From Phycisphaerales bacterium (lineage in GTDB: Bacteria > Planctomycetota > Phycisphaerae > SM23-33): a stretch of 41,441 nt of DNA. The notes beneath the pieces are model-generated. The model saw only the letters and a program-made list of their open reading frames with translations. It had not been told where the DNA came from and ran no database searches. The number at the start of each line of letters is the position of its first letter. Position 1 is the stretch's first letter. Positions 1 through 41,441 of this stretch are shown piece after piece. The position numbers and the translations under genes are program-made. The stretch covers positions 5,207 through 46,647 of the forward strand of contig JABGPZ010000039.1 of assembly GCA_018644725.1 (NCBI GenBank), read 5' to 3'.

Positions 1-442
1 CCACGACGACAGGCTTTTTGACTTCAGCCTTCTTGACCACGACGACAGGCTTTTTAACCTCGGGGGTCTTCACCACGACGGCGGGGGTCTTTACTTCGGG
101 AACTTTTACGCTCTCGGGAAGCTTCACCACGGCCGCAGGTTTTTCAATCTGCTTGGGCGTGATGGCCGCAATGACAGGCTCGGGCTTGGAAGTGTCCAAG
201 ACGGCCTTGCCGGGCGACGTTTGATCTTTCGCCCAAGGGCTTTTAATTGGCTTGACCGCCAAAACAGCCTTGCCGGGCGATGCCACTTGCGTGACCTCTT
301 CAGCTTTGGGCTGGGCCTTGACGATAGGCGCGGGGGAAATCGCAGCGGGCTTGGGGGCTTCGCTTTGATTGGTACTGTTAATAACGACGACGACCGCTAA
401 AGGCAAACCGAGGGCCAGTGCGATCCAGAAAGGCTTATGCAT
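1..442 (-). CDS. N-terminal part of a membrane-anchored Lys/Pro/Val-repeat protein (runs off the window)
   Basis: An open frame starts at an ATG at 442-440 and runs off the left edge, so only the first 147 codons are visible. A GGAG lies 8 nt upstream of the ATG. Residues 4-21 (PFWIALALGLPLAVVVVI) form one hydrophobic segment after MHK, so this is a signal anchor or uncleaved signal peptide. The rest is low-complexity and rich in Lys, Pro, Val and Ala: SPGKAVL occurs twice, and the last visible part repeats the unit VKKPVVVV. Extended Lys/Pro repeats of this kind occur in periplasm-spanning linkers such as those of TonB-like or peptidoglycan-binding proteins, but no catalytic domain is visible, so no function is assigned. 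It is divergent from the methyltransferase gene at 893. Confidence 0.7.
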   Translation of the reverse strand, partial: MHKPFWIALALGLPLAVVVVINSTNQSEAPKPAAISPAPIVKAQPKAEEVTQVASPGKAVLAVKPIKSPWAKDQTSPGKAVLDTSKPEPVIAAITPKQIEKPAAVVKLPESVKVPEVKTPAVVVKTPEVKKPVVVVKKAEVKKPVVV

Positions 443-857
443 GGTTCCGACTCCATTTCATGGCCAATCTGACCGAGGGGAAACGCAACGATGGCGCTTC
501 ATTCGATCAATATGATTGTGGGGGTATCCCGTTCTTGCCGCAGTCCTTCCGCGACAAGACTCCATAGAGTACACGCGTTTTGTAGAGAGTAAAGCCGGAA
601 ACTTTCTCCCCCTCCCCTCGCCCAGCAAGATAGTTTTTCCCCGCGCAAACAAGGCGGCTGGATGCTTTTTCTCGCGCAGGTTTCTCCTGTCAACACGCGG
701 CCGTTTCCCTGCGCGATTATTTTGTCAACAGGCCGGCAGCGCTGTTGATTCTTTGGCGCGGAGTGGGAAAATTATTTTATTTTTTCGTTTTCAACAGGGC
801 GGCTCCGTAGCGCCTTTCCCCCGTTTCGCCCAGGCCGTCGCGCGAGCGTTTTGCTCG
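443..857. other. Gap between divergent genes; no gene seen
   Basis: No open frame here has a plausible ribosome-binding site or protein-like composition. The stretch must hold the promoter of the leftward gene. Its right half has several TCAACA-type short motifs (about 688, 727, 791) and an AT-rich run near 769-790. TTTTCAACA at 788-796 differs from a relaxed DnaA box at one position, but this is weak on its own. Confidence 0.4.
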
Positions 858-886
858 TTGCAGTCGCCTTGGCCGCGCGGTACAAT
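858..886 (+). promoter_or_regulatory. Promoter of the RNA methyltransferase gene, leaderless geometry
   Basis: TTGCAG (858-863), a 17-bp spacer and TACAAT (881-886) match a sigma-70 type promoter. Only six bases (GTGGCC) separate the -10 from the ATG at 893, which would place transcription start on the A of the start codon. No Shine-Dalgarno sequence is present. Confidence 0.7.
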
Positions 887-892
887 GTGGCC

Positions 893-1741
893 ATGAATAC
901 CCCTCCCCTTCAGCCTGACGACCCGCGACTTGTCCGCCTCGGTTCCCTGCGCGATCGCGATCTTCGCCGCGAAGGGCTCCTGGTCGCGGAAGGGCGCTGG
1001 CTGGCCAGGCGATTGCTCGAGTCCTCCGCCGCAGAAGCCGTCGCAATTGTCGCGCCGCGCTTTGCCGACGAATTTGCCCCTTACGCTGACCGAGGTGCGG
1101 AGATTCTTGTCGCGGCCGAGGAGGCTCTTTCGCAGGTCGCAGGGTTTGCGTTCCATCGCGGTGCGCTGGCGGTGGCGCGTCGGCCGGCGCTGGCAACGGT
1201 GGAATCGGTCCTCGCGGATCCGCGGCCTCGCCAAACGGTCGTCGTGTTGCCGGATACCACAAATGTCGAAAATCTCGGCGCGATTTTTCGCTCCGCCGCC
1301 GCGCTGGGTGTCGATACGATTTTTCTCGGCGAACAATGTTGCGACGAATTTTCCCGGCGCACCCTCCGGGTTTCGATGGGCGCGGCATTGCAACTGCGCC
1401 TGGTGCGCAGCGGCAACCTCGCGGCCGACCTTGACGCGCTGCGCGACGCAGGGTTCTCGATCGCCGCGACGGTTCTCGACAGCTCGGCCACGCCGCTGAT
1501 GCAATTTTGCCCGCCAGAAAAAACAGCCCTCCTCTTCGGCTCCGAGGCCGACGGGCTCGCCGAGCACTGGTTCCACGCCGCCGACACGCAACTCACAATT
1601 CCCATGGCCGAGGGGGTCGACTCGCTGAATCTTGCGGCCGCCGCTGCAATCGCTCTCTGGCACGTCCAGCAAAATTCGCTTCACACAGACCCCCCTCGCC
1701 TCTCCAAAGAACCCAAAATTCTGCCCAATCCTCCAAAATAA
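893..1741 (+). CDS. TrmH/SpoU-family RNA 2'-O-methyltransferase
   Basis: This 282-residue protein is a SPOUT methyltransferase that would transfer a methyl group from S-adenosylmethionine to a ribose 2'-OH in rRNA or tRNA. The three SpoU motifs are clear: NVENLGAIFRSAAALG (motif 1, catalytic Asn/Arg), LLFGSEADGL (motif 2) and IPMAEGVDSLNLAAAAAIALW-type motif 3 near residues 240-260, which together form the SAM-binding trefoil knot. About 100 N-terminal residues form a substrate-binding region of the kind seen in RlmB/TsnR relatives. The ATG at 893 is preferred over the upstream one at 851 because the promoter -10 lies immediately before it. Which nucleotide is modified cannot be read from the sequence. 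The C-terminal 20 residues are Pro/Lys-rich and look unstructured. Confidence 0.9.
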   Translation: MNTPPLQPDDPRLVRLGSLRDRDLRREGLLVAEGRWLARRLLESSAAEAVAIVAPRFADEFAPYADRGAEILVAAEEALSQVAGFAFHRGALAVARRPALATVESVLADPRPRQTVVVLPDTTNVENLGAIFRSAAALGVDTIFLGEQCCDEFSRRTLRVSMGAALQLRLVRSGNLAADLDALRDAGFSIAATVLDSSATPLMQFCPPEKTALLFGSEADGLAEHWFHAADTQLTIPMAEGVDSLNLAAAAAIALWHVQQNSLHTDPPRLSKEPKILPNPPK

Positions 1742-2000
1742 AACAAAAAAAACGGGCCCTTTTACTGACACTGCCTTAAAAGTAAGGAATTCTCCGAATT
1801 TCTTGCGGATTCCGGCCCCCTCGCCCGTTTTCGCCCAAACAATCAACAGGGTTTTGGGGAGAACCTGTGGATTTCCTTTCGGTTCCTTGTTGGCGCCCGG
1901 CGGGATTATCGACAGAAAAGAAAGCAAACGTTCGCGATTTTTCGCGCCTGTTCACAACTCACCGCTTTTCCAACAGCCAAACAACCACCCCGCCGACACC

Positions 2001-2009
2001 TTATCCACA
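2001..2009 (+). promoter_or_regulatory. Perfect DnaA box
   Basis: TTATCCACA matches the 9-bp DnaA box consensus exactly. Confidence 0.65.
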
Positions 2010-2114
2010 AACCCAAACGGCCTCTCGCGCCCACAACTGCCCCAGAAGCAAGATGTTGTGTCGCCTCAGAAAACAATCAACAGAACTCACAGGGCCTACC
2101 AATACTGCGACTTG

Positions 2115-2138
2115 TATTCTATATTACTATATAGAATA
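2115..2138. repeat. AT-rich 10-bp inverted repeat between the DnaA boxes
   Basis: Arms TATTCTATAT and ATATAGAATA are perfectly complementary around a 4-nt TACT loop. The element could be a DNA-unwinding element, a cruciform or an operator. The minus strand across it reads as TAG/TAA/TAT triplets, reminiscent of DnaA-trio elements, but the run is too short to be sure. Confidence 0.6.
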
Positions 2139-2224
2139 GAAAGGCCGCCATCACACAAGCCCTTGCAGTTTTCCTCAAAGGCGTGTATTATGGCCTAACT
2201 CATTCAAATGACCGAATCGCCGAT

Positions 2225-2233
2225 TGTGGATAA
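2225..2233 (-). promoter_or_regulatory. Perfect DnaA box, minus orientation
   Basis: TGTGGATAA is the exact reverse complement of the consensus TTATCCACA. It lies 34 bp before the ACT-domain start codon. Confidence 0.65.
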
Positions 2234-2266
2234 CCTGCGGTTCATTTCGCCCTAGAGGAGAAACTT

Positions 2267-2659
2267 ATGCAAATCGAAAAACAATTTTCCATCTTTCTGA
2301 TCAACCGGCCCGGCGTTCTAGCCCATATCACGGGACTTTTGACCGAGAACGGCATCAATGTGCAGGCTCTGTCGCTGAGCGACTCGGGCGAGCATGGCGT
2401 GCTTCGAATTGTTTGCCAAGATGTCGACAAGGCTCGCGCATGTCTCACCGAAGCGCATGACCGCTGGACCGAGACCGATGTGCTGGTCATTCCAATTGAC
2501 AACACCCCTGGCGGGTTTTCCCGTTTGGCTAAAACGCTCACCGATGGTGGCGCGGACATCGCCTATGCCTACTTCAGCGCAGCCGACGATGGCAAAGCCA
2601 CCACGGCCGTGTTCAAAATCAAAGACCTCGAAGCCGCCAAGGCACTTCTCGAAGGATAA
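2267..2659 (+). CDS. Tandem ACT-domain amino-acid-binding protein
   Basis: This 130-residue protein is made almost wholly of two ACT domains (about 1-70 and 72-130). The first opens with the typical ...FLINRPGVLAHITGLLTENGINVQAL pattern (residues 8-33); the second has GGFSRLAKTLTDGGADIAYAY. Stand-alone tandem ACT proteins of this size bind amino acids and are thought to regulate partner enzymes or act as sensors; no catalytic domain is present. A strong GAGGAG sits 6 nt before the ATG. The gene is convergent with leuA across a shared terminator. A role in sensing branched-chain or other amino acids for leuA is plausible but rests only on proximity. Confidence 0.85.
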   Translation: MQIEKQFSIFLINRPGVLAHITGLLTENGINVQALSLSDSGEHGVLRIVCQDVDKARACLTEAHDRWTETDVLVIPIDNTPGGFSRLAKTLTDGGADIAYAYFSAADDGKATTAVFKIKDLEAAKALLEG

Positions 2660-2730
2660 GACCGCCGCGCACTGTTCTGGGACTCCGGATCAATGCACAT
2701 GGTGAGTGTCTCGATATAAACAGGTTCATA

Positions 2731-2760
2731 AAAAAGCCCGAGCGATTGCCCGGGCTTTTT
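2731..2760. terminator. Bidirectional terminator between the ACT gene and leuA
   Basis: Perfect 10-bp arms AAAAAGCCCG / CGGGCTTTTT surround a 10-nt loop. A/T tracts on both sides let it end both convergent transcripts. Confidence 0.85.
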
Positions 2761-2780
2761 CTTTTGTCTTGGTCGGCCAG

Positions 2781-4451
2781 CTATGCTTTGCGATTCAGCG
2801 CAGCGACGATTGCCTTGACGGCGGCCTGGTCGATGTTGGTGTCCACGCCCACGCCCCACAGCGTTTGGCCATCGGCAAATTTCAGCGGCACATAGGCAAT
2901 TGCCTGCGCGTCTGCACCTTGGCCAACGGCTTGCTCGTGATAGTCCAGCAGCTCGAAGGGGTGATCGTCGACCATGCGCATCGCCTGGACGAACGCGTCG
3001 ATCGGACCATTTCCGTCGGCTTCGAGGACGGTTGATTTTCCGTTTGCCTCCAGTCGCACTTCGCCATGGATTTCCGTGGGATTTGTGTTGTCGGGTCGCG
3101 GCCAATATCCCACCAGCGTATACGGCCCGGCGGGGTTGACGAACTCGGCCTGGAACACGTCGTGAACTTCGTCGTTGCGCAATTCACGATGCAGCTCGTC
3201 GGATTTGCCCTGGACGGCCCGGCCAACTTGCGGATGCATCGCCTTGGGCAGCTCGAGGCCATATTCCTGTTCGAGCACCCACGCCACACCGCCCTTGCCG
3301 GATTGCGAGTTGATCCGGATCAAGTCTTTATATTCTCGGCCGACGTCGGCGGGGTCAATGTGCAGATAGGGAACTTTCCAGCCCATGCCAAATCGCTCGC
3401 CGGCGGTGTCGCGAATCGACATGCCCTTGCGGATCGCGTCTTGGTGGCTGCCGGAAAATGCAGTGAACACATATTCGCCCGCGTATGGTGCGCGGTAATA
3501 AATGTCCATGCCCGTCAGCCGGCGAACCGTTGCGGCGATGGTGTCGAGATGGGAAAGGTCCAGGCCCGTTTTCACGCCGCGGCTGAGGAGGTTCCCCGCC
3601 AGCGTCACGATGTCCACATTGCCGGTCCGCTCACCGTGGCCAAAGAGCGTGCCTTCGACGCGGTCGGCGCCGGCCTGAAGAGCGAGCTCGCTTGCGGCGA
3701 CGGCCATGCCTTGGTCATTGTGTGCGTGGAGCGAGACGACAATTTTATCGCGCTGGGAAAACCGTCGGCAGAACAATTCGATCATGTCCGCATAGTGCGT
3801 CGGCGGGCGACGCTCGACCGTTGCGGGCAGGTTGAAGATCAACGGCTTGTCCACCGTCGCTTTGCCCCACGCCTCGAAGACGGCTTCGCAAATTTCCAGA
3901 GCGAAATCGAGGTCCGTATCGGTGAATTCTTCCGGGCTGAATTCGAAGCGAATGTCTCCGCCGTGTGCATCGGCGAGTTCGCGGATTTGTTTCACGCTTT
4001 TGACGGCCGCCTCGATAGTCTGTTCGCGTGTGAGGTTAAACACCTGCTTCATGTGCAGGTCACTCGTGGCGACATAGGCATGGACGATCCCGCGCGGCAA
4101 GCCTTCGAACGCTTCGAAGGTGCGCGCGATGAGGTGCTCGCGACATTGCACAAGACCCATGATGAACACGTCGTCGGGAATGAGATTCTCGTCGATCAGT
4201 TTGCGGCAGAAATCGAAGTCGTCCTGCGACGCGGAAGGGAATGCGATCTCGATGTGCTTGAATCCCATCTCGCAGAGCATCTGGAAATATTCGAGCTTCG
4301 CCGCAGGCGTCAGCGGGTTCGGCAGCGACTGGTTGCCATCGCGCAGGTCGACGCTGCACCAGGCGGGTGCGACGGTGACGGGATTGTCGACCCAGGTGCG
4401 ATTTTCAATTGCGTAGGGTTTTGCGTGTGTGTATTTGGGATAGTCGGTCAT
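2781..4451 (-). CDS. leuA: 2-isopropylmalate synthase, long form
   Basis: The 556-residue enzyme condenses acetyl-CoA with 2-oxoisovalerate, the committed step of leucine biosynthesis in the cytoplasm. The HMGL-like TIM barrel covers about residues 30-330, with the metal/substrate motif DLRDGNQSL near residue 36 and the metal-binding LHAHNDQG. The linker regions follow, and residues about 430-556 form the LeuA dimer domain that binds leucine for feedback inhibition. Length and the N-terminal YAIENRTWVDNPVT context fit the long (type 2) form rather than the ~510-residue E. coli type. GGAG lies 7 nt before the ATG. The stop codon of a short upstream frame overlaps this ATG as ATGA, and the whole start region is duplicated about 83 bp upstream, so initiation may be coupled or regulated. 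Confidence 0.95.
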   Translation of the reverse strand: MTDYPKYTHAKPYAIENRTWVDNPVTVAPAWCSVDLRDGNQSLPNPLTPAAKLEYFQMLCEMGFKHIEIAFPSASQDDFDFCRKLIDENLIPDDVFIMGLVQCREHLIARTFEAFEGLPRGIVHAYVATSDLHMKQVFNLTREQTIEAAVKSVKQIRELADAHGGDIRFEFSPEEFTDTDLDFALEICEAVFEAWGKATVDKPLIFNLPATVERRPPTHYADMIELFCRRFSQRDKIVVSLHAHNDQGMAVAASELALQAGADRVEGTLFGHGERTGNVDIVTLAGNLLSRGVKTGLDLSHLDTIAATVRRLTGMDIYYRAPYAGEYVFTAFSGSHQDAIRKGMSIRDTAGERFGMGWKVPYLHIDPADVGREYKDLIRINSQSGKGGVAWVLEQEYGLELPKAMHPQVGRAVQGKSDELHRELRNDEVHDVFQAEFVNPAGPYTLVGYWPRPDNTNPTEIHGEVRLEANGKSTVLEADGNGPIDAFVQAMRMVDDHPFELLDYHEQAVGQGADAQAIAYVPLKFADGQTLWGVGVDTNIDQAAVKAIVAALNRKA

Positions 4452-4557
4452 TGGATTTCTCCAGTATGAGAGAGAGGTGTATTAAAGCAGGATGTCAGCG
4501 ACGAGCAGGAAAAAAATTTGGGGTAGTCGGTCATTGGATTTCTCCGGTATGAGAGAG
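4442..4557. repeat. Direct repeat of the leuA RBS and start region
   Basis: About 32 bp covering the RBS, ATG and first codons of leuA (4442-4474) recur at 4525-4557 with very few differences. The centre-to-centre distance is 83 bp. Confidence 0.75.
4448..4534 (-). CDS. Possible 28-codon leader ORF overlapping the leuA start
   Basis: This small frame begins MTDYPK, the same first six residues as LeuA, and has the same GGAG spaced 7 nt before its ATG. It then diverges and ends with a TGA overlapping the leuA ATG (ATGA, 4448-4451). It appears to have arisen by tandem duplication of the leuA 5' end. It has two leucine codons in 28, so it does not look like a classical leucine attenuator peptide. 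It could deliver ribosomes to leuA by translational coupling, or be a relic. Confidence 0.45.
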   Translation of the reverse strand: MTDYPKFFSCSSLTSCFNTPLSHTGEIQ

Positions 4558-4559
4558 GT

Positions 4560-4657
4560 GCGGCCGAAGGGAGGCCGCGGGTCGGTAGTTCTATTGTATC
4601 GGCTATTTTGGCCTTGGGCAGTGATGAAAAAACGCCTCGCGAAGGTCGCGAAGCGTT
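4560..4657 (-). promoter_or_regulatory. leuA upstream control region: terminator-like hairpin, -10 box and leader hairpin
   Basis: Reading on the minus strand: first a hairpin with arms AACGC and TCGCGA and their complements (4631-4657, one C-A mismatch, 3-nt loop), followed directly by six T's, i.e. an intrinsic terminator. Next TACAAT (4593-4598) as a possible -10 with only a weak -35 (CTGCCC, 17-bp spacer). Then a second hairpin with GCGGCC arms (4560-4578) just before the leader ORF. If transcription starts at TACAAT the terminator insulates the gene; if it starts further upstream it could act as an attenuator. No T-box sequence is seen. Confidence 0.5.
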
Positions 4658-4812
4658 GAGTGAACAAGCGGGGATTCGCGACGACGTTACAGCACAAGAC
4701 CGTTCAAGGGCGAGAGTAGCCCCAGAAGCGAAAGTCGGCGGAGATTGGTGCATTGTGTCGTCATGAGTCTTTCATCATACGCGGTTTTCCGGGGCGTGAC
4801 AAGTTTTTTTTG

Positions 4813-4841
4813 TTGTCTCGGCCGGAGCGCTCGTGCATACT
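4813..4841 (+). promoter_or_regulatory. asnB promoter, leaderless geometry
   Basis: TTGTCT (4813-4818), 17-bp spacer, CATACT (4836-4841), then six bases (GGGGCC) and the ATG at 4848. No Shine-Dalgarno sequence is present. Confidence 0.55.
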
Positions 4842-4847
4842 GGGGCC

Positions 4848-6779
4848 ATGTGTGGATTCATCGGAGAATATCGGCTGGACGCAGCGCGCGCGGATCTCGA
4901 CGCGCTATGCATCGCGCGGGAAGCAATTCGACATCGCGGGCCCGATGGCGACGGGGAATTTCTCTCCGCCCAAGGCCGCTGCGCGATCGCGTTTTGCCGG
5001 CTCGCGGTCCAGGATGTCTCTCCCGCTGCCAACATGCCCATGACCGATTCTGACAGCGGCATGACCCTCGCGCTCAATGGCGAAATTTACAATCATCTCG
5101 AGCTGCGAAGTCGCCTCGGCGAAGGGGCGAGTTTTTCCACCCACAGCGACAGCGAATCGCTTTTGGAGCACTTTGTCGCCAACGGCGGCGCAACGGCGGA
5201 CTCGCTCGCAAAGGCCGACGGCATGTTCGCGCTCGCGCTCTATAACGAAAAAGAAGAAAGCTTGACCCTTGCTCGCGACCGAATCGGCCAAAAACCGCTC
5301 TATTATATTGCTAACAAAGAGGTTGTGTATTTTTCGAGCGAAATTAAGGCCCTTCTCGCTCACCCGGCATGTTCGGCCATCAAAGCGGACAAAAAGAACA
5401 TAACTCGATACTTGGCAACTGGTTATATAGAAAACAGCACGGGAAGGACGGCATACGAGTCGATTCGCGCACTTCCTCCCGCGACGATGATTTTTCTTTC
5501 GCCAGGCCGCGTGTTCTGCGAGGAGCGATACTGGGAGATCCCCGCCGCACCGGCCAAACTGGCCCCTGCAGGCCTGCGTGAGAAAGTTGCCGGCCGACTG
5601 GCTGATATCATGCCAGGATATCTTCTATCGGACGTGCCAATCGGAGTCTTTCTGTCCGGCGGGATCGACTCGGCCGTGGTTGCTGCGATGGCCGCCAAGG
5701 CGAACCGGCTGGCCGGGGATGACTCTCCGCGGCTGCGAACCTTCACCGCCTCGTTCGACGATCCGCGCTATGACGAATCCGCCCAGGCGCAAGCGGTGGC
5801 GGACCACCTTGGCACCGATCACACCGTATTGCGTATCGCGCCCCCCTCACCCGAGGAAATCGAGCAGATCCTGCTTCAATACGATCAGCCGTTTGCCGAC
5901 AGCAGCTGTATCCCGACCGCCCAGCTTTGCCGCGCCGCGAGCGAGCATGTGACCGTCGCGCTGGTTGGCGACGGCGGCGATGAGGTGTTTTGCGGGTATG
6001 ACCGCTACCGGGCGATGCGGCTGGGCGAAACGATGACACCGCCGCGATATTTGCTGTTGCGGATCGCGGCTATGCTTGCGAAGGGTGTCGCGCCGCGCAA
6101 CGAGCGAAGCCGCTTGCGGAGATTGATCCGGTTCGCCGATTCGCTCCGCCACACGCCGCCGGAGCAATATTTCCGCCTGCGCAGCCTTGTTGCGCCCGAA
6201 GACCTTTCGCGGCTGATCCCAGCCGACGCGCTGGAGGGCGAAGACGCTGCCTGGGTGGTGGACGAATTTCTGGCCCAATATGACCAGGGCGAGTTCGAGG
6301 ATGAGCCAGCCTATGCCCAGGCGCACGACATTCGGAGCTATCTGCCGGACGACCTGTTGGTGAAAACCGACATTGCATCGATGGCCAGCTCGCTCGAATT
6401 GCGCGCGCCGCTGCTCGACCATAAACTGGTGGAGATGATGTTGGCTTCGCCCATCGAGGCCCGGCTGAGCAAAAAGGCCCGCCGCGGGAAGGTGTTGCTG
6501 CGGGAGCTTTTCGCGGCCGAGCTACCGAAATCTGTGTTCTCCGCGCCGAAGCGTGGCTTTGGCGTGCCGCTGGCGAGCTGGTTTCGCGGCCCGTTGCAGG
6601 AATTCTTGGCCGACACGATCACCTCGCAGGCGTTTCTCGACGCGGGCCTGGTCCAGCCGGAGGCCGTCGCGGGTATGTTAAATGATCACTTTTCAGGCCG
6701 TGCGGACCTGCAGCACCCGTTGTTCGCGACCCTTTCTTTGGCAATCTGGGCAAAAAACCACCCCGAAGCCATTTCGTAG
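4848..6779 (+). CDS. asnB: Asparagine synthase, glutamine-hydrolysing (class II amidotransferase type)
   Basis: The 643-residue protein converts aspartate, glutamine and ATP to asparagine, using ammonia released from glutamine. The start is fixed by the required N-terminal nucleophile Cys2 in MCGFIGEY. The glutaminase domain (about 1-215) shows HRGPDGDG, LNGEIYNH and DRIGQKPLYY. The synthetase domain follows, with the ATP pyrophosphatase loop SGGIDS at Ser270 and the VGDGGDEVFCGYDRY motif. Length matches the long AsnB forms found in many bacteria, where paralogues also occur in surface-polysaccharide loci. The neighbours here (leuA and a long intergenic region) do not suggest a polysaccharide role, so amino-acid biosynthesis is the simpler reading. 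Confidence 0.9.
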   Translation: MCGFIGEYRLDAARADLDALCIAREAIRHRGPDGDGEFLSAQGRCAIAFCRLAVQDVSPAANMPMTDSDSGMTLALNGEIYNHLELRSRLGEGASFSTHSDSESLLEHFVANGGATADSLAKADGMFALALYNEKEESLTLARDRIGQKPLYYIANKEVVYFSSEIKALLAHPACSAIKADKKNITRYLATGYIENSTGRTAYESIRALPPATMIFLSPGRVFCEERYWEIPAAPAKLAPAGLREKVAGRLADIMPGYLLSDVPIGVFLSGGIDSAVVAAMAAKANRLAGDDSPRLRTFTASFDDPRYDESAQAQAVADHLGTDHTVLRIAPPSPEEIEQILLQYDQPFADSSCIPTAQLCRAASEHVTVALVGDGGDEVFCGYDRYRAMRLGETMTPPRYLLLRIAAMLAKGVAPRNERSRLRRLIRFADSLRHTPPEQYFRLRSLVAPEDLSRLIPADALEGEDAAWVVDEFLAQYDQGEFEDEPAYAQAHDIRSYLPDDLLVKTDIASMASSLELRAPLLDHKLVEMMLASPIEARLSKKARRGKVLLRELFAAELPKSVFSAPKRGFGVPLASWFRGPLQEFLADTITSQAFLDAGLVQPEAVAGMLNDHFSGRADLQHPLFATLSLAIWAKNHPEAIS

Positions 6780-6856
6780 CCCCCGCCAGTCCCGCCGCCT
6801 TTGGCCGTCGTTTTCGCGCCACCCAGCCGCCTGCCCTGTTTTGTCCGGTTTTCAAA

Positions 6857-6872
6857 TGTTCCACGTGGAACA
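6857..6872. promoter_or_regulatory. parS centromere site 1
   Basis: TGTTCCACGTGGAACA is a perfect 16-bp palindrome that matches the bacterial chromosomal parS consensus TGTTNCACGTGNAACA. ParB binds such sites, which cluster around oriC and direct origin segregation and SMC loading. Confidence 0.85.
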
Positions 6873-6996
6873 ATGTTTTGGCAACGCGCGGCACCTTGTT
6901 GCGATCCCGCGCCGCCCCGGCCGTCTCCTTCGGCGATCCCGCGCGGCCCCCGGCCATCGCTCGCTGCGACCCCGCTTTGCCTTGCCTGTTTTTATA

Positions 6997-7012
6997 TGTT
7001 CCACGTGGAACA
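6997..7012. promoter_or_regulatory. parS centromere site 2
   Basis: This is an identical 16-bp palindrome, TGTTCCACGTGGAACA, exactly 140 bp after the first copy. A short T/A-rich tract precedes both copies. Two identical perfect sites so close together are very unlikely by chance. Confidence 0.85.
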
Positions 7013-7297
7013 AAGCTTTTCCGCAACAGCGCATGGCCGCCAGTGGAGGGCAAAATACCGGCCAGCGGCATGACAGGCAACATAAGGCCGGCGGCGCAGT
7101 GCGCCTTGTGGCTCCTGGGCGCGGGTGGGCTGGCGGGTTGCCGGGTGGGCGGAGTGGCGGGAAGATAAGTTCCGCCTGTTTTCCAGGGCACTTGGTGGAG
7201 ATGGCGGCTTTGGGCGATAGGGAGCGATGCTGCGGGCGAGGCAAAAAGATGCTCGGTCTGCCGGAAGATTGTTACCGGCGAGGCGAGAAGATTTTGG

Positions 7298-7717
7298 TCA
7301 GCTGGTGGGAGAGGTGGCCGTGTTTGAGACAAGCGGGCGCTTGGCGGGGCGGGGGAGCTTGTGTCGCCGCCGGAGCAAAACAGACAGCGTGAACAGGAGA
7401 GGGTGGTGGGTTCGGGTAGACCGGCGGGGGAAGGCGGGCGTTGTTTTCCATGCCGGCCGATAAGAGACCGCGCGCGGCCTGGTTGGCTTGGCCTTGGGAG
7501 ACGGAGCGATTTGTGGCGGGGCCGGCCTGGCTATGGGCTGCGGGGCGGTCTGCAACGGAGCGGGTTTGGCCACGGACGGCGGTGCGAATTGCTGCGGCGT
7601 GAACCGCGGCGAGGCGACCTTGGCTGTCCAAGGCCGCCTCCAGGTGTGTACCGCGGAGCTCCCTTGCTGGCTGTCCACCTGCGACTGCGCTGTTTTAAAT
7701 GTGTGGCAGTGAGACAT
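7298..7717 (-). CDS. Doubtful Pro/Ala-rich open frame
   Basis: This is a 139-residue frame with no recognised domain. Its middle (about residues 40-80) is a degenerate 12-13 residue Pro/Ala repeat (AKPAPLQTAPQPI, then ARPAPPQIAPSPK). AAAGGGGG lies about 7 nt before the ATG and could serve as a ribosome-binding site. The composition could equally result from G-rich degenerate repeats on the opposite strand. I list it only because the periodicity is in register with the frame. Confidence 0.2.
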   Translation of the reverse strand: MSHCHTFKTAQSQVDSQQGSSAVHTWRRPWTAKVASPRFTPQQFAPPSVAKPAPLQTAPQPIARPAPPQIAPSPKAKPTRPRAVSYRPAWKTTPAFPRRSTRTHHPLLFTLSVLLRRRHKLPRPAKRPLVSNTATSPTS

Positions 7718-8060
7718 TTTGGCGCCCCCTTTTAAATGGTTCTTGTCTGAACTACTTTAGTTTAGGAGTAAACAGACCGAAGGGCAAGGGAAAAGTTATT
7801 TTTTTTACTGGGCCGTTGAACGCGGGCCTGTTTGTTCTCCGCGCTCGAGCTGGCGAGCGGCGGTGGCCGGGCGGTGGCGGGCTTGCATGAATCGCCACGC
7901 GTTGGAAGCCAATTTCGTTACGGTCTCCGGGGCCAGAGGAATTCGTGACGGGACCGGTTTCGGTTTTGCACAGGATAAGCCGTGTAAAAAACCGGCAGAA
8001 AATGGTATCATGACGCGGAGGGATCCCACTGCATCGATGCCCGTTTTTTAAGGAGACACG

Positions 8061-9548
8061 ATGACTCAAACGCGCCGAACATTCCTTCAGTCCGCGGGCC
8101 TGTGTGCCGCAGGTGTCGCCGCCGGCTGTAACGCCGAAGGCCCTGGGGCCAACGAGGCCGCGCCCAAGGCCAAGCCGAAGCACAACGTGCTATTTATTTT
8201 CACGGACGACCAGCGCTGGGACACGATTCACGCGCTCGGCAACAAGGAGATCATCACGCCCAACCTCGACCGGCTCGCGAAGCGCTCGTTCGTTTTCAGC
8301 CAGGGCTTCTGTTTTGGCGGCAACACTGCGGCGGTGTGCATTCCCGCGCGGAACCAGGCGATGAGCGGCAAGACGTTTTTCCGTTTTCCCAAGCGTGGCC
8401 GCCGGGCCTGCTTTGCGGATCCCAAGTGGGGCAATTTCCCCAAATCGATGAAGGCCGCCGGCTATGAGACGTACTACCGCGAAAAGTCGGGCAGCTCGAA
8501 TTTGCCGGAGATTCGCATGGACTTTGAGCACCGCGAAGACGTTCACCAGGTCAACGCGTTGCGCACCGGCCGGCCCGCGCAGGGGATCGTCGACGACGCG
8601 ATCCAATTCATCACGAAGGACCGCGACACTGACCGGCCATTCTTTATGTACCTTGGTGTGCCCGCGCCGCACGACCCGCGCTGGTCGCTTAAACAATTCC
8701 GCGCGATGTATGACCAGACCAAGCTCACGATCCCGCCGAACTATCGGCCACAGCATCGCTGGAACATTGGCGACATGACTGTCCGCGATGAATGTCTCGA
8801 AGTCTGGCCGCGCACGAAAGAAGCGATTCAGCGCCACCTGTTCGACTACTATTCGATCATGACGGCGATGGACCATGACCTCGGGAGGCTGCTCGATACG
8901 CTGGAGAACAAAGCCCTTTGGGAGAACACAATCGTGATTTTCTCTTCCGACCAGGGTCTCGCGATGGGCAGCCACGGCTTGCTCGGCAAGCAGAGTATTT
9001 ACGACGATGTGATGCGCGTGCCGATGCTTTATGCTGGCCCGGGGATCAAGCCGGGCACCTCCGACGCGTTCACCTATACGCATGACATTTACCCGACGGT
9101 GTGCGAGATGGTCGGCGCGAGTTGCCCAGGCGACCTCGATGGCCGGAGCGTGCGCGGGATCATGGAGGGCAAGGCCAAGAGCGTCCACGACTATATGGTG
9201 ATGGGGTACACCAGCGCGCAACGGTCGATTTCGGACGGCGAATGGAAGCTGATTATTTTCCCGCTGATCGGCAAGAAAGAATTGTTCCATGTGAAAACCG
9301 ACCCGTTTGAAACGAAAAACCTGACCAAGTCGAAAGCCCCGGAAGCCGTCGCAGCCAAGGCGAAATTGCGCAAGGCCCTCGAGGCCGAACTCAAGCGTCT
9401 CGGAGACAAATCACCGCTGGTGGTGAAGAGCCCCAAGTCCGCCGCATTCAATGCGCCAACGAAAAAGCGCGGCACTCGCTATCCCGCAGGGGGGCAGGCG
9501 CCAGACGAAATCGAGGCCGAGGAAAAAGCGGCCGCGAAGAAAAAATAA
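8061..9548 (+). CDS. Tat-exported lipoprotein sulfatase (formylglycine type)
   Basis: This 495-residue member of the S1 sulfatase family would hydrolyse a sulfate ester of a polysaccharide or glycan outside the cytoplasm. The N-terminus has a twin-arginine motif (RRTFLQ, residues 5-10) and a lipobox VAAG before Cys23, indicating Tat export and lipid anchoring. The sulfatase signature CIPAR places the Cys93 that is converted to formylglycine; the metal-binding TDDQRWDT (near 50) and the second metal site SSDQGLAMGSHG are also present. The start is supported by AAGGAGA 6 nt upstream. The C-terminal tail is Lys/Ala-rich. Substrate cannot be deduced. A bidirectional terminator follows. Confidence 0.9.
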   Translation: MTQTRRTFLQSAGLCAAGVAAGCNAEGPGANEAAPKAKPKHNVLFIFTDDQRWDTIHALGNKEIITPNLDRLAKRSFVFSQGFCFGGNTAAVCIPARNQAMSGKTFFRFPKRGRRACFADPKWGNFPKSMKAAGYETYYREKSGSSNLPEIRMDFEHREDVHQVNALRTGRPAQGIVDDAIQFITKDRDTDRPFFMYLGVPAPHDPRWSLKQFRAMYDQTKLTIPPNYRPQHRWNIGDMTVRDECLEVWPRTKEAIQRHLFDYYSIMTAMDHDLGRLLDTLENKALWENTIVIFSSDQGLAMGSHGLLGKQSIYDDVMRVPMLYAGPGIKPGTSDAFTYTHDIYPTVCEMVGASCPGDLDGRSVRGIMEGKAKSVHDYMVMGYTSAQRSISDGEWKLIIFPLIGKKELFHVKTDPFETKNLTKSKAPEAVAAKAKLRKALEAELKRLGDKSPLVVKSPKSAAFNAPTKKRGTRYPAGGQAPDEIEAEEKAAAKKK

Positions 9549-9566
9549 CGCGATCAGGTAAAAAAA

Positions 9567-9594
9567 ACACCCGACCAATTGGCCGGGTGTGTTT
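9567..9594. terminator. Bidirectional terminator between sulfatase and lipoprotein gene
   Basis: Arms ACACCCG / CGGGTGT surround a 10-nt loop, with an A-run before and a T-rich stretch after. Confidence 0.75.
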
Positions 9595-9616
9595 CTTATA
9601 ATCAAAACGAGGAGTG

Positions 9617-10135
9617 CTAGTTGCCCCTGTTGATTTTGCTGATAAGCCACGCGCCATCCTTTTTCACCAGATCAAACGAGGAGGTTTTGCTATGGCCATC
9701 TTTGGTGGCTTTGAATGTACAGACCGCTTCGCTGCCGCAGTCTGCAATGGTTACGTTCGTGACCTCGAGCACAATGGACTTATACCCGTTGACGAGGTCT
9801 TCCTTGAGTTCCGGAGGAAAGTTATGATGGCTTTCCAGGGCTTTTTCGTTCAGGGCTTTTGCTTCGCCGTCACTTAGGGCCACCATCGTTTTCAGGTCGA
9901 AGAGTTTGGTCGCACCAAGATAGTTTTGTGCAACTTGCTTGATTGCGTCGGCCGGGCCAGGTGTTGCTTTTGGCGTTTCGGCCTCGGCTTTGACGACGGT
10001 CTCTGTTTTGGTGACAGCGTCGGCCTTGGCGATATTGTTGTCGGGCGCGGCCTTCTTTTTCTCGCCGCCGCAGCCCGCAACCAGGGCTGCGCTCATCAGT
10101 GCAACCAATGTGATTGTAATCAGGTTTGATTTCAT
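9617..10135 (-). CDS. Small lipoprotein with an NTF2/DUF4878-like domain
   Basis: The 172-residue protein starts with a lipoprotein signal peptide (lipobox LVAG before Cys22). A Lys/Ala/Glu/Thr-rich linker follows to about residue 60. The C-terminal ~110 residues begin ADAIKQVAQNYLGATKLFD and end with the SFDLVKKDGAWLISKI pattern. That ending is typical of the small cone-shaped NTF2-like fold (DUF4878/SnoaL-like) found in secreted bacterial lipoproteins. No catalytic residues can be assigned, so a binding or scaffolding role is the most that can be said. It converges on the sulfatase gene. The upstream region has no strong Shine-Dalgarno sequence. Confidence 0.7.
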   Translation of the reverse strand: MKSNLITITLVALMSAALVAGCGGEKKKAAPDNNIAKADAVTKTETVVKAEAETPKATPGPADAIKQVAQNYLGATKLFDLKTMVALSDGEAKALNEKALESHHNFPPELKEDLVNGYKSIVLEVTNVTIADCGSEAVCTFKATKDGHSKTSSFDLVKKDGAWLISKINRGN

Positions 10136-10330
10136 TGTTTTGTCTTTCTTTCATGGAGAGGGGATTGTTTCGTTCCCACAAGATACACGATTGCGGTCCG
10201 GGTTTCAATCCGTAGCTGTTGCGATTGGAATTGCGGCGGTATCGAGTTTGATTTGTTTTGTGAGGCTGGCGAGGAGGCCAAGGCGACCCGCACAGAACCG
10301 TTCAAAATGGCCGCGATTCGCGTCTCGCCC

Positions 10331-10359
10331 TTGCGGGGTGCGGAGGTTTCGGGTACAGT
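10331..10359 (+). promoter_or_regulatory. mnmA promoter, leaderless geometry
   Basis: TTGCGG (10331-10336), 17-bp spacer, TACAGT (10354-10359), six bases (GCAGCG), then the ATG at 10366. A GGAGG at 10342-10346 lies inside the spacer and too far upstream to serve as a ribosome-binding site. Confidence 0.6.
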
Positions 10360-10365
10360 GCAGCG

Positions 10366-11436
10366 ATGGAACGAATGGACGGACAAAGTGTGCTGCTGGC
10401 GATGAGCGGCGGCGTGGATTCTTCGGTGGCGGCAGCGATGTTGATCGAAGCGGGCGCGACGGTTACGGGCGTATTCATGTGCCTCGGCACGGCCGGGGGA
10501 GAAGGCTCGGACCGGGGGTGTTGCAGCCCCCAGGACGCTGCCGACGCGCGGCGCGTGGCCGAGAATCTTGGCATGGATCTCCACGTGCTGAATTTGCAGG
10601 ACGCCTTCGCGCCGATTATCGACTATTTTCTCGGCGAGTATGTCGACGGCCGCACGCCGAATCCGTGTATCCGGTGTAACGCGATTCTAAAATTCGGCCG
10701 CCTCGTCGAGCTGGCAGACTCGCTCGACATCGACTTTGTCGCGACCGGCCACTATGCCCGCATGGGCGAATATGACGGCCAGCGGTGTATCCGGCGCGGG
10801 GAAAATTCCCACAAAGACCAGTCTTACGCCCTATTCGAAATTCCGCCGAAGAACCTTCCGCGCATGCTGTTGCCGATTGGCGAAATCGACGACAAAGCCC
10901 TTGTCCGCGACAAGGCGCGACAGGCGGGACTAAACGTGGCCGACAAACCCGACAGTCAGGAAATTTGCTTCGTTGAAAACGACGATTACGTTTCGCTGCT
11001 CGCTGACCGCGCGCCAGCCGCGCTGACCCCCGGCAACATTATCAACGTCGAGGGCGACATTCTCGGCCAGCACGAAGGCTATGGCCAGTTCACCATTGGT
11101 CAGCGGCGCGGGATCAATGTCGCGTGCGGCGTGCCGATGTATGTGACGAAAATTGACCCCGCTACGGGCGAGGTGACCATTGGCACGCGCGAGCAATCGT
11201 GCAGCCTGGCGCTGACGGCGGAGCGAAGCGTGTGGCATGTCCGCCCGCCAGCGGCCGAGTTCAAGGCCGACGTCCAAATCCGCTACAACCATCGCGGCGC
11301 ACCCGCGACGGTGCGAATCGCCGAGGACGAGACGTTCACGGTCGAATTTGACGAACCGATCCACGCCATTACCCCCGGCCAAGCCGCCGTGGTGTATATT
11401 GACGACTGCCTTCTCGGCGGCGGCTGGATTCAATAA
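10366..11436 (+). CDS. mnmA: tRNA-specific 2-thiouridylase
   Basis: The 356-residue enzyme installs the 2-thio group on uridine 34 of Lys, Glu and Gln tRNAs, using ATP and sulfur relayed from a cysteine desulfurase. The PP-loop SGGVDSSVAA is near residues 14-23. The two catalytic cysteines lie in TPNPCIRCN and in DSQEICFV; ATGHYAR and the C-terminal beta-barrel region (GYGQFTIGQRRGIN onward) are standard for the family. Length is normal. The ATG at 10366 fits the promoter position; a second ATG three codons later is possible. kptA follows 43 nt downstream on the same strand, so the two RNA-modifying enzymes may be co-transcribed. Confidence 0.95.
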   Translation: MERMDGQSVLLAMSGGVDSSVAAAMLIEAGATVTGVFMCLGTAGGEGSDRGCCSPQDAADARRVAENLGMDLHVLNLQDAFAPIIDYFLGEYVDGRTPNPCIRCNAILKFGRLVELADSLDIDFVATGHYARMGEYDGQRCIRRGENSHKDQSYALFEIPPKNLPRMLLPIGEIDDKALVRDKARQAGLNVADKPDSQEICFVENDDYVSLLADRAPAALTPGNIINVEGDILGQHEGYGQFTIGQRRGINVACGVPMYVTKIDPATGEVTIGTREQSCSLALTAERSVWHVRPPAAEFKADVQIRYNHRGAPATVRIAEDETFTVEFDEPIHAITPGQAAVVYIDDCLLGGGWIQ

Positions 11437-11479
11437 ACAAGAGACCCCCATTTTTCGGTCAAACGAATTGGAGATTAAG

Positions 11480-12049
11480 ATGATGAAACGAGCAGAGTTT
11501 ATTCAACTGAGCAAGGCCATGTCCCGCGCGCTTCGACACGAACCGTGGGAGTATGAGCTCGAACTCGATTCCGAGGGCTGGGTGGATGTGAACCAGCTGA
11601 TCGCCGCTATGGGAACGGTGTCTCCCAATTGGAAAGACCTGCCAGTGGCACGCATTGAGGAGCTGATCGCCAAACCGGGCCCGGTGCGCTTTGAACTCGC
11701 GGACGGGAAAATTCGCGCGGGCGATACTCGGTATTTTCCTGGCCGGCTTGCTCTGAAGCAGGCGACGCCTCCCGAAACCCTCTATCACGGGATCGCCTCT
11801 GAAATGCTGGAGCAGGTTCAGCAGAACGGCCTGCTTCCTGCGGGTCGGCAATATGTCCATTTGTCTGTAGACGTGAAGATGGCGATTCGCGTTGGCAAGC
11901 GCAAATCCGCCGCGCCGGTGATTTTTGTGGTGGACACCCAAGCCGCCATGGCCGAGGGGAGCAAATTCTACATTGGCAACGAGAAGGTGTGGCTGGCGGA
12001 TCGCATCCCGTGGTCCTGCCTGTCGGAAAGAAAGACGCTCCACGGGTAG
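11480..12049 (+). CDS. kptA: RNA 2'-phosphotransferase (Tpt1/KptA family)
   Basis: The 189-residue protein belongs to the family that removes an RNA 2'-phosphate by transferring it to NAD+, releasing nicotinamide and ADP-ribose 1'',2''-cyclic phosphate. Diagnostic elements: LSKAMSRALRHEP with the catalytic Arg19/His20 pair, DSEGWVDVNQL, TLYHGIASEMLEQVQQNGL, RQYVHLS, and the end motif FYIGNEKVWLADRIPW. The canonical GHS after the IRA motif is replaced by DTRYFPGR, so the NAD-pocket details may differ. GGAG lies 6 nt before the chosen ATG; an immediately following ATG is an alternative. In yeast the enzyme finishes tRNA splicing; the bacterial substrate is not established. Confidence 0.9.
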   Translation: MMKRAEFIQLSKAMSRALRHEPWEYELELDSEGWVDVNQLIAAMGTVSPNWKDLPVARIEELIAKPGPVRFELADGKIRAGDTRYFPGRLALKQATPPETLYHGIASEMLEQVQQNGLLPAGRQYVHLSVDVKMAIRVGKRKSAAPVIFVVDTQAAMAEGSKFYIGNEKVWLADRIPWSCLSERKTLHG

Positions 12050-12168
12050 CCGAGAGGGCAAGGCGACACGTGGAAGATTCAGCAGCGAAACAACGCCTCT
12101 CGCAAGAAATCGCCCCCGCTTTCGTTTTACAAGAACACGAACGTCCACATTTCCAGCAGGAGATTCTC

Positions 12169-13641
12169 ATGCAACATTTGACTCGTCGCACATTTCTTCA
12201 GACTTCCGGCCTGGCACTGACGGCCGCATCGATTTGCCCCACGGTCTCGGCCGCGAAGGCGGACCCCGCCCAGCCCAACATTCTGATGATCGCGGTCGAC
12301 GATTTGCGCCCACAGATCCACGCGTGGGAAAAGAAGTTCATGAAGACGCCGAACATCGATGCGCTGTGCAAGCGCGGCGTGCGGTTCGAGCGTGCCTACT
12401 GCCAGATCGCAGTGTGCGGCGCATCGCGGGCGAGCCTGCTGACGGGTCTGCGGCCGACGCGAAAGCGGTTCCTCAGCTATCTTAGCCGCGCCGACAAAGA
12501 CGCCAAGGGCATCCCGATGATTCCCGCAACGCTCAAGGCCGCAGGGTATACCTGCGTCGCCAATGGAAAAATTTCTCACCACCTCGACGACAACGAGGCG
12601 CAGTGGTCCCAGCCGCCTTGGCGCTCCACAGGCCCTAACTGGGTCACGAAGGAAAATCTCGACATCATGGCAGAGGGGCGTAAAAATGGGGTCAATCCCA
12701 AGAAAAATCGCGGACGGGCCTATGAATGTGCCGATGTCCCCGACAGCGCCTACCGTGATGGCAAAACGCTCGCACGGTCGATCGACGATCTGCGTAAGCT
12801 CGCCAAGGCCGACAAGCCGTTCTTCTTTGCGACGGGCTTCGTCAAGCCGCACCTGCCGTTCAACGCGCCGAAAAAATATTGGGACATGTACACCGAAGCC
12901 GGCATCGTCAAACTGCCCGACAACTATTACAAACCCAAAAACACGCCCGCGCGCTATACGCGATACGGCTGGCACGAAATGCGCAGTTATGCCGAAATTC
13001 CCAAGCGTGGCCCCGTCGACCGCAAGACCGCGCTGAAACTGATCCACGGGTATTATGCCTGCGTGAGCTACACCGACGCGCTGATCGGCAAGTTGCTGGC
13101 AGAGCTGAAAACCCTCGGCCTTGATGACAACACGATTGTGTTGCTCTGGGGCGATCATGGCTGGAAGCTCGGCGAGCACGCGATGTGGTGCAAGCACACC
13201 AACTACGAAATCGACTGCCATGTGCCGCTGGTGATCGCCGCGCCCGGCAAGGACTTCCCCAAGGGCACGAGCTGCCCGTCGCTGGTGGAATTCGTGGACA
13301 TCTATCCGACGCTGTGCGACCTGACGGGCACGAAGAAGCCCAAGCACCTCCAGGGCGATTCGCTGGTCGGGCTGCTGAAGAAGCCGGCCACGGCCGATTT
13401 CAAAAAGGCAGCCTTCAGCCGCTGGCCAGGTCTCGGCGAGAGCGTCAAAACCGACCGCTATCGCTACACCGAATATCGCGGCAAATCCGGCGAGTCGATC
13501 ATCGACATGGTGCTGTTCGATCACAAAACCGACCTTGCCGAAAATCAGAACGTCGCGAACAAGCCCGAATACGCCGACGCGCTCAAAGAGATGCAGGCGA
13601 TCCTCAAAGCGGGCTACCAGGCCGTCCGCCCGAAGAAGTAG
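12169..13641 (+). CDS. Tat-exported sulfatase, iduronate-2-sulfatase-like
   Basis: The 490-residue enzyme is a second formylglycine sulfatase. The Tat-type signal (RRTFLQ at residues 6-11, then a hydrophobic stretch ending near SAAKA) indicates periplasmic export without a lipobox. Cys83 in CGASR is the formylglycine site. IAVDDLRPQI and the GDHGWKLGEH motif are characteristic of iduronate-2-sulfatase-like members, together with KPHLPF. AGGAG lies 6 nt before the ATG. It is 120 bp downstream of kptA but functionally unrelated. Its signal peptide resembles that of the sulfatase at 8061, while the catalytic domains belong to different subfamilies. Glycosaminoglycan-like or algal sulfated glycans are plausible substrates by family analogy only. 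Confidence 0.9.
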   Translation: MQHLTRRTFLQTSGLALTAASICPTVSAAKADPAQPNILMIAVDDLRPQIHAWEKKFMKTPNIDALCKRGVRFERAYCQIAVCGASRASLLTGLRPTRKRFLSYLSRADKDAKGIPMIPATLKAAGYTCVANGKISHHLDDNEAQWSQPPWRSTGPNWVTKENLDIMAEGRKNGVNPKKNRGRAYECADVPDSAYRDGKTLARSIDDLRKLAKADKPFFFATGFVKPHLPFNAPKKYWDMYTEAGIVKLPDNYYKPKNTPARYTRYGWHEMRSYAEIPKRGPVDRKTALKLIHGYYACVSYTDALIGKLLAELKTLGLDDNTIVLLWGDHGWKLGEHAMWCKHTNYEIDCHVPLVIAAPGKDFPKGTSCPSLVEFVDIYPTLCDLTGTKKPKHLQGDSLVGLLKKPATADFKKAAFSRWPGLGESVKTDRYRYTEYRGKSGESIIDMVLFDHKTDLAENQNVANKPEYADALKEMQAILKAGYQAVRPKK

Positions 13642-14046
13642 ACCCAGCACCCGCGGCAGGGCCCTTTTTGTCGTTCAGGGGGTCTCCCAAAGAGGCCGTG
13701 AAATGAAAAAAACTTGGCCTGTTGCGGCCTGTTGGCAGTTTCGAGAGAAGGGGCTCGTCCGCGAGAAAATGTCCCCAAAACAGGCCCGGCGGGCGCGTTG
13801 GCGGGTGGAAGAAAGTTTTTTTATGGCGCACCCCCGCCCAATCGGTCTAAAATGGCTACCGGGAGAGTTGACAAATCGCCGAAAGCGGAGTACTCTCTAC
13901 CCTCAAATGGAATCGGAAATGATGGACTCGGACCCTCTGCGTACACAGAGGCGTATCTTCTTTATCGGCCAGGTAGTGAAGAAACTTGAGTTCATCGGCC
14001 AGAACATGCCGGCATCGCCGGCCAAGCTGCGAAAGGGATTACTGTG
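13642..14046. other. Gap upstream of bamA; promoter but no gene
   Basis: About 400 bp without a convincing gene. An open frame runs through (about 13704-14047), but it has no recognisable domain and shadow-like composition. The bamA promoter at 13868 is the only clear element. Confidence 0.5.
13868..13896 (+). promoter_or_regulatory. bamA promoter
   Basis: A perfect -35 TTGACA (13868-13873), 17-bp spacer and TACTCT (13891-13896) give a leader of about 145 nt before the bamA ATG. Confidence 0.65.
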
Positions 14047-16380
14047 ATGAGTCGGAACACACAGAATCGGAGCGCCCTGTTGGGCCTATGTATCGTATTG
14101 ATGTCAGCCTCGCTGGTGCTTGCTGCGCCCGCGACGGTCCTCAAGGTCACCGTCAGCGGCAACACCCAGACGCCCACCCAGACCGTGTTGGGTCACGTCA
14201 AGACGCGCGCCGGCGAACCGCTGAACACCAAGATCGTCCAGGACGACCAGAAGAGCCTGCTCTCAACGGGTAAGTTCGAGACGGTTGTGATCACCACCCA
14301 GAACACCCCCGCCGGTGTGATCGTGGCGATTGCCGTGACCGAAAGGCCGCAGATCAAGACGCTCACGCTTCTTGGCAACAAGGCGATCGCCAGCGACTCG
14401 CTCACCAAGGACATCGGCATCAAAGCCGGCGACCCGCTGAGCGAACCCAACATTGAAGCCGCACGTCTCGCGATCGAATCGCGCTATAAAGAAGAAGGCT
14501 TCCCGCTCGTGCGCGTTGGCACAGATGCCGCCGCCAAAGCCCGTGGCGAAGTTACCTACCGCATCGTCGAAGGCCCCAAGGTCGTCGTCGATGACGTCGT
14601 CTTCAATGGCAACACGTTCCGCAGCGACACGAATCTCTCGTTCAAGAGCGAGACCAAGGAAAAGCTGTGGGTGCTGGTCTCGGGCGTATTCAATCAGGAA
14701 AAACTCGACCGCGACGCGATCACGCTGCGCCAGATGCACGTGGACGAAGGCTTCCTCGATTGTGAAGTCGCCGCCAAGGTCGACTACCTCAACGCGGCCA
14801 AGACCCGCTGCAAGGTCACCTTCGAAATTCACGAAGGCCCGCGCTATCGCGTTGGCACAGTGACGTTCAAGGGCAACTCGATTTTCCCCGCCGCCGACCT
14901 CAAGCGCCGCATGATCCTCAAAACCGACGGCTACTTCCTTGCCGACTCGCTCCGCAAGGACACCGAGACCATCAAGGACACCTACGGCGAGCTCGGCCAC
15001 ATTTATGCGACCGTTACCGCCGCCAAGCGCTATCCCGCACCGACCAAGGCGCCCGCGGGCACGGTCAACCTCGTATTCACGATTGGCGAAAGCGACCAGT
15101 TCCGCGTCGGCCGCATCCGCGTCAAGGGCAACGACACCACCCACGACAATGTGATCTTGCGCGAATGCCGCTTCTATCCCCAGCAACTCTACAACGGCCC
15201 GGCCGTGAAGAACTCGAAAAACCGCCTCGAATCCCTCCGCCTGTTCAGGCCCGGCAGCGTGAACATCACGCCCGTGGACTCCAAGCAAAAGGGCATCAAG
15301 GACATGGTCGTCGAAGTCGTTGAAGATCGCACGCTGGACCTGATCCTCGGCGTGGGTGTTTCGAGCAACGACGGGCTGATGGGCAACATCTCGCTCACCC
15401 AGCGCAACTTTGACATTTCCAAACTGTGGGACGCCAACAGCTGGCGACACTTCACCAAACCCGGCACGTTCAAGGGCGCAGGCGAAACGATGAGCATCGT
15501 CCTCGAGCCCGGCACGGTGACCAGCCGTGCGACGATTTCATGGTTCACGCCGTACATCAACGACAAGCCTTACTCCGCCGGCGTCAGCCTGTTCTATAAT
15601 CAGCGCGACCAGGAAGACTACGAAGAACGCCGCGTTGGCGCGCGCGCTTCGGTCGGCCACGTGTTCCGCAATCGGTGGTACGTCGAAGGCGCCGTGCGTA
15701 TCGAGAACATCACCCTCAAGTCGCCCGCCTCGTCCGCCGTCGAAATCAAGGCCGACGATGGCAGCCACTCGCTGCTGGGCCTCAAGGCCCGCTTCGTGCG
15801 CGACCATACGATCAACGAAGGCCGCCGTCCCGTCTCGGGCGACAAGTTCTCCTTCAGCATCGAACAGGTCGTCGGCACCGAGTCGTTCACCAAGTTCGAA
15901 GCCAACTACAACAAATACTGGACCGTTCGCACCGACGCGCTCAACCGGAAGCACGTTGTGATGGTCCGCGGTCAATATCGCGCCATCGCAGGCGACGCGC
16001 CGGTCTTCGAACGCTACTACGCGGGCGGGCCTGGCTCGGTTCGCGGCTTTGCGTATCGCGGCATCAGCCCGCGCGGGCACAATGGCGTGGGCATGGTGCT
16101 CAGCGACGCGATCGGCGGCAAATCCAGCGCCGTGATCAGCGCAGAATATCACATCCCGCTGATGACCGACAAGGTCACGGGCGTGCTCTTCTTCGACGCG
16201 GGTACGGTTGATGCAAATTATGCCCTGGGCGATTTCCGCGCGTCGGTGGGCTTCGGCCTGCGGGTCCAGGTGCCGATGCTCGGCCCGGTCCCGATGGCGC
16301 TGGACTTCGGCTTCCCGATTTCCAAGCAGGGTGAAGACGACAAGCAACTCTTCAGCTTCACCATCGGCTACAGCCAATAA
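14047..16380 (+). CDS. bamA: Outer-membrane protein assembly factor BamA
   Basis: The 777-residue precursor would fold and insert beta-barrel proteins into the outer membrane. A Sec signal peptide ends near AAPA (residues 23-27). Five POTRA-like repeats follow, at about 28-95, 96-170, 171-259, 260-340 and 341-415; several carry the ...V.GN... strand signature (VSGNT, LLGNKA, FNGNTF, FKGNSI, VKGNDT). Residues about 420-777 form the Omp85 barrel with the conserved VRGF motif at Val665 in GGPGSVRGFAYRG. The protein ends in an aromatic-rich strand (FSFTIGYSQ). The ATG at 14047 directly follows a GTG that could also start the frame. No skp or lpx genes are adjacent, unlike in many Proteobacteria. 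The presence of BamA shows the organism has an outer membrane. Confidence 0.93.
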   Translation: MSRNTQNRSALLGLCIVLMSASLVLAAPATVLKVTVSGNTQTPTQTVLGHVKTRAGEPLNTKIVQDDQKSLLSTGKFETVVITTQNTPAGVIVAIAVTERPQIKTLTLLGNKAIASDSLTKDIGIKAGDPLSEPNIEAARLAIESRYKEEGFPLVRVGTDAAAKARGEVTYRIVEGPKVVVDDVVFNGNTFRSDTNLSFKSETKEKLWVLVSGVFNQEKLDRDAITLRQMHVDEGFLDCEVAAKVDYLNAAKTRCKVTFEIHEGPRYRVGTVTFKGNSIFPAADLKRRMILKTDGYFLADSLRKDTETIKDTYGELGHIYATVTAAKRYPAPTKAPAGTVNLVFTIGESDQFRVGRIRVKGNDTTHDNVILRECRFYPQQLYNGPAVKNSKNRLESLRLFRPGSVNITPVDSKQKGIKDMVVEVVEDRTLDLILGVGVSSNDGLMGNISLTQRNFDISKLWDANSWRHFTKPGTFKGAGETMSIVLEPGTVTSRATISWFTPYINDKPYSAGVSLFYNQRDQEDYEERRVGARASVGHVFRNRWYVEGAVRIENITLKSPASSAVEIKADDGSHSLLGLKARFVRDHTINEGRRPVSGDKFSFSIEQVVGTESFTKFEANYNKYWTVRTDALNRKHVVMVRGQYRAIAGDAPVFERYYAGGPGSVRGFAYRGISPRGHNGVGMVLSDAIGGKSSAVISAEYHIPLMTDKVTGVLFFDAGTVDANYALGDFRASVGFGLRVQVPMLGPVPMALDFGFPISKQGEDDKQLFSFTIGYSQ

Positions 16381-16403
16381 TCACGCCACAGAGAACACAC
16401 GAC

Positions 16404-16434
16404 AACGTCCGGTCATTTGGCCGGGCGTTTTTTT
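16404..16434 (+). terminator. bamA terminator
   Basis: Arms AACGTCCGG / CCGGGCGTT (nine pairs with one G-U) are followed by a run of seven T's. It also lies at the 3' end of the convergent hydrolase gene. Confidence 0.85.
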
Positions 16435-17284
16435 ATTGGGAGGCCGAAGTGCGGAAAAAGGTGTCCAGCGCGGGGAGATAAACGTCGATGGACTGGAGAT
16501 AGCCGCCGTTGTGTGGGCCGGAAATTTCGCAGAACGTTTTGGGCCCGCGCGCGGCTTCGAATAGCCGTTGCCCCATCGAGAAGGGAATCATTTCGTCCTC
16601 GGGGGAGTGGACTACCAGCAGCGGGCATTTCACTTGGCCGATGCGGTCGATGGAGGGGTAGCGGATGTAGAGCAAATGCCGCAGGCCGGGTAGCCACCAG
16701 TACATGTTCGAGGCCATGTCGCCGGTGGAGGTAAATGCCGATTCGACGATCAGCCCGCCTGCGTCGGGGTGGTGTGTGGCGAGTTCGATGCCCACGGCCG
16801 CGCCGAGGCTCCGCCCGAAAAGAACAATTTGCGACGGGGCGCACTGTTTGGTCTCTACGAGATAGTTCCACGCCGCCTGGGCGTCGAGATAGGTTGCGGT
16901 TTCGCCGGGCGAGCCGCCCGACTGGCCATAGCCGTGATAATCGACGATGAAAACGGTATGCCCCAAGCCGTTGAGCATGCGGATGGTTTCGATGCGGTCG
17001 GAAATGTTGCCTGCGTTGCCGTGGAAAACCAGCACGGTTTGCGTTGCGCCCTCGGCCGGGATGTACCAGCCGTGGATTTTCACGCCGTCGGCGCAGAGTA
17101 GTGTGACATCGTCATAGTCCAGCCCCATCGCATCGCGGGGAGAGATTTCGAGGGTGGCGCGGGGGTGATAGATCAGCCGGCTTTGGCAGCCCGCGAGGAT
17201 CGCGACAAACACCAGCACGCCGATCCCGACAGCATAGAACATGGAGCGCACCTTTCGCAAAATGAATTGGAGTCGTGGTTTCAT
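16433..17284 (-). CDS. Membrane-attached alpha/beta hydrolase (Bem46/ABHD13-like)
   Basis: The 283-residue protein has an N-terminal basic region and hydrophobic segment (about residues 15-32) ending in ILAGC, a possible lipobox, then an alpha/beta-hydrolase fold. HGNAGN near residue 88 gives the oxyanion-hole strand; the nucleophile Ser is in FGRSLGAA, the acid in HSPEDEMIPF and the His in GPHNGGY. These features match extracytoplasmic Bem46-like serine esterases/hydrolases; the substrate is unknown. I place the start at 17284 because a promoter (TTGCTT, 17 bp, TACACT) ends 7 nt before that ATG and the start gives a positively charged n-region. A second ATG at 17242 has an AAGGTG before it and is the alternative. 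Confidence 0.8.
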   Translation of the reverse strand: MKPRLQFILRKVRSMFYAVGIGVLVFVAILAGCQSRLIYHPRATLEISPRDAMGLDYDDVTLLCADGVKIHGWYIPAEGATQTVLVFHGNAGNISDRIETIRMLNGLGHTVFIVDYHGYGQSGGSPGETATYLDAQAAWNYLVETKQCAPSQIVLFGRSLGAAVGIELATHHPDAGGLIVESAFTSTGDMASNMYWWLPGLRHLLYIRYPSIDRIGQVKCPLLVVHSPEDEMIPFSMGQRLFEAARGPKTFCEISGPHNGGYLQSIDVYLPALDTFFRTSASQ

Positions 17285-17291
17285 CCTGTCG

Positions 17292-17320
17292 AGTGTAAAT
17301 CCGCGCGGGAAAAAAAGCAA
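17292..17320 (-). promoter_or_regulatory. Hydrolase promoter, near-leaderless geometry
   Basis: On the minus strand TTGCTT (17315-17320), 17-bp spacer and TACACT (17292-17297) lie 7 nt before the ATG at 17284. Confidence 0.5.
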
Positions 17321-17397
17321 CGGGGGTGATGAAAAACGTTGCCGTTGGTCGATAAAAAAGCAGACAACTCACTTTCTCTATTGCCACGGAGGGCACG

Positions 17398-18360
17398 ATG
17401 CAATATCGCTATACATGGATGTTTCTGCTGTTTTCAACCGTCATCGTTGGGTGCAACGATCCGGCGGGGTATTTGTCCGACCCGGCCGATTATATCAAGC
17501 CGACAATCGCGGTGATCCGCTTCGACAATCGCGCGAGCGTTCAGACCCAATGGTCGCTCGGCGACGGGTTCCAGTCAGTTCTCGTGGATCGCCTTGTGGA
17601 CTCGGAGCGCTTTGTTGTTCTCGAGCGACCAGAGCTTGGCGCGATCGTCAGCGAACAACAGCTTCAGGCTTCGGGCCTTACGCGCACCCAGCGGCAGGCG
17701 AAATTGCGCAATCTCAAAAACGCGCAGTACCTCGTCAAGGGCAGCATTACCGAGTTCAGCGTGACCCAGGGCGGCAGCGCGTATGCCAATTGGAATGACT
17801 GGTGGCGGATGCTGGGCGTGGGCGCGAGCGGCTCGGCCGAGAAGGCCATCGTCGGCGTGACGCTCAATGTCGTGGATGTCGAGAGCGGCGAGATCGTCGA
17901 TTCGGCCGCGCTCGAGGGCAGTGCCTATGCCACCGCATTCAGTGCGCAGGTCGATTACAAGAAGATCAATTTTGGCGGGACCGCGTTCTATCGTACGCCG
18001 ATGGGGCGGGCGGTGAAAGACGTGCTCGAGGACGGCGTGAAGCATGTGGTGCGCGTGATTGCGTCCCAGCCATGGCGGCCGAAAATCGCGACGCTTGAAC
18101 CCGACGGCACGGTGCTGATCAATGGTGGAACCAACCGCAAGCTGACCCCCGGCATGTTGTTCGAGGTGTATCAACTCGGCGACCCGATTATGGATCCCGA
18201 CACGGGCGACATTCTCGGCCGACGTGCGCGGACCGTTCTTGCCACCGTCGAGATCATCGACGTCCAGCCGAAATTCGCCGGCGCGAAACTCCTCACCGGC
18301 AAACAATCCCTCCTCGAAGAAGGCCAGCTTTGTAGCCCCTACAAACCCGTTAAAAAATAA
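17398..18360 (+). CDS. CsgG/HfaB-like outer-membrane lipoprotein
   Basis: The 320-residue protein has a lipoprotein signal peptide (TVIVG before Cys19), then a CsgG-type domain at about residues 35-225: PTIAVIRFDNRAS, GDGFQSVLVDRLVDSERFVVLERPELGAIVSEQQLQ and AQYLVKGSITEFS are the family hallmarks. CsgG forms the outer-membrane channel that secretes curli subunits, and HfaB anchors holdfast; many environmental bacteria have CsgG-domain lipoproteins with no curli genes, as here. Residues about 230-320 form an extra C-terminal region (PDGTVLINGGTNRKLTPGMLFEVYQLG...) resembling the small beta domains often fused to CsgG-like proteins. GGAGG lies 6 nt before the ATG. A role in envelope secretion or stress is inferred only. 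Confidence 0.85.
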   Translation: MQYRYTWMFLLFSTVIVGCNDPAGYLSDPADYIKPTIAVIRFDNRASVQTQWSLGDGFQSVLVDRLVDSERFVVLERPELGAIVSEQQLQASGLTRTQRQAKLRNLKNAQYLVKGSITEFSVTQGGSAYANWNDWWRMLGVGASGSAEKAIVGVTLNVVDVESGEIVDSAALEGSAYATAFSAQVDYKKINFGGTAFYRTPMGRAVKDVLEDGVKHVVRVIASQPWRPKIATLEPDGTVLINGGTNRKLTPGMLFEVYQLGDPIMDPDTGDILGRRARTVLATVEIIDVQPKFAGAKLLTGKQSLLEEGQLCSPYKPVKK

Positions 18361-18397
18361 TCCGCCGCAGCCAGGCTGTGAGCACTATCCATAAAAG

Positions 18398-18432
18398 AAC
18401 CCTCGACGGGAGTACTCCTGCCGAGGGTTTTC
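18398..18432. terminator. Terminator between the CsgG-like gene and purH
   Basis: Arms AACCCTCG / CGAGGGTT enclose a further inner pairing (GGAGTACTCC) and are followed by TTTT. It probably serves both convergent genes. Confidence 0.75.
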
Positions 18433-18474
18433 TATGTCTTCTGTCGCAGGGGCGCGGCATGCTGCGCCCTTGTT

Positions 18475-20106
18475 TTAGTGATTGAAGTGGCGGGTGCGGG
18501 TGAAGATCATCGTCAGGCCGAGCTTGTTGGCATAGTCGATGACGTCCTGGTCTTTCTTCGCGCCGCCGGGTTGGATGACGGCCGTCGCGCCCGCGTCCTT
18601 GGCCCAGTCGAGCGAGTCGGGGAACGGGAAAAACGCGTCGCTCGCCAGCACGCAGCCGGCCGTGTCGGCGTTGTCTTGCGCGCCGCCATAGCAACCCGCG
18701 AGTTTGCCCGCGAGGAACGCGGAATTCACGCGTGACATTTGTCCCGCGCCCGCGCCCAGCAGCGTTTCGTCCTTGGCCAGCACAATCGCGTTGGACTTGA
18801 CGTGCTTGCAGCACAGCCACGCAAATTTCAGATCGCGCAGCTCGGCCTCGCTCGGCTGACGCTCGGAGACCACGTCCCAGTCGTCGGTGTTCAGGCCGAC
18901 GAGGTCGCGGTTTTGCACGAGCATTCCGCCGACGATGTATTTCTGGGCGAATTCGGCATTGCGCGCGCCAGCGAGGTCGCCGGTTTCCAGCAGCCGGACG
19001 TTCGGGCCCCAGCCCTTGCGCGCCTGGATGATCTCGACCGCGCCGTCGTCGAAGCTCGGGGCGACGACGATTTCCGCGAAATAGCCACCCGCGCCGCGGT
19101 CCTTGCCCCAGCGCGCATAGGTCTCGACGATGGCTGACGCGAGTTCGCACGTCACCGGGCGGTTGACTGCGACAATGCCGCCCATCGCCGCGTTGACGTC
19201 GCCAAAGTAGGCCTTGCGATAGGCCTCGACGAGGTCGGTGTCGATGGCGCAGCCGGCGGGGTTGGCGTGTTTGATGATCGCGACGGCGGGTTCGGGGAAC
19301 TCTTTGACGAGTTCAAGCGCGCCGTTGGCGTCGAAGTAGTTGTTGTAGGAAATTTCGCGCCCGCCGAGGAGTTTCGCGCTGCCGATGCAGCCTTCGTTGG
19401 CGGCTTGGGACGAGGCATAGAACGCGGCGGATTGGTGCGGGTTTTCGCCATAGCGCAGCTCGGCCTGTTTCTGATAGCTGAAGCTGATGCGCTCGGGGAA
19501 GGTCTCGCCCATTTCGCCGGCGAGGTAGGTGCTGATGGCGGTGTCATAGGCGGCCGTCAGCGAAAAGGCCTGACGCGCAAATTTCTGCCGCAGCGCAAAG
19601 CTGGTGTGGCCGTCGGTCGCGGCCATCTCGCCCAGCAGCTCGTCGTACTGGCACGGGTCGGTGACGACGGTGACATAGCGGTGGTTCTTCGCCGCGCCGC
19701 GCACCATGGTCGGCCCGCCGATGTCGATCATCTCGACGGCTTCGGCGAGTTGCGCATCGGGCTTGGCGATCACGTCTTCGAACGGATAGAGCGAGACGCA
19801 GACGATGTCGAGCAGCTCGAGGTCATACTTCTCGATGTCGGCTTGGTGGTCGGCATCGTCGCGCGTGGCGAGGATCGCGCCGTGGACCTTGGGGTGAAGC
19901 GTGACGACGCGATGGCCGAGCATCTCCGGGAAGCCGGTCCACTCTTGGACATAGCGCACGGGAATGCCCGCGGCTTCGATCACCTTGGCCGTGCCGCCGG
20001 AGGAAATGAGCTCGACGCCTTGGGCGTGGAGTTTGCGGGCGAAGTCTTCAATGCCGGTTTTGTCGAACACGCTCAGCAGCGCGCGACGAACTTTGACCTG
20101 GTCCAT
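18475..20106 (-). CDS. purH: Bifunctional AICAR formyltransferase / IMP cyclohydrolase
   Basis: The 543-residue enzyme catalyses the last two steps of de novo purine synthesis: formylation of AICAR by 10-formyl-THF, and ring closure to IMP. The IMP cyclohydrolase domain (about 1-200) begins RRALLSVFDKTGIEDFARKL and includes GTAKVIEAAGIPV and the DIGGPTMVRGAAKN motif. The transformylase domain (about 205-543) has RYGENPHQ, the catalytic KHANPAGCA and the C-terminal FPFPDSLDWA...GGAKKDQDVID...RHFNH. Length is as expected for the family. GGAG lies 7 nt before the ATG. It is the last gene of the leftward cluster, 82 bp after proB, and may be co-transcribed with proB and the aroK-like gene. Confidence 0.96.
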   Translation of the reverse strand: MDQVKVRRALLSVFDKTGIEDFARKLHAQGVELISSGGTAKVIEAAGIPVRYVQEWTGFPEMLGHRVVTLHPKVHGAILATRDDADHQADIEKYDLELLDIVCVSLYPFEDVIAKPDAQLAEAVEMIDIGGPTMVRGAAKNHRYVTVVTDPCQYDELLGEMAATDGHTSFALRQKFARQAFSLTAAYDTAISTYLAGEMGETFPERISFSYQKQAELRYGENPHQSAAFYASSQAANEGCIGSAKLLGGREISYNNYFDANGALELVKEFPEPAVAIIKHANPAGCAIDTDLVEAYRKAYFGDVNAAMGGIVAVNRPVTCELASAIVETYARWGKDRGAGGYFAEIVVAPSFDDGAVEIIQARKGWGPNVRLLETGDLAGARNAEFAQKYIVGGMLVQNRDLVGLNTDDWDVVSERQPSEAELRDLKFAWLCCKHVKSNAIVLAKDETLLGAGAGQMSRVNSAFLAGKLAGCYGGAQDNADTAGCVLASDAFFPFPDSLDWAKDAGATAVIQPGGAKKDQDVIDYANKLGLTMIFTRTRHFNH

Positions 20107-20188
20107 GTGGGTTTCTCCAATGGGAAGGGGTGTGTTTTGTGAGGCGGAGCGCTATTGTACGGATTTCGCGCCCATCGGTCAAATCGGG

Positions 20189-21304
20189 CTAGACCAGTAC
20201 AAGGTTGTCGCGGTGGATGACTTCGTCGTAGGGGCTTTCGCCGAGGATGGCTTCGATGGCGTCGGAGCGCTGGCCTTGGATTTTTGCGAGATCGCCAGCC
20301 GAGTAGTTCGTCAACCCGCGCGCGATTTCTGCGCCGGAGGAATCTTGCACGCGCACGACATCGCCTTCGGAAAAGTCGCCTTCTGCGCTGGTGACACCAA
20401 TCGCGAGCAGGCTTTTTCCGTCGTTCAGCAGAGCGTGTGCGGCGCCGGCGTCGACGAGGAGTGTGCCGGCCGGTTCGCTGGGCCCAGCCAGCCAGCGTCG
20501 GCGGCTGGAGAGTTTTCGCTCGGCCGGGACAAACACCGTGCCGAGGGGCTCGCCGTCGAGCAGGCGCGGAAGGATGCGCGGTTCGCGAGCGTTGGCGATG
20601 ACGGCAATTCCGCCCGCACGAATCGTCAGGCGCGCGGCTTGGAGCTTGGTGCCCATGCCGCCCGAGCCGAGTGCGGACTTGCTGTTTTCCACGAGCGCCA
20701 TTGTCTCGTCGTTGACCTCTTCGATCACGTCGAGCGGGCGGCCATTGTCGAGCACGGCATCGACCGTCGTGAGCAACACCAGCGCATCGGCCGAGAGCAT
20801 TGCCGCGACGTGCGCGGCGATCAAATCGTTGTCGCCGCAGCGCAATTCATAGACGGCCGTCGCGTCATTTTCGTTGATGATCGGCAGCACGCCCAGGCGG
20901 TGGAGCGACAGCAGCGTATTGCGAATGTTGAGGAAGCGTTCGCGCAGGGGGAAGTCTTCGGCCGTGACGAGCACCTGCCCGATATGCAGCCCTGCCGGCG
21001 ATAGGCGCTGGCCGAAATCCTGCATCAGGACGCGCTGGCCAACGGCGGCGGTGGCTTGGAGGGTGGGCACGTCTTTGGGGCGCGTTGCGAGGCCCAGCTC
21101 GGCCATCCCTGCGCCGACCGCGCCCGAGGCGACGAGCGTGACCTGGACATCGCGTTCGCGCAATTCCAGTAGCTGGCTGCAGAGCGATTCGACGGCCGCT
21201 TCGTCCAGCCGACCCTCCGCGTCGCACAGCGCGTTCGTGCCGACCTTGACCACGAGCGATTTCACTGCGGGCAGGACGTGTTGTCGTAAGTGTGTAGCTG
21301 TCAT
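20189..21304 (-). CDS. proB: Glutamate 5-kinase
   Basis: The 371-residue enzyme phosphorylates glutamate to gamma-glutamyl phosphate, the first step of proline synthesis. The amino-acid kinase domain (about 12-260) contains SLVVKVGTNAL, LVASGAVGAGM, INENDATAV and GTGGMGTK-like GSGGMGTKLQAA. A PUA domain follows at about 278-360 (GTLLVDAGAAHALLNDGKSLL... and GLTNYSAGDLAKIQG). The start ATG overlaps the stop of the upstream kinase gene by ATGA, so the two are translationally coupled. Confidence 0.95.
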   Translation of the reverse strand: MTATHLRQHVLPAVKSLVVKVGTNALCDAEGRLDEAAVESLCSQLLELRERDVQVTLVASGAVGAGMAELGLATRPKDVPTLQATAAVGQRVLMQDFGQRLSPAGLHIGQVLVTAEDFPLRERFLNIRNTLLSLHRLGVLPIINENDATAVYELRCGDNDLIAAHVAAMLSADALVLLTTVDAVLDNGRPLDVIEEVNDETMALVENSKSALGSGGMGTKLQAARLTIRAGGIAVIANAREPRILPRLLDGEPLGTVFVPAERKLSSRRRWLAGPSEPAGTLLVDAGAAHALLNDGKSLLAIGVTSAEGDFSEGDVVRVQDSSGAEIARGLTNYSAGDLAKIQGQRSDAIEAILGESPYDEVIHRDNLVLV

Positions 21305-21819
21305 GCCGTCTCCGTGACCGCGGCGACGCGTTCGGAAATTTCGGCGACGGTTTCTTCCACGGTTTTGCCGGTGTTCGTCACCGTCACGTCCGCGTATTGT
21401 TCATACAAAGGGAGGCGCTGGGCGTAGAGTTCGTCAAGGCCCATTCCCGGCTGAACGGCCACGCCGCGTTCGGCCATGTTCCCCAGCCGGCGCTTCAGCT
21501 CGTCGAGTTCGGTTTCGAGATAGACCATCACGCCGCCTTGGCCAAGGTGCGCCATCGCCTCGGGCGAATAGATCACGCTGCCGCCCGTGGCGACGACCGT
21601 GGCAATTGGCGACAGGCCGAGGAGCGTCGTCTTTTCAATCGCCAAAAACGCGTCCATCCCGCCGGTGTCGAGAAGGGTTTGCAGCAGCTGGCCCTGCTGG
21701 GCCTGGATCACCACGTCGGTGTCGAGAAAGTTCAGTCCCATCGCCTTGGCAAGCAAAATCCCCGCAGAGCTTTTGCCGGAGCCAGGCATTCCAATCAAAA
21801 TGACATTTTGTTTTCGCAT
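21301..21819 (-). CDS. Shikimate-kinase-like small-molecule kinase
   Basis: This 172-residue P-loop kinase has a Walker A motif GMPGSGKSS at residues 10-18, the acidic pair in LDTDVVIQ and the ATGGSVI glycine motif, the layout of shikimate kinase. The lid and C-terminal RLPLYEQYADVTV segment also fit. However, the Arg normally found in the FR..E (or FLRIE) motif that holds the shikimate carboxylate is absent here (DAFLAIEK), and the GGG loop reads GGS. It is therefore either a divergent AroK or a kinase for another hydroxyl substrate. GAGGA lies just upstream of the ATG. It is co-transcribed with proB by a 4-nt overlap, with no other aromatic-pathway gene nearby. Confidence 0.75.
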   Translation of the reverse strand: MRKQNVILIGMPGSGKSSAGILLAKAMGLNFLDTDVVIQAQQGQLLQTLLDTGGMDAFLAIEKTTLLGLSPIATVVATGGSVIYSPEAMAHLGQGGVMVYLETELDELKRRLGNMAERGVAVQPGMGLDELYAQRLPLYEQYADVTVTNTGKTVEETVAEISERVAAVTETA

Positions 21820-22007
21820 TGTTCCTCACAGTGTATCGGATTTTGTTCAGCGAGGCCACCTTGTACTTGAAAGAACGATAAAATTCAGCGGACGGGGGAT
21901 GGTTGCGGGTCTACAAAAAAGGACCGCGCGGAGTCCCTTCTCTCCTAACGCGGCCTCTAACGCGCACGAGGCGCGAATGTGTTTTTCTATGTTCTACTCT
22001 CGCCGGC

Positions 22008-22463
22008 CTACCGGAAGAGACCTTTTTCGCAGGCGACGACGAACCCTTCGGCCTGTTGCTTGAGTTCTTGCCATTGGTCGCGGATTTCCTCGGCTTCGAA
22101 CGGATAGACCACGCCATCGTTGAGCATGGCCGCCGACATCGAATCCAGCAGCGACGAGAATCCCTGGATCATTTCCTGGGTGCGGGCGATGTAGTTTTCG
22201 GGCATGTGGTCGGCGTCGGGCGTGAAATCTTCGACGAAGGTTCCCCCGGCCTGGCGACAGATCCAATCGATCATGGCGCGATTTTTTGTGCAGTCCCACA
22301 GCGCCTTGACGCGATCGAGGGGGTTGCGCGTGCCGCTGTCGTCCTCGGCGAGCGCGGGCGCACACCACTTGTAAACGAGCGAGGCCGAAAGGCCCAAGTC
22401 GGCGGCGGTGCGCTTGACGCCCGCCTCCTGCACGGCGGTGGCGAGTATTTTATGCGATTCCAT
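22008..22463 (-). CDS. CII-like helix-turn-helix regulatory protein
   Basis: The 151-residue protein begins with a short helix-turn-helix (HKILATAVQEAGVKRTAADLGLSASLVYKW, residues 4-33), like phage CII/Cro-type regulators. A helical region (about 50-145) follows, with VKALWDCTKNRAMIDWICRQAGGTFVED, a pattern seen in the phage regulatory CII-like family. AAAGGAGA lies 5 nt before the ATG. No other phage gene is present, so it may be a domesticated regulator or a remnant. Its target is unknown. A promoter candidate lies at 22512-22540. Confidence 0.7.
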   Translation of the reverse strand: MESHKILATAVQEAGVKRTAADLGLSASLVYKWCAPALAEDDSGTRNPLDRVKALWDCTKNRAMIDWICRQAGGTFVEDFTPDADHMPENYIARTQEMIQGFSSLLDSMSAAMLNDGVVYPFEAEEIRDQWQELKQQAEGFVVACEKGLFR

Positions 22464-22511
22464 TCGTGTCTCCTTTCAAGTCGAAAGAGGTCCAACTCCT
22501 TTGACAGGTAG

Positions 22512-22540
22512 AGCATAGGGGGTCGTGGAACAAATGTCAG
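22512..22540 (-). promoter_or_regulatory. Promoter candidate of the CII-like gene
   Basis: On the minus strand CTGACA (22535-22540), 17-bp spacer, TATGCT (22512-22517), giving a leader of about 42 nt with its own Shine-Dalgarno sequence. Confidence 0.45.
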
Positions 22541-22696
22541 TTATAATTTCAGGGAATTTTTGTACTCATTAGTAGTTGGCAGGGGAAAAAAGTCTTTCTT
22601 GCAGGAAAATTGAAAGACACAACCCCGTGAAACGTTGTACAATAGACGACTCGATACAACAAAAAGCGAATTGAACCCCATCCCAAGGAGAATTTG

Positions 22697-24262
22697 ATGA
22701 AACGCGCACTCTGTTTGATGCTCTTGCTGACGTTGCTGGTGCCGCTGGCATTGGCTGTCCCCAAAACCAAAACCAAGGCCAAAGGCAAAGCCAAGGCCAA
22801 GACGGCTAAGGTCGTCGCGCCCGCAAATCCGGCCTATCCCGAAGAAAAACTGGGATTGAAACTCGGGCTGCAATGTTATACCGCCAAGAAGATGACCCTC
22901 GTGGAAACGATGGATCTTGCCCAGCGCATTGGCATGAAGCACCTCGAGCTGTACTCGAAGCAAAAAGTCTGCAAAGACAAGTCGTGGATCACCGCGCCGG
23001 GCATGAGCAAAGAGGCGATCGCGTTTATCCGCGCCGAGTTGAAAAAGCGCGGGCTGTCCGTGATCGGCTATGGCGTGATCAACACGGCAGACAAAAAGAC
23101 TCTTGCCAAGGCATTCGCCACGGCCAAGGCCCTCGGCTGCGACACCGTCGTCGTCGAAGGCGACGCGAAGGTCATGGGCTATGTCGACGCGCTGTGCACA
23201 AAAAACAAGATGCGGGCCGCGATCCACAACCACCCCAAGCCCAGCCGCTATTGGGATCCGAAGTACGCCATCAAGCAGACCAAAAAGAATATTGGCCTTT
23301 GCGGTGACATCGGCCACTGGACGCGCAGCGGCGTGGACCCGATCTCTGGCATCATGATCGGCCAGCCCCACAGCTTGCATGAAATTCACTTCGGCGACCT
23401 CGACAAGCACTTCACCGACAAAGACTGCCGCCAGGGCAAGGACGTGATCTGGGGCACGGGCAAAATGGACATCGCCAACGTCATCCGCACGCTGCACGAC
23501 AAGGGTGTCTACACGAATATCGTTATGGAATATGAAGCAGGCTGGAAAGAATCGGACCTGAAGACCTCGGTCGAGAACTTCCGCAAGATCTGTGAAGAGG
23601 AATATGCAAGCGTACCCAAGGTCGTCACGCCCGGGCCGCTCAAAGACGCCCCGGCCCCCGAAGGCGCAACCGTGCTCTTTGACGGAACGGAAAAAACGTA
23701 TCACGCGAATTGGGTCAAGGCCGATCGCAAGAACTCCAAGGCGCACTGGAAACTCGTTGACGGCGTGCTCGTGATGCAACGCGGTGGCTATATTCAGACG
23801 AAGCAAACCTTCGAAAGCTGCCAGCTTCACCTCGAATTCTGCACCCCTAAGCCCGCCAAGGGCGATGGCCAGCATCGCGGCAATTCCGGCGTGTTCTTCG
23901 GCAACTACGAAACCCAGGTCCTCGACAACTACAAAAACTACACCTATCCCCAAGGCCAATGCGCGTCGATCTACAAGCAGTCGCGCCCGCTGGCCAACGC
24001 CTGCCGCCCGCCCGGCGAGTGGCAAAGCTACGACATTACCTACACCGCGCCCGTGTTCGACGAGGACGGCAAGTGCACCACCCCCGCGACGCTGACGGTG
24101 ATCCACAACGGCATCCTTGTGCAAGACAAGACCGAGCTCAAGGGCCCGACCGAGTTTCGCGGCATCCCGAGCTATAAAGCCCACGGCCCGCTGCCGCTGC
24201 GCCTCCAGGACCACGGCAACCCCGTGCGCTACCGCAACATTTGGATCAAGCCGATCAAGTAA
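22697..24262 (+). CDS. Secreted fusion: xylose-isomerase-like TIM barrel plus DUF1080 (3-keto-disaccharide hydrolase) domain
   Basis: The 521-residue precursor has a Sec signal peptide (MKRALCLMLLLTLLVPLALA) and a Lys/Ala/Thr linker. Next comes an AP-endonuclease-2/xylose-isomerase-like barrel (about 55-300: LGLQCYTAKKMTLVETMDLAQRIGMKHLEL, HNHPKPSRYWD, DIGHWTRSGVDP, EIHFGD, metal-binding His/Asp/Glu). Residues about 315-521 form a DUF1080 concanavalin-like domain (ATVLFDGTE..NW, HWKLVDGVLVMQRGGYIQTKQTFESCQLHLEF, NSGVFF, LRLQDHGNPVRYRNIWIKP). These two families frequently occur together in Planctomycetota and Verrucomicrobiota, and both act on sugars or keto-sugars; the fusion suggests sequential steps on one substrate. 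AAGGAG lies 6 nt before the ATG. Confidence 0.88.
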   Translation: MKRALCLMLLLTLLVPLALAVPKTKTKAKGKAKAKTAKVVAPANPAYPEEKLGLKLGLQCYTAKKMTLVETMDLAQRIGMKHLELYSKQKVCKDKSWITAPGMSKEAIAFIRAELKKRGLSVIGYGVINTADKKTLAKAFATAKALGCDTVVVEGDAKVMGYVDALCTKNKMRAAIHNHPKPSRYWDPKYAIKQTKKNIGLCGDIGHWTRSGVDPISGIMIGQPHSLHEIHFGDLDKHFTDKDCRQGKDVIWGTGKMDIANVIRTLHDKGVYTNIVMEYEAGWKESDLKTSVENFRKICEEEYASVPKVVTPGPLKDAPAPEGATVLFDGTEKTYHANWVKADRKNSKAHWKLVDGVLVMQRGGYIQTKQTFESCQLHLEFCTPKPAKGDGQHRGNSGVFFGNYETQVLDNYKNYTYPQGQCASIYKQSRPLANACRPPGEWQSYDITYTAPVFDEDGKCTTPATLTVIHNGILVQDKTELKGPTEFRGIPSYKAHGPLPLRLQDHGNPVRYRNIWIKPIK

Positions 24263-24304
24263 CCGCGGCCACCGTTCGCAACAGAACGAAAAAGTACGCA
24301 AAAG

Positions 24305-24343
24305 AAAACCGCCGAGTGGAACCATTCCGCCCGGCGGTTTTTT
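24305..24343. terminator. Terminator hairpin, copy 1 of a near-identical pair flanking the toxin-antitoxin genes
   Basis: Outer arms ACCGCCG / CGGCGGT and inner arms GTGGAA / TTCCGC form a long hairpin with A- and T-runs on either side. It ends the TIM/DUF1080 transcript and, on the other strand, the toxin transcript. It matches 24893-24931 with one mismatch in 39 positions. Confidence 0.85.
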
Positions 24344-24348
24344 GTCAA

Positions 24349-24603
24349 TCAGTTCCGATATACATCTTTGCGATGCTGAATGCGAAGCACCAAAACAGCA
24401 GTATCCAGAATTACATAAATTACGCGATAGTTGCCAGCGCGCAATTTTCGCATGCCAGCAAATTTGCCAGAGAGAACGGGAAATCGATCTGGGTGTTCTA
24501 CCAGTTCAGCATCCACCTTATCAAAAATCTGTGCGACATCCTTCTTTGGGAAGCGCTTACAATCTTTGGCCACAGAGCTTTTGTAGGTAATTTTAAATCC
24601 CAA
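24349..24603 (-). CDS. RelE/ParE-family toxin
   Basis: The 84-residue protein has the RelE fold pattern: an N-terminal YKSSVAKDCKRFPKKDVAQIFDKV helix pair, then a C-terminal sheet MRKLRAGNYRVIYVI...VLVLRIQHRKDVYR. Basic residues and the terminal HRKDVYR match mRNA-interferase toxins of the RelE group (ribosome-dependent mRNA cleavage); a gyrase-poisoning ParE cannot be excluded by eye. It overlaps the antitoxin gene by 11 bp and is translated second, the usual antitoxin-then-toxin order. Its own start region lies inside the antitoxin gene. Confidence 0.88.
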   Translation of the reverse strand: MGFKITYKSSVAKDCKRFPKKDVAQIFDKVDAELVEHPDRFPVLSGKFAGMRKLRAGNYRVIYVILDTAVLVLRIQHRKDVYRN

Positions 24604-24811
24604 GGGAAGCTCTCATGTCATCACTGGAAACGACGGGGTCGCTCGTGTCTCGCAGGCGGTCTAGTGCAATTTGGAGATCCGCGGCGTTTTCAAGATAGGC
24701 TTCGATCGCTTTTTGGATCACAAAAGACCGCGACCGCTCGGTTTCCTTGGCCACGCGGCCAAGTTCTTCTGCAACACCGTTGGGCAATCGAACTGAAATG
24801 GCTGTGCTCAT
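24593..24811 (-). CDS. Ribbon-helix-helix antitoxin
   Basis: The 72-residue protein has an N-terminal ribbon-helix-helix DNA-binding domain (TAISVRLPNGVAEELGRVAKETERSRSFVIQKAIEAYLE, residues 3-41), the CopG/RelB type. Its C-terminal part (about 45-72) would wrap the toxin. AAGGAGG is placed 8 nt before the ATG. It should repress its own promoter through the palindrome at 24834-24853. Confidence 0.88.
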   Translation of the reverse strand: MSTAISVRLPNGVAEELGRVAKETERSRSFVIQKAIEAYLENAADLQIALDRLRDTSDPVVSSDDMRASLGI

Positions 24812-24833
24812 AGTGGGCCTCCTTCTTTCTGTA

Positions 24834-24866
24834 TTACAGTGTATACACAGTAAACAAAGTAGTCAA
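24834..24866 (-). promoter_or_regulatory. Toxin-antitoxin promoter and operator
   Basis: On the minus strand TTGACT (24861-24866), 17-bp spacer, TACACT (24838-24843). A 20-bp palindrome at 24834-24853 (core GTGTATACAC, outer arms TTAC/GTAA) covers the -10. This is the expected position for ribbon-helix-helix autorepression. Confidence 0.75.
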
Positions 24867-24890
24867 GCGTAATTTTCTTTCCAGATAGAG

Positions 24891-24931
24891 AAAAACCGCC
24901 GAGTGGAACAATTCCGCCCGGCGGTTTTTTT
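24891..24931. terminator. Terminator hairpin, copy 2 of the pair; fumarase terminator
   Basis: Same hairpin as at 24305-24343, with one base difference in the loop. It lies directly downstream of the fumarase stop on the minus strand and has A/T runs on both sides. Confidence 0.85.
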
Positions 24932-24944
24932 ATTGTGTGGCGGT

Positions 24945-26534
24945 TTAGTACAGCGAGTTGCCGGCCGGGTCGGTGAGGATGAAGGCGGGGAGTTTGTCGA
25001 CGGTGATTTTTCGGATGGCTTCCATGCCGAGGTCGTCGAAGGCGAGGGTTTCCGCGGCAGTGATGTGCCGCTCTGCGACCAGTGCGGCCGCGCCGCCAAT
25101 CGTGCCGAGATACACGCCGCGGTTTTGTTTGCAGCTTTCCGCGACGACGGGCGTGCGATTGCCCTTGGCGAGCATTACGCGCGACGCGCCGAGCGCTTGG
25201 AATCGCGGGACATAGCTGTCCATGCGCTGGGCGGTGGTCGGGCCGAAACTGCCGGAGGGTTTGCCCGCGGGCGTCTTGGCCGGGCCAGCATAATAGACGG
25301 GATAGTTCATCAGCGCGTCGGGCATCGCGTCGCCCGCGTCGAGCATGGTCGCGATGCGTTTGTGTGCGGCGTCTCGTGCGACGACCAGCGGGCCGGACAG
25401 CAGGACCATCGTGCCGACAGGTTGGCGCGCCAGCTCGGCCACGAGATCGTCCATCGGCTGATCGGTGGACACTTCGACGGCCGTCGGGCTCGTCGCGGCG
25501 AGGTCCCCGTAGCGTGCGGGGTTCGTGTCAAGCTGTTCGACGAACACGCCGTCGGGGGTGATTTTTGCGTAGAGGTTCCGGTCGGCGTTGCAGCTGACCC
25601 CGACCGACACGCACACCGTTGCGGCGTGGCGCGGCAGGCGAACGCAGCGGACTTCGCTGGCGAAATGTTCGCCGCCGAACTGTGCGCCCAGGCCGAGCTG
25701 TTGGCAGGCGGCGAGTAGGGTCGCTTCGAGTTCGGTGTCGCGAATGGCATAGCCGTCGTCGTCGGGCGACGCGGGGAGCGATTCGAGGTCGCGGCAGGTC
25801 GCGAGCTTGAGGGTTTTGAGATTCGCTTCGGGGCTCGTGCCGCCGACAACCACGCCGATGCGATAGGGCGGGCAGGCGGCTGTGCCGATCTCGGCGATGG
25901 CCTCGACGAGGAACGCTTCGAGCGCGTCGGCGGAAAGGATCGACGGGTCTTTCATGAACAGGCGCGTCTTGTTCGTCGAGCCGCCGCCCTTGGCCGCGAT
26001 CAGAAATTCGTAACCATCGCCCGCGCCGACGGAAAGATCGATCTGCGCGGGAAGGTTGGTTTTGGTGTTCGTGCCGACGTACATCGACTCGGGCGCGATC
26101 TGGCTGAAGCGCAGGTTGCGATTCGCGAACGCGGCGGCGACCCCGGCCGACAGTGCGGCGGATTCGTTGCCCGTGGACAGCACGCGGTTTCCCTTGGTGC
26201 CGCAGATCGTCGCCGTGCCCGTGTCCTGGCAGAGCGGCAGTTCGCCCTCGGCCGCGATGATCGCATTCGCCAGTAGCGAGGCCGCGACGAACCGATCGTT
26301 CTCGCTGGCGGTTTCGTCGGCTGCGATGGCCGCGTAGGAATCCAGCACGGCGGGGCGGAGATAAAATTCGACGTCGCTACACGCCGCCTCGGCCAGTGCC
26401 GCGAGCGCATCGTCGCTCACGCGCAAAAACGTCTCGCCGTCAACCGACACCGGGGCAACGCCCTCGGCCGTCACCAGTCGCATCGGAACCTTGGACAAAT
26501 CCCGCGCGGGCAAAATGGGTTTGTATTCCATCAT
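24945..26534 (-). CDS. Fumarate hydratase, class I (iron-sulfur, fused alpha/beta)
   Basis: The 529-residue enzyme interconverts fumarate and malate in the TCA cycle using an oxygen-sensitive [4Fe-4S] cluster. Candidate cluster cysteines lie in LPLCQDTGTA, TAACPPYRIGVVVGG and VSVGVSCNADR. The alpha domain covers about residues 15-320, with GGGSTNKTRLFMKDPS. The beta domain follows from about 350 (LSGPLVVARDAAHKRI, YYAGPAKTPAGKPSGSFGPTTAQRMDSY, LAKGNRT). The fused architecture resembles E. coli FumA/FumB. The first of two adjacent ATGs (26534) is chosen because the -10 box ends exactly 6 nt before it. A class I enzyme hints at life with limited oxygen. Confidence 0.93.
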   Translation of the reverse strand: MMEYKPILPARDLSKVPMRLVTAEGVAPVSVDGETFLRVSDDALAALAEAACSDVEFYLRPAVLDSYAAIAADETASENDRFVAASLLANAIIAAEGELPLCQDTGTATICGTKGNRVLSTGNESAALSAGVAAAFANRNLRFSQIAPESMYVGTNTKTNLPAQIDLSVGAGDGYEFLIAAKGGGSTNKTRLFMKDPSILSADALEAFLVEAIAEIGTAACPPYRIGVVVGGTSPEANLKTLKLATCRDLESLPASPDDDGYAIRDTELEATLLAACQQLGLGAQFGGEHFASEVRCVRLPRHAATVCVSVGVSCNADRNLYAKITPDGVFVEQLDTNPARYGDLAATSPTAVEVSTDQPMDDLVAELARQPVGTMVLLSGPLVVARDAAHKRIATMLDAGDAMPDALMNYPVYYAGPAKTPAGKPSGSFGPTTAQRMDSYVPRFQALGASRVMLAKGNRTPVVAESCKQNRGVYLGTIGGAAALVAERHITAAETLAFDDLGMEAIRKITVDKLPAFILTDPAGNSLY

Positions 26535-26540
26535 GCGAAC

Positions 26541-26569
26541 ACTGTACCACAGGTAGCGATGACAATCAA
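26541..26569 (-). promoter_or_regulatory. Fumarase promoter, leaderless geometry
   Basis: On the minus strand TTGATT (26564-26569), 17-bp spacer, TACAGT (26541-26546), six bases (GTTCGC), then the ATG at 26534. No Shine-Dalgarno sequence is present. Confidence 0.65.
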
Positions 26570-26643
26570 TATTCGCTATTTTTTCACAGGCTCGAAGGCC
26601 TCGTTTTAGAGAAGAAAAGAAGGAGGATTTTTGCGCTTTTTCG

Positions 26644-26690
26644 TTGCGGGGATGTTTGTAAATCGTTAGAATGTGTTCCAAATATGGAAC
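26644..26690 (+). promoter_or_regulatory. Uronate operon promoter with a palindromic operator
   Basis: TTGCGG (26644-26649), 17-bp spacer and TAGAAT (26667-26672) are followed at once by the inverted repeat GTTCCA-AATA-TGGAAC (26675-26690). The palindrome would sit on the transcription start, as expected for a repressor such as a GntR or LacI member. No regulator gene is in the window. Confidence 0.5.
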
Positions 26691-26765
26691 CCTTTCGTTA
26701 CAAACCGCCTCATTTGGCGGAAACAGAGCGAGTTGAGACTTCAGCTTGCCCAAAGGAGCTTTGCT

Positions 26766-27584
26766 ATGGATACGCTTTTCAGCGTGAAAGACAAGACGGT
26801 CGTTATCACTGGCGGCGGTGGCGTTCTCGGCGGCGAGATGGCCAAGGCCCTTGCAGGCCGTGGCGCGAAAGTTGCGATTTTGGACTACAATCTCGAAGCG
26901 GCGCAGGCTGTTGCCAGCGAAATCGTTAGCGCCGGCGGCGAGGCCTTCGGCGTGGAGTGCAACGTCCTTGACCGCGCGGCCGTTGATGCCGCGACGGTGC
27001 AATGTCTCGACGTGTTTGGCCAGATCGACATTCTCATCAACGGCGCGGGTGGCAACAAGCGCGAAGCGACGTGCGTGCCGCCGGAATCGACGTTTTTCGA
27101 CCTCGACCCCGAGGCCGTCCGCTGGGTGATGGACCTGAATTGCCTCGGCACGATTTTGCCCTCGCAGGCAATTGGCCAGGCGATGGCAGACGCGGGCGAG
27201 GGCGTGATCATCAACATCAGCTCGATGAACGCGTTTCGGCCTTTGACGCGCATCGCCGCCTACTCGGCCGCCAAAGCCGCTGTGAGCAACTTCACCCAGT
27301 GGCTCAGCACCTACATGGCGCAGAACTGTTCCGGCAAAATCCGTGTCAACGCCATCGCACCGGGCTTTTTCCTCACCAACCAGAACCGCTTTTTACTGAC
27401 CGAGGACGACGGATCCCTCACCGCGCGCGGCCAGCAGATCATCGACCACACGCCCATGGGGCGCTTCGGCGAATCGGATGAGTTGATCGGCACGTTGCTG
27501 TGGCTGGTCACCGATGCGGCGAAATTTGTCACGGGCATCGTCGTTCCCGTCGACGGAGGTTTCAGCGCCTATTCCGGCGTATAA
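26766..27584 (+). CDS. uxuB: D-mannonate oxidoreductase (fructuronate reductase), SDR type
   Basis: The 272-residue short-chain dehydrogenase would reduce D-fructuronate to D-mannonate with NAD(P)H. The Rossmann motif VVITGGGGVLGGEMAKAL is at residues 12-29, the NAG-type motif is NGAGGNKREAT, and the catalytic set is Ser in NISSMNAF with Tyr and Lys in YSAAK. The stretch RPLTRIAAYSAAKAA, then IRVNAIAPGFFLTNQNRFLLT and the C-terminal GGFSAYSGV, is the signature of the SDR-type mannonate oxidoreductases of Bacillus and Thermotoga, which are unrelated to E. coli UxuB. AAAGGAG lies 6 nt before the ATG. It is the first gene of the uronate operon that ends with uxaC. Confidence 0.88.
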   Translation: MDTLFSVKDKTVVITGGGGVLGGEMAKALAGRGAKVAILDYNLEAAQAVASEIVSAGGEAFGVECNVLDRAAVDAATVQCLDVFGQIDILINGAGGNKREATCVPPESTFFDLDPEAVRWVMDLNCLGTILPSQAIGQAMADAGEGVIINISSMNAFRPLTRIAAYSAAKAAVSNFTQWLSTYMAQNCSGKIRVNAIAPGFFLTNQNRFLLTEDDGSLTARGQQIIDHTPMGRFGESDELIGTLLWLVTDAAKFVTGIVVPVDGGFSAYSGV

Positions 27585-27641
27585 TTCAGGTCGAGGCGTT
27601 AGGCTGGAGGCTGTAGGAAACAGCAAACAAAGAAAACACCT

Positions 27642-27661
27642 GGGCGAAAGATTTTTCGCCC
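27642..27661. repeat. REP-like hairpin repeat, copy A
   Basis: GGGCGAAA-GATT-TTTCGCCC, followed by CCTACGACA. The same stem-loop and flank recur at 41278-41306. Confidence 0.7.
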
Positions 27662-27703
27662 CTACGACAAAAAACAACATAGAAACCCATTCAAGGACAA
27701 TTC

Positions 27704-28588
27704 ATGGACCACATTGAAACACTGAAATCGTTGCCGAAATCGAACGAGTTCTTCATCGGCATTGACTCCGACGGCTGCGTGTTTGACACGATGGAGATCA
27801 AGCACAAGGAATGCTTCATCCCGAACATCATCAACTCGTGGGGCCTCCAGGCGGTCAGCCGCTTTGCGCGCGACGCGGCCGAGTTCGTCAATCTGTATAG
27901 CCAGCAGCGCGGCTGCAATCGATTCATCGCGCTGGTGAGCATGTTCGACCTCCTCGCCGACTGGGATCAGCCGATCCGCCGCGGCTTCGTCCGGCCGGAC
28001 ATCAGCTCACTGGAACAATGGATCGCCGAAGAAACCCGCTTGGGCAATCCTGCCCTCGAAGCGAAAGTGGCCGAGACCTCCGACGCGATTCTCACCAAAA
28101 CCCTTGCCTGGTCCAAGGCCGTCAACGCCACCGTCGACGACATGGTCCACGGCTGCCCGCCGTACCCGTTCGTGCGCGAATCACTTGAAAAAATTGCGCC
28201 GCTGGCAGACCTGCTCGTCGTGTCGTCCACGCCCGAAGAAGCGCTGACAAAGGAATGGAACGAGCATGACGTCGCGAACTATGTCATGCGGATTTGCGGC
28301 CAGGAAGCGGGCAGCAAAAAGGAACACCTCGGCTATGGCGCATGCGGCAAATATGACAACGACAAGATTCTGATGATCGGCGATGCGCCCGGCGACATGA
28401 AGGCCGCCAAGGCCAACGGCGTGCTCTATTTCCCGATCATCCCCAGCTACGAAGAAGACTCCTGGCAGCGCTTCCACGACGAAGCGGCGGACCGGTTCTT
28501 CGCGGGGACCTATGCCGGCGAGTACGAGCAGAGCCTCATCGACGAATTCATGCAACACCTGCCCGCGACCCCGCCCTGGAAAAATTGA
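27704..28588 (+). CDS. HAD-superfamily hydrolase
   Basis: The 294-residue cytoplasmic protein has all four HAD motifs: DSDGCVFD (nucleophile and acid Asp, residues about 21-28), the Ser in LLVVSSTP, a Lys between them and the metal-binding GDAPGDMKAAK. A large helical cap (about 35-160) lies between motifs I and II, a C1-type cap as in phosphoglycolate-phosphatase-like enzymes. It is most likely a phosphatase; the position between uxuB and the LarA-like gene suggests a sugar-acid phosphate or a repair substrate, but this is inference. It is 119 bp after uxuB and 65 bp before the next gene, with REP-like hairpins in both gaps. Confidence 0.8.
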   Translation: MDHIETLKSLPKSNEFFIGIDSDGCVFDTMEIKHKECFIPNIINSWGLQAVSRFARDAAEFVNLYSQQRGCNRFIALVSMFDLLADWDQPIRRGFVRPDISSLEQWIAEETRLGNPALEAKVAETSDAILTKTLAWSKAVNATVDDMVHGCPPYPFVRESLEKIAPLADLLVVSSTPEEALTKEWNEHDVANYVMRICGQEAGSKKEHLGYGACGKYDNDKILMIGDAPGDMKAAKANGVLYFPIIPSYEEDSWQRFHDEAADRFFAGTYAGEYEQSLIDEFMQHLPATPPWKN

Positions 28589-28595
28589 AATAGAA

Positions 28596-28614
28596 GGACG
28601 AAAGAGATTTCGCC
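28596..28614. repeat. REP-like hairpin repeat, degenerate copy B
   Basis: A CGAAA-GAGA-TTTCG stem-loop followed by CCCCC, resembling copies A and C and placed in the next intergenic gap of the same operon. Confidence 0.4.
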
Positions 28615-28653
28615 CCCGAGATGCAGAATAGAAACAGTAGCCCAGGAATAACC

Positions 28654-29919
28654 ATGCACGAGAACGAACTCCTTGCGAAAGTTGAATCGCCCCAGGCCCT
28701 CGAGGTCGTCGAGGCGCAGTCTGTGGTGCGCAGCGCCCTGGACGGATTTGACGTTGCCAACCAGCGCGTGTTGTGCATCGTTCCCGACTCGACGCGGACG
28801 TGTCCGCTGCCCGCGATGATCGAGGTTCTCACCAGCGAGGCCGAAGACGCTTCTGCGCTGGACTTCATCGTTGCCCTCGGCACGCACATGCCCATGGACG
28901 ACGTGGCGCTCAGCAAGCTCGTCGGCCGGGATGTAGTCAACGGCGAATTCGACGGCCATCGGATCTACAATCACGAGTTCGACAACCCCGCCGAGCTTGT
29001 GCAGGTCGGCACGATTCCCGCGAGCGAAATCGAGCGACTTTCCGGCGGGCGCATGTCGCTGGACGTGCCCGTCACCGTCAATCGTCACGTCACCGAATAT
29101 GACGCGCTGATCGTCCTCGGGCCGGTCTTTCCGCATGAAGTGATGGGCTTTTCCGGCGGCAACAAATATTACTACCCTGGCTGCGCGGGCAGCGAGATGA
29201 TCGACACGACGCACTGGCTGGGCGCGCTGCTGACCAGCCGCGACATCATCGGCACGATGCACACTCCCGTGCGCGAAATGATCAACCTCGCCGCAGACAT
29301 GATCGACGCTCCCAAGCTGCTGCTGGCGATGGTGATGCACGGAAAAACCTTCCGCGGCCTCCATGCCGGCGGGATGATTGGCGCGTGGCGCTCGGCCGCA
29401 AAGCACAGCGAATCGCTCGACATCATTTTCGTCGACGAGCCCTTCCAGCGCGTGATTTCCTGCGTGCCGGAAATGTACGACGATCTGTGGACTGGCGCGA
29501 AGGGAATGTACAAGCTCGAGCCCGCCATCGCCGACGGTGGCGAGGTCGTGATCTATGCGCCGCACATCGACGAGGTGAGCTATGTCCACGGCAAGCTGCT
29601 CGACGAAATTGGCTATCACGTGCGCGACTATTTCCTCGCGCAGTGGGACACATTCAAAGACTACCCGTGGGGCATTTTGGCCCACTCGACGCACCTGCGC
29701 GGCGGAGGAACGTTCGTCGACGGCGTGGAAACCCCGCGGATCAAAGTGACGCTCGCGACGAAGATTCCGCGCGAACGCTGTGAGCAGATTGGCCTGGGGT
29801 ACATCGACCCCGACACACTCAACCCCGACGAGTTCCGTGGCCAAGAGGCCGACGGCGTGGTCGTCATTGACCGCGCGGGCGAAGTGCTGTACCGCAAACA
29901 AACGGAAACGAAGGAGTAA
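28654..29919 (+). CDS. LarA-family (nickel-pincer) hydroxyacid racemase/epimerase
   Basis: The 421-residue protein belongs to the lactate-racemase family (DUF2088). Family residues that contact substrate or the nickel-pincer cofactor can be seen: PDSTR with Asp45/Arg48, the His in LGTHMP, the His in PHEVMGFSGGNKYYYPG and its Lys, and the His in DTTHW. Other LarA homologues epimerise longer hydroxyacids at C2, including gluconate. Given its place in a uronate operon, a mannonate/gluconate 2-epimerase is a reasonable hypothesis. The larB/C/E cofactor genes are not in the window. The start at 28654 excludes a weaker ATG at 28621. The stop is 5 nt before the kinase gene, indicating tight co-transcription. 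Confidence 0.85.
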   Translation: MHENELLAKVESPQALEVVEAQSVVRSALDGFDVANQRVLCIVPDSTRTCPLPAMIEVLTSEAEDASALDFIVALGTHMPMDDVALSKLVGRDVVNGEFDGHRIYNHEFDNPAELVQVGTIPASEIERLSGGRMSLDVPVTVNRHVTEYDALIVLGPVFPHEVMGFSGGNKYYYPGCAGSEMIDTTHWLGALLTSRDIIGTMHTPVREMINLAADMIDAPKLLLAMVMHGKTFRGLHAGGMIGAWRSAAKHSESLDIIFVDEPFQRVISCVPEMYDDLWTGAKGMYKLEPAIADGGEVVIYAPHIDEVSYVHGKLLDEIGYHVRDYFLAQWDTFKDYPWGILAHSTHLRGGGTFVDGVETPRIKVTLATKIPRERCEQIGLGYIDPDTLNPDEFRGQEADGVVVIDRAGEVLYRKQTETKE

Positions 29920-29924
29920 TTTCC

Positions 29925-31214
29925 ATGGCACCCAAAAACGTACTCGTTGCCCAATCGGGCGGCCCCTCGGCGGTCATCAACAATTCAGTGCGCGGCGTGG
30001 TCGAAGCGTGCTTCGACTATCCCGAAACGTTCGGCACGGTCTATGCCGGCTACCACGGCATCGAAGGCGTGCTCAAAGAAGAGCTGCTGAACCTGTCGGC
30101 GCAAAATCGCGAAGAAATTTCGCTGCTGCGCACCACGCCCGCTGCGGGCGCGATCGGCACGTGCCGCTATAAAATCAAGTCGCACATGAATGAAGATTTC
30201 GACCGCGTCGTGGATGTTCTCCGCGAACACAACATCGGCTATTTCTTCTACAACGGCGGCAACGACTCGATGGACACCGCGCACAAGGTGGCCGAGCTGG
30301 CCCGTGAACGCGGCCTCGATGTCGTCGGCGTCGGCGTGCCGAAAACGATCGACAACGACGTAGGCGACAGCGAATTCAAGCTCGTCGACCACACGCCGGG
30401 CTACGCATCGACGGCGCGGTACTGGGCGCACATGGTCCAGGGCGCGAACGAAGAAAATCGCGGCTCGTCGCCGGCGGACCCGGTGCTGGTGATGCAGGCG
30501 ATGGGGCGGAAGATCGGGTTTATTCCCGCGGCCGCGCGCCTGGGCGACCCCAACCGCGAAATGCCCATGCTGATTCTGATGCGCGAAAGTGACCTCTCGA
30601 TGGAGCAGGTCGCCGACGCCGTCAATGACAAGCTTCGTGAACGCGGGCGATGCCTGATCGTTCTCGGCGAAGGGTTCGACGTGGGCGACATTGGTCAACG
30701 CAGCGACAGCTTTGGCCACGCCATGTTCGGCGCGTCGGCGCTGACGGCCCAGCAGGCGATGGTGAACTATCTCAACGAGTCGGGCCTCGCCGCCAAGGGC
30801 AGCGCCCGCGGCAATGTGCCCGGCACGGAGCAGCGTCATAACATGATCTACGCCTCGACGGTCGACCTCGAAGAGGCCTATCGCTCTGGCCGGTACGCGG
30901 CGGAAATCGCCCGCACCGAAGGCAGCGGCTGGATGAGCACCATCCTGCGCGCGCCGGGCGAAATCTACACGGCCGTCTATGACAAGGTGCCGCTCAAAGA
31001 GGTCGCGAATTCCGAGCGATGCTTCCCGAAGGAATGGCTGTCAAAAGACCGCACCGACGTCACCGACGCGTTCGTGAAATACGCGCGCCCGCTGATTGGC
31101 GAAGACTGGCCGAGCGTGCCCCTCGTTGGCGGCATCCAGCGGTTCACTCGTTTTGAGAAAATTTTCGCGGACACGAAATTGCCCGCTTACACTCCCCAGG
31201 GCGACCGCGAATAA
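29925..31214 (+). CDS. Phosphofructokinase, pyrophosphate-dependent type
   Basis: The 429-residue PFK-family enzyme begins NVLVAQSGGPSAVINNSVRG. Two positions separate PPi from ATP enzymes. GGND at residues 111-114 has Asp114 where ATP enzymes have Gly, and PKTIDND at 139-145 has Lys140 where ATP enzymes have Gly. Both indicate a PPi-dependent fructose-6-phosphate 1-phosphotransferase, reversible in vivo. MGRKIGFIPAAARL and the fructose-6-P region LGEGFDVGD also fit. Length matches the ~400-450 residue PPi clade. Its place between a LarA-like enzyme and 6-phosphogluconate dehydrogenase could connect pentose phosphates to glycolysis, or it may have a changed acceptor. Confidence 0.88.
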   Translation: MAPKNVLVAQSGGPSAVINNSVRGVVEACFDYPETFGTVYAGYHGIEGVLKEELLNLSAQNREEISLLRTTPAAGAIGTCRYKIKSHMNEDFDRVVDVLREHNIGYFFYNGGNDSMDTAHKVAELARERGLDVVGVGVPKTIDNDVGDSEFKLVDHTPGYASTARYWAHMVQGANEENRGSSPADPVLVMQAMGRKIGFIPAAARLGDPNREMPMLILMRESDLSMEQVADAVNDKLRERGRCLIVLGEGFDVGDIGQRSDSFGHAMFGASALTAQQAMVNYLNESGLAAKGSARGNVPGTEQRHNMIYASTVDLEEAYRSGRYAAEIARTEGSGWMSTILRAPGEIYTAVYDKVPLKEVANSERCFPKEWLSKDRTDVTDAFVKYARPLIGEDWPSVPLVGGIQRFTRFEKIFADTKLPAYTPQGDRE

Positions 31215-31257
31215 TCGCACCCTGACACACACAACCACACCATTCTTGGAGACAGAT

Positions 31258-32718
31258 ATGACAACTGCAACCGCAGACCTCGGCCTGATTGGCCTGGCCG
31301 TAATGGGCCAAAACCTCGTGCTGAACATGAACGACAATGACTTTGTGATTTCGGTGTTCAACCGCACCGTTTCGAAGGTCGACGATTTTATGGCCGGCGG
31401 CGCGGCCGGGACGAACATCGTTCCGACGCACTCGATTGAAGAATTCGTCGCCACGCTTAAGCGTCCTCGCCGCGTGATGCTGCTGGTCAAGGCCGGCGCA
31501 CCCGTCGACGCGTTCATCGACATGGTCCTCCCGCACCTCGAAGAGGGCGACATCATCATCGACGGCGGCAACAGCAACTTCCACGACACGATTCGCCGCT
31601 GCGACTATGTCGAGTCCAAGGGGATGCTGTATGTTGGCACGGGCGTGTCCGGCGGCGAAGAAGGCGCACGGCGCGGCCCGAGCATCATGCCCGGCGGCAG
31701 CGAAGCGGCTTGGCCTGCGGTGAAGGACATCTTCCAGGCGGTCTCCGCCAAGGCCGACAGCGGCGAGGCGTGCTGCGACTGGGTCGGGCGCGGCGGCGCG
31801 GGCCACTTCGTGAAGATGGTCCACAACGGCATCGAGTACGGCGACATGCAGCTGATCTGCGAAGCGTACCAGCTGATGACGGCGGCGGGGATTTCCCCGG
31901 CCGAGCAGTCCGAAATTTTCGGCACATGGAACGAAGGCGTTCTCGACAGCTATCTCATTGAAATTACCCGCGACATTCTCGCGAAAACCGACGACGAAAC
32001 CGGCAAGCCCATGGTCGATGTCATTCTCGACACCGCCGGCCAAAAGGGCACGGGCAAATGGACCGGCATCACCGCGCTTGACCTCGGCATGCCGCTGACG
32101 TTGATCGGCGAGGCCGTCTTCGCGCGTTGCCTCTCGGCGATGAAAGACCAGCGCGTCGCCGCCGCCGGCCCGCTTGCCGTGGAGCTTCCCGCGCTCGACG
32201 CTGCCGACAAGGCCGCCTTCGTCGAAGACATCCGCCAGGCGCTCTACGCGTCGAAAATCGTCAGCTATGCCCAGGGCTATCAGCTCATGCGCGAAGCGTC
32301 GAACGAAAACGACTGGGGCCTGAACTATGGCGGCATCGCGCTGATGTGGCGCGGCGGCTGCATCATCCGCAGCGCGTTCCTCACGAAGATCCGCGAAGCG
32401 TTTGTCGCCAATCCCGAGCTGGACAACTTGCTGCTCGACGAGTACTTCCGTGGCGAGATGGCCAGCTGCCAATCCGGCTGGCGCACGACCATCGCCAAGG
32501 CCATCGCCTCGGGCATTCCTACGCCCGCCTTCGCGAGCGCCTTGGCCTACTTCGACGGCTATCGCAGCGAACGCCTCCCGGCGAACTTGCTCCAGGCCCA
32601 GCGCGATTACTTCGGCTGCCACACCTACGAGCGCATTGACAAGCCGCGCGGCGAATTCTTCCACACCAAGTGGATCGAAGGCGCCGGCGACACCACCGCC
32701 TCGACCTACGACGTCTAA
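31258..32718 (+). CDS. gnd: 6-phosphogluconate dehydrogenase, decarboxylating
   Basis: The 486-residue enzyme oxidatively decarboxylates 6-phosphogluconate to ribulose 5-phosphate. The N-terminal Rossmann motif LGLIGLAVMGQNL, IDGGNSNFHDT, the VSGGEEGARRGPSIMPGG loop and the catalytic Lys/Asn in GHFVKMVHNGIEYGDMQ are textbook. GQKGTGKWT and the C-terminal FHTKWIEGAG complete the long dimeric form. GGAG lies 6 nt before the ATG. It is 43 nt after the phosphofructokinase gene and 12 nt before uxaC. The pairing of gnd with uronate genes, not with zwf, is unusual. Confidence 0.95.
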   Translation: MTTATADLGLIGLAVMGQNLVLNMNDNDFVISVFNRTVSKVDDFMAGGAAGTNIVPTHSIEEFVATLKRPRRVMLLVKAGAPVDAFIDMVLPHLEEGDIIIDGGNSNFHDTIRRCDYVESKGMLYVGTGVSGGEEGARRGPSIMPGGSEAAWPAVKDIFQAVSAKADSGEACCDWVGRGGAGHFVKMVHNGIEYGDMQLICEAYQLMTAAGISPAEQSEIFGTWNEGVLDSYLIEITRDILAKTDDETGKPMVDVILDTAGQKGTGKWTGITALDLGMPLTLIGEAVFARCLSAMKDQRVAAAGPLAVELPALDAADKAAFVEDIRQALYASKIVSYAQGYQLMREASNENDWGLNYGGIALMWRGGCIIRSAFLTKIREAFVANPELDNLLLDEYFRGEMASCQSGWRTTIAKAIASGIPTPAFASALAYFDGYRSERLPANLLQAQRDYFGCHTYERIDKPRGEFFHTKWIEGAGDTTASTYDV

Positions 32719-32730
32719 GGAAAGCACACC

Positions 32731-34155
32731 ATGGCATTCATTCACGACGACTTTTTGCTCTCGGGCGAATCCGCGCAACGGTTGTATCATGACTATGCGG
32801 CAGTGATGCCCATCGTCGATTATCACTGCCATCTGCCCGCGGCAGAAATCGCAGGCGACCAGCGCTGGGACAATCTCGGCGAGGTGTGGCTGGCGGCGGA
32901 TCACTACAAGTGGCGCGCGATGCGGTCCAATGGCGTGGACGAATCGCTGGTCACGGGTGATGCGTCGTGGCGGGACAAGTTTGACGCTTTCGCGGGCACG
33001 ATGGACTATTGCCTGCGCAATCCGCTGTATCACTGGACGGCGCTGGAGCTCAAGCGCTATTTCGGAATCGACACGCTGTTGTCGGCGAACACGGCCGGCG
33101 AGATTTTTGAGCAGACGGCCGAGACGATTCGCGGCGACGGGTTTTCTGCGCGACAGCTGATGCAGACCTCCAACGTCGTGTTGACCTGCACCACCGACGA
33201 CCCGATTGACACGCTGGAGCATCACGCGGCCATTGCGGCGGACGCGTCGTTCGACGTGCAAGCCCTGCCGACCTTCCGGCCGGACAAGGCGATGGCCGTC
33301 GACAATCCCGCGCTGTTTCGGCCCTGGATCGAAGCGCTCGAAGAGCTTTGCCCGGGACGAATCGAAACCTTTGACGCGCTTCTCGCCGCCCTCGATGCGC
33401 GGCACGAATTTTTCCACAGCCTCGGCTGCCGGCTGAGCGATCATGGCATGGTGACGGTGGAATTTGACGCGGGCGGATCGCCGGCGACGCTGAATTCTGT
33501 CGTCCGCAAAGCGCGCGACGGTGAAAGCGAATCGATGTCTCACACGGATCTCGTTCAGTTCCGTTCGGCGCTGATGGTCGAGCTTGGCCGCATGAACCAT
33601 AAACGCAACTGGACGCAGCAATATCACTTCGGCTGTTTGCGGAACAACAATTCCCGCCGCTTTGCCGTCGCTGGGGCGGATGCCGGGTTTGACTCCATCG
33701 CCGACCCGGTCAACACCGCCGCGCTGGGCAAGCTCCTCGACGCGCAAGACCTCACCGACGAGCTGCCGCGCACGATTCTTTACAATCTCAACCCGGCCGA
33801 GAACTATGCGATGGCGACAATGATCGGCAACTTCCAGCAAGGCCCCGACGCGGGCAAACTTCAGCTCGGCAGCGGCTGGTGGTTCTGCGACCAGCTCGAC
33901 GGAATGAAGCTCCAGCTCGACGCGCTTAGCCAGCTCGGCCTGGTTCGCCGATTCGTGGGCATGCTCACCGACAGTCGCAGCTTCCTGAGTTATCCGCGGC
34001 ACGAATATTTCCGCCGGTTGCTGTGCGAAATCCTCGGCAGCGACATGGACGCGGGGCGACTCCCGCGTGACTTCGACCTCGTCGGCGCAACGGTCCGCGA
34101 CATCAGCTACAACAACGCCGCGCGCTATTTTCAATTTGATCTTCCGACGCTGTAG
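32731..34155 (+). CDS. uxaC: Uronate (glucuronate) isomerase
   Basis: The 474-residue amidohydrolase-fold enzyme converts D-glucuronate to D-fructuronate (and galacturonate to tagaturonate), the entry step of hexuronate catabolism. The metal-binding HxH is in VDYHCHLP near residue 32. RNPLYHWTALELKRYFGI, CTTDDPIDTLEHH, QYHFGCLRNNNSR and the C-terminal SFLSYPRHEYFRRLLCEILG are diagnostic. It is the last gene of the operon, ended by a hairpin terminator at 34202. The product is the substrate of the SDR encoded first in the operon. Confidence 0.96.
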   Translation: MAFIHDDFLLSGESAQRLYHDYAAVMPIVDYHCHLPAAEIAGDQRWDNLGEVWLAADHYKWRAMRSNGVDESLVTGDASWRDKFDAFAGTMDYCLRNPLYHWTALELKRYFGIDTLLSANTAGEIFEQTAETIRGDGFSARQLMQTSNVVLTCTTDDPIDTLEHHAAIAADASFDVQALPTFRPDKAMAVDNPALFRPWIEALEELCPGRIETFDALLAALDARHEFFHSLGCRLSDHGMVTVEFDAGGSPATLNSVVRKARDGESESMSHTDLVQFRSALMVELGRMNHKRNWTQQYHFGCLRNNNSRRFAVAGADAGFDSIADPVNTAALGKLLDAQDLTDELPRTILYNLNPAENYAMATMIGNFQQGPDAGKLQLGSGWWFCDQLDGMKLQLDALSQLGLVRRFVGMLTDSRSFLSYPRHEYFRRLLCEILGSDMDAGRLPRDFDLVGATVRDISYNNAARYFQFDLPTL

Positions 34156-34201
34156 GAACCATGCCGAGGCCATTAGGCCGCAGAGAAAACCAAAAACTCC
34201 C

Positions 34202-34234
34202 ACCCCCGCCGGGCAAACGCTCGACGGGGGTTTT
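34202..34234 (+). terminator. Uronate operon terminator
   Basis: Arms ACCCCCG / CGGGGGT with a 16-nt loop, followed by TTTTG. Its stem and loop closely resemble the hairpin at 35684-35722. Confidence 0.8.
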
Positions 34235-34332
34235 GTTTGTCGGGGGGAAGAAATTCTGTAAAAAGTTGGCGCAAATCATGCGGCGGCAGATATAGGCGGG
34301 TAGAAACTTTTACCCCAAGAAAGGACACGACA

Positions 34333-35661
34333 ATGTTACTTCAATCCCCCCATTCCCTCAAACGCGTTTCCTGTTTTCTCGTCGCCTTGTTCTGCCTCGC
34401 GTTGGTTCTGTCCGGGTGTCACAACCGCTCTTCGTCGGGCTTCGCTTTGCGTGAGGCGCCCCGTTCGTCCTGGCATCCGGCGTCCTCTCGACCTTCTCGA
34501 CCATCGGTCTCTTCTCGGCCTCGGGCCAAGGGCTATCCCATTCGTTCGGACTCGCCTCGCCCGCAGGATCTCAGCTCCAAAGGGGGGTTGCTCACTGGCG
34601 GAAGTCTCGACGATTTAGCTGGCCTTGCTTCCTATTGGGCGTTGGCCGAGACCTTGTCCAACCGGTCCGAGTCCGTTGCAGACTATTCGCCCGTGGTGTT
34701 TCAGATCAATGACCAGCGAGGCAAGCCCATCGGGGGCTGTGAGGTGCAAATCGACGGCCTGAAACGATGGAACACGCTCCATGCGAAAACCAAATCAAAT
34801 GGCAAAATCATCCTGCTCGACACGCTCGACGGGGTGCGCCATGGGAGCGAAAAAGAGCTTACGCTTCGTCTGCGCCCGCCGCAACGGCAAGTGTGGACAA
34901 CGCATCAAATCCGGGTCCATGCCCAAAGCGGCACACCTCATGTCGTGCAATTGCAACACTACCGCGCCGAGGCTCCGCAGAAAATGGACCTCGCCTTTGT
35001 CATCGACACGACAGGGTCGATGGGAGACGAATTGAAGTATTGCCAAGTTGAAATTCAGGGAATCGCGCGCGCTATCGCCCGGCGGTTTCCCAACGTTCAA
35101 CAGCGGTACGCCTTGGTCGTATATCGTGACCGCGGCGACGACTATGTCGTTCACAAATATGACTTCACCGATTCTCTTCAGGCGTTTGAAAGAACGCTGA
35201 GTCAATGTTCAGCCTCTGGCGGCGGCGATTATCCCGAAGCCGTGGAGCGCGGCCTGGAGGCTGCAGGACAATTGCAATGGCAGTCCGGCAATGTGGCCCG
35301 GGTCTGCTTTCATCTCGCCGACGCGCCTCCTCACGACCGTGCCATCGAGCGCACCTTCAAGGCCGTTTCCGCTTTGCGCACCCAGGGCGTTGCGCTGTAC
35401 CCGGTCGCAGCCTCCGGCGTGGACAAGCTCGCCGAGTGGACCATGCGCACCGAAGCGCTGATGACCGGAAGCAACTACCTGTTTTTGACGGATGACGCGG
35501 GGGTCGGAAACCCGCACGCAACGCCCACCGCCGGGCGCTTTGATGTCGAAACGCTGAAAGAACTGATGATCCGCATGGCGGTGCAGGAATTAACGGGCTT
35601 CAAGCTGTCCTCGCGCCGAGGCGAAGTCCTGCGCACCGCGTGGGGCGAAGACGGCCCGTAA
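34333..35661 (+). CDS. VWA-domain lipoprotein
   Basis: The 442-residue protein has a lipoprotein signal (LVLSG before the Cys near residue 29), then a Ser/Arg/Pro-rich linker (about 30-95). A carboxypeptidase-regulatory-like beta domain follows (about 115-210: VVFQINDQRGKPIGGCEVQI...). Next is a von Willebrand factor A domain (about 218-420) with the metal-ion-dependent adhesion motif DTTGSM, VVYRDRGD and HLADAPPH. This is an envelope adhesion or signalling protein; the ligand is unknown. AAAGGA lies 8-9 nt before the ATG at 34333, and upstream in-frame codons are rejected because the signal peptide begins here. It sits alone between two similar terminators. Confidence 0.85.
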   Translation: MLLQSPHSLKRVSCFLVALFCLALVLSGCHNRSSSGFALREAPRSSWHPASSRPSRPSVSSRPRAKGYPIRSDSPRPQDLSSKGGLLTGGSLDDLAGLASYWALAETLSNRSESVADYSPVVFQINDQRGKPIGGCEVQIDGLKRWNTLHAKTKSNGKIILLDTLDGVRHGSEKELTLRLRPPQRQVWTTHQIRVHAQSGTPHVVQLQHYRAEAPQKMDLAFVIDTTGSMGDELKYCQVEIQGIARAIARRFPNVQQRYALVVYRDRGDDYVVHKYDFTDSLQAFERTLSQCSASGGGDYPEAVERGLEAAGQLQWQSGNVARVCFHLADAPPHDRAIERTFKAVSALRTQGVALYPVAASGVDKLAEWTMRTEALMTGSNYLFLTDDAGVGNPHATPTAGRFDVETLKELMIRMAVQELTGFKLSSRRGEVLRTAWGEDGP

Positions 35662-36007
35662 CAAGGCCGGATATCACATTGAAAACCACCCCCGCCGGGC
35701 TGACGCTCGATGGGGGTGGTGTTGTGTAGCGGCGCTCGCCAGGCTTTGGGCAACCTGTCCGGCTTCGTGGCTGGCGGCGCGGGCGATTCGCGTCACCTTG
35801 ATTTTGGGCGGCATTGTAGATTTTTTTATAGGGCCGTCGTCGCGGAATTGGCCCTGTATTCAAGGGGTTTACGCGATGGCCCCAGCCGCGGGAAGAAAAA
35901 TGACATCATTTTCATGTTTCTCTCATGCGGGTTTTGATATTGTTGAGAGTGGACCATGGCATAGGGCTGTGGTCTGGCCAGAGGGATTCCCTCTAAGGAG
36001 AGAACTC
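35662..36007. other. Gap with terminator and leader of the charged-protein gene
   Basis: After the hairpin at 35684-35722 no gene is seen. A T-run lies near 35820, and a small AGAGGG/CCCTCT hairpin lies just before the Shine-Dalgarno sequence of the gene at 36008. No clear -35/-10 pair stands out. Confidence 0.4.
35684..35722 (+). terminator. Terminator of the VWA gene
   Basis: Arms CCACCCCC / GGGGGTGG. The 5' arm and loop share ACCCCCGCCGGGC and ACGCTCGA with the uxaC terminator. The following T content is modest, so it may be partly Rho-assisted. Confidence 0.65.
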
Positions 36008-37117
36008 ATGATGAAAATGATGAAACAGTTCGCAATACTCGCAGTCGTCGCCAGCGCGTCGTTGGCAATGGCGGAAGGCCGCGCTCCGGCCAAAGCGGCC
36101 GATGCCCGCCCCGAAGCGACGGTGATGAATCGCGCCTTCACCGGCAAAGGCAAGCTGCGTGACGAATCAACATTGCTGATCCTCACGAAACCGAAGATTC
36201 TGATCAACGAAGAACAGTCGCGCACGGCACCCCCTGCGGCCCGTCGTGGCGATGCCCGCATTGCTCGCCTCGAAGCAACGGTGATGCGCCTGTCGGGCGA
36301 AGTGCGCAGCCTGCGCGCCGAGCTTGCCAAGGTCAAAGCCGCGAAGGCCACCGATCGCGCTCCCCAGCGCGACCACGACCGCAAACCGCCCGCCGCCAAA
36401 GCACCCGCAAAGCGTAGCTACGAGTCGCATCGCGCGGAAATGATGAAACGCATTCAGGAAAAGATGGCCGCACTGAAAAAGGGTCCTTCCCGCGTCCAGG
36501 CCGCCGCAAAGCCCGGTTGCCCCAAGGCCGCCGCGCCAGCCAAGAAGTATGCGCCGGAAACGCTGAAGAAAATGGTGTTGGCCGCCAAGGACAACCCGCG
36601 TGCGTGTGCCCGCGTGATCGCCGCCGCCAAAAAAGACCCCATCCTCGCGAAGAAACTCGGCTGGATGAAAGAACAAATGGCCAAGGGCGCGACGATCACC
36701 CCCCAGCAGGGCGGCCCCAAGTGTGGCTGTGGCAAACCCCAGATGGACCAGCCCCAGCGCCGTCGGCACCATGAAGAAGACGACGAAGACGATGAGCGGG
36801 AACGCCATCGCCGCTGGCACGAAGAAGAAGACGAAGAACGCGAACGCCATCGCCATTGGCATGATGATGACGACGAAGATTGTGATGACGACGATGATGA
36901 CGAACGCGAACACCGCGGCCGTCGCTGGCATGACGATGATGAAGATGACGACGAAGATGACGATGACGACGAAGATTATGATGACGACGATGAACGCCGT
37001 GGCCGTCGCCGTCGTGACCGCGACGACGATGAAGATGAAGAAGACGAAGACGACGAAGACGATGATCACAAGAAGCGCAAGCGCAAAACCAAGCGCGATC
37101 GTCGAAGCCGGAAGTAA
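36008..37117 (+). CDS. Exported protein with an extreme Asp/Glu/His/Arg mixed-charge C-terminus
   Basis: The 369-residue precursor has a Sec signal peptide (ILAVVASASLAMA, cleavage before EG). Residues about 75-110 form a coiled coil (RIARLEATVMRLSGEVRSLRAELAKVKAAK). A basic helical region with cysteines follows (PGCPKAAAP, CGCGKPQMDQ). From about 250 to the end there are repeats of an acidic cluster, then RERHRRWHEEED-type segments, finishing with a Lys/Arg tail. WH-acidic units recur three times. Such tails bind metal ions or form salt-bridged gels or condensates; no catalytic domain is present. AAGGAG lies 7 nt before the ATG. It directly precedes a two-component system whose sensor loop is also mixed-charge, so it may be a ligand or target of that system. 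Confidence 0.75.
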   Translation: MMKMMKQFAILAVVASASLAMAEGRAPAKAADARPEATVMNRAFTGKGKLRDESTLLILTKPKILINEEQSRTAPPAARRGDARIARLEATVMRLSGEVRSLRAELAKVKAAKATDRAPQRDHDRKPPAAKAPAKRSYESHRAEMMKRIQEKMAALKKGPSRVQAAAKPGCPKAAAPAKKYAPETLKKMVLAAKDNPRACARVIAAAKKDPILAKKLGWMKEQMAKGATITPQQGGPKCGCGKPQMDQPQRRRHHEEDDEDDERERHRRWHEEEDEERERHRHWHDDDDEDCDDDDDDEREHRGRRWHDDDEDDDEDDDDDEDYDDDDERRGRRRRDRDDDEDEEDEDDEDDDHKKRKRKTKRDRRSRK

Positions 37118-37243
37118 GCGAAAATCATTGAACGGTTCCGTCGAGCCGTGTCGATAAATCGATAGACGCACATGCCGGCTGATGGGAGACCGTCGGTCGG
37201 CCTGTGTCGTTATGGACCACCCCACCCTCACCCCGAGGACACT

Positions 37244-37918
37244 ATGCGAATCCTGGTTGTCGAAGACTATCCGCCTCTGCGCGACTCGCTCGTGCGGACG
37301 CTCGAAGACGAATCCTACGGCGTCGACGCTGCCGCCGATGGCGAGGAGGGGCTGTGGTATGCCCAGGGCAACGACTATGACGCGATTGTCCTCGATATCA
37401 TGCTACCGAAAAAAACGGGCATCGAAGTGCTCCAGGCCCTGCGCGCGGAGGGCAACGAAATCCCCGTCCTGCTCCTGACGGCGCTGGGCGCGAACGAAGA
37501 CGTCATCCGCGGGCTCGACGCCGGAGCCGATGATTATCTCACCAAGCCCTTCAACGTCGAGGTGCTCCTCGCGCGGGTGCGCGCAATGGTCCGGCGCGGC
37601 TATCAACAACATTCGCCCAAGATCGAGATCGGCGAAATCATTCTCGACACCGCCGCCCAGAGCGTGTCCGCTGCCGGGCAAGATGTCACACTGACCGCCC
37701 GCGAATATGCGCTGCTGGAATTTCTGGTCCGCCGCGTGGGCGAGGTCGTTTCGCGCAGCGAGATTTGGGAACATCTCTACGCGTTCCATTCCGAAGCGAC
37801 CAGCAACGTCGTCGACGTGTACATCGGCTACCTGCGCCGCAAGCTCGGCGAGGCCGGCAAACAAATCAAGACCCTCCGAGGCCGAGGCTATCGGCTGACG
37901 ACAGGCAAGGACGCATGA
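37244..37918 (+). CDS. OmpR/PhoB-family response regulator
   Basis: The 224-residue regulator has a receiver domain (1-~115) with the acidic pocket VVEDYPP, phospho-acceptor Asp51 in IVLDIMLPKKTG, Thr in LLLTALG and Lys in LTKPF. A winged-helix DNA-binding domain follows (about 125-220: LTAREYALLEFLVRRVGEVVSRSEIWEHLY... VVDVYIGYLRRKL... IKTLRGRGYRL). GAGG precedes the ATG. The stop overlaps the histidine kinase start (ATGA), so the pair is translationally coupled. Confidence 0.95.
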   Translation: MRILVVEDYPPLRDSLVRTLEDESYGVDAAADGEEGLWYAQGNDYDAIVLDIMLPKKTGIEVLQALRAEGNEIPVLLLTALGANEDVIRGLDAGADDYLTKPFNVEVLLARVRAMVRRGYQQHSPKIEIGEIILDTAAQSVSAAGQDVTLTAREYALLEFLVRRVGEVVSRSEIWEHLYAFHSEATSNVVDVYIGYLRRKLGEAGKQIKTLRGRGYRLTTGKDA

Positions 37919-39534
37919 CCCCATTGACCTCCAATCCGGACCGGGCCTCACGACGCGGGGCGCCATCGATCCAGCGGCGATTGCTGCTGGGTGCGGGGGT
38001 GTTGTTGCTGTTGGCGCTGCTTGGCCAGGCGGTGGCGGGGGAATATTCCCGCAACAAACTCTGGCAACAGGAATTTGACGCGCGGTGTTTGCGCTCACTG
38101 GCGAGCTTGAAAAAACGCCTTCCGCCGGTGTTGTTCCGCCGGATGGTCGAACAGCGCCGCGCCGGGAAAGAGGTTGCGCCGGACCAGGTGTGGCCCCTCG
38201 ACGGGGAGGACGGGCTGAACATTGACGGGCTGGTGTATTACCGGCTGGTGATCGAGGTCGACGACACTCCATATACGCTGTCCTCGGCCAAGGTCGCGCC
38301 AGAGCTTCGCGAAGAGCGCACGGTGTCTGCCCCGCCGCACACCACCATCGAGGCGGGCATTGCCGAGATCGACGGTGCGCCTCTTGCCGTTCGGCGCTAC
38401 ACGACTTCGCCCGCCAAGCAGCGCGAGTGGAAACGCGAAGAGTTTCGCCGTCCCGGTGAACCGGACCGCCCAGGCCCGGGATCCCGTCGCGAAGAAGACC
38501 GTCGCGAACGCGGACCGCGCCGAGGAGGCCCCGCGCGGATGGAAGAGTATCGCGAGCGCATCGCCAAGCGCGTGCCGATGATGCGCGAGCTGGTCGTGTG
38601 CTTCGACGCGTCGGAACTCGCCGCCCAGCGCCAGGGCTATCGCCTGCGGGCGTTGGGGATCACGGGCATGGTCGTGGCGGTGACGTCGCTCTTATTGTTG
38701 TTGCTGGTGCGCGGGTCGTTGCGCGGCGTACGCAAATTGTGCGAGGAAATCGACGGTCTCGACGCGAATCAACTCGCGCCGGTCTCGGCCGAGGGCTTGC
38801 CGCAGGAACTCCTCGGGGTGACCGAAACTCTCAACAGCGCGATTGCGCGCGTGGACGAATCGTATCGCCGCGAAAAAGCGTTCAGCGACAACGTCGCCCA
38901 CGAATTGCGGACGCCGATCGCCGTCGTATGCAACGAAGCCGAGCTTGCACTGCGCAAAGAGCGCAACATCGAGGCGTACCAAGCCTCGCTCGCACACATT
39001 CTCGACAGCGCGTACCTTCAGCAGGGCCTGGTGGAAAAATTGCTCCATCTCAGCCGGCTCGAAGGCGGAAAAATTTCGATCTCCCTTTCGCCCGTCGATC
39101 TGGGCGAACAGGCGCGGCGGAATCTCGACGACGCGATGACCGTCGCCAAGCGCACAGACGTGCTCGTCGAGACCGATCTTCAGCCCGCGCCGCTGGAGAC
39201 CGACCTGATTCTTCTGTCCCAGGCCGTGGGCAATCTGCTGGACAATGCGCTGGCCTATGCCTCGCCAGAGACGACCGTTCGCGTGCGCACCGCCCGCGTC
39301 GGCGACAAGGGCGTCTTTGAAGTGTCGAACACGGCCACGGGTCTTTCGGCCGGGGACCTGTCCCATCTCACCCAGCGCTTCTGGCGCAAGGACGAGGCCC
39401 GCAGCGAACTCGCACTCCACGCGGGGCTGGGGCTGACGCTGGTCGAACAGCTGGTCGCCTGCCTCGGCGGGGACCTGTCGTTCTCCCTCGATGGCGACAC
39501 CCTTTCCGCGCGGATCGAACTGCCCACCACATAG
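37915..39534 (+). CDS. Sensor histidine kinase
   Basis: The 539-residue inner-membrane kinase has TM1 (about 25-44), a periplasmic domain (about 45-243), TM2 (about 245-265), a HAMP-like linker, a dimerisation domain with His329 in FSDNVAHELRTP, and an ATPase domain with NLLDNALAYA and GLGLTLVEQL. The usual DxGxG of the G1 box reads SNTATGLS, an Asn-for-Asp change seen in some QseC-like kinases. The periplasmic loop contains an Arg/Glu/Pro/Gly-rich mixed-charge insert (about 180-210: RRPGEPDRPGPG, REEDRRERGPRRGG), suited to sensing polyanions, metals or the charged protein encoded just upstream. No terminator is visible between this gene and the rnpB promoter. Confidence 0.93.
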   Translation: MTPLTSNPDRASRRGAPSIQRRLLLGAGVLLLLALLGQAVAGEYSRNKLWQQEFDARCLRSLASLKKRLPPVLFRRMVEQRRAGKEVAPDQVWPLDGEDGLNIDGLVYYRLVIEVDDTPYTLSSAKVAPELREERTVSAPPHTTIEAGIAEIDGAPLAVRRYTTSPAKQREWKREEFRRPGEPDRPGPGSRREEDRRERGPRRGGPARMEEYRERIAKRVPMMRELVVCFDASELAAQRQGYRLRALGITGMVVAVTSLLLLLLVRGSLRGVRKLCEEIDGLDANQLAPVSAEGLPQELLGVTETLNSAIARVDESYRREKAFSDNVAHELRTPIAVVCNEAELALRKERNIEAYQASLAHILDSAYLQQGLVEKLLHLSRLEGGKISISLSPVDLGEQARRNLDDAMTVAKRTDVLVETDLQPAPLETDLILLSQAVGNLLDNALAYASPETTVRVRTARVGDKGVFEVSNTATGLSAGDLSHLTQRFWRKDEARSELALHAGLGLTLVEQLVACLGGDLSFSLDGDTLSARIELPTT

Positions 39535-39551
39535 AAATTGTAATTCCTCCC

Positions 39552-39634
39552 CTTGTAGAAATGGAGATTCGCGGGTATTTTTGTTTGCGTCGAAACGGAG
39601 CAATACTCTTGTAGAAATGGAGATTCGCGGGTAT
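39552..39634 (+). repeat. Direct repeat duplicating the rnpB promoter
   Basis: A 27-bp sequence beginning CTTGTAGAAATGG and ending CGCGGGTAT occurs perfectly at 39552-39578 and again at 39608-39634. Each copy carries TTGTAG and the first bases of a -10. Confidence 0.9.
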
Positions 39635-39637
39635 ACT
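39609..39637 (+). promoter_or_regulatory. rnpB promoter
   Basis: TTGTAG (39609-39614), 17-bp spacer, TATACT (39632-39637). The start would fall at about 39644, the 5' end of helix P1. The upstream repeat provides a second, weaker version with TATTTT as -10 (39576-39581). Confidence 0.75.
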
Positions 39638-39642
39638 TCCGC

Positions 39643-40046
<404 letters not shown>

Positions 40047-40475
40047 ATTTTAAAGACAGCACCAAACGGTGACTTTCATAGATCACACAACTGCCCTGCG
40101 CGCTCCGCATCCCCACTTCGCGCAAGGCGCAGTGCATGCGGTTTGACCATTTTCACCCGCCAGAATTGGCGGGTGTTTTTTTGTCTGGTTTGGGCCGGCT
40201 TTTCGGACCGGTTTTTGGGGCACGCGCGAGGCTGCCCCTTTTGGACTTTGGCTTTTTTTGCGGGCTACCGCGAACTGTTCTTGGTAAGTTGTTTTTGATA
40301 CAGGAATTGTGGGCTTTTTGGGCCGAGTGGGGGGCGGCCGGCGAGTTCCCAAAACGGACTATAGTTTTTTTATAATAGTTCTTGCGGAAATCTATATTGT
40401 CGGTTTTATTATAAGCCTACGAGATTTAGGCGATCTCGGAACAGAAGCTCGCTCAACTGAACAAGGAGATGAATC
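40047..40475. other. Gap between rnpB and the PEP-CTERM gene
   Basis: It holds the strong terminator at 40154 and, near 40365-40420, an AT-rich stretch with TATAAT-like sequences that probably contains the promoter of the next gene; I cannot pick a single -35/-10 pair. No gene is seen. Confidence 0.5.
40154..40182 (+). terminator. Strong intrinsic terminator after rnpB
   Basis: Perfect 9-bp arms CACCCGCCA / TGGCGGGTG with a GAAT loop, followed by a run of T's. It lies about 108 nt beyond the mature rnpB 3' end, so the primary transcript would need 3' trimming. Confidence 0.9.
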
Positions 40476-41270
40476 ATGAAACGCACCGCACTACTTTTAC
40501 TCGTGGCACTGGTTGCCCTTCCGGCGTCGGCTGCGACAACGATCCTGTCAACCGACTTCGAAAGTCTTGCCGTGGGAGCTGCTACAGCGACTTCGCTTGA
40601 TGGAGTTACGACGGGTGGAGCGTGGACGCTCCCGACGACTCCTACAGACTTGAATGTCAATAACTACGACACCGCAGTTCCAGGAAATCGCGGCCTGATT
40701 GTCTGGGAAGACGCCGTTACCAAGCGCACAACCCACGAGTTGGTTTCGGTGACTCTCACAACCGCGGCGGATTTTTCTGCCCAAGAGCAAACCTGGAGCC
40801 TCGACACGCTTCAACAAGGCGCGGCCACCTCGCAGATCAAGAACACCATCTACGAATTCCGGGGTAATGATGGCGCGGTTGTCGCGCAATTCCGCTGGCG
40901 GTCAAATTCCGGATTGTTCCAGTATGGCGATGGTATTGGCGGCTGGACCGACATTGGGAACGTGACGACCCCCGCAGTCGCCAGCACGACTTGGGATCCC
41001 ACCCTGCTGAGTACGCTTTCGGTAACGTTTTCGGGAACGGATGTCGATGTGACGTTTGGAACGTTGACGACGCCGACAACAATTGCTGCGTTGAATTCGA
41101 CAACCAATATTGAATCCTTTCACCTCACGATCCAGAACACGGGTACCGCATCGAAGACCAATTTGGGTGGTCACATTGACAACCTCACGGCCTCGGTGGT
41201 TCCCGAACCCGCGACGATGAGCCTGCTGGCCCTCGGCGGCATGGCGATGCTTCGACGCAAAAAGAAATAG
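40476..41270 (+). CDS. PEP-CTERM-anchored secreted protein
   Basis: The 264-residue precursor has a Sec signal peptide (LLLLVALVALPASA, residues 6-19). A Thr/Ser/Gly-rich beta-strand-rich body follows (about 20-235), with no recognised catalytic residues and an overall look of a concanavalin-like or jelly-roll domain. It ends in a PEP-CTERM sorting signal: VPEPATMSLLALGG, a short hydrophobic segment, then RRKKK. Such proteins are cut by an exosortase at the PEP motif and delivered to the cell surface or extracellular matrix. AAGGAG lies 8 nt before the ATG. No exosortase gene is in the window. Confidence 0.88.
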   Translation: MKRTALLLLVALVALPASAATTILSTDFESLAVGAATATSLDGVTTGGAWTLPTTPTDLNVNNYDTAVPGNRGLIVWEDAVTKRTTHELVSVTLTTAADFSAQEQTWSLDTLQQGAATSQIKNTIYEFRGNDGAVVAQFRWRSNSGLFQYGDGIGGWTDIGNVTTPAVASTTWDPTLLSTLSVTFSGTDVDVTFGTLTTPTTIAALNSTTNIESFHLTIQNTGTASKTNLGGHIDNLTASVVPEPATMSLLALGGMAMLRRKKK

Positions 41271-41277
41271 AACACAT

Positions 41278-41297
41278 GGGCGAATGATTATTCGCCC
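41278..41297. repeat. REP-like hairpin repeat, copy C
   Basis: GGGCGAAT-GATT-ATTCGCCC followed by CCTACGACA, matching copy A at 27642 in loop and flank with compensatory change in the stem (A-T swapped to T-A). Confidence 0.75.
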
Positions 41298-41332
41298 CTA
41301 CGACAGAGACAGAAACACAAATCGAATCTTGT

Positions 41333-41362
41333 AGGGGCGTCCTTGATGGGCGCCCTTTTTTT
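41333..41362 (+). terminator. Terminator of the PEP-CTERM gene
   Basis: Arms AGGGGCG / CGCCCT with one bulge, followed by seven T's. It overlaps the right part of the REP-like element (GTAGGGGCG). Confidence 0.7.
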
Positions 41363-41394
41363 GTACTCTTTCTTTTCTGTCCCCTTTTTTTATG

Positions 41395-41422
41395 TGTCAT
41401 CCTGAGCGAAGCCGAAGGACCT
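41395..41422. repeat. Dispersed environmental repeat fragment
   Basis: TGTCATCCTGAGCGAAGCCG and the following AAGGACCT match a repeat type I recognise as scattered through intergenic regions of many unrelated bacteria. It is cut by the window edge or its context is not visible. Confidence 0.5.
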
Positions 41423-41441
41423 CCCGACGTGTGGAACCAAT

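Follow-up and report, generated by a model that had tools for sequence, protein, structure and literature searches.

A very probable chromosomal replication origin, apparently detached from dnaA, in a draft Phycisphaerales genome

The classical bacterial origin of replication is the dnaA-oriC-dnaN arrangement of Bacillus subtilis, whereas the oriC of Escherichia coli is not adjacent to dnaA. At the level of DNA sequence, a basal unwinding system composed of tandem DnaA boxes, a spacer, and DnaA-trios has been described (PMC6669920, PMC8287927); its minimal set is three consecutive trios, 3'-[G/A]A[T/A]-5', close to a DnaA box (PMC8287927). The literature that we searched held nothing specific on planctomycete replication origins. 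Here we analyze a 41,441-nucleotide stretch of DNA from a Phycisphaerales bacterium (the window), which comprises bases 5207 to 46647 of a 46.6-kb contig (C25) in a 2.54-Mb draft genome (112 contigs, 95% complete, contamination estimate of 0.52%). In a collection of named genomes, the DnaA1 of this genome finds its closest matches in Phycisphaerales records. A sequence-only reading of the window had proposed a candidate oriC, not linked to dnaA, in the intergenic gap between genes for a SpoU-family RNA methyltransferase and an ACT-domain protein (Table 1). Judging from sequence comparison, this gap, possibly together with a second box cluster on the far side of the SpoU gene, is in all likelihood the chromosomal replication origin.

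TABLE 1 Features of the candidate origin and its surroundings (window coordinates)
Feature	Position	Strand	Remarks
Second TCAACA-box cluster	687-797		Boxes at 687 (+), 722 (+), 742 (-), and 788 (+); upstream of SpoU
SpoU-family RNA methyltransferase gene	893-1741	+	Pfam PF00588, E value 2.5e-34; sits between the two box clusters
oriC candidate, main part	1742-2266		Intergenic between SpoU and ACT genes; top box cluster, collinear with relatives
DnaA-like box CAATCAACAG	1840-1849	+	Counterpart 232-236 bp before core in G001, G009, and G029
DnaA-like box AAATCCACAG	1865-1874	-	Convergent with 1840-1849; matched in three relatives at -218 to -223
DnaA box, one mismatch, TTATCGACA	1906-1914	+	
Perfect DnaA box TTATCCACA	2001-2009	+	83 bp before core, as in G001
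DnaA-like box CAATCAACAG	2074-2083	+	Abuts core
Conserved core AACTCACAGGGCCTA (consensus AACTSACAGGNCCTA)	2084-2098	+	Single copy in own genome
AT-rich tract with 10-bp inverted repeat, TATTCTATAT-TACT-ATATAGAATA	2115-2138		Candidate unwinding element
Perfect DnaA box TTATCCACA	2225-2233	-	~34 bp before ACT gene
ACT-domain-pair protein gene	2267-2659	+	Pfam PF19571; right neighbor of the gap
Asparagine synthase gene (asnB)	4857-6779	+	Pfam PF00733
Perfect parS TGTTCCACGTGGAACA	6857-6872	+	
Perfect parS TGTTCCACGTGGAACA	6997-7012	+	

The two perfect, opposed DnaA boxes that the reading had described are present, and its several near-matches were borne out as well. Counting the perfect boxes, the gap holds six sites of a strict box set (TCAACAG, TTATCNACA, and ATCCACAG) within 385 bp, versus 0.115 per 600 bp in 2.3 Mb sampled from the own and related genomes; because the choice of motifs drew in part on the gap itself, such enrichment numbers flatter it, and the independent support comes from comparing the gap with relatives. 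None of 20,000 dinucleotide-preserving shuffles of the gap reached two perfect boxes, and none reached six strict sites (shuffle mean, 0.07). The perfect box TTATCCACA occurs just 10 times in the whole 2.54-Mb genome. When the two gaps flanking SpoU were compared with other sequence of this genome, TCAACAG was the most over-represented 7-mer (5 copies versus 0.074 expected); this box variant had been missed in the sequence-only reading, as had its second cluster, at 687 to 797. The gap is the top-ranked DnaA-box cluster in the approximately 2.3 Mb sampled, the second being intergenic sequence immediately downstream of dnaA1 in a relative (G029), and in a weighted scan the regions downstream of dnaA1 in G029, G001, and G058 rank next after the gap. 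The search for rival clusters covered all matches to TTATCCACA, parS, and the core, approximately 0.3 Mb sampled from the genome's own contigs, and the first 100 of 217 genome-wide TCAACAG copies, among which no other place had three within 1.4 kb.

A comparison of this gap across related genomes, which the reading had suggested as a check, revealed collinearity over approximately 320 bp with the regions downstream of dnaA1 in three members of the same family (G001, G009, and G029). In each, a convergent box pair precedes a conserved core at nearly the same distances (-244/-219 here, -232/-218 in G001, -236/-223 in G029, and -236/-222 in G009); TTATCCACAA lies at -83 from the core both here and in G001, and an AT-rich tract follows the core in the collinear layout. 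The window, G001, and G029 served to define the 15-bp core pattern AACTSACAGGNCCTA, and G009 was found afterwards by the pattern, at the equivalent place relative to dnaA1. Matches occurred in 5 of 60 genomes, one each (a reversed-pattern control gave 2 matches): in the gap, directly downstream of dnaA1 in the three relatives, and in G006, where the match falls inside coding sequence and was discarded as chance. G039, G058, and G047 carry a shorter core downstream of dnaA1, always with the same orientation and never reversed. Against the proposal, many relatives lack such a cluster next to dnaA1 or parS when scanned with these motifs. Because the 320-base layout is common to the gap and the dnaA-adjoining stretch of three relatives, the gap is very probably oriC.

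The core may be read as a degenerate tandem box followed by a GC-rich spacer and a first trio position. To its right is the AT-rich 10-bp inverted repeat noted in the reading, and two of the window's three most AT-rich 24-mer places are at 768 and 2115. The second cluster, which contains the most AT-rich 24-mer of all (768 to 791), may be the left part of a bipartite origin. DnaA-trios in the window form runs of two at most, no more than in shuffles and short of the minimal three; in G001 the run is four trios long.

The genome has only two perfect parS sites, both in the window, and they lie 4.6 kb from the right edge of the gap, in agreement with the earlier claim of less than 5 kb. They follow an asparagine synthase gene, as parS does in six relatives, while in G009 and G029 parS is upstream of parB, 7 to 9 kb from dnaA1. 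Elsewhere in the class, one genome (G055) carries 107 parS-like sites on many contigs, and G046, of the same family as G055, carries 13. Besides the main parB on C45, two adjacent ParB_N-domain matches were found at G000:C22:42865-43666 (L335 and L336).

Arguments from strand and skew within the contig fared less well. The reading had placed the left neighbor of the gap on the minus strand; the adjacent SpoU gene is in fact on the plus strand, and it is the next gene leftward beyond it (2 to 442) that is on the minus strand. The argument from gene strand is therefore weak, and local GC skew tracks transcription direction only: third-position GC skew on the contig follows gene strand, and window or contig skew, dominated by transcription strand, was set aside as uninformative of an origin. 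With 112 contigs, the draft gives no whole-chromosome skew. An N run (a scaffold gap, L006:5107-5206) immediately left of window position 1 falls inside a repetitive Lys/Pro/Val-rich coding region whose continuation in the window is 2 to 442, and a separate coding region (36000 to 37117) terminates in a long low-complexity tail rich in Asp, Glu, and Arg, with strong AT skew. None of the relatives searched has the SpoU-gap-ACT gene order, and SpoU or ACT synteny was rejected as an origin marker because of this absence; in G002, a group of boxes close to SpoU was also rejected, being mostly within coding sequence.

Two complete genomes provide the skew evidence. In G039 (same class, one contig), GC skew is negative before and positive after a switch at 2.16 to 2.22 Mb, and dnaA1 (2218.2 to 2219.5 kb), a shorter core, and dnaN stand in succession at this switch; a degenerate parS lies at 2169 kb, and dnaA2 (1281 kb) falls within the negative arm, away from the switch. 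G039 is the only relative in which a switch was seen at the counterpart of the element in the gap. In G054, a sign change at approximately 3.1 to 3.3 Mb holds the genome's only two perfect parS sites (3188.6 kb). Its dnaA1, at 967 kb, is near the other switch and far from the skew-inferred origin, and dnaA linkage thus varies within the class. At the resolution that 20-kb samples allow, the origin of each genome is marked by parS. The candidate put forward by the reading is supported by conserved collinearity with regions adjacent to dnaA1, by a unique parS pair, and by a skew switch at dnaA1-dnaN or parS in two complete genomes, and it combines boxes beyond chance, an adjoining AT-rich element, an architecture shared with the origins of relatives, and parS proximity.

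Most genomes searched in the class encode two dnaA paralogs. Here, dnaA1 is at C58:22199-23575, 4.8 kb from the right end of that contig; dnaA2 is on C28 (L002:940-2400), dnaN is on C59, and the best ParB match is on C45. C25 itself has no dnaA gene, either in the 7 kb to the left of the gap or in the 39 kb to its right. The claim that the origin is unlinked to dnaA holds insofar as both paralogs are on other contigs, although dnaA1 may yet be linked across contig ends, at a distance of approximately 12 kb at the least; oriC appears detached from dnaA in this draft. Because the same element adjoins dnaA1 in relatives, oriC and dnaA1 would have parted in this lineage, and it is in this direction that we infer the rearrangement.

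That separation might instead be an artefact of assembly, with a genuine oriC that is near dnaA1 after all. Were the right end of C58 to join the left end of C25, some 7 kb from the gap, dnaA1 and oriC would be about 12 kb apart, and the strand-corrected skew of C58 is indeed negative, as expected left of an origin; dnaA1 is also within 9 kb of parS in G009 and G029. The contig ends, however, have no sequence overlap, and oriC would still not be adjacent to dnaA1, unlike in G001, G009, G029, and G039. We consider such a junction unlikely.

Another objection is that the gap is a mere DnaA-regulated promoter or DnaA-titrating cluster and that oriC lies elsewhere, for example, upstream of dnaA2 (C28) or beside dnaA1 (C58). 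Other bacteria are known to have box clusters away from their origins, and both dnaA promoters carry TTATCCACA-like box clusters (L001:915-1010 and L002:2505-2600), the dnaA2 promoter thus having one of its own; these suggest autoregulation or cross-regulation of the two paralogs. Yet neither promoter has the TCAACAG group or the core, whose sole genomic copy is in the window, the dnaA2 locus of G039 is away from the skew switch, and perfect parS sites occur near the gap and nowhere else in the genome, which leaves this explanation very improbable. Least credible is that C25 is a misbinned foreign contig bearing the origin of another organism: the draft has 112 contigs and the SpoU-gap-ACT order is unseen in relatives, but the contamination estimate is 0.52%, the entire bin has one parS locus, the closest matches of the SpoU and ACT proteins are from the same family, and the core, one chance match aside, matches only this family's dnaA1 loci.

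If the gap is the origin, DnaA, most likely the DnaA1 paralog, would bind the TTATCCACA and TCAACAG-type boxes arrayed at 1840 to 2083, and its filament would extend rightward across the core. The AT-rich tract (approximately 2110 to 2145) would then be predicted to open for helicase loading, in the manner of the basal unwinding system, and ParB, bound to the parS pair 4.6 kb farther right, would segregate the origin. In domain IV, DnaA1 retains GRDHTTV; the three copies of DnaA2 examined have NHSSV (own), NHTTV, or HHATV instead of DHTTV, and because this box-reading motif is altered, the box preferences of the two paralogs may differ. A more elaborate scheme, in which a bipartite oriC around the SpoU gene, with two box types (TTATCCACA and TCAACAG) possibly split between the paralogs, moved from dnaA1 as a unit while keeping its layout and its closeness to parS, is speculative and on balance doubtful.

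The lineage-specific signature of TCAACAG and TTATCCACA boxes with a AACTSACAGGNCCTA core helps to locate oriC in drafts, which is useful in a little-studied class with weak GC skew. The locus also offers a case of an origin apparently parted from dnaA with its architecture intact, and the near-universal second dnaA paralog, with its altered motif (few copies examined), makes it a testable matter which DnaA reads which box.

Close counterparts are the origins directly downstream of dnaA1 in G001, G009, and G029, which have in common with the gap approximately 320 bp of collinear sequence, the 15-bp core, and a box pair about 220 to 245 bp before it; the gap differs in having no adjoining dnaA1, and its parS pair follows asnB instead of lying at parB as in G009 and G029. 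The classical dnaA-oriC-dnaN origin, represented by G039, matches the gap in the order and orientation of its DnaA boxes, core, and AT-rich tract, whereas the gap is flanked by SpoU and ACT genes, with dnaA1, dnaA2, and dnaN on other contigs. The oriC of E. coli is likewise separated from dnaA but differs in its neighbors and box types. Although it departs from the basal unwinding system in the absence of three consecutive trios, the gap likewise has tandem box-like sites, a short GC-rich spacer, a first trio GAT, and AT-rich DNA. It is very probably an oriC, familiar in kind but unusual in its surroundings.
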